A stretch of DNA of 35,130 nucleotides from a virus: positions 1 to 35,130 of the IMG/VR virus record IMGVR_UViG_3300042691_048515. One strand, given 5' to 3'. Position numbers and translations under genes: made by a program. The notes beneath the pieces are model-generated. The model did not search any database. It was not told the origin of the DNA and worked only from the letters and a program-made list of their open reading frames with translations. Positions 1 to 35,130 of this stretch are shown in pieces (positions within the stretch are counted from its first letter, which is position 1; every line of letters begins with the position of its first letter).

Positions 1-2
1 CG

Positions 3-167
3 CTCGTGCCGACCGAGGTGCGGACTGACTTCCGCCGGGATTGCGTCGAGCGGCTGCGGATCTTTCTGTCGCAACTCGCCAACTTCCGGTTTGAACGGGA
101 CGTTTCGGGAGCGGAGCGGGGGGCCGAATCGCTCCCAGATCAGTCCGATCAGGAGGGAACCGGGTGA
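3..167 (+). CDS. 3' end of a phage gene, probably terminase small subunit
   Basis: The frame is open from the window edge to a TGA at 165-167, and its start lies outside the window. The visible 54 residues are charged (for example DFRRDCVERLRIFLSQL) with an acidic, low-complexity end. The stop overlaps the GTG start of the large terminase gene in a GTGA arrangement, so the two are translationally coupled. In lambda-type phages the gene directly upstream of the large subunit is the small, DNA-recognising terminase subunit. The assignment rests on position only, because the DNA-binding N-terminus is not in view. Confidence 0.55.
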   Translation, partial: LVPTEVRTDFRRDCVERLRIFLSQLANFRFERDVSGAERGAESLPDQSDQEGTG

Positions 168-2104
168 ATCCACTGGATCAGACCGCCGATTTCGCCGACT
201 GCTGGGACACATTCGAACCCATAAAACCGCTGAATTTCGCGGATTGGGCGGCCAAATACGTCGTGACGGACACGGGAAAGCCCTATGACGCTCTGTTCTA
301 TCCCCACATCACCGCCCCGGGGGGGCCGGGGGATGCGTTTGATGATCACCGGGTGCGGGTGATCGTGCTCCAATGGGGCGTGCGGCTGGGGAAAACCTTC
401 TTCGGATCGTGCTCACTGCTCAACGCAGCCCACCAAAGCCCGTCGCCGATGATGCTGGCCAGTTCTCGGGAGAAACTTTCCATCGATGTGACGGCCCGAT
501 TGTACGAAATGGTCCGCCGCGGCCCGCTGTCGGACCTGCTGGTCCAGCCCGAGCATCTGCAGAAACGGGATCTGGTCGAGTTCCAGGCGGCTCGCTGTTA
601 CGTCGCGTGGTCCCGTTCGCCGTCCAGCCTGGCCGACAAGAACTGCCGGGTGGGCCACGCGAACGAGGTCGACAAATGGGAACAGACCGGCACCAGCACC
701 GAGGGGGACCCGCTCGACCTGTTCCTCGACCGGTTCAACGACTTCCTGCCGTCGCGGAAGGTGGTCATCGAGGGGACCCCCTCGGTCAAACACCGTTCCC
801 GGGTCGAGCGGTGGCGGCTCTTGGGGTCGAACTGTCGGCTGTGGGTGCCGTGCCGGCGGTGCGGGCGGTACCAGGTGCTGATCCTGGGGAATGAAAAACT
901 CCCCCACGGGATCAAATGGGCGGCCGGGCCCGACGGGCGGACCGATCTCGACACCGCGGTGGCGACCGCCCGCTACGTCTGCGAACACTGCCACGGCGAT
1001 CTCCAGTCGGAAGACCGCCCGTGGATGCTGCGGCGGGGGGTCTGGGTGCCGGAGGGGTGCGCGGTGAACGATGCGGCGGCCCTCGAGGTGGCGACCGCCG
1101 AGACCCGGCCGACCTGGACGGGCTGGTCCGAGGCGTCGTGGATCACCGGGACCCCGTTGCGGGTGGGGGAGGTCGCGTCGTACCAGCTCGCCTCGTGGTA
1201 CGCGCAGGCGATCCCCGGCTGGGGCGACTTCGCCCGGCGGTTCCTGACGGTCAAATCCCGGCCGCAGTCGCTGCGGGCGTTCGTCAACCAATGGGCGGCC
1301 GAAACCTGGGAGGCCAGCGAGCGGCGGGAGACCTGGGAGAAACTCGGGCAACGGCTGATCGATCCCGACCTGGCCGAGGGGGTCGCCCCGGGGTCGTCGG
1401 TCGTGATCACCGCCGGCATCGACAAACAGGTCAGCCATTACGTCTGGCTGATCGCCGCGTGGGACCATCGCGAGCGGCCGCACGTGCTGGCCTATGGCAC
1501 GTGCCAGACGCTCGACCAGCTCGACGCCGCGGTGCTCAACCGGACCATCCCCACCGCGGGGACAATTCCGCAGCGGGTGCGGCTGGCCCTGATGGACTCT
1601 GGGTTCCGGAACTCAGTGGTGTATCGCTACTGCCGGTCTCGGACCCGCCGCGCCCGGATCTACCCCTGCAAGGGAGCGAACTCGCCGCTGGGGACGTTTG
1701 TTCAAAAACGGATCCTGGGCGAAAACACCTCGAGCCCCGGGCAGAAAATCGTGCTGGTTGACACTGTCTCCACGCAGGACTGGATCGATGGAGTGATTGC
1801 CGGTGACGAGGCGGGGGGATCGACCGCGAGCCTGTTTGCCGGGTCGCTCGGTCAACACCAGGACTTCCTCGAGCAGTTGCTGAACGATGGGCCCGTGGGG
1901 TCGATCGCGAAGGACGGCAACTACCGCGAGCGGTGGGAGCGATTGGATCCGAATGTTCCGAACGACTACCGCGACGCGTGGCGGTACGCGTTTGCCGCGC
2001 TGAAACTCCTCAACCGCGGGGCTGCCATGCGTCCGCGGCCTGTGGTACACTCGGACTCTCCTACGACGCCCGACGCTGGAACCGTGCGCGTCGTCGAGCT
2101 GTAA
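164..2104 (+). CDS. Terminase large subunit, lambda GpA family
   Basis: This is the packaging motor ATPase and nuclease that cuts concatemeric DNA and pumps it into the prohead. At 646 residues it matches lambda gpA in length. The N-terminal ATPase has a Walker A-like loop GVRLGKT (about residues 72-78) and a Walker B-like NEVD (about 167-170), followed by the GTPS coupling-like segment at 204-207. A zinc-finger-like insert has CRRC at 230-233 and CEHC at 273-276. The C-terminal nuclease shows acidic positions in AGID (about 417-420), LMDSG (about 476-480) and DYRDAWRYA (about 601-609), the usual GpA pattern. The start is GTG at 164, overlapping the upstream stop. The family is clear; individual catalytic residues are assigned by eye. 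Confidence 0.95.
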   Translation: MNPLDQTADFADCWDTFEPIKPLNFADWAAKYVVTDTGKPYDALFYPHITAPGGPGDAFDDHRVRVIVLQWGVRLGKTFFGSCSLLNAAHQSPSPMMLASSREKLSIDVTARLYEMVRRGPLSDLLVQPEHLQKRDLVEFQAARCYVAWSRSPSSLADKNCRVGHANEVDKWEQTGTSTEGDPLDLFLDRFNDFLPSRKVVIEGTPSVKHRSRVERWRLLGSNCRLWVPCRRCGRYQVLILGNEKLPHGIKWAAGPDGRTDLDTAVATARYVCEHCHGDLQSEDRPWMLRRGVWVPEGCAVNDAAALEVATAETRPTWTGWSEASWITGTPLRVGEVASYQLASWYAQAIPGWGDFARRFLTVKSRPQSLRAFVNQWAAETWEASERRETWEKLGQRLIDPDLAEGVAPGSSVVITAGIDKQVSHYVWLIAAWDHRERPHVLAYGTCQTLDQLDAAVLNRTIPTAGTIPQRVRLALMDSGFRNSVVYRYCRSRTRRARIYPCKGANSPLGTFVQKRILGENTSSPGQKIVLVDTVSTQDWIDGVIAGDEAGGSTASLFAGSLGQHQDFLEQLLNDGPVGSIAKDGNYRERWERLDPNVPNDYRDAWRYAFAALKLLNRGAAMRPRPVVHSDSPTTPDAGTVRVVEL

Positions 2105-2107
2105 GCG

Positions 2108-2500
2108 ATGGCCAAACAATTGCTCCCGGACACCGCCCCGACTTCCGCCCCCCCTGCGGTGCCACCCACGCCGACCGACAGCGACGTGGGGACCAACAAC
2201 CGGATGCGGCGGGCGGTCTGTCCCGTCAATCCCGAGCACGGGGGGGCAACGGTCTACAGCACCAAAGGCCGCACCCGGTGGTGCAAATGCAACACCTGCG
2301 GCAAGACGTGGAAGCAGACCGCTCCGGCCTACACGAAATCGCAGGAATGGGCGGCAGAACTCGCCGATAACCTCGAGCGGGAGGCGGGCCGCCCGTCGCA
2401 GGTGGGAACCCGCTTGGTGGTCGTGCTCGACCTGGCCTCGTGCAAAGCGATCGTCAGCCGGTTGCGCGAAATCGCCGGGGCCGAAGAGTCGGCCGCCTGA
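2108..2500 (+). CDS. Small zinc-ribbon protein of unknown function
   Basis: This 130-residue protein begins three bases after the terminase stop. It has a proline/threonine-rich N-terminus (residues 6-24), then a compact zinc-ribbon-like core with a Cys in AVCPVNPEHGG and the cluster CKCNTCGKTW. A hydrophobic/helical C-terminus (LVVVLDLASCKAIVSRLREI) follows. Zinc ribbons of this kind usually bind nucleic acid or form protein interfaces. Its position in the packaging operon suggests a DNA-handling role, but no specific function can be assigned. ATG at 2108 is the only good start. Confidence 0.75.
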   Translation: MAKQLLPDTAPTSAPPAVPPTPTDSDVGTNNRMRRAVCPVNPEHGGATVYSTKGRTRWCKCNTCGKTWKQTAPAYTKSQEWAAELADNLEREAGRPSQVGTRLVVVLDLASCKAIVSRLREIAGAEESAA

Positions 2501-2535
2501 GCCGTTGTTGGATCCCTCTCCGCAGGAACGAACCG

Positions 2536-2913
2536 ATGTCGATCACCAGACCCAACTACGTGTACGCCGCGAAACTCGAACGGGTCGTGGATGGGGACAC
2601 GTATGAACTGATGGTAGACCTGGGGTGTTCCACCTGGGTGAAGATCACGGTGCGGCTGCTGGGGGTCAATTGTCCCGAGGTGCACGGGGAGACCCGCGAG
2701 GCGGGGTTGGCGGCCACCGAGGAGGCGCGGCGGTGGTTTGCGGAGCACCCCGACTTGGTGATTGAAACCCGCAAAGAACCGAAAAAACGGGTCGACGCGT
2801 TTCGCCGCTATCTGGCCTTGATCTACGGCATGAATGGACCCGAGGGGGAACAATCAAGCCTGTCGGAACATCTGCTGGCGACGCATCACGCCGGGTTGTT
2901 CCGACCCGAATAA
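2536..2913 (+). CDS. Staphylococcal nuclease-like (SNase/thermonuclease fold) protein
   Basis: This 125-residue protein has the SNase-family core: VVDGDTYEL (residues 17-25, metal-binding Asp19 and Asp21), RLLGVNCPE (40-48, catalytic Arg40 and Glu48) and DAFRRYLALI (87-96, second catalytic Arg). Asn45 sits where the calcium ligand Asp40 of S. aureus nuclease would be, a substitution seen in other homologues. No signal peptide is visible, so it should act in the cytoplasm, perhaps on host or phage nucleic acid. ATG at 2536 is chosen because the protein then begins just before the first beta strand; the in-frame extension upstream overlaps the previous gene and looks non-coding. An AGGA precedes the start. 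It is the last rightward gene before the leftward block. Confidence 0.88.
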   Translation: MSITRPNYVYAAKLERVVDGDTYELMVDLGCSTWVKITVRLLGVNCPEVHGETREAGLAATEEARRWFAEHPDLVIETRKEPKKRVDAFRRYLALIYGMNGPEGEQSSLSEHLLATHHAGLFRPE

Positions 2914-2941
2914 CGGCACACCGGTTGCGGGTGAAGCTCAT

Positions 2942-2993
2942 GGCACCTGTGGCCGGGGGAGGTGTGCGGCTACTAAACGCCCCTCCCGGTGCC
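2942..2993. terminator. Inverted repeat between convergent genes, probable bidirectional terminator
   Basis: GGCACC at 2942-2947 pairs with GGTGCC at 2988-2993, and GGGAGG at 2957-2962 pairs with CCTCCC at 2982-2987, leaving a bulge on one side. It fills the 92-bp gap between the SNase gene and the oppositely oriented ASCH gene, where a shared terminator is expected. The T-tract is poor (TGTTGTTGTG), so efficiency is uncertain. Confidence 0.5.
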
Positions 2994-3005
2994 GTGTTGT
3001 TGTGA

Positions 3006-3455
3006 TCAACCCAACGCCGAATAGGCGTTCAATCCGCTGAACTGGTCGTCCCAGTTCCAGAGCCCCAGCTTGCCCGGCGTCCGCCAGCCGAGCTCCTGCA
3101 GCCGGAACTGCTGCAGCGGCTCGACCAGCCAGCAGTAGGGGCCGATCTTCCACCGCTGGTGCCGCAGCTCGGTCACCTGCTCGACCGGGACGACGTCGAC
3201 CAGGTTGACCAAGCCCAAAACAAACCCGGCCGGCTGCCGATCGTGGAGGTGGTACCGCTTGATTTCGTCGTCGGTCAGTTCGCGTCCGGCCGATTTCTCG
3301 ATCATCGCCCGGGCGTTCCGCTCGACCCCTTGGCCAGCGTGAATCGCCAACGGCCCCCGGTAGTTCGTCGACCAGGACCGGTTTTCGATCGTCTTGATGC
3401 CCGCGACCAGCAGCGAGGCCCACGGCTGTTTGACGGTGAGCGCCCGGTAAATCAT
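3006..3455 (-). CDS. ASCH domain protein
   Basis: This 149-residue protein opens with a textbook ASCH signature: LTVKQPWASLLVAGIKTIE (residues 6-24) continuing to NRSW. It contains the GxKxxExR motif (Gly19, Lys21, Glu24, Arg26) and then YRGPLAIHAG. ASCH domains have a PUA-like fold and bind RNA or modified nucleosides; some, such as YqfB, hydrolyse acetylcytidine. The start ATG (3455-3453) overlaps the TGA of the upstream HTH gene as ATGA, so the two are coupled. It is the last gene of the leftward operon. The exact substrate cannot be read from the sequence. Confidence 0.9.
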   Translation of the reverse strand: MIYRALTVKQPWASLLVAGIKTIENRSWSTNYRGPLAIHAGQGVERNARAMIEKSAGRELTDDEIKRYHLHDRQPAGFVLGLVNLVDVVPVEQVTELRHQRWKIGPYCWLVEPLQQFRLQELGWRTPGKLGLWNWDDQFSGLNAYSALG

Positions 3456-3673
3456 CGGCCACCCTCCCGCCCGCTGCGGTCGTACGTGCCAACCCGCGGG
3501 CGTTCCTCCATCCGGTCCAGGTCGTCCGGCGTGAACAGCCAGTCGCGACCCTTGCGGGTGCCGAGCTGGTGCAGCCTGGCCAGCCGGCGGACGGTCGGTT
3601 CCGAAATGCCGACCGCTTTCGCGGCCTCGGCGGTGGAGTACAGTTTGAGCGGGGCGGATCGTTTGCGGGGCAT
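3452..3673 (-). CDS. Helix-turn-helix DNA-binding protein, MerR/excisionase type
   Basis: This 73-residue protein consists of a basic N-terminus (MPRKR) and a winged-helix HTH of the excisionase/MerR kind: LYSTAEAAKAVGISEPTVRR (about 11-30) followed by the wing-like GTRKGRDWLFTPDDLDRM. Proteins of this size serve as phage regulators or excisionases (recombination directionality factors). I prefer ATG at 3673 because the HTH begins shortly after it; a longer frame to 3736 adds residues unlike the domain. A weak AGGA lies upstream. It could regulate the duplicated leftward promoters or assist the integrase, but neither is shown here. Confidence 0.82.
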   Translation of the reverse strand: MPRKRSAPLKLYSTAEAAKAVGISEPTVRRLARLHQLGTRKGRDWLFTPDDLDRMEERPRVGTYDRSGREGGR

Positions 3674-3759
3674 GATATTCCTGAACTGAACACCCCGGCA
3701 GCATTTTGCCGGGGTCAACACAATGGTTTGCCGCAATGTGCGGCGGGCGTGGGGTGTGG

Positions 3760-4116
3760 TCAGGCGTTGATGTTTTCACCATCGCGCAGAACGTACCATT
3801 CAACGTCTGCATGGTGCTTTTCGGCATAGGAATTTGCGGCCGCGTTGCAGTGTTCGTAAAACGTATCGATCACGTCAAACGTTCCGTCGGCTTTGCAGAC
3901 CGCCAACTCGTAGTGGGGAACGGTGTGCTCGCACTCCCACAGCAGATCGTTGATCTCGCCGTCGGTCATGCCGAGATCTTTCAGCAGTTTGTAGGTCTCT
4001 TCGCTGGGCTTGGCGTTGGGCACGCCGTCGTCAATCTCGATCGGCAAATCAATTTTCTGGTCTCCCACATCAACACTGGCAGCAAAACAACCGGGGGTCA
4101 CGCTGTACTGTGGCAT
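3760..4116 (-). CDS. Conserved-looking hypothetical phage protein
   Basis: This 118-residue acidic soluble protein starts MPQYSVTPGCF. It contains a helical middle (KPSEETYKLLKDLGMTDGEI) and ends with HHADVEWYVLRDGENINA. I see no motif that gives a function. It lies between the HTH gene and the 67-residue gene in the leftward operon, with 86 and 74 bp gaps. Codon use matches its neighbours. Ribosome binding upstream of ATG 4116 is weak, so translation may depend on the leader RNA. Confidence 0.7.
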   Translation of the reverse strand: MPQYSVTPGCFAASVDVGDQKIDLPIEIDDGVPNAKPSEETYKLLKDLGMTDGEINDLLWECEHTVPHYELAVCKADGTFDVIDTFYEHCNAAANSYAEKHHADVEWYVLRDGENINA

Positions 4117-4190
4117 GGCAGAATTTCCAACTTGTAAGACTTGCTGATGAGTTGCCCGCCGCGACGTGCGGCGGGCCGGCGTGTGTGAGT

Positions 4191-4394
4191 TCAGGCCAGC
4201 TCAACACTCTTGGGCTCAAACGTCGGCTCAACGCCGTCGCAGTCGGGGCCAAGGTATTCGCCGTCAGCTGTGAAATACGCAAACACGCTGTATCCGTCGG
4301 TATCTCGCAGGATCGTCTTGCCGTCGACCCAGCACTCCAGCACCAGCTTGGCCACGTTGTACTTGGTTCCCTTGGTCAACTTGGTCAGGGTCAT
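4191..4394 (-). CDS. Small hypothetical protein, first gene of leftward operon L2
   Basis: This 67-residue beta-rich protein begins MTLTKLTKGTKYNVAKLVLE and ends TFEPKSVELA. No family is recognised. The start is supported by a strong Shine-Dalgarno GAGGAG in the leader. It is the first gene behind the L2 promoter. Its leader is copied in front of the 70-residue gene at 5591-5803 although the two proteins are unrelated, so the control region rather than the coding region was duplicated. Confidence 0.78.
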   Translation of the reverse strand: MTLTKLTKGTKYNVAKLVLECWVDGKTILRDTDGYSVFAYFTADGEYLGPDCDGVEPTFEPKSVELA

Positions 4395-4453
4395 GTCTCG
4401 AACTCCTCGGGCAGGGGGTGTCGTCGTTCGCGTTGTGCGTTCGACATGGTGTT

Positions 4454-4481
4454 ATCATAAACGCTATCGATCACAATGCAA
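4454..4481 (-). promoter_or_regulatory. Leftward promoter PL2 (TTGCAT-N16-TATGAT)
   Basis: Read on the minus strand, TTGCAT (4481-4476) and TATGAT (4459-4454) are separated by 16 bases, close to a sigma-70-type consensus in otherwise very GC-rich DNA. The first gene starts about 60 bases downstream with a strong ribosome binding site. The same -35, spacing and flanking TGTGATCG recur in copy B. The second copy is the main evidence; no transcript data are available. Confidence 0.72.
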
Positions 4482-4551
4482 CCCCACCACCACCAAATTC
4501 GTGCCGTTTTTTCGGCTCGGCGGGGGGTCGGGTGTGGATCGGAGCGACGCC

Positions 4552-4593
4552 GGAAGCTCCGTTCCAACGCCGAAAAATTTCCGGAATTCCGCC
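4552..4593. promoter_or_regulatory. 42-bp conserved box, copy A (candidate operator)
   Basis: This box begins GGAAGCTCCGTTCC and ends TTTCCGGAATTCCGCC. It differs from the box at 5958-5999 at one of 42 positions. It contains overlapping short palindromes, TTCCGGAA and CGGAATTCCG. It lies 71 bp upstream of the PL2 -35 element and downstream of the last gene of operon L1. Such conservation outside coding sequence suggests a protein-binding site or a shared RNA end. Confidence 0.6.
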
Positions 4594-4637
4594 GGGAGCC
4601 CCCCCGGAGTGGTCGTTCCGGGGGGGCTGGTGAAGGT

Positions 4638-5141
4638 TCAGGCAATCGCCTGGGCGACGGGCTGGCGGTCGCGCTCGCAGCCGAACGTGCGGGCTGTCTG
4701 CTCGGGGTCGTTGTTGGCAATCCCTTGCAGGTGGAGCAGCCGAACCCGGGCGAGGGCCTGCCAGTCACATCGGCCGGTGATCCACCACTGGTCACAGGTC
4801 AGATCGTAGTTGACCATTTCGCAGGTCCGGTACTGCCCGTTGTGATAGGCGACCTGGTCGACCAACTGCGGATCGCTGTAGCCGCTGTCGATGACGATCA
4901 GTCGGGCGGTCAGATCGATAATCACCAGCCCCGAGTCGAACCGCTGAAACTTGCGGCCCCGCTGGAACCATTTGACCCACGCCGTCGAGCCCTTGGCGTA
5001 GTGTTCGCAGGCCGCGCACAGCTCGGCCAGCGTGCGGGGGGTGCGGCTGCAGGCGGCGATCAGGCGATCCCCCATGCTGCCGTGAATGTCGGTCCAGTGG
5101 TCTCCCTCGTGGTCGCGGACGCACAGGCGAATGTCGCTCAT
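4638..5141 (-). CDS. Hypothetical protein, last gene of leftward operon L1
   Basis: This 167-residue protein starts MSDIRLCVRDHEGDHW at ATG 5141-5139, with GGAGA upstream. The middle contains LVIIDLTARLIVIDSGYSDP, a predicted beta-strand-rich segment, then YHNGQYRTCEMVNYDL and a Trp/Arg-rich C-terminal half. Several Cys and His residues could bind a metal, but no standard motif is evident. No family can be named with confidence. It follows the hairpin at 5179-5203, so its expression may depend on read-through of that structure. Confidence 0.72.
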   Translation of the reverse strand: MSDIRLCVRDHEGDHWTDIHGSMGDRLIAACSRTPRTLAELCAACEHYAKGSTAWVKWFQRGRKFQRFDSGLVIIDLTARLIVIDSGYSDPQLVDQVAYHNGQYRTCEMVNYDLTCDQWWITGRCDWQALARVRLLHLQGIANNDPEQTARTFGCERDRQPVAQAIA

Positions 5142-5178
5142 CGGAATCTCCAAACAGGGTTTGCAGCGGGGAAGAAAG

Positions 5179-5203
5179 GCCCCCGGGCGATGCACCCGGG
5201 GGC
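5179..5203 (-). terminator. Strong hairpin, intrinsic terminator-like, copy 1
   Basis: A perfect 9-bp inverted repeat, GCCCCCGGG/CCCGGGGGC, has a 7-base loop. On the minus strand it is followed by CCTTTCTT. It lies just after the 100-residue gene and before the 167-residue gene of operon L1. The same element with the same flanks occurs at 5553-5577. The T-run is interrupted, so partial termination or RNA processing are both possible. Confidence 0.62.
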
Positions 5204-5215
5204 AGTACCAGGTGG

Positions 5216-5518
5216 TTACAGGCTGACAGCCAAGCCGGTCCGGTCGCTGACCAGATCGGCCAGTGTGTCGCAGTAGACGTCGTCGTAACTCTCGATGTGG
5301 GTGATCTTGGACCCGGCGATCCGCAGGAACTCGACCCGGTAGACGTCGGCCGGCGTCAGCGTGATCCGGATGCAATTGATTTTGTCCCGCACGAAACCGG
5401 GGTTGTTGGGCAGCCGGAACTGCAGCGAATTGTCGCTGTACAGGAACTGGCGGGCCCCAGTCATCACGCGGAAACGGTTGCCACCCAATTGACGCAGAAT
5501 TTCGGAAGCGACGGTCAT
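5216..5518 (-). CDS. Conserved mobile-element protein of unknown function (LGG...MTGA family)
   Basis: This 100-residue protein begins MTVASEILRQLGGNRFRVMT and continues GARQFLYSDNSLQFRLPNN. It then has KINCIRITLTPADVYRVEFL and ends with a VYCDTLADLVSDRTGLAVSL-like tail. The pattern of an N-terminal LGGxxF..MTGA, central ItLtpaDvY and C-terminal TGL is one I recognise from small uncharacterised phage and plasmid proteins of about 100 residues. No catalytic motif is present. ATG at 5518 has CGAGG upstream. The gene is flanked on both sides by the paired GC-rich hairpins, which suggests its dosage is tuned separately from its neighbours. Confidence 0.8.
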   Translation of the reverse strand: MTVASEILRQLGGNRFRVMTGARQFLYSDNSLQFRLPNNPGFVRDKINCIRITLTPADVYRVEFLRIAGSKITHIESYDDVYCDTLADLVSDRTGLAVSL

Positions 5519-5552
5519 GGGAACCTCGGGAGCGGGCAGGGGGAGAAGAAAG

Positions 5553-5577
5553 GCCCCCGGGCGGTGCACCCGGGGGC
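5553..5577 (-). terminator. Strong hairpin, intrinsic terminator-like, copy 2
   Basis: The same 9-bp perfect stem, GCCCCCGGG/CCCGGGGGC, recurs with a 7-base loop and the same downstream CCTTTCTT on the minus strand. It sits immediately after the first gene of operon L1. The two copies agree over about 34 bases including the A-rich flank (minus-strand T-rich), differing at two positions. Confidence 0.62.
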
Positions 5578-5590
5578 GATTGCAAACACA

Positions 5591-5803
5591 TCACGGCCGA
5601 CAGATGCTGCCGACCGGCTCGCCGGCGTACTTGCCATTGGCCCACCGCAGTTCGACGTATTCCGACCCGTCGCTGGCAAACATTTGACAGACTCGCACCT
5701 TGCGACCGTAGCTGACACACGACCGAAGCAAAGTTTCGGTAAATCCCAGCGTGCGGCAAAACTCAATTGCTTGGGGGATTGTGTAGGTGTAGGACTTGAA
5801 CAT
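5591..5803 (-). CDS. Small hypothetical protein, first gene of leftward operon L1
   Basis: This 70-residue protein begins MFKSYTYTIPQAIEFCRTLG and ends with RWANGKYAGEPVGSICRP. Three cysteines and a basic middle (SYGRKVRVCQMF) are visible, but no known motif. ATG 5803 is supported by the strong leader Shine-Dalgarno GAGGAG and by the conserved cassette that ends at this start codon. A longer frame into the promoter region is rejected because it would read through the -10/-35 elements. Confidence 0.78.
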   Translation of the reverse strand: MFKSYTYTIPQAIEFCRTLGFTETLLRSCVSYGRKVRVCQMFASDGSEYVELRWANGKYAGEPVGSICRP

Positions 5804-5859
5804 CTCGAACTCCTCGGGGCTGGTGGTTCCGACTCGCGTTGTGCGTGTCTGATGAGTAC

Positions 5860-5887
5860 ATAATAACCGCCAGCGATCACAATGCAA
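5860..5887 (-). promoter_or_regulatory. Leftward promoter PL1 (TTGCAT-N16-TATTAT)
   Basis: On the minus strand TTGCAT (5887-5882) and TATTAT (5865-5860) lie 16 bases apart, with the same TGTGATCG following the -35 as in PL2. The first gene starts about 55 bases downstream. The -10 element differs from PL2 by one base. Conservation of both hexamers and spacing in two copies supports a real promoter. Confidence 0.74.
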
Positions 5888-5957
5888 GGGGGGTCGAACG
5901 GAATTTTGCCCGTTTTTTCCGCCGGGGCAAGGGTCGGAACGGGAACGGATCGTCCGT

Positions 5958-5999
5958 GGAAGCTCCGTTCCAACGCGGAAAAATTTCCGGAATTCCGCC
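5958..5999. promoter_or_regulatory. 42-bp conserved box, copy B (candidate operator)
   Basis: This matches 4552-4593 at 41 of 42 positions. It lies 70 bp upstream of the PL1 -35 element and about 57 bp before the rightward gpW-like gene. It is well placed for a factor that switches between leftward and rightward transcription. Confidence 0.6.
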
Positions 6000-6019
6000 C
6001 GGGCGGGGTGGTTTCCGGC

Positions 6020-6036
6020 TGGCGGGTGGTAGTTTG
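6020..6036 (+). promoter_or_regulatory. Recurrent TGGCGGGTGGTAGTTTG motif before the head operon
   Basis: This 17-base sequence lies 20 bases before the gpW-like start. It matches 31331-31347 at 16 of 17 positions, and related forms occur at 33655 and 33688. Recurrence at the head of rightward gene groups suggests a promoter or activator element for late genes. No convincing -35 partner is visible, so the call is tentative. Confidence 0.3.
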
Positions 6037-6055
6037 CCGCTGTTTTTTGCCGGCA

Positions 6056-6310
6056 ATGGGGGACCATATCGACTCCATGTCTGCCAGCGACCTACTGACC
6101 CAGACCGACGCGGCGATCAGCGGGCTGCTCACCAGCCTCGCGGATGCGAACTGCCAGGAGTACCGGATGCCCGACGGGCGGTCGGTGCGGCGGGCCGAGT
6201 TTGCCACGACCCTCACCAGCCTGCAGCAGTTGCGGGCGACGCTGCAGCGCGAGGTCGCCCTGCAGCAGCGGGGGGGCAAGGTGCGACTCGGGAGAATTGT
6301 GCGGCGGTGA
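6056..6310 (+). CDS. gpW-like head-tail joining protein
   Basis: This small protein has up to 84 residues. It has two predicted helices flanking a short hairpin: SDLLTQTDAAISGLLTSLAD, then YRMPDGRSVRRAEFATTL, then SLQQLRATLQREVAL and a basic end. That is the helix-hairpin-helix layout of lambda gpW and its many homologues. gpW sits on the portal ring and prepares it for tail attachment. The gene lies between terminase and portal as in lambda. ATG 6056 is listed; an in-frame ATG at 6077 (MSASD) is equally possible, as neither has a good ribosome binding site. Confidence 0.78.
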   Translation: MGDHIDSMSASDLLTQTDAAISGLLTSLADANCQEYRMPDGRSVRRAEFATTLTSLQQLRATLQREVALQQRGGKVRLGRIVRR

Positions 6311-6339
6311 TTCTGTCCCGTTCCTGATGTGAGCCCCTT

Positions 6340-6543
6340 ATGAAATTCTCGACGTTCCTGGCTGCGGTGCTCTGTCTGTGTCTGCTGCTGGTCGCCGGTT
6401 GGGCCGAGGCCGCCGTCACCCGCTCCCGCAGCCGCACCACCTGCAGCTCCGGCGCCTGCCAGCAGGCGAGCCCCGCGGCCCGGGTGATTCGCTCGACCCA
6501 GACCACCCGCACCACGACCACGGTCGTCCGCCGCAGCCGCTGA
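6340..6543 (+). CDS. Small exported Ser/Thr/Arg-rich protein
   Basis: This 67-residue protein starts with a clear signal peptide: MKFST, a hydrophobic core FLAAVLCLCLLLVAG, then WAEA as a likely cleavage site. The mature part of about 45 residues is low in complexity, with Arg, Thr and Ser repeats (TTRTTTTVV and RSRSR segments) and two Cys. An exported peptide between gpW-like and portal genes is unexpected, since all neighbours act in the cytoplasm. It may alter the host envelope or be a moron gene. The ribosome binding site is poor. No family is recognised. Confidence 0.6.
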   Translation: MKFSTFLAAVLCLCLLLVAGWAEAAVTRSRSRTTCSSGACQQASPAARVIRSTQTTRTTTTVVRRSR

Positions 6544-6550
6544 CCGGCCG

Positions 6551-8251
6551 GTGCCCGACCACCTCGACGACCCCTTCCGTCCAGCCAGACCCAGCCCCGT
6601 TCCACCCGTGGCCACCGACGACGCCGCCACCCGCCAATTCCTGCGACACCTCGAGCGCCGCCACCGCGCCGCCGATCGGGCCGCAGCCGTGCGTGCGCAT
6701 TCCGGGTCGCCCTGGTCGGAACCTGGCTGGCACGGAGCGGGCTACGACGCGGGCGAAATGGGCCGCCTGACCGGGGACTGGAACCCCGGCACCATCGGCC
6801 CCAACCGCCTGCACCAACTGCACGCCAGGACCATCCGCGAGCGGGTCCGCGACCTCGAGCGAAACAACCCCAAGGCGGTCAGCGCGATCAATGCGTTCCT
6901 GCGGAACGTGATCAGCCAAGGAATCACCCCGAAACCGCAGATCGCCAACGCGACTCTCCGCAGCGAGTGGGAAGACGAATGGGAGCACTGGGCGGGGGTG
7001 GTCCCCGGTTCCGACTTCCACTGCGATCTGGCCCAACGGCAGACCCTGTACGGGATCCAGACCCAGATCCTCCGCGAAATCATTGTGGCAGGCGGGGTGC
7101 TGGTCGTGTTCAACGGCAGCGAGCGGATCGGCAACGGCCGCCGCCACCCGCTGGCGATTGAGCTGGTTCCCGAGGAGCGGATCGCCGAGGAAAACGACAG
7201 TTGGACCAGTGGGGCGTGGGTGGCCCCTCGGTCGGGCAACCCGATCGTCCGGGGAGTGGAACTCGACCGCCGAACCGGCCGGCACCTGGCGTACTGGGTC
7301 AAGCCGGCGCAGGTCAACGACGTCGGCGGCGACGAAGGCCGCCCCGTGCGAATCGACGCCAGCCGCTGCCGCTATCTGTCCCTGCTGACGCTTACCGGGC
7401 AGGTCCGGGGGATCAGCCTGCTGGCTCCGATTGTGCTGTCGACGCAGCGGCTGGGGGGTTACCTCGACAGCGAGCTGGTCGCGGCCGAGATGAAGGCCCA
7501 ATGGGCCTACATGGTCCAGTCGAGCGACGACGCCCCCGACTTGGTCAGCACGCTGGCCGATGATGCCTCGGTCGCCGTGGTCGATGCCGACGGGAATAAA
7601 CTCGAACGGATGTCCCCGGGCTCGGTCTACTACGGCCGGCCGGGGGACAAAATCAGCGCGGTGGGGCCGAACGTCCCGCAAAGCGACTCGGTCCCGTGGA
7701 TCAACCTGATTGAGCAGTCGATCGCCCAGGGGCTCGACCTGTCGGCGATCGAACTCAGCCGCGACTACAGTCGGGTCAATTTCAGTTCCGCCCGCGCCGC
7801 CATGAACCGCGACCGCAAGACGTTCCGGGCGCTGCAAACGTTTCTGATCGATCACATCCTCAACCGGGTGTGGTACGAGTGGGTCCGCGGGGCGGTGCTC
7901 GTGGGGCGGCCGGGATTCCCCGCCGCGCAGGCGTTCCTGGACGACCCCGATCAATATCTGCGGGTTCGCTGGCGAACCCCCGGATGGGACACCGTCAACC
8001 CGGTCGACGACGCCCAAGCCCAGCGGATCATGCTGCAGGACGGCACGATCACCCGCGAAGAAATCTGCGCCGCGCGTGGTGTCGACTGGGAAGAAACCCA
8101 GCGGCAATGGGAACTGGAAAACAGCGTGTTTGGCATGGCGGGAGACCCCGCCAAAAACGCCGCAATCGACCAGACCGACGACGACTCGAGCCGGGCGGAT
8201 GATCCGCCCCCCGTCGAACCGCTCGAGGATCCTCCGGGAGAAGACACCTGA
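6551..8251 (+). CDS. Portal protein, lambda gpB family
   Basis: This 566-residue protein forms the dodecameric ring at the capsid vertex through which DNA passes and onto which the tail joins. Family hallmarks are GRLTGDWNPGTIGPNR (about 71-86), RERVRDLERNNPKAVSAINA and the connector-helix region with NFSSARAAMNRDRKTF. The length is typical of lambda-type portals. GTG 6551 follows the upstream stop closely, but the first ~20 residues are proline-rich, and an in-frame GTG at 6608 would begin MATDDAATRQ, so the true N-terminus is uncertain. The stop overlaps the next ATG by one base. Confidence 0.94.
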   Translation: MPDHLDDPFRPARPSPVPPVATDDAATRQFLRHLERRHRAADRAAAVRAHSGSPWSEPGWHGAGYDAGEMGRLTGDWNPGTIGPNRLHQLHARTIRERVRDLERNNPKAVSAINAFLRNVISQGITPKPQIANATLRSEWEDEWEHWAGVVPGSDFHCDLAQRQTLYGIQTQILREIIVAGGVLVVFNGSERIGNGRRHPLAIELVPEERIAEENDSWTSGAWVAPRSGNPIVRGVELDRRTGRHLAYWVKPAQVNDVGGDEGRPVRIDASRCRYLSLLTLTGQVRGISLLAPIVLSTQRLGGYLDSELVAAEMKAQWAYMVQSSDDAPDLVSTLADDASVAVVDADGNKLERMSPGSVYYGRPGDKISAVGPNVPQSDSVPWINLIEQSIAQGLDLSAIELSRDYSRVNFSSARAAMNRDRKTFRALQTFLIDHILNRVWYEWVRGAVLVGRPGFPAAQAFLDDPDQYLRVRWRTPGWDTVNPVDDAQAQRIMLQDGTITREEICAARGVDWEETQRQWELENSVFGMAGDPAKNAAIDQTDDDSSRADDPPPVEPLEDPPGEDT

Positions 8252-10923
8252 TGGCCGCGCCCCGCAAACACCAGCTCAGGCACCTGACGTCGCTGGCCGT
8301 CGGCACCCCGTGGGCGATTCTTCCCGACCGGTTGGCCGCGATCTGTGAGATCCTCTCGCTGCGGCGGGCAGGGCAGGGGCTCGACCCCGACGAAATCGAG
8401 GCACGCCTCGAAGGGCTGCGCGATCGCTCGGTCCCACCCGACCAACTGGTGAGCCTGCTTTACACTGCCCTGCCGCGGTCGACCCCCGGGACCAATTCGT
8501 CGCGACCGGCTGTCAGTTCCCCGACGGGGGGCAGTGCGGTGGCCGTGCTGTCGATTCTGGGGACGCTCGTTCCCCGGCGGATCGACGCCGCCAACGCCAG
8601 CGGCGGTGGGTTTGTGTCGGCCGAGGCGATCGCCCAGGCGTTCCGCCAGACCGCCGCCAACCCCGACGTCTCGACCATCGTCCTGGACATCAACAGCCCC
8701 GGCGGGGCGGTGGCAGGGATTCCCGAACTGGCCGCGACGATTGCCGAGGCGGTCGCCAACGGAACCCGCGTGATCGCTGTGGCCAATCACCTGATGGCCT
8801 CGGCCGCGTACTGGATCGGCTCGCAGGCGTCCGAGGTCGTCGCGAGTCCGTCGGCCGACGTCGGCTCGGTCGGGGTGCTGGCGATCCATCAGGAGACCAG
8901 TCTGGCCGACGCCGAAAACGGAATCACCACCACCGTCTTCCGCTCGGTCGCGCACAAAGCGGAACTGAACTCCGTCGAACCGCTCACCGCCGAGGCCCGC
9001 GCCCGGGTCGAACAGCGGATTGCGGCGGTCCACCAAAATTTTCTGGCGGCCCTCGCACGGGGCCGTAATCTGTCTGCGTCGGTCGTGGCGTCGACGTTTG
9101 GTTCCGGGCGGGTGTTGTCCGCCGAGGAAGCTCTCGCCGCCGGCATGATCGACCGCGTCGCCACCCTGGATCAGGTGCTGGCGGAATTGTTGGGCGGACA
9201 CGGCACCCCGGCTGGGGTCACGCCGACCACCACCGGGGCCACCGCCCGCCCCGCACTTCCCCCCGTTTTGGAGAATCACTCGATGGACCCCCAACTGTTG
9301 ACCGCGTTGATCCGGCTCGGAGCGATCACCGCCGCCGCCACCCCCGAGCAGGCCGAGAGCGCCCGGCAGACCCTGCTGACGATGGCGGGTTGCGATCTGG
9401 CCGCCTCGGTGGCCGACCAGCTCACCGCGCTGCAGCGGGTCGGCGGTCCGGTCGCTCAGGTCAGTGCCACCGCGGCCCCCGCTCCCGCGCACGCAATCGC
9501 CTCCCCCGTTGCCGCCGCTCCTGTGGCGAACACCTCCGGAACGTTGTCGGTCGCCGATGCGATCGCGATGGTCCGGGTCTCGGCCCTCGACGCGGCGGCC
9601 CAGCTCGACCTGATCGGGCAATTGACCAGCAGCGCCGACCCGCTCACCCCGCAAGCCGTGCTCGGCCGGATCCAACAGCAGACGCAGGCCAGCCAGCCCG
9701 CCGCCGGCGTGCGGATCGGCGTGGCCGAGGCCGAGGCCGACAAGTTTCTGACCGCCGGCCGCGACGCCCTGCTGCAGCGGGCCTGGGGGGGCAATCTCCC
9801 CCAGCAGCTCTGGAGCAACGCCGCGCAAGACTTTGTCGCGTGGCAGGCTCCCCGCCGGACCAATCACCACCTGGCGAGCTTGCCCAATCTGGCCCGGCAA
9901 AGCCTGATCGTCGCGGGGTTTGATGCCCGCACCGTCAACACGCTGGCCAATTCCGAAGTCGCACGCCTCGCCATGGGGGCCGACCCCGCCGACTTTGGGA
10001 TTCTGCGGGCCGAGGGGGCGGCGTTCAATGGCCGCGCCCAGTTCACCAACCTGCTGTACGACGCGGCGAACGTGATGCTCCGGCGATCGTACGCCGAGGC
10101 GACCAGCACGTTCCAGGCGTGGGCCCGCCGCGGCGAGAGCCTGCCGGACTTCAAGCCGGTGAACAAAGTGATCGCCGGGGAACTCTCCGACCCGCAGGTG
10201 ATCCCCGAGAACGGCACGTTCGAGGAGACGACTATGCTGGATGGTCGTGAGCCGTACTCGCTGAACACTTGGGGAGAGCGATTCAGCATCACCTGGCAGA
10301 CGATCGTCGACGACCGCTTGTCGGCGCTGACCGACATCCCCGCCAAGCAGGGGGCGGCGATGCGGCGGAAGCAAAACCGCATCGTCTACCAGGTGCTGAA
10401 GGACAACGCGGCTCTCTCCAACGACGGGGTGGCCCTGTTCCATGCGACCCACAACAACCTGACCGGCACCGGCACGGCCCTCAGCGTGGCGGCGTTCAAC
10501 GTCGCGTATGCTCTGATGGCGAAGCAGACCGGGCTGAACAGCTCGGTGTTTGTGGCGGTCGAACCGCGGTACCTGCTGGTTCCGCCGGCGATCCGGGGGA
10601 CGGCCCTCGAGTTGCTCAGCTCGACGAGCAACCCGGCCGCGAGCAACAGCAACGTCAACAACATCTGGCAGAACGGCCTGCAGCCGATTGTCGATGTCGA
10701 GTTGTCGGCTGCCGCCTCGGGTGGGTCCGATACCGCGTGGTATCTGGCCGCCGATTCGGCGACGGTCGACACGGTCGAATACGCCTACCTGCAGGGTCTC
10801 GAAACCCCGGCGTTCGAACGCCAGACGATGTTCGACCGGCTGGCCGTCGCGTTCCGCGTGTACCAGTCGTTCGCCGCCAAGGCGATTGACTTCCGTGGCC
10901 TGTACAAGAACGTCGGAGCGTAA
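8251..10923 (+). CDS. S49-type prohead protease / scaffold / major capsid fusion
   Basis: This 890-residue protein combines three phage head functions. Residues ~95-325 are a ClpP/S49-like protease: LDINSPGG (145-152), catalytic Ser184 in LMASAAYWIG, GSVGV (205-209) and general-base Lys236 in VAHKAELNS, as in lambda gpC. Residues ~345-490 are Ala/Pro/Gln-rich and low in complexity, like a scaffold. From ~496 to the end is a major capsid protein with DKFLTAGRDALLQRAW, SYAEATSTFQAWARRG and FHATHNNLTGTGTALS. Protease-capsid fusions are known in phages, but here the scaffold region carries its own internal start (9283). One predicted outcome is that the full-length form supplies protease while the shorter form builds the shell. 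Confidence 0.93.
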   Translation: MAAPRKHQLRHLTSLAVGTPWAILPDRLAAICEILSLRRAGQGLDPDEIEARLEGLRDRSVPPDQLVSLLYTALPRSTPGTNSSRPAVSSPTGGSAVAVLSILGTLVPRRIDAANASGGGFVSAEAIAQAFRQTAANPDVSTIVLDINSPGGAVAGIPELAATIAEAVANGTRVIAVANHLMASAAYWIGSQASEVVASPSADVGSVGVLAIHQETSLADAENGITTTVFRSVAHKAELNSVEPLTAEARARVEQRIAAVHQNFLAALARGRNLSASVVASTFGSGRVLSAEEALAAGMIDRVATLDQVLAELLGGHGTPAGVTPTTTGATARPALPPVLENHSMDPQLLTALIRLGAITAAATPEQAESARQTLLTMAGCDLAASVADQLTALQRVGGPVAQVSATAAPAPAHAIASPVAAAPVANTSGTLSVADAIAMVRVSALDAAAQLDLIGQLTSSADPLTPQAVLGRIQQQTQASQPAAGVRIGVAEAEADKFLTAGRDALLQRAWGGNLPQQLWSNAAQDFVAWQAPRRTNHHLASLPNLARQSLIVAGFDARTVNTLANSEVARLAMGADPADFGILRAEGAAFNGRAQFTNLLYDAANVMLRRSYAEATSTFQAWARRGESLPDFKPVNKVIAGELSDPQVIPENGTFEETTMLDGREPYSLNTWGERFSITWQTIVDDRLSALTDIPAKQGAAMRRKQNRIVYQVLKDNAALSNDGVALFHATHNNLTGTGTALSVAAFNVAYALMAKQTGLNSSVFVAVEPRYLLVPPAIRGTALELLSSTSNPAASNSNVNNIWQNGLQPIVDVELSAAASGGSDTAWYLAADSATVDTVEYAYLQGLETPAFERQTMFDRLAVAFRVYQSFAAKAIDFRGLYKNVGA
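9270..9285 (+). promoter_or_regulatory. Internal in-frame ribosome binding site and start in the capsid fusion
   Basis: GGAG at 9270-9273 lies nine bases before ATG 9283-9285, in frame with the 890-residue fusion (Met345). The start falls exactly between the end of the S49 domain and the scaffold-like segment. It would give a 546-residue scaffold-capsid product. Lambda makes its scaffold gpNu3 from the same kind of nested start inside gene C. Confidence 0.62.
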
Positions 10924-10972
10924 CGCCGGGCGTTGTCTGCAACGCCGTTGTAACGCTCGCCCCGTGACACCG

Positions 10973-10995
10973 CCGGGGGACGACGTGTCCCCCGG
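10973..10995 (+). terminator. Hairpin after the capsid gene
   Basis: A perfect 9-bp stem, CCGGGGGAC/GTCCCCCGG, has the 5-base loop GACGT. It lies in the 110-bp gap between the capsid fusion and the next gene. There is no good T-tract. It could attenuate downstream transcription or protect the abundant capsid mRNA end. Confidence 0.5.
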
Positions 10996-11033
10996 CCCAC
11001 TCTCTTCGACCACCACTCTCAGGAGTTTTCAAT

Positions 11034-11711
11034 ATGTCGGTTGCTGCCGGCGTCATCGAAGTCATCGACCATTTCAACCGGGCGCAAGCCCTGACCACGA
11101 CCCCCGGCATGAACGGCTGGACGGTCAAGGACACCTCTGCCGCCGGAACCCCGACCTACCTGTGCGCCACCGAGGATGGCGGGGCGATGGTGCTGACGTT
11201 GGCCGCCACCAGCGAAGCCGAAATCGTCACCATGTTCCAGAACGACGTGCTGCCGTACGACCTGCGGCAGATCCAGCGGGTCTGGTGGATCTGCAAGGTC
11301 AGCGGCGTGGACGCCGTGACACAGATCGCCTGGGGGCTGGCGTCAGCTCAGAACGACACGCTCGACAACGTGGCGGTCAACAGTTGGTTCCGGATCGACG
11401 GCACCGCCAGCACCAGCAACGTCGTCATCGAAACCGACGACAACGTCACCGACGACGACGACAACGCGACCGGAGCCACCCTCAGCAGCACCTACAAGAA
11501 ATTTGAGATCGATTTCGGCAAGGGGGTGTCGGACATCCGGTTCTACATCGACGGCCAGCCGGTCGGCTCGCAGACCTTTTCGCTCGCGGGGGTTGCCGCC
11601 GGCCAAAACGTGCAACCGTTCGTGCAGATCCAGAAGGCGTCGGGGACTGGCACCCCGGCGATCACCATCGCCCAGTTTGGGATTCAGTCGCAGTATTCCT
11701 ACGGCTCGTAA
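11034..11711 (+). CDS. Capsid-associated beta-sandwich (lectin/LamG-like) protein, probable head decoration
   Basis: This 225-residue protein has no signal peptide. The sequence is beta-rich, and its second half contains the concanavalin/LamG-like pattern YKKFEIDFGKGVSDIRFYID-G followed by FSLAGVAAGQNVQPFVQI. An acidic cluster (about 132-143, TDDNVTDDDDNA) could bind calcium. It sits right after the capsid gene, where lambda-type phages encode a decoration protein. A strong Shine-Dalgarno, CAGGAG, precedes ATG 11034, fitting high expression. The beta-sandwich suggests it decorates the head or binds a surface; the function is inferred from position. Confidence 0.72.
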   Translation: MSVAAGVIEVIDHFNRAQALTTTPGMNGWTVKDTSAAGTPTYLCATEDGGAMVLTLAATSEAEIVTMFQNDVLPYDLRQIQRVWWICKVSGVDAVTQIAWGLASAQNDTLDNVAVNSWFRIDGTASTSNVVIETDDNVTDDDDNATGATLSSTYKKFEIDFGKGVSDIRFYIDGQPVGSQTFSLAGVAAGQNVQPFVQIQKASGTGTPAITIAQFGIQSQYSYGS

Positions 11712-11787
11712 GCCAGTCCCACCGGCCGGCGGTGAGAGTCCCTGACGCTCCCGCCGTCGGTCGGCTGGTTTCCTTCCTGCAGCGCCC

Positions 11788-12171
11788 ATGTCATTCGCCA
11801 GCGAACTCGCCGCCGACGTCGGAACCGTGTTTCTCAACACCGACGAATTCGCCGAACAGATCACCTACTACCGCAAGACGGAACCGGGCAAGCCGCGGTC
11901 GATCAGCGCGGTGGTTGACCGGGGTTTCACGAAAGACGAAAGCCAGCAGTACCGCACCGAGACCCGGGGGATGCTGCTCGTCCAGTGTCGCAGCGACGCC
12001 ACGACGGGGATCAGTGACCCCCAAATCGGCGACGCCATCCGCTTGGCCGAAGATTCCCCCGAGGTCCGGCACCCGTTCGTCGCGTTGAAACACACCGCCA
12101 CCGGAATGGTGACCCTCGAGTTCCGCCGGCTGGAACTGGTGCGGGCCGGGGACAAAGCCCGGGTCCGTTAG
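11788..12171 (+). CDS. Head-tail connector protein, position of lambda gpFII
   Basis: This 127-residue protein begins MSFASELAADVGTVFLNTDE, with the central FAEQITYYRK and SISAVVDRGF, then RGMLLVQCRSDATTG and IRLAEDSP. The beta-rich pattern and size match phage head-tail joining proteins such as gpFII, which form the interface between the connector and the tail. Position between the decoration-like and tail genes agrees. The match is by pattern and context only. Confidence 0.6.
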   Translation: MSFASELAADVGTVFLNTDEFAEQITYYRKTEPGKPRSISAVVDRGFTKDESQQYRTETRGMLLVQCRSDATTGISDPQIGDAIRLAEDSPEVRHPFVALKHTATGMVTLEFRRLELVRAGDKARVR

Positions 12172-12216
12172 TTCCCTGCGTTCCCAACTCTTCGAAATTC
12201 CCGAACAGTTCCCTCG

Positions 12217-12732
12217 ATGCCCACGCCTGCGGCCACTCTCCCGACGACGTTCAGCGCCCCGCGGCAGGCGGCCGCGCTGCTGTCGCGGATGCTGGCCAAT
12301 TCGCCGCAGTGGCAGGCGATCATCGACGGCCACCGGGTGCACTACCCCGACGACGTCCCCGACGGGGTGTTCCTGCGGCAGGTGGACGGCGTGGTCCCCG
12401 CCCCGTGGGCCTGCGTGCAGCTCGCCCAAGATCTGCAGTACCGGCTGGTCGCCGGGGGCTCGCAGAACCACCTGCGGCCAAGCGGGTCGCTGCTGCTCAT
12501 CCTGCAGACTCCCACGCCCCCCGAACTGACCGACGTCATCGAGGCGGAACACTACGGGGTCGACGCCCACGCGACGGTGATCCAAGAGCTGATCGACCAG
12601 TCCGCCCAGGATGAGTTGCTGACGATCGTCGAGTGCAACCTGCTCGCGTTTGGCCCCCCGCCGGTGGAGGATCAACCGGCGGTCGGGATGGATTTTGAGT
12701 CGGTCTGGCAAATCCGCTGGGGGGATGAATAA
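12217..12732 (+). CDS. Phage neck or minor tail protein, function not assigned
   Basis: This 171-residue protein begins with a Pro/Thr-rich stretch and a helix AAALLSRMLANSPQWQAII. A mixed alpha/beta core contains WACVQLAQDLQYRLVAGG and LRPSGSLLLILQTP, and the C-terminus is acidic. In siphoviruses this position (after connectors, before the tube) is used for tail completion or terminator proteins. No motif proves it. ATG 12217 has no clear ribosome binding site, and the stop overlaps the next start by one base. Confidence 0.68.
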   Translation: MPTPAATLPTTFSAPRQAAALLSRMLANSPQWQAIIDGHRVHYPDDVPDGVFLRQVDGVVPAPWACVQLAQDLQYRLVAGGSQNHLRPSGSLLLILQTPTPPELTDVIEAEHYGVDAHATVIQELIDQSAQDELLTIVECNLLAFGPPPVEDQPAVGMDFESVWQIRWGDE

Positions 12733-13256
12733 TGACCTTGGCGATTCTCGATTTGAAAACCCGCCCCCGCAAACGGCTGGTGGGGTTGCAGACGACCTAC
12801 ACCAAACTGGTCGGCGAGGTGATGCGGCGGACAGTGCAGCACTGGCACCGCGAGATTTTTCCCCGACACTTCGGGGCCCGCAACCGCAGCAAATACAATT
12901 TCGCTCCCCGGTCGCGACTGTACACCGAAAAGATCAAACGGTTCGAGGGGCAGGCCGAAGGGAAATTCCGCGATCTGGTCCTTAAGGGTTGGTCCAAGTT
13001 CATGTTGACCAACATGGAACAGATCACCGGGACCGCCAAGCGGCTGACCGTGCGCATGCACGCCCCGTTCTATTTCGACAAACCGTTCGTGGGGACGTGG
13101 GTCAACCCCAAAACCGGCAAACGAAAAACGATCACCCGTCAGCCCGACAAGGTGGCCGAAGTCACCCGGTTTGATGCGGAAGACTTCGAAGACATCCGGG
13201 CGTTCGCCGCGGCCCGCCTGCAAAACGCCCTCGACCTCAACGACCGGCTCTCCTGA
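12732..13256 (+). CDS. Basic tail completion/neck candidate
   Basis: This 174-residue, very basic protein (TRPRKRLVGL, RNRSKYNFAPRSRLYTEKIK) contains TVQHWHREIFPRHFGARN and ends in a helix (EDFEDIRAFAAARLQNALDL). The order just before the major tail protein is where siphoviruses place neck and tail-completion proteins. It is coupled to the upstream gene (TAATG). The middle segment GTWVNPKTGKRKTI may form a beta hairpin. No named family is recognised with certainty. Confidence 0.66.
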   Translation: MTLAILDLKTRPRKRLVGLQTTYTKLVGEVMRRTVQHWHREIFPRHFGARNRSKYNFAPRSRLYTEKIKRFEGQAEGKFRDLVLKGWSKFMLTNMEQITGTAKRLTVRMHAPFYFDKPFVGTWVNPKTGKRKTITRQPDKVAEVTRFDAEDFEDIRAFAAARLQNALDLNDRLS

Positions 13257-13268
13257 AAGGATCATCCC

Positions 13269-14186
13269 GTGGCCCTCACTTCCCTCGACAAACTCGACAA
13301 GATCATTTTGCCGGGGTCGGTCGCCATCGACGTGCTGACCAACGCCACGATCGACGCCGGTGTCAGCAACATGACCGAGCGGCCGTCGGGGCACGTCTCG
13401 CCGATGTTCACGGCCAACCAGAACCAGCGGCCGATGGTCGAATTCACCACCCCGCAGCTCGACCAGGTGCTGGGGGCGGTCACACTGGCGGGGCTCTCCG
13501 CCGGCACAATCACCTGCTACCTGAAACAGGCGAGCGTCACCGGCAACACCGCGCGGGCTACCGCCGCCCACAAAAAACTCGACATCGCGTCGAGTTGCGT
13601 CTACTGGACCAGCCTGCGGCTGCCGCACAACGGCATGGGGGAAATCACCGTCCGCATTCAGGCGGCCTACGACGGGACGAACGACCCGTTTGTGTACACC
13701 GGGTCGAGCGCCTTGAATGGCACCCTCTCGGCCGGCAATTTTTTTGGCGCGGGTCCCGTGTCGATCAACGGCACCACCATCGGCGGGGTGCAATCGATCA
13801 CCGTCGATTCCGGGATCAACATGATTCAGGCAGGGGGCGAGTCGGAAGAATTCGATACGTTCGTCGGGATCCAGGACAGTGCCCCCGTGGTCACGATCCA
13901 GTTCCTGCGGGAAATCAATTGGTCGTCGGTGGGCCTGCGGGGGACCACGCTGAACGGCACCACCGGGCTGGTGTTTTACGGCCGGAAGTATTCGAACAAG
14001 GGCTCCCGCGTCGCCAACGCCACCGCCGAACACATCAAATTCACTGGGCTCAACGGCATCGTGAACCCGGTCAACACCACCGGCCAGCGATCCAGCCCGA
14101 TCAGCGACACGATCCGGGTGACACTGGTTTCCGGGTCCGATTCGGTGCTGCCCCTGACCCTCTCGACCGCCTCGGCGATCACCTGA
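13269..14186 (+). CDS. Major tail (tube) protein
   Basis: This 305-residue beta-rich protein starts MALTSLDKLDKIILPGSVAI. Repeated Gly/Thr/Ser-rich strands such as SINGTTIGGVQSITVDSGIN and TQFLREINW-like segments are typical of tail-tube subunits. It precedes the chaperone candidates and tape measure as the tube gene does in lambda. GTG 13269 has AAAGGA seven bases upstream. Its only notable oddity is several Asn-Thr-rich turns. The tube role is inferred from size, composition and order. Confidence 0.72.
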   Translation: MALTSLDKLDKIILPGSVAIDVLTNATIDAGVSNMTERPSGHVSPMFTANQNQRPMVEFTTPQLDQVLGAVTLAGLSAGTITCYLKQASVTGNTARATAAHKKLDIASSCVYWTSLRLPHNGMGEITVRIQAAYDGTNDPFVYTGSSALNGTLSAGNFFGAGPVSINGTTIGGVQSITVDSGINMIQAGGESEEFDTFVGIQDSAPVVTIQFLREINWSSVGLRGTTLNGTTGLVFYGRKYSNKGSRVANATAEHIKFTGLNGIVNPVNTTGQRSSPISDTIRVTLVSGSDSVLPLTLSTASAIT

Positions 14187-14383
14187 TGACTCACTACAGC
14201 CACGACCCCGCGATCACCGACCCCGATCCGCCCCCGTCGTCGACCGGGCCGGGCCCGCTCCCTGGCCAAATCGGGCGGTGCGATCCGCCGCCGGCCAACC
14301 CGGCCCCCCCGGTGGCTCCGCTCGCCCCGGCAATCGAGCTGCCCGACGCGCTGCCGTATCCTGATCCGCACCTCCCCGAGTGA
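14186..14383 (+). CDS. Short proline-rich protein after the tube gene
   Basis: This 65-residue protein starts at an ATG overlapping the tube stop (TGATG). Nearly a third of it is proline (DPDPPPSSTGPGPLPG and PPANPAPPVAPLAP). It is probably disordered. The overlap and normal spacing to the next gene support translation. It may be an accessory tail factor. A spurious frame in GC-rich DNA cannot be excluded. Confidence 0.5.
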   Translation: MTHYSHDPAITDPDPPPSSTGPGPLPGQIGRCDPPPANPAPPVAPLAPAIELPDALPYPDPHLPE

Positions 14384-14392
14384 CCCGCGTTC

Positions 14393-15160
14393 ATGGGCGC
14401 ACCCCTCTATTTCCTGCCAGGCGAAACGATCGACAGTGTCACCCCCCAACGGCTGCGGGGGCTGGGCCTGGGGGATGTGCTCGCCGATTGCCTTGACGGC
14501 CCGCACGAGTTTGGCCGGCGGCTGGCCCTGCGGTCGGTCGTCAACCGGGGGCCCAATGGGGGCCGCGGGGTGGTGCTGCAGGCGATCCCCGTCTCCGGCC
14601 AGGCTCACCGCGTCGGTTACTTCCCTGACGAACAGCACTGGACGCAACTGGACGACGCCAGCCCCGAGGATCTGCCCCTGTGGTGGGGTTGGAACCACAC
14701 CGCCCCCGTCACCCCCGACGATCTGCGGCGACCGGCGGCCCTCGAAGGGCACGAGGTGCGGCTCGGGGAACATCTCTGGACGGTGCCGGTGATCCGGCGG
14801 GGCGGGGTGCGGCCCGCGTTGCCGCAGACCCTCGTCCGGCGGAACGGGCGGACCGAGCTGCGGCTGCGGCGGGAGTGGGAACACGTCTGGGCGGCGGCGG
14901 GCCGCGCGTGGGACCTTCTGACCACCGTCCCGTCGGCCGAATGGGACGAGGTCTACGACCTGTGCCGGACGATTCTGCGGGTCAATTACCGGGTGGGGGA
15001 TCCCGAGCTGGAACTGCTGGCGGTGCTCGACACCGAAAACTTCCGCGAGGTGCTCAAAGCCGCGTGTGACTGGCCGCTGGTCGAGAGCCTGCTGACTGGC
15101 AGCCTGCCAGGGGAGGAGTCCCCACCGCACCCTCCCGAGGCGGCCCCCGCGGCCGCCTGA
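14393..15160 (+). CDS. Tail assembly chaperone candidate (lambda gpG position)
   Basis: This 255-residue cytoplasmic protein starts MGAPLYFLPGETIDSVTPQR. The N-terminal half has GHEVRLGEHLWTVPVIRRGG; the C-terminal third is helical: WEHVWAAAGRAWDLLTT, VYDLCRTILRVNYRVGDPE and ENFREVLKAACDWPLV. The disordered end is PPHPPEAAPAAA. Its place between tube and tape-measure genes matches gpG/GT chaperones, which load tube subunits around the tape measure. The C-terminus overlaps an open -1 frame with no start codon, the arrangement expected of a GT-type frameshift. Confidence 0.6.
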   Translation: MGAPLYFLPGETIDSVTPQRLRGLGLGDVLADCLDGPHEFGRRLALRSVVNRGPNGGRGVVLQAIPVSGQAHRVGYFPDEQHWTQLDDASPEDLPLWWGWNHTAPVTPDDLRRPAALEGHEVRLGEHLWTVPVIRRGGVRPALPQTLVRRNGRTELRLRREWEHVWAAAGRAWDLLTTVPSAEWDEVYDLCRTILRVNYRVGDPELELLAVLDTENFREVLKAACDWPLVESLLTGSLPGEESPPHPPEAAPAAA

Positions 15161-15306
15161 TTGCCCGGGGAATCGAGCTGCAGGCGTTCGCCCGCGGTTT
15201 GCTCCCCGACTACCAGCCCTCCCGGGCTGACCTGTACCTGCTCTCCACTGGATTTGGGAGCGCCGACCCCGTCGCGGTCGTCGGTGTCCCGCTGCGAAAG
15301 GGATGA
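15070..15306 (+). other. -1 frame extension of the chaperone candidate (probable programmed frameshift product)
   Basis: This frame is open from 15070 to the TGA at 15304-15306 and contains no ATG, GTG or TTG start. After the zero-frame stop at 15160 it reads LIARGIELQAFARGLLPDYQ, then PSRADLYLLSTGFGSADPVA and VVGVPLRKG, a sensible protein with GC-rich third positions. The other frames there look non-coding. A slip of -1 over the C-run at 15144-15148 would join it to the 255-residue protein, adding about 52 residues. Confidence 0.5.
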
Positions 15307-15312
15307 TCGAAA

Positions 15313-15870
15313 ATGCCCCGGACACTGTCGACGATTTCCGCCCAGGCCATCCTGCGGGCGACTGTGCTCAACACCGCCGACGGCACCGTGTTGACCGCCT
15401 CGGCGGCTCATGGCGCCGCGCAGGCGGTCACGTTCACCGCCAGCGGGACCGGAGCGGGACAGGCCGACCGGTTCTGGCAGTCGACCGGCCGCACGCTGAC
15501 TTCCGGGGGGTCGGAGGACCTCGACGTCTACGACTTGGCCAGCCTCGACATCAGCGGGGCGGGGGCGGGGCGCGACGCGTTGGGGCAGCTCTGGACGGTG
15601 GCCGAGATTGCCGGAATGCTGGTCTACAACCGCTCGACTTCCGCAGGCAGCCTGCTGGTGGGAGGGAAGGGGACCGCCGCCGCGTGGTCCACGTGGCTCA
15701 ACAACCACGACGACGCCGAGGTGACGCTGCCTCCCTCCGGGATCCTGTTGCTGGCCTCGACGAACGATCCGGCGTGGGCAGTCACCGATTCCAGCAGCCA
15801 CCTGCTGACCATGTTGGCCAGCGGCGGGGCGGTGACTTACGACATCTACCTGCTGGGTCGGTCGGCGTAG
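15313..15870 (+). CDS. Virion-associated protein of unknown function
   Basis: This 185-residue Ala/Ser/Thr-rich protein starts MPRTLSTISAQAILRATVLN. It contains DRFWQSTGRTLTSGGSEDLD and LASLDISGAGAGRDALGQLW, and ends VTYDIYLLGRSA. The beta-rich layout, with strands separated by Gly/Ser turns, suggests a structural role. It lies between the chaperone region and the tape measure, an unusual place for an extra gene in lambda-type tails. AAGGG lies about ten bases before ATG 15313. Confidence 0.68.
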   Translation: MPRTLSTISAQAILRATVLNTADGTVLTASAAHGAAQAVTFTASGTGAGQADRFWQSTGRTLTSGGSEDLDVYDLASLDISGAGAGRDALGQLWTVAEIAGMLVYNRSTSAGSLLVGGKGTAAAWSTWLNNHDDAEVTLPPSGILLLASTNDPAWAVTDSSSHLLTMLASGGAVTYDIYLLGRSA

Positions 15871-15913
15871 TTCCTGTCCCGAGCGTTTCCCCCGTTCCTG
15901 AGAGGAGCGCCCC

Positions 15914-17485
15914 GTGGGGCAGGTGACCACCACATTTTTCGCCGATTCGCAGGCAGCCGAGGCGGCGATCGCGAAACTCGAAACGAAATACGCGAAGCTC
16001 GAGGAGAAACTGAAGGGGATCTCCCGCACCTCGCGGGAGGATGCCCGCGCCGCGTCGCAGGGAGTCGAGGAATGGGCCGGCAAAATCGGTGGGGCGATCC
16101 TCGCTTACACCGGGCTGTCCAACATTCTTCAGACCGTCGCCCAGGCCCAGCAGGAAGTCAATCGCAAGGCCGACGAGGGGGTTCTGAAGTACGACGAATT
16201 GAACCGCCGGCTGCGGGTGCAGGCGGGGCTGAGCGGCGTGCAGGGACAGCAGGCCCAGGAACGCCTGACGCAGATTGCCCTGCGGACTGGGGTCGACTAC
16301 GGCACCGCTGCCCGGGGGGCCGAGGAACTCATCTCGCAGGGATTCTCGGCCGAGCAGGGGACCGGCACCGCGTTGGAGCGGCTGCTGCAGACGATGCAGG
16401 CCACCAACGCAAGGCCCGAGGATATCAAGCTGCTCGCCCAGTCGTACTCGGCCCTTTTGGCAGGCACCGGGCAGGAGAAAAACACCGCCAACTTGGAAGA
16501 CGTCTCCCGCGCGGTGCAGCGGACGTTCAAAGGAACCCCGCTGCAGGCCCCCGACCTGATGGCGTTGGCCCCCAAGGTGCAGGGGGTCACCCAGGCGGTG
16601 CCGTGGCAGGAAGCGCTGGCTCAGTTCGCCGTCATGCGCGAAAAGGCCACCCCCGACGTCGCCGCGACCAGCCTGAAGTTGTTCTGGGAACGGCTGCAGA
16701 CCGCCAGCGGAACGAAGAGTTCCGAAGAGGCGTTGGCCAAACTGGGGTTGGCGGCGGACCAGATCGACGCGATCGGCGAGAAGCCGGCCGAAGTGCTGGA
16801 ACGGCTGGCGACCGCAATGGACAAACTGCCCAAGGCCGAGCAGGCGGGAGTGCTCAAAGATCTGTTTGGTCAGGAAGCTATGGCGGCCGCGTCGGGGCTG
16901 CTGCGCGACCGGGCCAAGGTCCAGGAGTATCTGGCCCTGCAGGGGGACGAGGCAGGCTTTCAGGCGGATGTGGGGATCCGGGCGGCAGGTCCTGCAGCGG
17001 CCCGCACCCGCGTGCAACTGCTGCAGGAACAGCAGGCCATTGCCAAGAACGCCGATTTTGAGGAGATGGTGCTGGCGGCCGAATCGCTGCAACGGGAGGC
17101 GGGCATCCCCGAGGCCCTGCTCTCGTTCCGCCGGCAGCGGGCGAACCTGCGGAACCTGATGGGGGACACTTCGATTGAGTCGATCGCCGAGATCTACACC
17201 GACCCGGCGCAGATGCAACTGCCGTTCTATCAGCGGAGCGGGGCCACGCTGCCCCCCGAACTGCTGCGGCAGCGGATCCTCGAGTTGCGGGGAGAGGCCC
17301 CCGTCGATGCGTTGGGCGAAAGCGCCAGCGTGGCTGCCGCCGCCGCCCAGGTTGCCGGCAGCCCCGAGGGGGGAGCGGCCGGCGCGGCAGCGGTCGAGAT
17401 TCAGCGCCAGCAGCTCGAACAGCTCCGTGAGCTGAACCGCAACGTCCGTCCGGCCCCCGACCGCAAACCCGAGGGGGGTGAGTGA
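15914..17485 (+). CDS. Tail tape measure protein (short)
   Basis: This 523-residue helical protein is the candidate length ruler of the tail. The N-terminus is a coiled coil (AAIAKLETKYAKLEEKLKGI, about 17-36) followed by a hydrophobic stretch, IGGAILAYTGLSNIL. The core QIALRTGVDYGTAARGAEEL, the segment after it, and LKDLFGQEAMAAASGLL match the PhageMin_Tail/TP901-type tape measure domain. At about 1.5 angstroms per residue it would set a tail of roughly 75-80 nm, shorter than lambda. GTG 15914 has GAGAGGAG upstream. The C-terminus is Gln/Glu-rich. Confidence 0.82.
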   Translation: MGQVTTTFFADSQAAEAAIAKLETKYAKLEEKLKGISRTSREDARAASQGVEEWAGKIGGAILAYTGLSNILQTVAQAQQEVNRKADEGVLKYDELNRRLRVQAGLSGVQGQQAQERLTQIALRTGVDYGTAARGAEELISQGFSAEQGTGTALERLLQTMQATNARPEDIKLLAQSYSALLAGTGQEKNTANLEDVSRAVQRTFKGTPLQAPDLMALAPKVQGVTQAVPWQEALAQFAVMREKATPDVAATSLKLFWERLQTASGTKSSEEALAKLGLAADQIDAIGEKPAEVLERLATAMDKLPKAEQAGVLKDLFGQEAMAAASGLLRDRAKVQEYLALQGDEAGFQADVGIRAAGPAAARTRVQLLQEQQAIAKNADFEEMVLAAESLQREAGIPEALLSFRRQRANLRNLMGDTSIESIAEIYTDPAQMQLPFYQRSGATLPPELLRQRILELRGEAPVDALGESASVAAAAAQVAGSPEGGAAGAAAVEIQRQQLEQLRELNRNVRPAPDRKPEGGE

Positions 17486-17913
17486 TGGGCTATTCCTATG
17501 TCGGTCCCTACGGATTCCTGACGCTGCACCGCACCGACGACCCGCGCGGCGGCCCGCTGGTCCCCCGGGAACAGTGCGAGGTGATCAACCGGCCGGGGGT
17601 CAACGGCACCGCGGTGCTGCGGACCGGCAAACGCTCCGAACCGTTTACGATGCGGAGCTTCGTCGACGTCGCCAGCCTGGCCATCGTGCCGACCGCTGTC
17701 TCGGCCTATCAATCGCTGATCGGGACGGTCGTCAATGTGATCTGGCAGGACACCGACTATCAGGCCACCTACGGGGTCCGGTTCGCCGTGCTCGACTGCG
17801 TCTGCCAGTCGTCGCGGCGGGTGCTGGCCCGGGCGGGGGGTGCGGTGGCGGGCTCGACCGCCGTTGTGGAAATTCTCTGGACGCTGCAACCGGTGCTGGA
17901 GGTCGCCGAGTGA
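17485..17913 (+). CDS. Minor tail protein (distal-tail-like)
   Basis: This 142-residue protein starts MGYSYVGPYGFLTLHRTDDP. It contains EVINRPGVNGTAVLRTGKRS, then EPFTMRSFVDVASL and a beta-rich C-terminal half with SLIGTVVNVIWQDTDYQATY. The PGVNG...GKR..PF pattern resembles N-terminal beta-barrels of distal tail proteins. ATG 17485 overlaps the tape-measure stop (TGATG), with GAGGGGGG as ribosome binding site. Context, after the tape measure and before the large tip protein, supports a tail tip role. Confidence 0.68.
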   Translation: MGYSYVGPYGFLTLHRTDDPRGGPLVPREQCEVINRPGVNGTAVLRTGKRSEPFTMRSFVDVASLAIVPTAVSAYQSLIGTVVNVIWQDTDYQATYGVRFAVLDCVCQSSRRVLARAGGAVAGSTAVVEILWTLQPVLEVAE

Positions 17914-20195
17914 CCATCACCATCGGCCAAACCGTTCTGCAGACCATCGAAACCACCCGCGACCGGATCCGCGACGCTGTCCGCTCGCGGGTCTACCGGG
18001 CCGACACGCTGGGAGCCGACTGGGAGGAGGTGCCGTATCTGCATGTCGACGACCTGTCGATCCGCAGCTCCCCCGGGATCGACGACTGCCGCCTGAGCTA
18101 TCTGTACGGGCCGATCTGCCGGGAAGACGACACCCAGTTCCGCGACTACGACCGGCTGGACCTGATCGGCAGCTACATCAAAGTCGTGTTGGAGGGGGCC
18201 ACGCTCGACGGGGAAGACGTCACCTGGTACGGCGTGGTCGAGATCGACGACACCGTTCCCATGGGCTCCGGTCCGCTGCAAGACACCCCGCGGGGCAACC
18301 AGCGGTTTACCGCCTATGGGCTGGCCCGGCTGCTCGAGCGGGCGATTGTGCTGTCCACCCGGGTGGACGCCAGCCAAGGGACGAGTTTCCCCACGCAGTC
18401 GGTCGCGGTGGAATACGGCGAGCAGTTCAACGAACTGGGGAACGCCCTCAAGACGCGGCAGGGGAACCGGGCCGAGGCCACCGAAAACAACGACCCCACT
18501 CAGCCGTACTGGTTCAGTCGCACCATCACCAGCGAATCGGTCTGGACGGCCGATGCGGCTGTGCGGTACCTGCTGGCCCAGCACGCCCCCCGCGACGGCC
18601 ACGACGAACCGGTCTGCGAGTGGGTGCTGGATGGCGACCCGGGGGACCCCCGGCTGAACTGGTATGACCCCGTGGTGCCGACCGACGGCCGGACGGTGAA
18701 GTCGATTCTCGACGAGCTGATTCCGTTCCGGCGGGGGGTCGCCTACGGGGTGCGGTACGACGAGAGCCCCGGCCCCCGCGGGCGGGTCACGATCGTCCCG
18801 TTTTCGTTCGCCTCGGACGATCTGGTCCTGCCCGACGACCGGGTGCTCCCCGCCAACGCGCAGCCGGTCACCCTGAATTTTGAAAACGCCCTGGACGTCG
18901 AGGCCCGGATCGTCGAGTCGCTGACCACCAGCTACGACGAGGTGGTCGCGATGGGGACGTTTGCGACGTCGACCTGTACTTTGGCGTTTGGCCGGCACGC
19001 ATTTGAGCGGGGCAGCTCGTTCCTGCTGCGGCCCGACTGGACCACCACGCAGGAAACCAGCTACCGCACCGGCGCGACCGGCACCGCCGGCTACAGCTCG
19101 CTGCCGCTGGCGTACCAGTACGAGGCCCAGACCCGGTTCCGGCAGCGGGACGATCTGCGTCCCGTCTTCCGGAGATGGGCCCTCTATGAATACTGGGACG
19201 GCCTGGTCTGGGACTACGAAAAGGCCGAGTCGGCCGCAACCAAGTACAGTTTCAATCCCCCGTGGTACCAGTCGGAGAGCACCGGGTTTTCGGCCCGCGA
19301 CAGCAAGCCGCAGGCCGATCCGATCCAGCCGTACGCCGAGCGGAACGAAATCCCCGAGTACGCCGCGTCGCGGCTGGTGTTCGAGCCGTATCTGCCCCTG
19401 CAGGACCGGGCCGATTACAGCGGCGACCGGATCAAAAACGCCACCTGGAAAGACGACGTCCCCGACGCCACCGACTGGCAGTTCCTGCCCCCCTTGCTGT
19501 ACGTGATCACCGACAACAGCACGATTTCCGCTCCCAAATACGACGTGCTGCACCGTCTGGCCGAACAGTCGTCGAACGAACGGCAGCGGCGGCGGTGGTC
19601 GGCCACGCTGCGGGTGCTCCCCGATCGTCCGGCGGTCGAGGTCGACGTGCACGGGGCGCCGCAGCATTTCCTCAGCGCCGATTCGGCTGCGACGCTGCAG
19701 GGGCTCGAACCGTTCAATGACCCCAGCAAAGAGAACGGGGTGATGTTTGAGCAGATGCGGGCGACCATCACGCTGCGGCTGCCGTGGCGGGTGCAGCAGC
19801 GGAAAAAGATCCGCACCGAGCCGGTCGGAGGCCGCCCCTGGCGGCGGCTGGTGATTCCGGTCGAGGCCCGGCTCGACTACGTCGTCCCCGACACGGTGGT
19901 CCGCATCAGCAACGGACTGGCCGAGCGGTCGAGCGGCGGCTTTGTCCGGGACGACCGGCTGCGGCTGTCGCAGATTGTCGAGGCGGCGACCCGCTGGTAC
20001 CAGACCGAGCGGCAGACGCTGTTTTTCCGGATCCGCGGAGTGGTCGAGACCGTCACGCTCGGGCAGCTCGTGACCAGTGTCGGCGGCCGGTATATCCTCG
20101 AGGGGATCAACACCCCCGTGACCGGGATCCGCTATGATCTGCTGCAACAGGTCACCGAGCTGGAAACCTCGCTGGCCCAGGTCGATTTCACATGA
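17910..20195 (+). CDS. Large tail tip / hub protein
   Basis: This 761-residue protein begins MTITIGQTVLQTIETTRDRI. The first third (YLHVDDLSIRSSPGIDDCRL, WYGVVEIDDTVP, GNQRFTAYGLARLLERAIVL) resembles the beta-barrel hub domains of phage tail proteins, and the later part is rich in Tyr, Trp and Arg. GTG 17910 overlaps the upstream stop (GTGA). The in-frame extension back to 17478 overlaps the previous gene and looks like a shadow. Size and place suggest the central hub or fibre-attachment protein; no enzymatic motif is evident. Confidence 0.68.
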   Translation: MTITIGQTVLQTIETTRDRIRDAVRSRVYRADTLGADWEEVPYLHVDDLSIRSSPGIDDCRLSYLYGPICREDDTQFRDYDRLDLIGSYIKVVLEGATLDGEDVTWYGVVEIDDTVPMGSGPLQDTPRGNQRFTAYGLARLLERAIVLSTRVDASQGTSFPTQSVAVEYGEQFNELGNALKTRQGNRAEATENNDPTQPYWFSRTITSESVWTADAAVRYLLAQHAPRDGHDEPVCEWVLDGDPGDPRLNWYDPVVPTDGRTVKSILDELIPFRRGVAYGVRYDESPGPRGRVTIVPFSFASDDLVLPDDRVLPANAQPVTLNFENALDVEARIVESLTTSYDEVVAMGTFATSTCTLAFGRHAFERGSSFLLRPDWTTTQETSYRTGATGTAGYSSLPLAYQYEAQTRFRQRDDLRPVFRRWALYEYWDGLVWDYEKAESAATKYSFNPPWYQSESTGFSARDSKPQADPIQPYAERNEIPEYAASRLVFEPYLPLQDRADYSGDRIKNATWKDDVPDATDWQFLPPLLYVITDNSTISAPKYDVLHRLAEQSSNERQRRRWSATLRVLPDRPAVEVDVHGAPQHFLSADSAATLQGLEPFNDPSKENGVMFEQMRATITLRLPWRVQQRKKIRTEPVGGRPWRRLVIPVEARLDYVVPDTVVRISNGLAERSSGGFVRDDRLRLSQIVEAATRWYQTERQTLFFRIRGVVETVTLGQLVTSVGGRYILEGINTPVTGIRYDLLQQVTELETSLAQVDFT

Positions 20196-20746
20196 AGTTC
20201 CGCGACGCGCTGCAGACGGTCGGCGGTCCGAGTGAGGCGGCCCGCCAACGGGCGCAGGCCGAGGCCCGGCAGGTGCGGGCTCCCGTGGTCCAGCGGTCGC
20301 CCTATGTGTTTTTCCGGATCGTCGCCAACGAAACCGGGACCACGACGACGACCACGACGACGACCACCACCACACCGCCGGGAACGACGACCACCACCAC
20401 CACCACGACCACCACGACCACAACCACGACGCAGCCCCCCTGCTCGGGCCGGTTGTGGTTTGGAGTGGCGGTCGAGGTGCAGTATGACGGCACACCGATC
20501 GCGTACGGGTGGCGCAGTCTCGTGGTCACCCCCCGCGACGACACGCAGGTCTATCCGCTGCTCTCCAGCATGTCCCTGCAACTCGAGATCGACGACATTG
20601 TCATTGCCACGTTTGTGAACGGCCGGTACTGGATCCTCGAGGCCTATACCAACTGCCCGCAGGCGAGCGTCACCACGACGACCACGACGACGACCACGAC
20701 CACCAGCAGCACCTCCCCCCCGCCGCGGGTCTGGAGGCAGGCATGA
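20192..20746 (+). CDS. Tail protein with poly-threonine linkers, paralogue 1
   Basis: This 184-residue protein has three parts. The N-terminus, MKFRDALQTVGGPSEAARQR, is helical and shared in form with the next gene. Two threonine runs of 12 and 16 residues are separated by PPG. A beta domain (RLWFGVAVEVQYDGTPIAYG, IDDIVIATFVNGRYWILEAY) follows, and a third 11-Thr run precedes SSTSPPP. Poly-Thr segments are stiff, extended linkers and favoured O-glycosylation sites. ATG 20192 overlaps the hub stop. It is probably a tail tip or fibre component. Confidence 0.78.
   Translation: MKFRDALQTVGGPSEAARQRAQAEARQVRAPVVQRSPYVFFRIVANETGTTTTTTTTTTTTPPGTTTTTTTTTTTTTTTTQPPCSGRLWFGVAVEVQYDGTPIAYGWRSLVVTPRDDTQVYPLLSSMSLQLEIDDIVIATFVNGRYWILEAYTNCPQASVTTTTTTTTTTTSSTSPPPRVWRQA
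20339..20431 (+). repeat. ACC/ACG codon tract encoding two poly-Thr runs
   Basis: This tract has twelve Thr codons (20339-20374), a Pro-Pro-Gly interruption, then sixteen Thr codons (20384-20431). ACC and ACG are mixed rather than perfectly repeated, so the amino acid is conserved more than the DNA unit. Confidence 0.9.
20672..20704 (+). repeat. ACC/ACG codon tract, 11 Thr
   Basis: This third threonine run of the first paralogue lies just before its C-terminal SSTSPPP segment, so it forms a C-terminal tail rather than an interdomain linker. Confidence 0.85.
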
Positions 20747-21747
20747 AATTCCGCGACTACCTGGCCCAGCCGGCAGCTCCGGTTCCGGTCGCTGCTCCGG
20801 CCACGCAGGATGAGCAACTGCTGTTTGCGAGCCTGAGCGAATGGACCCCGCCATTTTGGGACCCGTACAACCTCAGCCAGCGGGCGGTGCAAAACGCCCA
20901 GTACGACTACGGCGACGCAGTCCCGCTGCCCTACACGACCTACACCGGGTGTTTCGTCTGGACCCAGCGGTTTCAGACGATTGAAGTGGGGGAGCAGTAC
21001 CTCAACTGGCGGTACGTCTCGGAGATCCCCACCAGGGCGGTCCGCGATTTCACGTTCCGCCAGACCGCCGTCAGCCGGCCGACACTGCGCGAGGGCTGGT
21101 TCCCCCAGGACGGGGTCGGGCTGCGGCTCACGCTGATCACCAACGAAAACGGCCGGTTCTGGGGCCTCGCGACCGCGGGGGACCGCTGCACGACGACCAC
21201 CACCACCACGCAGCCCCCCTGCAACTGCACGACCCATCCCAGCATGCAGTTCACGATCAGCGGGATCAGCCTGCGGCCGGGGGCAGGGCAGTGCAACGCC
21301 ACCGACCAGATCTGCAGCCAGTTCAACCGCACGTGGTGTCTGCCGTTCCGGGGCAAGACGTTCGACTGGGGCGCGGCCCCCTGCGTCTGGGATTACACCC
21401 TGAGTTACAACAATGGCTGTCCCCCGGGCTCGCTGTGGTATGGTCCCGATTCGCGGATTGCCGCGAAAATCCGCTGGCCCTTGGCAAAAATCTACGACCC
21501 GGCGACCAGCACGTACGTCTGCCCGGCCGAACTCGATTTCGGGGTCTACCGCTATCAATCGCTCGACTTCAACCCCGATACGGGGGGCACCTTCACCGAC
21601 GGCAACCAGGCGACCCCGTGGGCGCCCACCTGTATCGGCTGGCCCACCAGTGTGACGGTCACCGCCAGCGCGAACTGCAATCCCGACCCCCCGACGACGA
21701 CCACCACCACCACCACCACAACCACGACCGGCCCGCCGGGACCGTGA
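20743..21747 (+). CDS. Cys-rich tail/adhesin-like protein with poly-Thr linkers, paralogue 2
   Basis: This 334-residue protein shares its opening, MKFRDYLAQP, with the preceding gene. A beta-rich region follows, then a 7-Thr run, QPPCNC, and a Cys-rich module: FTISGISLRPGAGQCNATDQ, FNRTWCLPFRGKTFDW, APCVWDYTLSYNNGCPPG. It ends in 12 threonines and GPPGP. The Cys/Trp-rich beta module resembles repeats common in extracellular planctomycete proteins, which suggests host-surface recognition. ATG 20743 overlaps the previous stop (ATGA). The final Thr tail could attach or expose a glycan. Confidence 0.76.
   Translation: MKFRDYLAQPAAPVPVAAPATQDEQLLFASLSEWTPPFWDPYNLSQRAVQNAQYDYGDAVPLPYTTYTGCFVWTQRFQTIEVGEQYLNWRYVSEIPTRAVRDFTFRQTAVSRPTLREGWFPQDGVGLRLTLITNENGRFWGLATAGDRCTTTTTTTQPPCNCTTHPSMQFTISGISLRPGAGQCNATDQICSQFNRTWCLPFRGKTFDWGAAPCVWDYTLSYNNGCPPGSLWYGPDSRIAAKIRWPLAKIYDPATSTYVCPAELDFGVYRYQSLDFNPDTGGTFTDGNQATPWAPTCIGWPTSVTVTASANCNPDPPTTTTTTTTTTTTGPPGP
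21190..21210 (+). repeat. ACC/ACG codon tract, 7 Thr
   Basis: This is the linker between the two beta modules of the second paralogue, directly before a CxC motif. Confidence 0.8.
21694..21729 (+). repeat. ACC/ACG codon tract, 12 Thr
   Basis: This threonine run ends the second paralogue, followed only by Gly-Pro-Pro-Gly-Pro and the stop. Confidence 0.85.
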
Positions 21748-21757
21748 GCGTCGGCCG

Positions 21758-21820
21758 GTTTTGGAATTTCAAAAAAATAGGTTCGCTATCGCTTGCATTT
21801 CCAAAACTGGCGGCTAAAGT
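21758..21820 (+). promoter_or_regulatory. Promoter with AT-rich upstream element and inverted repeat
   Basis: TTGCAT (21793-21798) and TAAAGT (21815-21820) are 16 bases apart, the same -35 and spacing as the leftward promoters. An AT-rich block (GAATTTCAAAAAAATAG) lies upstream in otherwise GC-rich DNA, like an UP element. GTTTTGGAA (21758-21766) and TTCCAAAAC (21799-21807) form a perfect 9-bp inverted repeat, one arm inside the spacer, suiting an operator. The next ATG is only seven bases beyond the -10, so the transcript could be leaderless. Confidence 0.6.
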
Positions 21821-21827
21821 GTCCGGC

Positions 21828-23078
21828 ATGTCGCAGTCATTTCCCCATTCGCCGACCCTGCTGGAGCGGGCTCAACGCTACGCCGCCGCCCTGTGGCGAC
21901 ACGCGGCCGACGGCCTGCGGATCACCTCGCCGGATGAACTCGCCCGCCGGCTGGCGATTTGTCAACACTGCCCCTCGGGGGAGTTTGACGGGGCGGGGTG
22001 CCGGGTTTGCGGCTGTCCGGTGAACAGCACCGAAAACAGCCTGCGGAACAAACTGGCCATGGCGTCCGAAACCTGCCCCCGCGGACACTGGCAGGCCGAG
22101 GGAGCGACCGCAATCCAGCGGCCCCGGCTGACGGTCGGGATGTGCATGGTGGACGATTTCGATGGGGTCTATTTCACGGTGCAGGCGTTGAATCTGTACC
22201 ACCGCGAGCTGCGGGGGCAGCTCGAGATCCTCGTCGTCGACAACCGCCCGCGGCTCGACGACCACGGCAGTTCCCCCGAAGCGGCCGCGCAGACGGGAGA
22301 AACCCCCAGTCAGCGGGTCCGGAACCTGATGGCCATGATCCCCAACGGCCGCTACCTCCCCTACACCAACCGGCAGGGGACCGCGGCCCGCGATCAGGTG
22401 TTTGAGCAGGCCCGCGGCGAGGTGGTGATCTGCGTCGACTCGCACGTGCTGATCGCTCCGGGAGCGCTCCGCCGCACACTCGACTGGCTGGACGAGCACC
22501 CCGGGTTTCATGGGCTGTTTCAGGGGCCCCTCGAATACGACAACGGGTCGGTCAGCACCCACCAGGTCCGCACGTGGGGCGCCGGGATGCTGGGCCAGTG
22601 GGCGCTCGACTCCCGCTACCGCGGCGACGACGGTCCGGCGCTCGACATCGACCTGCAGGGGCTGGGGTTGTTTGGCTGCTGGCGGGACGACTGGCTGGGG
22701 TTCAACCCGCATTTCCGGGAGTTCGGTGGCGAAGAGGGGTACGTGCACGACAAATACCGGGCGGCGGGCCGGCCCGTCGTCTGCCTCCCCTGGCTGCGGT
22801 GGATCCACCGGTTTCAGGCAACCGGGCAGCATGCAAATTACGCCAGTTCGATGCGGCAGCGGATCAAAAACTACATCCACGGGCGGATTGAACTGGATCA
22901 GGATCTCGACGACATCCACGCCCATTTCTACGGCGTGGAACCTTACGGGCTCGGTCGCGATCCGCAGGAGTGGATTGAGCTGTTGCGGGAGTGCGATGCA
23001 GAGTGCGAGTCGGCGACGCGCACTCAGGAGTGGCAGTCGACCGCCGCACCAACCGGCGACGACTGTGCTGGTGGTTAG
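21828..23078 (+). CDS. Family 2-type glycosyltransferase with N-terminal zinc-binding segment
   Basis: This 416-residue protein has two parts. Residues ~45-87 carry a Cys cluster (CQHCPS, CRVCGCP and a later ETCPRGHW) preceded by helices, a likely zinc site. From ~100 is a GT2-like nucleotide-sugar domain: LTVGMCMVDDFDGVYFTVQA, EILVVDNRP (133-141), and GEVVICVDSHVLIAPGAL with DSH (about 204-206) at the metal-binding position. The middle has FGCWRDDWLGFNPHFREFGG and GEEGYVHDKY, resembling acceptor-side motifs. It directly follows the poly-Thr tail genes behind its own promoter, so a role in glycosylating phage proteins is plausible but unproven. Confidence 0.85.
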   Translation: MSQSFPHSPTLLERAQRYAAALWRHAADGLRITSPDELARRLAICQHCPSGEFDGAGCRVCGCPVNSTENSLRNKLAMASETCPRGHWQAEGATAIQRPRLTVGMCMVDDFDGVYFTVQALNLYHRELRGQLEILVVDNRPRLDDHGSSPEAAAQTGETPSQRVRNLMAMIPNGRYLPYTNRQGTAARDQVFEQARGEVVICVDSHVLIAPGALRRTLDWLDEHPGFHGLFQGPLEYDNGSVSTHQVRTWGAGMLGQWALDSRYRGDDGPALDIDLQGLGLFGCWRDDWLGFNPHFREFGGEEGYVHDKYRAAGRPVVCLPWLRWIHRFQATGQHANYASSMRQRIKNYIHGRIELDQDLDDIHAHFYGVEPYGLGRDPQEWIELLRECDAECESATRTQEWQSTAAPTGDDCAGG

Positions 23079-23148
23079 ACGAACGAACCACCCCGCGCCT
23101 GTCCGGCAGGTCGACGACCGGACACAAACCAGCGCGGCCAACCAATGA

Positions 23149-23169
23149 CCCCCGACCAAGCGTCGGGGG
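23149..23169 (+). terminator. Hairpin after the glycosyltransferase gene
   Basis: CCCCCGAC/GTCGGGGG is an 8-bp perfect stem with loop CAAGC, in the 158-bp gap between the glycosyltransferase and the exported-protein gene. No T-run follows. The remainder of the gap holds only a strong ribosome binding site near 23225. Confidence 0.5.
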
Positions 23170-23236
23170 GCCCGCGTGCGGCGGTGACAATCGTCGACCC
23201 GCACAGATTTTTCCTGTTTCTCTGGAGGGACTTGCG

Positions 23237-23683
23237 ATGCGAACTGCGTTGTGGATGTGGGGGGTGTTGTGTGTGTCACTGCTGCCGCAGGGTGTGCGGG
23301 GGCAGACAGTCGATCAGCCGGCGCTGGTGCAGCAGTACGATCAGGCGGCGGCGGCGCACAACGCCGCGATTGATGTGCTGATCGATCTGGCGCAGAAATC
23401 GGCCGATCCCGAGTTCCGGAAAATCATCGCCCGGGGCAGTGACGCGATTGCGGCGGGATCTGAGTCGCTCGGCTCGGCCCGGGTCAACGTGCAGGCGGCG
23501 GGGACGACGGCCGGTATTTACGCCCAGGCGGTGCGGGACGGACGAATTGCCGACGCGCGAGCCGCCGCCAGCCTGTGGAGCAAACAGGCGACTGTCGCCC
23601 GCGATCACCTGCAGGTCTGGGGGCAAGAGCTGTCGAAAGCCCAAACCGCGATTGAAGCGGCCCGCCGCTGGTTGATGCTGTAG
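23237..23683 (+). CDS. Exported helical protein of unknown function
   Basis: This 148-residue protein starts with a signal peptide: MRTALWMW, core GVLCVSLLPQG, and likely cleavage after VRG before QTVD. The mature part is almost entirely helical, with Ala-rich heptads (DQAAAAHNAAIDVLIDLAQK, ARAAASLWSKQATVARDHLQ). It would act in the periplasm or on the cell surface. A strong GGAGGG precedes ATG 23237; the longer upstream frame is rejected. It may be an envelope-remodelling or superinfection-exclusion factor, but no motif shows which. Confidence 0.75.
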   Translation: MRTALWMWGVLCVSLLPQGVRGQTVDQPALVQQYDQAAAAHNAAIDVLIDLAQKSADPEFRKIIARGSDAIAAGSESLGSARVNVQAAGTTAGIYAQAVRDGRIADARAAASLWSKQATVARDHLQVWGQELSKAQTAIEAARRWLML

Positions 23684-23708
23684 GACGAAAACCTCTCGCG
23701 AGGCAGGT

Positions 23709-23781
23709 GGGTCGGGGTGGTGGCACCAGATCGCAGACACGACGGCTGCGGTCGCGGCGGGTTCGACTCCCGCCCGATTCA
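23709..23781 (+). tRNA. tRNA-like 73-nt cloverleaf, non-canonical
   Basis: The 73 bases fold as a cloverleaf. The acceptor is 7 bp (GGGTCGG/CCGATTC, two G-U). The D-like arm is 3 bp (TGG/CCA, 5-base loop). The central stem is 8 bp (GATCGCAG/CTGCGGTC) with the 9-base loop ACACGACGG. The T arm is textbook (GCGGG-TTCGACT-CCCGC), and A73 is the discriminator. Length and T arm match a real tRNA. However, the anticodon loop has nine bases and no U33, the D loop lacks GG, and CCA is not encoded. It is either a decayed or divergent tRNA, or a tRNA mimic. The amino acid cannot be assigned. Confidence 0.42.
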
Positions 23782-23845
23782 ATCCCCGGTGGCGTGGAAG
23801 CGCCGGGGGGCATCCGGTCCATGTTGGCCCGGCGTTTTTGCGAAC

Positions 23846-23883
23846 CGTCGCCCCGGGGGCCACACTGCACTCCCGGGGCGGCG
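23846..23883 (+). other. Strong GC hairpin in the leader of the small-gene operon
   Basis: CGTCGCCCCGGG at 23846-23857 pairs with CCCGGGGCGGCG at 23872-23883 over 12 positions, one a G-T pair, with a 14-base loop. A second hairpin (CCCCGG/CCGGGG) lies near 23790. They separate the tRNA-like element from the next gene. Terminator, processing site or leader structure are all possible; no T-tract follows. Confidence 0.5.
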
Positions 23884-23911
23884 ATGCAAGTACCCCCAAA
23901 GGAAGTCGCCC

Positions 23912-24118
23912 ATGAACGCGTGGTGGTGGTGTCTTGTGGCAATCGGCACGCAGCTCGTCGGCTGTGTGGTCTGGTGGCGTCTGCGGCGGAACACTCCGCC
24001 GGACGCGACGAACGCCAGCGGCAAGCGTCTGCCGCTGCCCTGGTATTACGACCCGTGTCTGGGGCAGTATCTCCCCGACGAAGACCTGCACCAGACCCGG
24101 AGCGGCGACGATGACTAA
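23912..24118 (+). CDS. Small single-span membrane protein
   Basis: This 68-residue protein begins MNAWWWCLVAIGTQLVGCVV with WW at the membrane edge, a clear membrane segment (3-22), then a basic stop-transfer RLRR and a soluble tail with LPWYYDPCLGQYLPDEDLHQ. It would anchor in the inner membrane. AAAGGAAG is the ribosome binding site. It is the first gene of the rightward operon after the structured region and overlaps the next start by eight bases. Confidence 0.7.
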   Translation: MNAWWWCLVAIGTQLVGCVVWWRLRRNTPPDATNASGKRLPLPWYYDPCLGQYLPDEDLHQTRSGDDD

Positions 24119-24881
24119 CCGCACCGCCCGGGCTCTGTCGATCCACAAACGCAAAAAGGAATCGCGTCACCCCGGCTCGTGTCGCCCGCGGCGGCTCACG
24201 GGAGTGGTCGTGCTCTCCGGAAAGGCCGCCATGCTCCCCGTGCTGAACCGTTCGCCCCAAACCTCGCAGATCCGACTGCATGACGTGGAGATTCAGGCGG
24301 GCCTGCGGGATGCCAAGTGTGAGTTGCGGCGCCCGCTGCGGCTGCTGCACGACGTCGGCGAAATCGAGGATCTGCGCGACGTCGACGGCGACGGGCAGCT
24401 CTGGCAGTTCCGCCGCCAGTTCAGCACCGACACGACCGACTACCGGCTCACCCGTGAGGCGTTGGTGTCGCGCTGCCCGTACGGGGTCCCCGGAAGTTTT
24501 CTGACCGTCAGCGAGGCGTGGTGCTGGGACGAGGAGACCCAGTCGGTGATCTACCGGGCCGACCACCTGACGACGACGCAGCGGGCCGATCTGCACCGCC
24601 GCGGGATGACTTGGAAAACAAACACCCCGCCTCCGCAGCCGAACCGGCTGGTGTATCAGATCGTCGACTGCTGGATCGACCACCTGCAGCCGATGACACC
24701 GTTGCAACTGCGGAACGAGGGCTGGCTCGACAACCGGATCAAAAACCCGAAACCGCTCGAGTTGCTGCACATCCGGCAGGCGTTCGCCAACCACTGGGAC
24801 CGCTCGACCCTGCAGGAATCGTCGCAGTGGCGGCACAACCCGCTGGTGTGGGTGCTCTCGCTGCAACGGGTGTCCCGATGA
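24111..24881 (+). CDS. Phage protein with YGxPGxxLxVxExW motif
   Basis: This 256-residue soluble protein has a basic N-terminus. Its core YGVPGSFLTVSEAWCWDEET (about 124-143) is followed by VIYRADH, resembling the conserved CPYGKPGDRLWVRETW...YRADG signature of a widespread uncharacterised phage family. That family's second signature, ITLEVTxVRVERLQDI, appears here as RLVYQIVDCWIDHLQPMT. Such proteins are often near ASCH proteins in phage genomes, and an ASCH protein is present here at 3006-3455. The function is unknown. ATG 24111 overlaps the upstream gene. Confidence 0.75.
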   Translation: MTNRTARALSIHKRKKESRHPGSCRPRRLTGVVVLSGKAAMLPVLNRSPQTSQIRLHDVEIQAGLRDAKCELRRPLRLLHDVGEIEDLRDVDGDGQLWQFRRQFSTDTTDYRLTREALVSRCPYGVPGSFLTVSEAWCWDEETQSVIYRADHLTTTQRADLHRRGMTWKTNTPPPQPNRLVYQIVDCWIDHLQPMTPLQLRNEGWLDNRIKNPKPLELLHIRQAFANHWDRSTLQESSQWRHNPLVWVLSLQRVSR

Positions 24882-25432
24882 GCGGCCAGTTTGTGTTCAA
24901 ACGGATCCGCACCAGTTCGCCTCCGGGCGCAGTGACCTTGCGGCAGCAATTTCCCGTCCTGTGGAATTTGCTGACCGACGAGCAGCACCGGCTGCAGCGG
25001 CGGGCGTATGGGCTGTGGAACACCGACGATTGCCGGCTGGCGGCGGCGGTCGTCGTGCAGTTTCACGACAGCCCGGGCGGGTGCCGGATCTGGCTGACCA
25101 AACTGACGGTGGCACGGCACCAGCAACACGCCGTCGAAGAGGTCGAAACGCTGGTCCTGCGGGGCCTGCAGGCCGAGGTCAGCAAATGGCAGGTACCGCT
25201 TTTGGTGCTGTCGATTCCCGAGTACACCGATTTTCTGCGTGGTCTGGGGTTTGTCGCGTGGCGGCTGCACCGGGCGGTCGCGGTTCCGGCCACCCATCTG
25301 CCTCCGCAGCCTGGCCCGATCAATCCCCCGACGCCCAACGACACGACCACCGAGACCAGCGCCCCGCCGCGGATCAGCGACTGCTGGGCGATGCTGTGGA
25401 TGCCCCCGGAACCGGAACTACAGGACAATTGA
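24878..25432 (+). CDS. Hypothetical protein, weakly GNAT-like
   Basis: This 184-residue protein begins MSGQFVFKRIRTSSPPGAVT. The arrangement of LAAAVVVQFHDSP, RIWLTKLTVARHQQHAVEEV, VPLLVLSIPEYTDFLRGLGF has the rhythm of a GNAT acetyltransferase (central strand, acetyl-CoA helix, terminal fold helix before LGF). The pyrophosphate loop is not convincing, so acetyl-CoA binding cannot be claimed. The C-terminus is proline/threonine-rich. ATGA overlap couples it to the gene before. Confidence 0.6.
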   Translation: MSGQFVFKRIRTSSPPGAVTLRQQFPVLWNLLTDEQHRLQRRAYGLWNTDDCRLAAAVVVQFHDSPGGCRIWLTKLTVARHQQHAVEEVETLVLRGLQAEVSKWQVPLLVLSIPEYTDFLRGLGFVAWRLHRAVAVPATHLPPQPGPINPPTPNDTTTETSAPPRISDCWAMLWMPPEPELQDN

Positions 25433-25433
25433 A

Positions 25434-26093
25434 ATGCCACCTCGCTGCCGTACCGCCGAAAAAATGCTGGACCCGTCGGAAAAAGTCTGGTCGACGCTGC
25501 GTTGTCTGGAATATCAGTTGGAGGCCCACGAAGCCCGCTTCCATCGTGACGGCGACGTGAACTGGCAGGCCATCCGCCACATGATCATGGTGGCCCAGCA
25601 CGAAGCCCGCACAACTGGTGCGGCATTGCGGCGGGCCTGGACCGACGAAGACGCAGTCGGGGATGACTTGGCACAAATCAAACTGCAGTTGCGGGAGACC
25701 GAGCAGGAATTGCAGCGGCTGCGGCAGGTCCATCTGGAATCTCAGTCGGAGGAACTGCAAGCGGCCCGGTCCGAGATTGTCAAACTCCGAAAACAGCAGG
25801 ACCAAACGCAGGCCGAAAATGCCGGGTTCACCGAGAACCACCGGTTGCTGCAAAACTTCGCAAAATCCGTGAGGCAGACTTGCCAGATGGAGGTCACAGA
25901 CCACCAGTTTGTTCAATTGGTTGCCGCTGCTATGCACCAATACGATGCGTTGTATTGGATGCTGCTGTCCCAAAATACCAGTTTTGCCGCAACTGAATTG
26001 ACCAACTCACAGACAACTCCGAACAGCCACCCGGCTCCGGTTACCGAACCCCTCGACGACAGCACCGGGGCTGACGGCCCGGGGCAGTCGTAA
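25434..26093 (+). CDS. Coiled-coil hypothetical protein
   Basis: This 219-residue protein starts MPPRCRTAEKMLDPSEKVWS, with a long coiled coil over about 78-130 (LAQIKLQLRETEQELQRLRQ, EIVKLRKQQDQTQ) and a more hydrophobic C-terminal part (AAAMHQYDALYWMLLSQNTS). AGGA precedes ATG 25434. The helical, Gln-rich composition suggests oligomerisation, but the role is unknown. Confidence 0.72.
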   Translation: MPPRCRTAEKMLDPSEKVWSTLRCLEYQLEAHEARFHRDGDVNWQAIRHMIMVAQHEARTTGAALRRAWTDEDAVGDDLAQIKLQLRETEQELQRLRQVHLESQSEELQAARSEIVKLRKQQDQTQAENAGFTENHRLLQNFAKSVRQTCQMEVTDHQFVQLVAAAMHQYDALYWMLLSQNTSFAATELTNSQTTPNSHPAPVTEPLDDSTGADGPGQS

Positions 26094-26146
26094 TCCGTCG
26101 CGACCGTCCGGTTCCTGATCCCGTTTCCCCCTGCCGAAAGTTCGCC

Positions 26147-27271
26147 ATGACTGACCCGACTGCCCCGAGCTACACCGCCCAGGCCCTGCGGACCGAGAGC
26201 CCGATCACCCCCGCGCTGCAGACGCGGCTGCAGCAGCAGGCCCGGCTGGTGCACGCCGTGCTGGGGCTGCAGACCGAGGCGGGGGAACTCGCCGACCCGG
26301 TCAAGAAACACATCTACTACGGCCGCCCGCTCGACCCGGTCAACCTGCGGGAGGAGATCGGGGACTGTCTGTGGTATCTGGCGGTCGCCTGCGACGCGCT
26401 GGGGACGACCCTCGAGGCCGAGCAGGCCCGCAACCTGGCCAAACTGCGAGCCCGCTATCCCCACGTGTTCACCGCCGAGGCCGCCCACGTGCGGGACCTC
26501 GACCGCGAGCGGCAGGTGTTGGAGGGGAATGACCTCGGCACGCTGCTGGAACAATCCCAACGAGTCGTCAGTGATGCGTTTTCAGAAGTGAACTCTCTGC
26601 GGCAGCAACTCGACGCGGCCCGGGCCGAGATCGAGACGCTGCGGCAGGAACTCGCCAGCGCCAAGCGGGCCGCATCCGACGAATTTACCGAGCGGCAGGT
26701 GCTGACGGTCGAGCAGCAGCAGGACGCGGCGATCTGGCAGCAGCAGTTGGACGCGGCCAGAGCCGAGATCGAGACGCTGAAAGGCGCGATGGCGGCCGAC
26801 GACAAACGGCTGCGAGACGCAGAGCAAAGGGTCTGGCCCGGTATGACGTGGGGTTGTGATTCTCCGGACAAGATGGCCGACGCGATCCTGCACCTGCGGA
26901 AGCAACTCGCGGAACAACAGGCCGAGACCATCGACGTGCGACGGCCACGCAACAATGAGACTGACCGACTCAACGCAACGAATGCCGTTTCTGTGCAGCA
27001 ACGCGACGAGATTGCCTACCTGCGGACCAGACTCGACGAAGAGCGGTCTGTCAGTGCTGGAGTGCGGGAGAAACTCACGGCCGCAGAGGCAGCGGTGACT
27101 CTCCAGCGTGCGGGGATCGAGCGGCTGCAGGCGTTCGTCGGCATGGTTCGGGAACTGTTGGCAACTCCGCTCGCTCAAATTTCCTACGACGACATGTCTG
27201 TTGTGCGAGCGGAATTCGCAGCACTCGACGATGAGCCCACCCCGGTGGCCAAGCCGGAGGGCGGGAAGTGA
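26147..27271 (+). CDS. MazG-like nucleotide pyrophosphohydrolase fused to a long coiled coil
   Basis: This 374-residue protein. Residues ~20-110 form a MazG-type all-alpha NTP-pyrophosphatase: GLQTEAGELADPVKKHIYYG with E44xxE47, and LREEIGDCLWYLAVACDALG with E70xxD73, the metal-binding pattern. MazG enzymes clear noncanonical or alarmone nucleotides (for example ppGpp) or feed nucleotide modification pathways. From ~115 to ~340 is a heptad-rich region, including a near-repeat (QQLDAARAEIETLRQELAS, then the same opening followed by KGAMAADD). Typical phage MazG proteins are ~100-150 residues, so the coiled-coil extension is unusual and may make a large oligomer or scaffold it to another factor. 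Confidence 0.85.
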   Translation: MTDPTAPSYTAQALRTESPITPALQTRLQQQARLVHAVLGLQTEAGELADPVKKHIYYGRPLDPVNLREEIGDCLWYLAVACDALGTTLEAEQARNLAKLRARYPHVFTAEAAHVRDLDRERQVLEGNDLGTLLEQSQRVVSDAFSEVNSLRQQLDAARAEIETLRQELASAKRAASDEFTERQVLTVEQQQDAAIWQQQLDAARAEIETLKGAMAADDKRLRDAEQRVWPGMTWGCDSPDKMADAILHLRKQLAEQQAETIDVRRPRNNETDRLNATNAVSVQQRDEIAYLRTRLDEERSVSAGVREKLTAAEAAVTLQRAGIERLQAFVGMVRELLATPLAQISYDDMSVVRAEFAALDDEPTPVAKPEGGK

Positions 27272-27507
27272 GCAAGCCCTCACAGCACAGCCCGGGGCCG
27301 TGGACGTACGACGGAGAATCTGTCTGGGATGCGGACAATTGCTATGTGTGTTCCCGAGTGACTCCGGGAAATGGTCGCGTGATCGCAGCAGCCCCCGACA
27401 TGCTGCGGCTGCTCCGCGTCCTGACCAGCAACGGCACCCACGAGGAGGGCGAGGCGGCCCACGACGAAGCCGAGGCTCTCATCGCCAGACTGGACGGTCG
27501 CAAATGA
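27268..27507 (+). CDS. Small phage protein, HSPGPW...AAAPDML family
   Basis: This 79-residue protein has the signature SQHSPGPWTYDGESVWDADN followed by VIAAAPDMLRLLRVL and a short acidic helix. The motif pair TPGPW plus AxAPDLL is very common in small uncharacterised phage proteins. GTG 27268 overlaps the MazG stop. No enzyme activity is indicated. Confidence 0.8.
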   Translation: MSKPSQHSPGPWTYDGESVWDADNCYVCSRVTPGNGRVIAAAPDMLRLLRVLTSNGTHEEGEAAHDEAEALIARLDGRK

Positions 27508-27809
27508 AGACTGAGACCATCAACGGCGTCGAGATCTGCCGGACGATGGGAAACAACCCCGACGATCCGCCAGAGCAGCATTCGACCGGCAAGCCAACAG
27601 TCTGGTGGAGGATGAACACGGAATGGTTTGCGGTCGAGCTTCCGATTGAGGAGGTGCGCGAACGCTGCCGCGACTGCGGCCGATCGTTCCCAGAGTTTTA
27701 CATGCACTTGTGGAACTTGGATCGTCAGAGGCGGGCGAACTGTGAAGCAACTCTTAACAGTTCAGGTGTCAAGGAATCCTTGACCACTCAGGCGGAGGGC
27801 GGGCAGTGA
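27504..27809 (+). CDS. Small hypothetical protein
   Basis: This 101-residue protein starts MKTETINGVEICRTMGNNPD, contains KPTVWWRMNTEWFAVELPIE, and has a CRDCGRSF segment that could be half a zinc site. The C-terminal part is polar. ATGA overlap with the preceding gene supports ATG 27504. The frame differs from the long ORF through the region, whose upstream part is a shadow of the MazG gene. Confidence 0.7.
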   Translation: MKTETINGVEICRTMGNNPDDPPEQHSTGKPTVWWRMNTEWFAVELPIEEVRERCRDCGRSFPEFYMHLWNLDRQRRANCEATLNSSGVKESLTTQAEGGQ

Positions 27810-28096
27810 GCACGAACAAGAGGCGCGGTGTCCGGCGTGTTGTGCCGAACATCGCCAAGGCCCGCGTGGTCAAGCAAACGCAATTCGACCGGCAGTTGGT
27901 GCGCATTGAGCAACTCGTACAGCAATTCCACGAGTTGATCGAACAGCCGCAGCAGTCGCCAGAGGACCGCGAGGCCATTCAGATCAATCTGTGGAACATC
28001 CGACTGCGACATCTTTATGAGGCTGTGCACTCGCTCAAATGGGCGATGAAAAAAGCCCAGATGCAAGCGTTTCCGCTGGGGGCAAACGGACCATGA
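27806..28096 (+). CDS. Small basic helical protein
   Basis: This 96-residue protein is very basic at the N-terminus (TNKRRGVRRVVPNIAKARVV), then helical: LVRIEQLVQQFHELIEQ and IRLRHLYEAVHSLKWAMKK. It could bind nucleic acid. GTG 27806 is coupled to the upstream stop. No family is recognised. Confidence 0.7.
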   Translation: MSTNKRRGVRRVVPNIAKARVVKQTQFDRQLVRIEQLVQQFHELIEQPQQSPEDREAIQINLWNIRLRHLYEAVHSLKWAMKKAQMQAFPLGANGP

Positions 28097-28413
28097 GCCA
28101 CCAGAAAACCCTGTTCCCCGACCCAGAGCCCGAGCGACACGGACCAATCAGCGAGCCTCTCGATCCGAACGTGATGTACGGCACACTGGAGGACGACTAC
28201 GACGAAGCGTTCTGGAAACTAAGCGATCCGCCAAACATCACGTTCAGCGACATTTCGCCGCCGGAGCCAGCACCCGAGGATCTGCCGTTTGGGATTGCCG
28301 CCTACGTGCAGGAACTCTACGAAAACTGGCGACCGCAGATGGGCGAGACGCTGGCCATGAGGCGGGTGTATCGGATCGCGAACGACTACCAGCAGGTCGA
28401 GGTGCCCCAATGA
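28093..28413 (+). CDS. Small acidic hypothetical protein
   Basis: This 106-residue protein has many Asp, Glu and Pro (DPEPERHGPISEPLDP, LEDDYDEAFWKLSDPP) and a C-terminal helix. ATG 28093 overlaps the preceding stop (ATGA). Its composition contrasts with the basic protein before it, so the two might pair. No motif is present. Confidence 0.68.
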   Translation: MSHQKTLFPDPEPERHGPISEPLDPNVMYGTLEDDYDEAFWKLSDPPNITFSDISPPEPAPEDLPFGIAAYVQELYENWRPQMGETLAMRRVYRIANDYQQVEVPQ

Positions 28414-28661
28414 CCGAGCCGCAAATCATCAGCCCTGACCAGTGGGTGGTCACCGGCCGCGACGCCAACCACCGCCGGACCTGGTCGGTCACCGTCCGGG
28501 CCAGCACGCTGGAGAACGCCAAGCGGGTTGCCTGGCAGAATCCGGGTCGCCCCGCGTGGGTCTCGATTCACACCCTGCTGGCCGAGCCGGCGACCGTCCG
28601 CAACGATCCGCTGCTGCGGGTGATGCTCCGCGACGGGTTCGCCCGGGAGGTGCCGTCGTGA
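28410..28661 (+). CDS. Small hypothetical protein
   Basis: This 83-residue protein contains WVVTGRDANHRRTWSVTVRA, then a helix with TLENAKRVAWQNPGR and a short basic end. It resembles a compact alpha/beta protein but has no known motif. Starts and stops overlap its neighbours on both sides. Confidence 0.68.
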   Translation: MTEPQIISPDQWVVTGRDANHRRTWSVTVRASTLENAKRVAWQNPGRPAWVSIHTLLAEPATVRNDPLLRVMLRDGFAREVPS

Positions 28662-28954
28662 CGCCCGAACAACGTGAGCTGAGTGCGATGCTGTTCCTGC
28701 TGTTTATCGTTTGCGCTGTGATGGTCGCGGCCATCGTGAGTTACCGGGTCGACATGCACCATGCGGACGAGCGGAAACGGAAATTCGAGGAGGACCTGCA
28801 GCGGATGGACGCCGAAAACCGGGTTCGCCGCGAACAGCGGTGGGCCGAAGAACGCCAGCAATGGAAGCAGTGGCGGGAGGAGGCCCGCGAGTTGTCGGAG
28901 CGGAACCGGGTCGCCCTGGCCCACATGATCCAGAAACGGGAGGGCCGCCCATGA
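28658..28954 (+). CDS. Membrane-anchored coiled-coil protein (spanin-like or similar)
   Basis: This 98-residue protein has an N-terminal membrane segment, MLFLLFIVCAVMVAAIVSY, starting about residue 11. A long charged helix rich in Arg, Glu, Gln and Trp follows. One N-terminal membrane anchor plus a coiled coil is the layout of inner-membrane spanins (Rz-type). No partner lipoprotein is seen, and it lies outside the later candidate lysis region, so spanin is only one possibility. GTG 28658 overlaps the stop before it. Confidence 0.62.
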   Translation: MTPEQRELSAMLFLLFIVCAVMVAAIVSYRVDMHHADERKRKFEEDLQRMDAENRVRREQRWAEERQQWKQWREEARELSERNRVALAHMIQKREGRP

Positions 28955-29277
28955 GCGTCACCCTGACCACCAACGGCCGGATCGACGGGTGCCGCACGGC
29001 CCACATCCTCTTGGGCCGCCTATTGGGATCGGCGATCGAAAACGGGCCGTGGATCATGTTTGAGCGGGAAATGAGTTGGACCGCCCACAACATCCTGCCA
29101 CAGGAACGCGAGAGCATTCCTGCCGGTGCGATTGCGGAGACGTATGAGGTCATCAAGCGGGTGCCGGGCTGTCTGCCGGAAATCGGGTTCGTGCTGGTGC
29201 TGAACCAGATTCCCACATTGGTCTCCCCGCCCGTCTGCGAGTGGGACCAACCCGATCCCCCTGGGGGTGAAGGGTGA
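28951..29277 (+). CDS. Small hypothetical protein
   Basis: This 108-residue soluble protein starts MSVTLTTNGRIDGCRTAHIL, includes IMFEREMSWTAHNILPQERE, and ends in a Pro/Gly-rich tail. Its fold is mixed; no family is recognised. ATG 28951 overlaps the upstream stop (ATGA), with GGGAGGG before it. Confidence 0.66.
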   Translation: MSVTLTTNGRIDGCRTAHILLGRLLGSAIENGPWIMFEREMSWTAHNILPQERESIPAGAIAETYEVIKRVPGCLPEIGFVLVLNQIPTLVSPPVCEWDQPDPPGGEG

Positions 29278-29552
29278 GCAACCAGAACCGCACCGGGCAG
29301 TCGTGTCCGCTGTGTCACCTGCGGATCGTGCTGTTCCAGCTCGACCACGCCCCCGAGTGTCCCCTGCTGACCTGGTCGCAGGCCCTGACCCTGACCGCTC
29401 TGCGGCGACTTGCCCGCGTGCTGCTGGTGCAGTTGCTCCCCGTGACCCGCGGCCACGCTCCGAGCTGCGGCGACTGCGGCCGCTACAACCGCCGTCGCGG
29501 CCTGAATGTTCCCCCGACCGAACCCCCGTTCCGGATGTTCCACGAGGACTGA
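29274..29552 (+). CDS. Small protein with two Cys pairs (zinc-ribbon-like)
   Basis: This 92-residue protein has CPLCH near the N-terminus and CGDCGR about 55 residues later, a spacing compatible with a split zinc site. A Leu-rich middle (LTALRRLARVLLVQLL) lies between. GTG 29274 and the TGATG junction with the next gene indicate coupling. It may be an accessory or regulatory protein; the function is unknown. Confidence 0.68.
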   Translation: MSNQNRTGQSCPLCHLRIVLFQLDHAPECPLLTWSQALTLTALRRLARVLLVQLLPVTRGHAPSCGDCGRYNRRRGLNVPPTEPPFRMFHED

Positions 29553-30433
29553 TGCCCGCCCCCACAAAAATCGTCTGCCTGTGTCCCACCTACTGCCGGC
29601 CGTGGCACGTCTCGTCCAGTGTCGGCCAATGGTTGCAGCAGACCCACCCGGCCGAGGAACGCTGGCTGCTGATCGGTGACGACGCCGACGCCCTGGGGGG
29701 TCTGAGCACCGCCCGCCTGCGGGACGCGATCAAGGGACAGGGCTTCTCCGCCGAGGTGGCGGGCCGGGTGTGGCACCACAAGTTCCACTCGGCGTTCACC
29801 CTGCCGCACAAATACAACGCCATGGCGCAGTACGCCCTGACGTTTGTCTGCCCCGACGCGGATCTGCTCGTCGTCTGGGAGGACGACGACACCTACCTGC
29901 CCGGTCACCTGGCCCAGATCGCTCGGGCGTGGAACCTGCGGAATCGTCCGGCGACCTGGTGGGGCCACCCCGAGCGGGTCTGGTCCGACTACACGCTGAC
30001 ACTGCAGGACGAGCCCGCCGCCGGCCGGTTTCATGCGGCGCTGGCCTTGTCGGTTGAGCTGTGGCACCAGAGCCCGTGGGTGGAAACCGCCGACGGGAAT
30101 TTCGACCAGCAGTTTTTGTCAGCTCTCGCCCGGCAGACGCCGCGGTCCCGGTACGACCTTTCGACGGGGAAAAACATCTGGTGGTCGACCCCGTCGTACG
30201 TGTTCCGCTGGCACACCCAGACGCCGCACGGGCAGGCGTTCATGCCCGACCACGGCCGCAACTGGCAGTCGGCCGCCAAACAGGCGTTGCGGGCCGAATT
30301 TGCGGCCCGGATGGGGGCCTGGGACTGCACGGCCCTCGTCGATGGGCTGAGCGCCAAACACATTGCCACCGCGACTGAACTGGGCAAACACCCCGTGTCG
30401 CGGCCAATTCCTGTCACCCCGGGGCCGCAGTGA
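29552..30433 (+). CDS. Second family 2-like glycosyltransferase
   Basis: This 293-residue protein. The N-terminal Rossmann-like strand KIVCLCPTYCRPWHV is followed by LLIGDDADALGG. The segment LLVVWEDDDTYLPGHL carries the DxD metal motif at about 111-113, and FDQQFLSALARQTPRSRYDL follows. This layout fits a GT2-like transferase. It has no zinc segment, unlike the first one. It sits just upstream of the integrase and overlaps it by four bases. A glycan acceptor (DNA base, tail protein or host surface) is not indicated by the sequence alone. Confidence 0.78.
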   Translation: MPAPTKIVCLCPTYCRPWHVSSSVGQWLQQTHPAEERWLLIGDDADALGGLSTARLRDAIKGQGFSAEVAGRVWHHKFHSAFTLPHKYNAMAQYALTFVCPDADLLVVWEDDDTYLPGHLAQIARAWNLRNRPATWWGHPERVWSDYTLTLQDEPAAGRFHAALALSVELWHQSPWVETADGNFDQQFLSALARQTPRSRYDLSTGKNIWWSTPSYVFRWHTQTPHGQAFMPDHGRNWQSAAKQALRAEFAARMGAWDCTALVDGLSAKHIATATELGKHPVSRPIPVTPGPQ

Positions 30434-31284
30434 CTTTCAACAAACTGACCGAGCTGTTCCTGCAGCACCACCGCCAGAACCATTCGGCGGCGAATACCGT
30501 GGTGTTCTATCGGACCCAACTGGGGCAGCTCGCCGCCGCGGGCCTGCACGCGAAACCGATCGCCAAAATCACGCCAGCCGACATCCTGGGGGCGCTCGCG
30601 ACCGCCAACGCGGGGAAATCTCCCACCACGCAACGCAGCCGGGCGGTCGCCCTCGACCAACTGCAAAAGTACGCCGTTACCCTCGAACTGCTGCCCAAAC
30701 CGTGGTGCAGCAAACTCCCCAAACCGACCCCGCGGCAACGGGACCGGATCCCGACCGACGAGGAGACCAAGGCGATTCTGCGGCACAGCAACGCCCGGTT
30801 CCGGCTGATCTATCAGGCCCTGCGGCTGTCTGGTGCCCGGCCCAACGAACTCTGTCGGGCGCAGATTGACGACTTTCAACGCGACGCCAACGGCGAAACC
30901 GGAGTCATTGTGCTGGCGGAACACAAAACCGCCCGCAAGAGCGGCAAGCCGCGGACGATTGTCGTGGGGCGGAAGCTGGGAAAACTGCTGCGGCTGGCGA
31001 TTGGCAAACGGAAAACCGGGCCGCTGTTTCAGGCGCCCCGGGGGAACGGCTGGACGGTCAAAAACCTGTCGACCCAGTTTTTGCGAGCCCGCACCGCTGC
31101 GGGGCTCGACCGCGAGCTGGTTCTGTATTCCGCCCGCCACGAAGCCGGCACGGCGTTCTGCAGGGAACACGGGATTCTGCAGGCCTCGCGACTGCTCGGC
31201 CACGCCACCATCAACACGACCCAGCGGTACGTGCACCCCGACGTTGAAGAACTGAAACAGGCGCAGGACGCCGCCCACGGGTGA
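30430..31284 (+). CDS. int: Tyrosine recombinase (phage integrase)
   Basis: This 284-residue enzyme catalyses site-specific integration and, with a directionality factor, excision. The N-terminal core-binding region precedes catalytic Arg137 (in LRLSGARPNELC), Lys166 in EHKTARKSG, Tyr233-Arg236-His237 (YSARHEAGTAF, where the usual His of HxxR is Tyr, a tolerated variant), His258 in LLGHATINTTQ and the nucleophile Tyr267 in RYVHP. The arm-binding domain is short, as in simple phage integrases. GTG 30430 overlaps the preceding gene. A hairpin directly downstream marks the end of the operon. No attachment site could be identified. Confidence 0.94.
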   Translation: MTFNKLTELFLQHHRQNHSAANTVVFYRTQLGQLAAAGLHAKPIAKITPADILGALATANAGKSPTTQRSRAVALDQLQKYAVTLELLPKPWCSKLPKPTPRQRDRIPTDEETKAILRHSNARFRLIYQALRLSGARPNELCRAQIDDFQRDANGETGVIVLAEHKTARKSGKPRTIVVGRKLGKLLRLAIGKRKTGPLFQAPRGNGWTVKNLSTQFLRARTAAGLDRELVLYSARHEAGTAFCREHGILQASRLLGHATINTTQRYVHPDVEELKQAQDAAHG

Positions 31285-31302
31285 CGCCTTGGCCTGCTCA
31301 CC

Positions 31303-31339
31303 CACCCGCCACGGTTTTCCCGGTTCCCCGTGGCGGGTG
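31303..31339 (+). terminator. Terminator-like hairpin after the integrase
   Basis: CACCCGCCACGG (31303-31314) and CCGTGGCGGGTG (31328-31339) form a perfect 12-bp stem with a 13-base loop, followed by GTACTTTGAAAAAA. It marks the end of the long rightward operon. Its right arm overlaps the recurrent TGGCGGGTGGTA motif, so the site may also serve the next transcript. Confidence 0.65.
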
Positions 31340-31347
31340 GTACTTTG
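31331..31347 (+). promoter_or_regulatory. Recurrent TGGCGGGTGGTACTTTG motif before the 31399 gene group
   Basis: This matches 6020-6036 at 16 of 17 bases and lies ~50 bases before the start at 31399. It overlaps the terminator hairpin, so the resemblance might reflect shared base composition rather than a binding site. Confidence 0.25.
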
Positions 31348-31398
31348 AAAAAACCGATCTGTTTCCCGTCCGTTACGGTGTTTTCAGGAGCGAAACCC

Positions 31399-31746
31399 AT
31401 GTCGAACCAGTCCACGAGCGACCGCATTGAGGGGGATCTGCAGCAGCGGCTGCAGGTCGTCGGGATCGACCCGACGTTGATCCTCACGGTGGTCGAAACG
31501 ATCCTCGGTCTGCTCTCGAGCTGCCGCAACAAACAGGCGGCCCGCGAGGGGATGCAGGCCCCGACGTTCCGCGAACGGGTGATCGTCCGCCGCGAGCTGC
31601 AGCGCGAGCTGCGGGAGCACGGGCAATCGGTCACCCGCGCCCAGCTCGACACGCTCACCGACCAGGTCCTGCGGACCGCCCGCGATGCCCAGCAGGCCGA
31701 CCGGGACGCGCTGCTCGACTACGCCACCGAATACGCCACGATCTGA
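31399..31746 (+). CDS. Small helical protein, possible holin or accessory factor
   Basis: This 115-residue protein starts MSNQSTSDRIEGDLQQRLQV. The segment DPTLILTVVETILGLLSSC (about 25-43) is moderately hydrophobic and may be amphipathic rather than a true membrane span. The rest is a charged helix with RVIVRRELQRELREHGQ. CAGGAG precedes ATG 31399. The position, opening a possible lysis/late region, suggests a host-interaction role, but the call is weak. Confidence 0.62.
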   Translation: MSNQSTSDRIEGDLQQRLQVVGIDPTLILTVVETILGLLSSCRNKQAAREGMQAPTFRERVIVRRELQRELREHGQSVTRAQLDTLTDQVLRTARDAQQADRDALLDYATEYATI

Positions 31747-31757
31747 AAGGACCCGCC

Positions 31758-32600
31758 ATGCGTCTGCCGTCGCGGGTCGTCTGGCCCGGTGTGTTGCTCG
31801 CCCTGTTGCTTTCGAGCGGCTGGGCTCAAGATCCGTTCCCCCGCCAGACGCCCCCCGACGAACTGGCGGCCCTCGAGGAGTTGCTGCTCGACGTTCCCCC
31901 CGTCTGCTCGCTGTCGGTGGATGGTCCGCAGACCGCCAAGCCGGGACAACTCGTGCGGCTGGACGCCCTGGTCGACAAAGAGGCCGCGGTCCTGTGGCAC
32001 TTGGTCGGGGCAACCGCCGACGCGTGGGACACCGCCAACGGGGGCCAAACGGTGTTTTTTGCGACCGCGACTCCCGGGCGGTACACGTTTCTGGCGGTGG
32101 TCGCCTGCCAGGGTGCCGGAACGGTCCCCGAAATCCGCTCGCTGGAGCACGTGGTCACGATCACCGGACCTGCACCCGGTCCGCCGCCTCCCCCGGGACC
32201 GGGGCCCGCTCCCGGTCCGGCTCCCGCCCCGACCCCACCGCCGGCCCCCGTCTGGCCGGTCACCAAATACGGCGTGGCCCCCGTGGTCTATGCCGGGGTC
32301 AGCACGTTGCCGGAGGCGGAAAAACCCAAAGCGGCTGCGGTCGCCGAGAATTACGCCGTCGTCAGCTCGCAGATCGCCGCCGGGACCATCCGGGATTTTG
32401 AAAGCGCAATCAGCACCGTCCGCCGCCGCAACGAGGGGAAACTTGACCCCAACCGCGAGGCTCACGTCAGAGCTTGGGGAACTCCCCTGGCCCAGCAGAT
32501 CGGCACGCTGAAAACCGCCGGCAAGCTGGCCACCCCCGACGACTGGCGGGCGGTCATGGACGAGGCTGCCGCCGCCCTGCGCACCTGGGGGGCCAACTGA
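31758..32600 (+). CDS. Exported protein with Ig/PKD-like domain and proline-rich linker
   Basis: This 280-residue protein has a signal peptide MRLPSRVVWPGVLLALLLSS, with GWA before QDP. It continues with a beta domain (CSLSVDGPQTAKPGQLVRLD, WHLVGATADAWDT, YTFLAVVACQGAG), which has the Ig/PKD-like strand pattern. A proline-rich linker follows (residues ~136-162), then a helical C-terminal domain (LPEAEKPKAAAVAENYAVVS, WRAVMDEAAAALRTWGAN). This layout is frequent in secreted planctomycete proteins. It would lie in the envelope and might support lysis or change the surface. ATG 31758 has AAAGGA upstream. Confidence 0.75.
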   Translation: MRLPSRVVWPGVLLALLLSSGWAQDPFPRQTPPDELAALEELLLDVPPVCSLSVDGPQTAKPGQLVRLDALVDKEAAVLWHLVGATADAWDTANGGQTVFFATATPGRYTFLAVVACQGAGTVPEIRSLEHVVTITGPAPGPPPPPGPGPAPGPAPAPTPPPAPVWPVTKYGVAPVVYAGVSTLPEAEKPKAAAVAENYAVVSSQIAAGTIRDFESAISTVRRRNEGKLDPNREAHVRAWGTPLAQQIGTLKTAGKLATPDDWRAVMDEAAAALRTWGAN

Positions 32601-33496
32601 TGCCCACCGGACCCATGGGCTGGGAATACGACTGGCGGGCGGTCAACCGGTATCTGGCCGAGTCGACCACCCCGGTGTTCGCCGCGTCGGCCGCCCCATT
32701 GCAGGCGACGGGCGAAAAACAGGTGCGGCTGTTGTATCAAGACGTCCGGAAGATCATCGGCCGCGATATCGTGCTGACCCAGACGGTCGGGGATTGCGTG
32801 TCGCAGGGCTGGGCTCAGGCGGCCGACTACGTCGCGTGCACCCAGATCGCCGCCGGCCGGCGGGAACGCTGGGTCGCGCTGTGTGCCACCGAAGCGATCT
32901 ACGCCCTGTCGCGGGTCGAGATCGGCGGCAACCGGATCCGCGGGGATGGGTCGGTCGGGGCCTGGGCGGCCAAAGCGGTCAGCCAGTACGGCACCCTGCG
33001 CCGCCAGAAATACGGGTCGATCGATCTGACCAGCTACAGCGGCGAGCGGGCCCGCCTGTGGGGCGGCCGGGGACTGCCCGATGAACTCGAACCGATCGCC
33101 CGCGAACGCCCGATTGAGACTGTCTCGCTGGTCACCAGTTACGGGCAGGCCCGCGACGCGATCGCCAACGGCTATCCCGTGGTCGTCTGCAGCCAGCAGG
33201 GATTCAACGATCAACGCGATGCCGAGGGCTTCATGCGGGCTGCCGGCACATGGGCCCACTGCATGATTTTCGTGGGGGTCGACGACGCCCACCGCCGGCC
33301 GGGACTGCTTTGTCAAAACTCATGGGGTCCGAACTGGATCGACGGACCCAAACGCCACGACCAGCCCGACGGATCGGGCTGGGTCGACGCCGACACCTGC
33401 GACCGGATGCTGCGGGTCCAGCCCGACAGTTACGCCGTCTCGGGCTTCCGGGGGTTCCCCGCAGTCGACGAGTGGGCCGATTTTCTGACGATCTGA
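32600..33496 (+). CDS. Papain-like (C1 family) cysteine peptidase
   Basis: This 298-residue protein has the C1 catalytic layout: Gln61 and Cys66 in LTQTVGDCVSQGWAQAADYV, His220 in GTWAHCMIFVGVDD, and Asn240 in LLCQNSWGPNW, where NSWG is the classic papain signature. The fold order (Cys helix, middle domain, His strand, Asn strand) is complete. No signal peptide is seen. ATG 32600 overlaps the previous stop. Typical roles are protein processing or cell envelope attack. Lying beside membrane proteins in the late region, with no lysozyme or amidase visible, makes a lytic function a hypothesis worth testing. Confidence 0.87.
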   Translation: MPTGPMGWEYDWRAVNRYLAESTTPVFAASAAPLQATGEKQVRLLYQDVRKIIGRDIVLTQTVGDCVSQGWAQAADYVACTQIAAGRRERWVALCATEAIYALSRVEIGGNRIRGDGSVGAWAAKAVSQYGTLRRQKYGSIDLTSYSGERARLWGGRGLPDELEPIARERPIETVSLVTSYGQARDAIANGYPVVVCSQQGFNDQRDAEGFMRAAGTWAHCMIFVGVDDAHRRPGLLCQNSWGPNWIDGPKRHDQPDGSGWVDADTCDRMLRVQPDSYAVSGFRGFPAVDEWADFLTI

Positions 33497-33512
33497 TCCC
33501 CCAGGAGCTGCC

Positions 33513-34112
33513 GTGTCCGTCACCCTCCCGCTGCCTGTTTCGACCCCGTTCCCTCCGGGGCGATCGACTCCCGTCCGATCCGGCGTCGGCCTCACCTCAC
33601 CGGCGACCGTTCGGAACAGGCACGGGTGGCGCGGACTGTTGACCCCTCGACCAGTGGCGGTTGGTATTTTCGTATCCGTCGTGATCTGGGCGGCTGGTAG
33701 TTTGGTCTGGCCCACCCATTCCCCTGCGAGGTCGCTGTTTGTGATGCCCTTCGGTCTGCCCGATCTCCACGCGACGCTCGATGCCATGGTGTTTTGCGCC
33801 CAAGCCATGGCCGATCAGGGGGCTCCGCCGATGGTGGCTCCTCCCGCAGCTCCGGCGGGGGGCGGTCTGCCGCAGTTTCCGGGGCTCGACACGATCGTGA
33901 TCAACCTCGGCGGCTGGGCCGCGATTCTCTACGGACTGGCCAGCAAAATCGGCCGGCAGGTCGACAACCGCGTGGCGGCCATCGAGACCCAGCTCGCGCA
34001 CCTCTCCGAGATGCCCCGCCAGGTGCGGTTGCTGCGCCGCGAGTTGCGGCGGTACCGGATGACTCCGGGCTCGCATCCGCTGCCCGGCAAACCCCCGGAG
34101 GAAACGCCGTGA
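33513..34112 (+). CDS. Membrane protein with one or two spans (holin candidate)
   Basis: The frame gives 199 residues with two hydrophobic segments, VAVGIFVSVVIWAAGSLVW (about 49-67) and IVINLGGWAAILYGLASKIG (about 128-147), then a basic coiled coil (RQVRLLRRELRRYR). GTG 33513 has CAGGAG upstream. However, the first ~75 codons contain rarer codons, and a good promoter-like sequence (33639-33667) lies within them. An ATG at 33744 (MPFGLPDLHATLDAM) gives a shorter protein with one span. Two spans beside a peptidase fit a holin; the evidence is topology and context only. Confidence 0.6.
   Translation: MSVTLPLPVSTPFPPGRSTPVRSGVGLTSPATVRNRHGWRGLLTPRPVAVGIFVSVVIWAAGSLVWPTHSPARSLFVMPFGLPDLHATLDAMVFCAQAMADQGAPPMVAPPAAPAGGGLPQFPGLDTIVINLGGWAAILYGLASKIGRQVDNRVAAIETQLAHLSEMPRQVRLLRRELRRYRMTPGSHPLPGKPPEETP
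33639..33667 (+). promoter_or_regulatory. Promoter-like sequence TTGACC-N17-TGGTAT
   Basis: TTGACC at 33639-33644 and TGGTAT at 33662-33667 are separated by 17 bases, close to a sigma-70-type arrangement. It lies inside the annotated N-terminus of the membrane-protein gene and 77 bases before the alternative ATG 33744. Its -10 overlaps the recurrent GGCGG-T-GGTA motif, also seen at 33688. Confidence 0.35.
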
Positions 34113-34438
34113 CCCAGCCCCTGACCGAGACCACCGTCAGCCCACTGGGAGCCAGCACGACCAGCCAGCCTCCCACCGGTCCGGTTCCCGTCGCTCTCGG
34201 ACCAGTGCAGCAGACGCTGCTGTTTTTGCTGCTGGTCGCCCTGTTGCGGCGGCTCGGAATTCTGCCGACCCCCAGCGACGACACGCAGGACGCCCGCTGG
34301 CTGTTTTCGAGCGAGTCGACCGCCTCGGCCCTGCAGCAACTGCGGGCCCGGATCGCGCTGGAAACGCCGTGGGGGCTGCCGCAGTTCGACCGGCTGGTGC
34401 TGCAACTGCAGACCAGCGGCTGCACCGTCATTGCGTAG
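34109..34438 (+). CDS. Small membrane protein
   Basis: This 109-residue protein has a Pro/Thr/Ser-rich N-terminus, one membrane segment (QQTLLFLLLVALLRRLGIL, about 34-52) and a soluble helical C-terminal part with STASALQQLRARIALETPW. GTG 34109 overlaps the stop before it (GTGA), so it is co-translated with the two-span protein. It could be an antiholin, holin partner or other envelope factor. No family is recognised. Confidence 0.65.
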   Translation: MTQPLTETTVSPLGASTTSQPPTGPVPVALGPVQQTLLFLLLVALLRRLGILPTPSDDTQDARWLFSSESTASALQQLRARIALETPWGLPQFDRLVLQLQTSGCTVIA

Positions 34439-34446
34439 GGAACACC

Positions 34447-34920
34447 GTGACAGCATATTGCGTGCATGCAATGCAGCCGTGGGCCGCCAACCAGGTCCAT
34501 ACCAGCCACTGGGTTCCGGTCCCGGCAGGGTGCGTCTCGGTGCGGTGTACGATCACGCCGGAGCAGGCGGTGCGGGGCGATCCGAGACTGGGCTGTGAGA
34601 TGCGCATGATGTATCTCGACCCGTCAGGCAACCCGCGGCTCGGTTCGGGTTGTGGCGTGGCGTCGCGTGGAGCGTTTGCCGACGACGAACCGACACCGAT
34701 TTCTGGCCACGAACTGGGAAGTCCACCCGGGGTGGTGCCTGCGCAGGCGGGAGCGTTCAATTTTCTGGTGTGCGACTCGATTGGCGTGCAGCAGGGGCGA
34801 AAAAACACCCAGGTTGCCGTCCAGTTCTCGCTGACGTTTGGCATTGCCGCAACGATCAGTGCAGCGGTCGTATTCGAGGCGTTCGACGGTGATGAACACC
34901 CTGTCGCGTGGGGTGCCTGA
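34447..34920 (+). CDS. Hypothetical beta-rich protein, probably structural
   Basis: This 157-residue protein starts MTAYCVHAMQPWAANQVHTS. It has many Cys (CVSVRCTITPEQAV, RLGCEMRMMYL, GSGCGVASRGAF) and ends in beta strands (QVAVQFSLTFGIAATISAAV, VFEAFDGDEHP). There is no signal peptide. It may be a fibre or tail accessory protein. GTG 34447 is supported by AGGGAAC upstream; the longer frame overlaps the previous gene. Confidence 0.6.
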   Translation: MTAYCVHAMQPWAANQVHTSHWVPVPAGCVSVRCTITPEQAVRGDPRLGCEMRMMYLDPSGNPRLGSGCGVASRGAFADDEPTPISGHELGSPPGVVPAQAGAFNFLVCDSIGVQQGRKNTQVAVQFSLTFGIAATISAAVVFEAFDGDEHPVAWGA

Positions 34921-35130
34921 TGCCTGTGACCATCGTCCAGCGCAAGGAAACCCTGATCAGCAGCGCCAGCAATACGTGGACGCATACTTTCGACAATTCG
35001 ATCACTGCGGGCAATGTGGTTGTGCTTATCGCCAAACTACAGACGGCAATCCGGACAGTCGGCAACCCCTCGGGCGGCGGGGCGTCGTTTGTGTCGATCC
35101 AGACGATTGGCGGCAACGCGACCGGATCCC
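34920..35130 (+). CDS. Partial gene at the window end, probable structural protein
   Basis: ATG 34920 overlaps the previous stop, and the frame stays open to the window edge. The visible 70 residues read MPVTIVQRKETLISSASNTW followed by THTFDNSITAGNVVVLIAKL and a Gly/Ser-rich loop, with an alternation typical of beta-sandwich surface or tail proteins. The 3' end is missing, so the function cannot be assigned. Confidence 0.6.
   Translation, partial: MPVTIVQRKETLISSASNTWTHTFDNSITAGNVVVLIAKLQTAIRTVGNPSGGGASFVSIQTIGGNATGS

Follow-up and report, generated by a model that had tools for sequence, protein, structure and literature searches.

Poly-threonine proteins and a GalNAc-transferase-like enzyme form a putative mucin-type O-glycosylation module in phages

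The window, i.e., the whole stretch of DNA analyzed here, is the 35,130-base IMG/VR phage contig IMGVR_UViG_3300042691_048515. It contains a cassette of two genes for proteins with long threonine tracts and one gene for a glycosyltransferase (GT), located among the following genes:

164-2104, GpA-type terminase
6551-8251, portal
8251-10923, fused protease and major head protein
15914-17485, tape-measure-like protein
17910..20195, + strand, large structural protein of 761 aa, upstream of the cassette
20192..20746, + strand, poly-Thr protein 1 (184 aa), whose three Thr tracts border small globular segments
20743..21747, + strand, poly-Thr protein 2 (334 aa)
21828..23078, + strand, putative polypeptide O-glycosyltransferase (416 aa), the next ORF after poly-Thr protein 2
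26147-27271, MazG-like protein
30430-31284, tyrosine-type phage integrase

Since terminase, portal, head, and tape-measure-like genes are accompanied by an integrase gene, the window virus is a tailed and probably temperate phage. The position of the cassette in the tail gene block, downstream of the tape-measure-like gene, suggests that this block ends with it. Pfam and PHROGs searches gave no match for the large structural protein and no tail family for either poly-Thr protein, and RNA families and tRNAs were not found in the window. The initial annotation had assigned the GT gene its own promoter; our scan, which covers sigma-70-like sites, found none between positions 21500 and 23300, and we have dropped this assignment. 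Outside the cassette, the head maturation protease/major head protein fusion is a single 890-aa ORF, an arrangement also annotated in Rhodobacter capsulatus phages, the MazG-like domain is fused to a long region weakly matching coiled-coil families, and a small ORF with a signal-peptide-like N-terminus (23238-23683) lies directly 3' of the GT gene.

The initial annotation had reported threonine runs of 12, 16, 11, 7, and 12 residues in two proteins. All five are in frame, in the ORFs 20192-20746 and 20743-21747:

20339..20374, + strand, Thr tract of 12 residues, poly-Thr protein 1
20384..20431, + strand, Thr tract of 16 residues, poly-Thr protein 1
20672..20704, + strand, Thr tract of 11 residues, poly-Thr protein 1
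21190..21210, + strand, Thr tract of 7 residues, poly-Thr protein 2, invariant in 4/4 phages
21694..21729, + strand, C-terminal Thr tract of 12 residues, poly-Thr protein 2, T/S mixed in distant relatives

Three related phage contigs (L002, L005, and L006), found among viral contigs with the P0002 query and with alignment queries, show the same gene order of large structural protein, tract protein 1, tract protein 2, and GT. Single-sequence searches with P0003 and P0004 returned no match among viral contigs, and two scans of genome contigs yielded no relative. L249 was considered as a fifth relative and rejected because it duplicates the L002 contig. The proteins of the relatives share 60-80% identity with those of the window (63-80% for the large structural protein). 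The exception is tract protein 2, for which identity drops to 38-40% in L005 and L006; even in these two the 7-Thr run is unchanged and the terminal tract remains.

The tracts are encoded by a mixture of ACC, ACG, and ACA, at frequencies close to those among the other Thr codons of both genes. In the relatives their position is kept and their length is near-constant, while the codons have changed synonymously; between the window and L002, 22 of the 42 codons in length-conserved tracts differ in this way. Because the codons are mixed and vary synonymously at constant length, a simple DNA repeat does not account for the tracts, and DNA slippage as their origin was rejected on the same grounds. 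Residue changes within the tracts are from Thr to Ser in 17/19 cases, compared to 8/57 at Thr positions elsewhere in both proteins (Fisher 3.7e-9); the unit counted is the alignment cell, and because the four phages are related the events are not fully independent. Thus, in these four phages the tracts tolerate Ser and almost no other residue. Given the bias from Thr to Ser and the synonymous codon change at kept length, the object of selection appears to be the hydroxyl side chains and the length, and not a DNA repeat.

The product of the third gene had been described as a GT2-like transferase with a zinc-binding N-terminus. Its features are:

21945..22097, + strand, Cys-rich N-terminal domain, probably zinc-binding (phrog_13558, E 1.3e-6)
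22119..23003, + strand, GT-A catalytic core, the segment modeled
22437..22445, + strand, predicted DXH (Asp-Ser-His) metal-binding motif, D204-H206, a family motif
22722..22736, + strand, FGGEE motif, aligned with WGGEN of GalNAc-T7
22800..22814, + strand, W-x-H-R-F motif, with H327 aligned with a GalNAc-T7 His

A Pfam scan detected the glycosyltransferase domain PF00535 in the gene product (21828-23078, E 4.7e-7), and the N-terminal residues C45, C48, C58, C61, C63, C83, and H87 are invariant in the four phages. The window GT is not an ordinary GT2 enzyme: such enzymes carry D-x-D at the position where it has D-x-H, and its modeled fold resembles that of CAZy family GT27, the polypeptide GalNAc-transferases that initiate mucin O-glycosylation in animals. 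We sampled its family using a DNA pattern for GM(x4)D[FY]DGVYFT, which is present in at least 119 viral stretches. Among the matches listed, 116 ORFs were recovered, and all 112 that reach the catalytic motif contain D-x-H, mostly as DCH or DSH. An alignment of 46 members, all of which match PF00535, shows D107, H109, the two acidic residues of GFGGEE, W228, H230, R231, and F232 to be invariant or nearly so (core numbering; +97 gives the full-protein numbering). Neither PHROGs nor NCBIfam holds a specific model for the family. Searching INPHARED phages by tblastn gave no match for three family members and, for the window GT, a weak match limited to the N-terminus, and one family member had no match among plasmids.

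When all six-frame ORFs of the GT loci were scanned for the Cys-rich domain, the best scores fell in the GT ORFs of L189, L268, L271, L222, L260, and L279. Short ORFs apart from the GT scored as well in L221, L263, and L206, the weaker scores being marginal (E about 0.01). The domain may thus be fused to, or lie near, other GTs of the family as well. Separately, L182, L189, L222, L238, L268, L271, and similar contigs have GT ORFs of about 580-850 aa with additional C-terminal regions, some with a Cys-rich insert.

A structure model of the window GT core, built from the 46-sequence alignment, reached a mean pLDDT of 93.9 and replaced an earlier, poor AlphaFold model from four sequences (pLDDT 49). 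In a Foldseek comparison with the PDB, all matches listed were polypeptide GalNAc-transferases (best E 4.5e-13). Using VIA-align, human GalNAc-T2 ranked first (Z 23.0, rmsd 2.9, 253 residues) and rows 1-29 were all polypeptide GalNAc-transferases, whereas the first protein of another kind followed at Z 19.4 over 180 residues and RmlT at Z 19.2. A profile of the C-terminal half had GalNAc-T7 as its sole hit in the PDB set, with an E of 0.23 that is not significant alone; this alignment places FGGEE opposite WGGEN and the motif His opposite a GalNAc-T7 His which we take to be the third metal ligand of GT27. Another profile match to GalNAc-T7 had an E of 0.03, with Pfam assigning PF00535.

As modeled, the window GT therefore resembles GT27 (ppGalNAc-T1, T2, T7, T10, T12, and Toxoplasma GalNAc-T3), its best structural matches, in its GT-A fold and DXH metal motif and perhaps also in a GGE(N/E) motif and the His aligned with GalNAc-T7, and Thr/Ser-rich acceptors would be common to both if the tracts are its substrate. 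It differs in that its sequence identity to GT27 is 14-18%, that it is phage-encoded, and that it has a Cys-rich N-terminal domain instead; within its 416 aa, a Pfam scan found no C-terminal ricin-type lectin domain, and no Golgi anchor was recognized. The lectin domain is usual but not universal in GT27 and so is not strictly defining. A fold shared by a predicted model would not by itself fix the acceptor. With bacterial transferases of the GT2 family (PF00535, e.g., RmlT) the window GT has the GT-A domain in common, but it carries DXH, not DXD, and stands nearer to GT27 in the fold comparison.

A GT of this kind could also act on the host surface, as a GtrB-like or wall-polysaccharide transferase involved in serotype conversion or superinfection exclusion. 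Four of the 46 family members do weakly match phrog_22739, annotated as 'GtrB-like O-antigen conversion' (best 1.8e-5), and with an integrase in the window phage lysogens may form. The window GT itself matched none of the GtrB PHROGs. The replacement of DXD by DXH, the location of the gene after the tail genes and adjoining the tract proteins, where no gtrA-like partner was recognized, and the lead of GalNAc-transferases among the PDB matches all argue against this function, which we regard as improbable. GT-A enzymes that modify DNA are a known kind of phage enzyme, and hydroxymethylated bases of the phage genome would then be the target. Among the window ORFs scanned, however, no TET, hydroxymethylase, or related gene was recognized, and the linkage is to Thr-tract genes; a DNA-modifying role is hardly credible.

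To relate the enzyme to tracts beyond the four close phages, we inspected the loci of the whole family sample. A Thr/Ser-tract ORF was present in the fetched locus of 49 of the 116 GT ORFs among the matches listed. Clustering the GT loci at 80% identity gave 60 non-redundant clusters, again among the matches listed, in which the 4 kb upstream of the GT contained 35 tract bins per 172 covered kb, compared to 5 per 413 kb elsewhere, corresponding to an about 17-fold enrichment on the same strand. Upstream tracts are mostly found within 1-2 kb, and 21 of about 55 clusters have one in the last 1 kb before the GT. In the 60 clusters, no Thr/Ser tract was detected downstream of the GT or on the opposite strand. 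Control low-complexity tracts ([AG], [PS], [NQ], [KE], and [VI]) did not exceed 0.04 per kb in this upstream region. A neighbor test based on simple gene tiling, with clusters at 65% identity and Thr/Ser-rich defined as at least 12 of 16, gave a consistent picture: the immediate same-strand neighbor was Thr/Ser-rich upstream in 12/31 clusters and downstream in 0/28 (Fisher 1.5e-4). Once the tracts were masked, the upstream proteins that carry them sorted into 21 families without detectable mutual similarity, which suggests that the pairing either arose many times or travels between carriers as an enzyme-tract unit. Ten of these proteins were searched and matched no known phage family, except for fragments such as fibronectin type III.

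The main rival to tract glycosylation is the tail-module neighborhood of both genes. The tracts could be plain flexible tail linkers and the GT could modify another virion or host-surface target, the genes hitch-hiking together in a shared tail-end block. The view from the tract side lends this explanation some weight, and it speaks against tract glycosylation that GT-A enzymes with other acceptors, such as RmlT, come close behind in the fold comparison. In an independent set of viral contigs, each containing 12 or more Thr codons in a row, the GT family is clearly present in 8/90, near the tract in 7/8 by locus position, and it is absent from all 10 contigs in which the Thr-codon pattern is out of frame. 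Of the 38 poly-Thr contigs of 20 kb or more, 15 contain a PF00535 match and 23 none; the match lies at most 3.5 kb from the tract in 8 of the 15, compared to 3.1 expected (p 0.003). Starting from poly-Thr, the general link to GT2 is thus weaker than when one starts from the GT. Since most poly-Thr phage contigs lack the GT family, poly-Thr can exist without the enzyme and the dependence is one-way; more than half of the GT clusters in turn have no adjoining tract, so either part can stand alone.

Nonetheless, we consider hitch-hiking unlikely. It does not readily account for an enrichment that is strictly upstream, on the same strand, and close to the GT, for its recurrence with 21 unrelated tract proteins, for the rarity of the control tracts at the same position, for the Thr-to-Ser bias within tracts, or for a fold nearest to polypeptide transferases. 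The proposal of the initial annotation that the neighboring transferase glycosylates the tracts accordingly gains strength at its core, given the fold and DXH, the upstream pairing, and the tolerance of Ser and little else, but does not extend to a general rule in the reverse direction. The same holds for the co-occurrence of tracts and transferase in relatives to which it had pointed: all four close phages keep both parts, whereas across phages poly-Thr often occurs without the GT. As 8/90 poly-Thr contigs have the GT and 23/38 lack PF00535, not every tract has a GT2-type enzyme from its own phage at its disposal. In the remaining cases the task may fall to host enzymes or to transferases of other families, and the contigs are fragments.

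Several PF00535 proteins of long poly-Thr contigs carry other DXH motifs. L018 (IMGVR_UViG_3300024262_006261, G008), a 56-kb contig, has a 60-Thr run, eleven PF00535 matches, and a DAH-type enzyme near the tract. GT2-like proteins with DAH (DAHC, DAHV, DAHT) are also present in the poly-Thr contigs L132, L141, L142, and L143; they fall outside the profile of the window GT family and possibly represent further GT27-like subfamilies.

We think that the three genes probably constitute a phage-encoded mucin-type O-glycosylation module, in which the most likely function of the enzyme is to O-glycosylate the tracts of a virion appendage. The two Thr-tract proteins would be the acceptors and probably virion appendage proteins, because their genes are the distal ones of the tail block. 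From the third gene would come a soluble cytoplasmic GT-A enzyme whose structure and active-site motifs relate it to the polypeptide GalNAc-transferases of animals. During infection, this enzyme would take a nucleotide sugar from the host, with the metal held by D204, H206, and H327, and attach single sugars to the hydroxyl groups of Thr and Ser within the tracts, while the Cys-rich N-terminal domain would probably recruit the substrate. Before assembly, the tracts would in this way become stiff, extended, densely glycosylated linkers. The benefit to the virion may lie in stiffening, in shielding from proteases or antibodies, or in adhesion; the tuning of receptor binding and the location at a tail tip, both put forward by the initial annotation, are conceivable. 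Beyond the window, we lean toward the view that a DXH-containing, GT27-like family encoded immediately downstream of unrelated Thr/Ser-tract structural proteins represents a widespread, previously unnamed form of phage mucin-type O-glycosylation in many uncultivated phages.

To our knowledge, phage virions are usually treated as unglycosylated, and the mycobacteriophage exceptions known to us use other enzymes. The window GT is unrelated to Che8 gp108, gp109, and gp110 (hhalign probabilities of 12.7, 0.2, and 0.1%), and gp108 has DDD where the window GT has DSH. According to Freeman et al. (2023), as cited in PMC11256854 and PMC12363180, the mycobacteriophages Che8, Corndog, and Myrna glycosylate their own virion proteins. 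Their system resembles the proposed module in that the glycosyltransferases are phage-encoded, with the phages' own capsid and tail tube proteins as targets, and differs from it in enzyme type and acceptor design. Virion glycosylation by phages would thus not be new in itself; by analogy, it would be carried out here with a type of enzyme best known from animals.

If this interpretation is true, mucin-like glycoproteins are produced by bacterial viruses inside the cytoplasm of bacteria. For dozens of phage lineages, an enzyme and its substrate would be predicted directly; poly-Thr tracts in phage proteins would gain a possible function and GT27 a possible evolutionary relative, and simple bacterial enzymes may become available for the production of O-glycoproteins.
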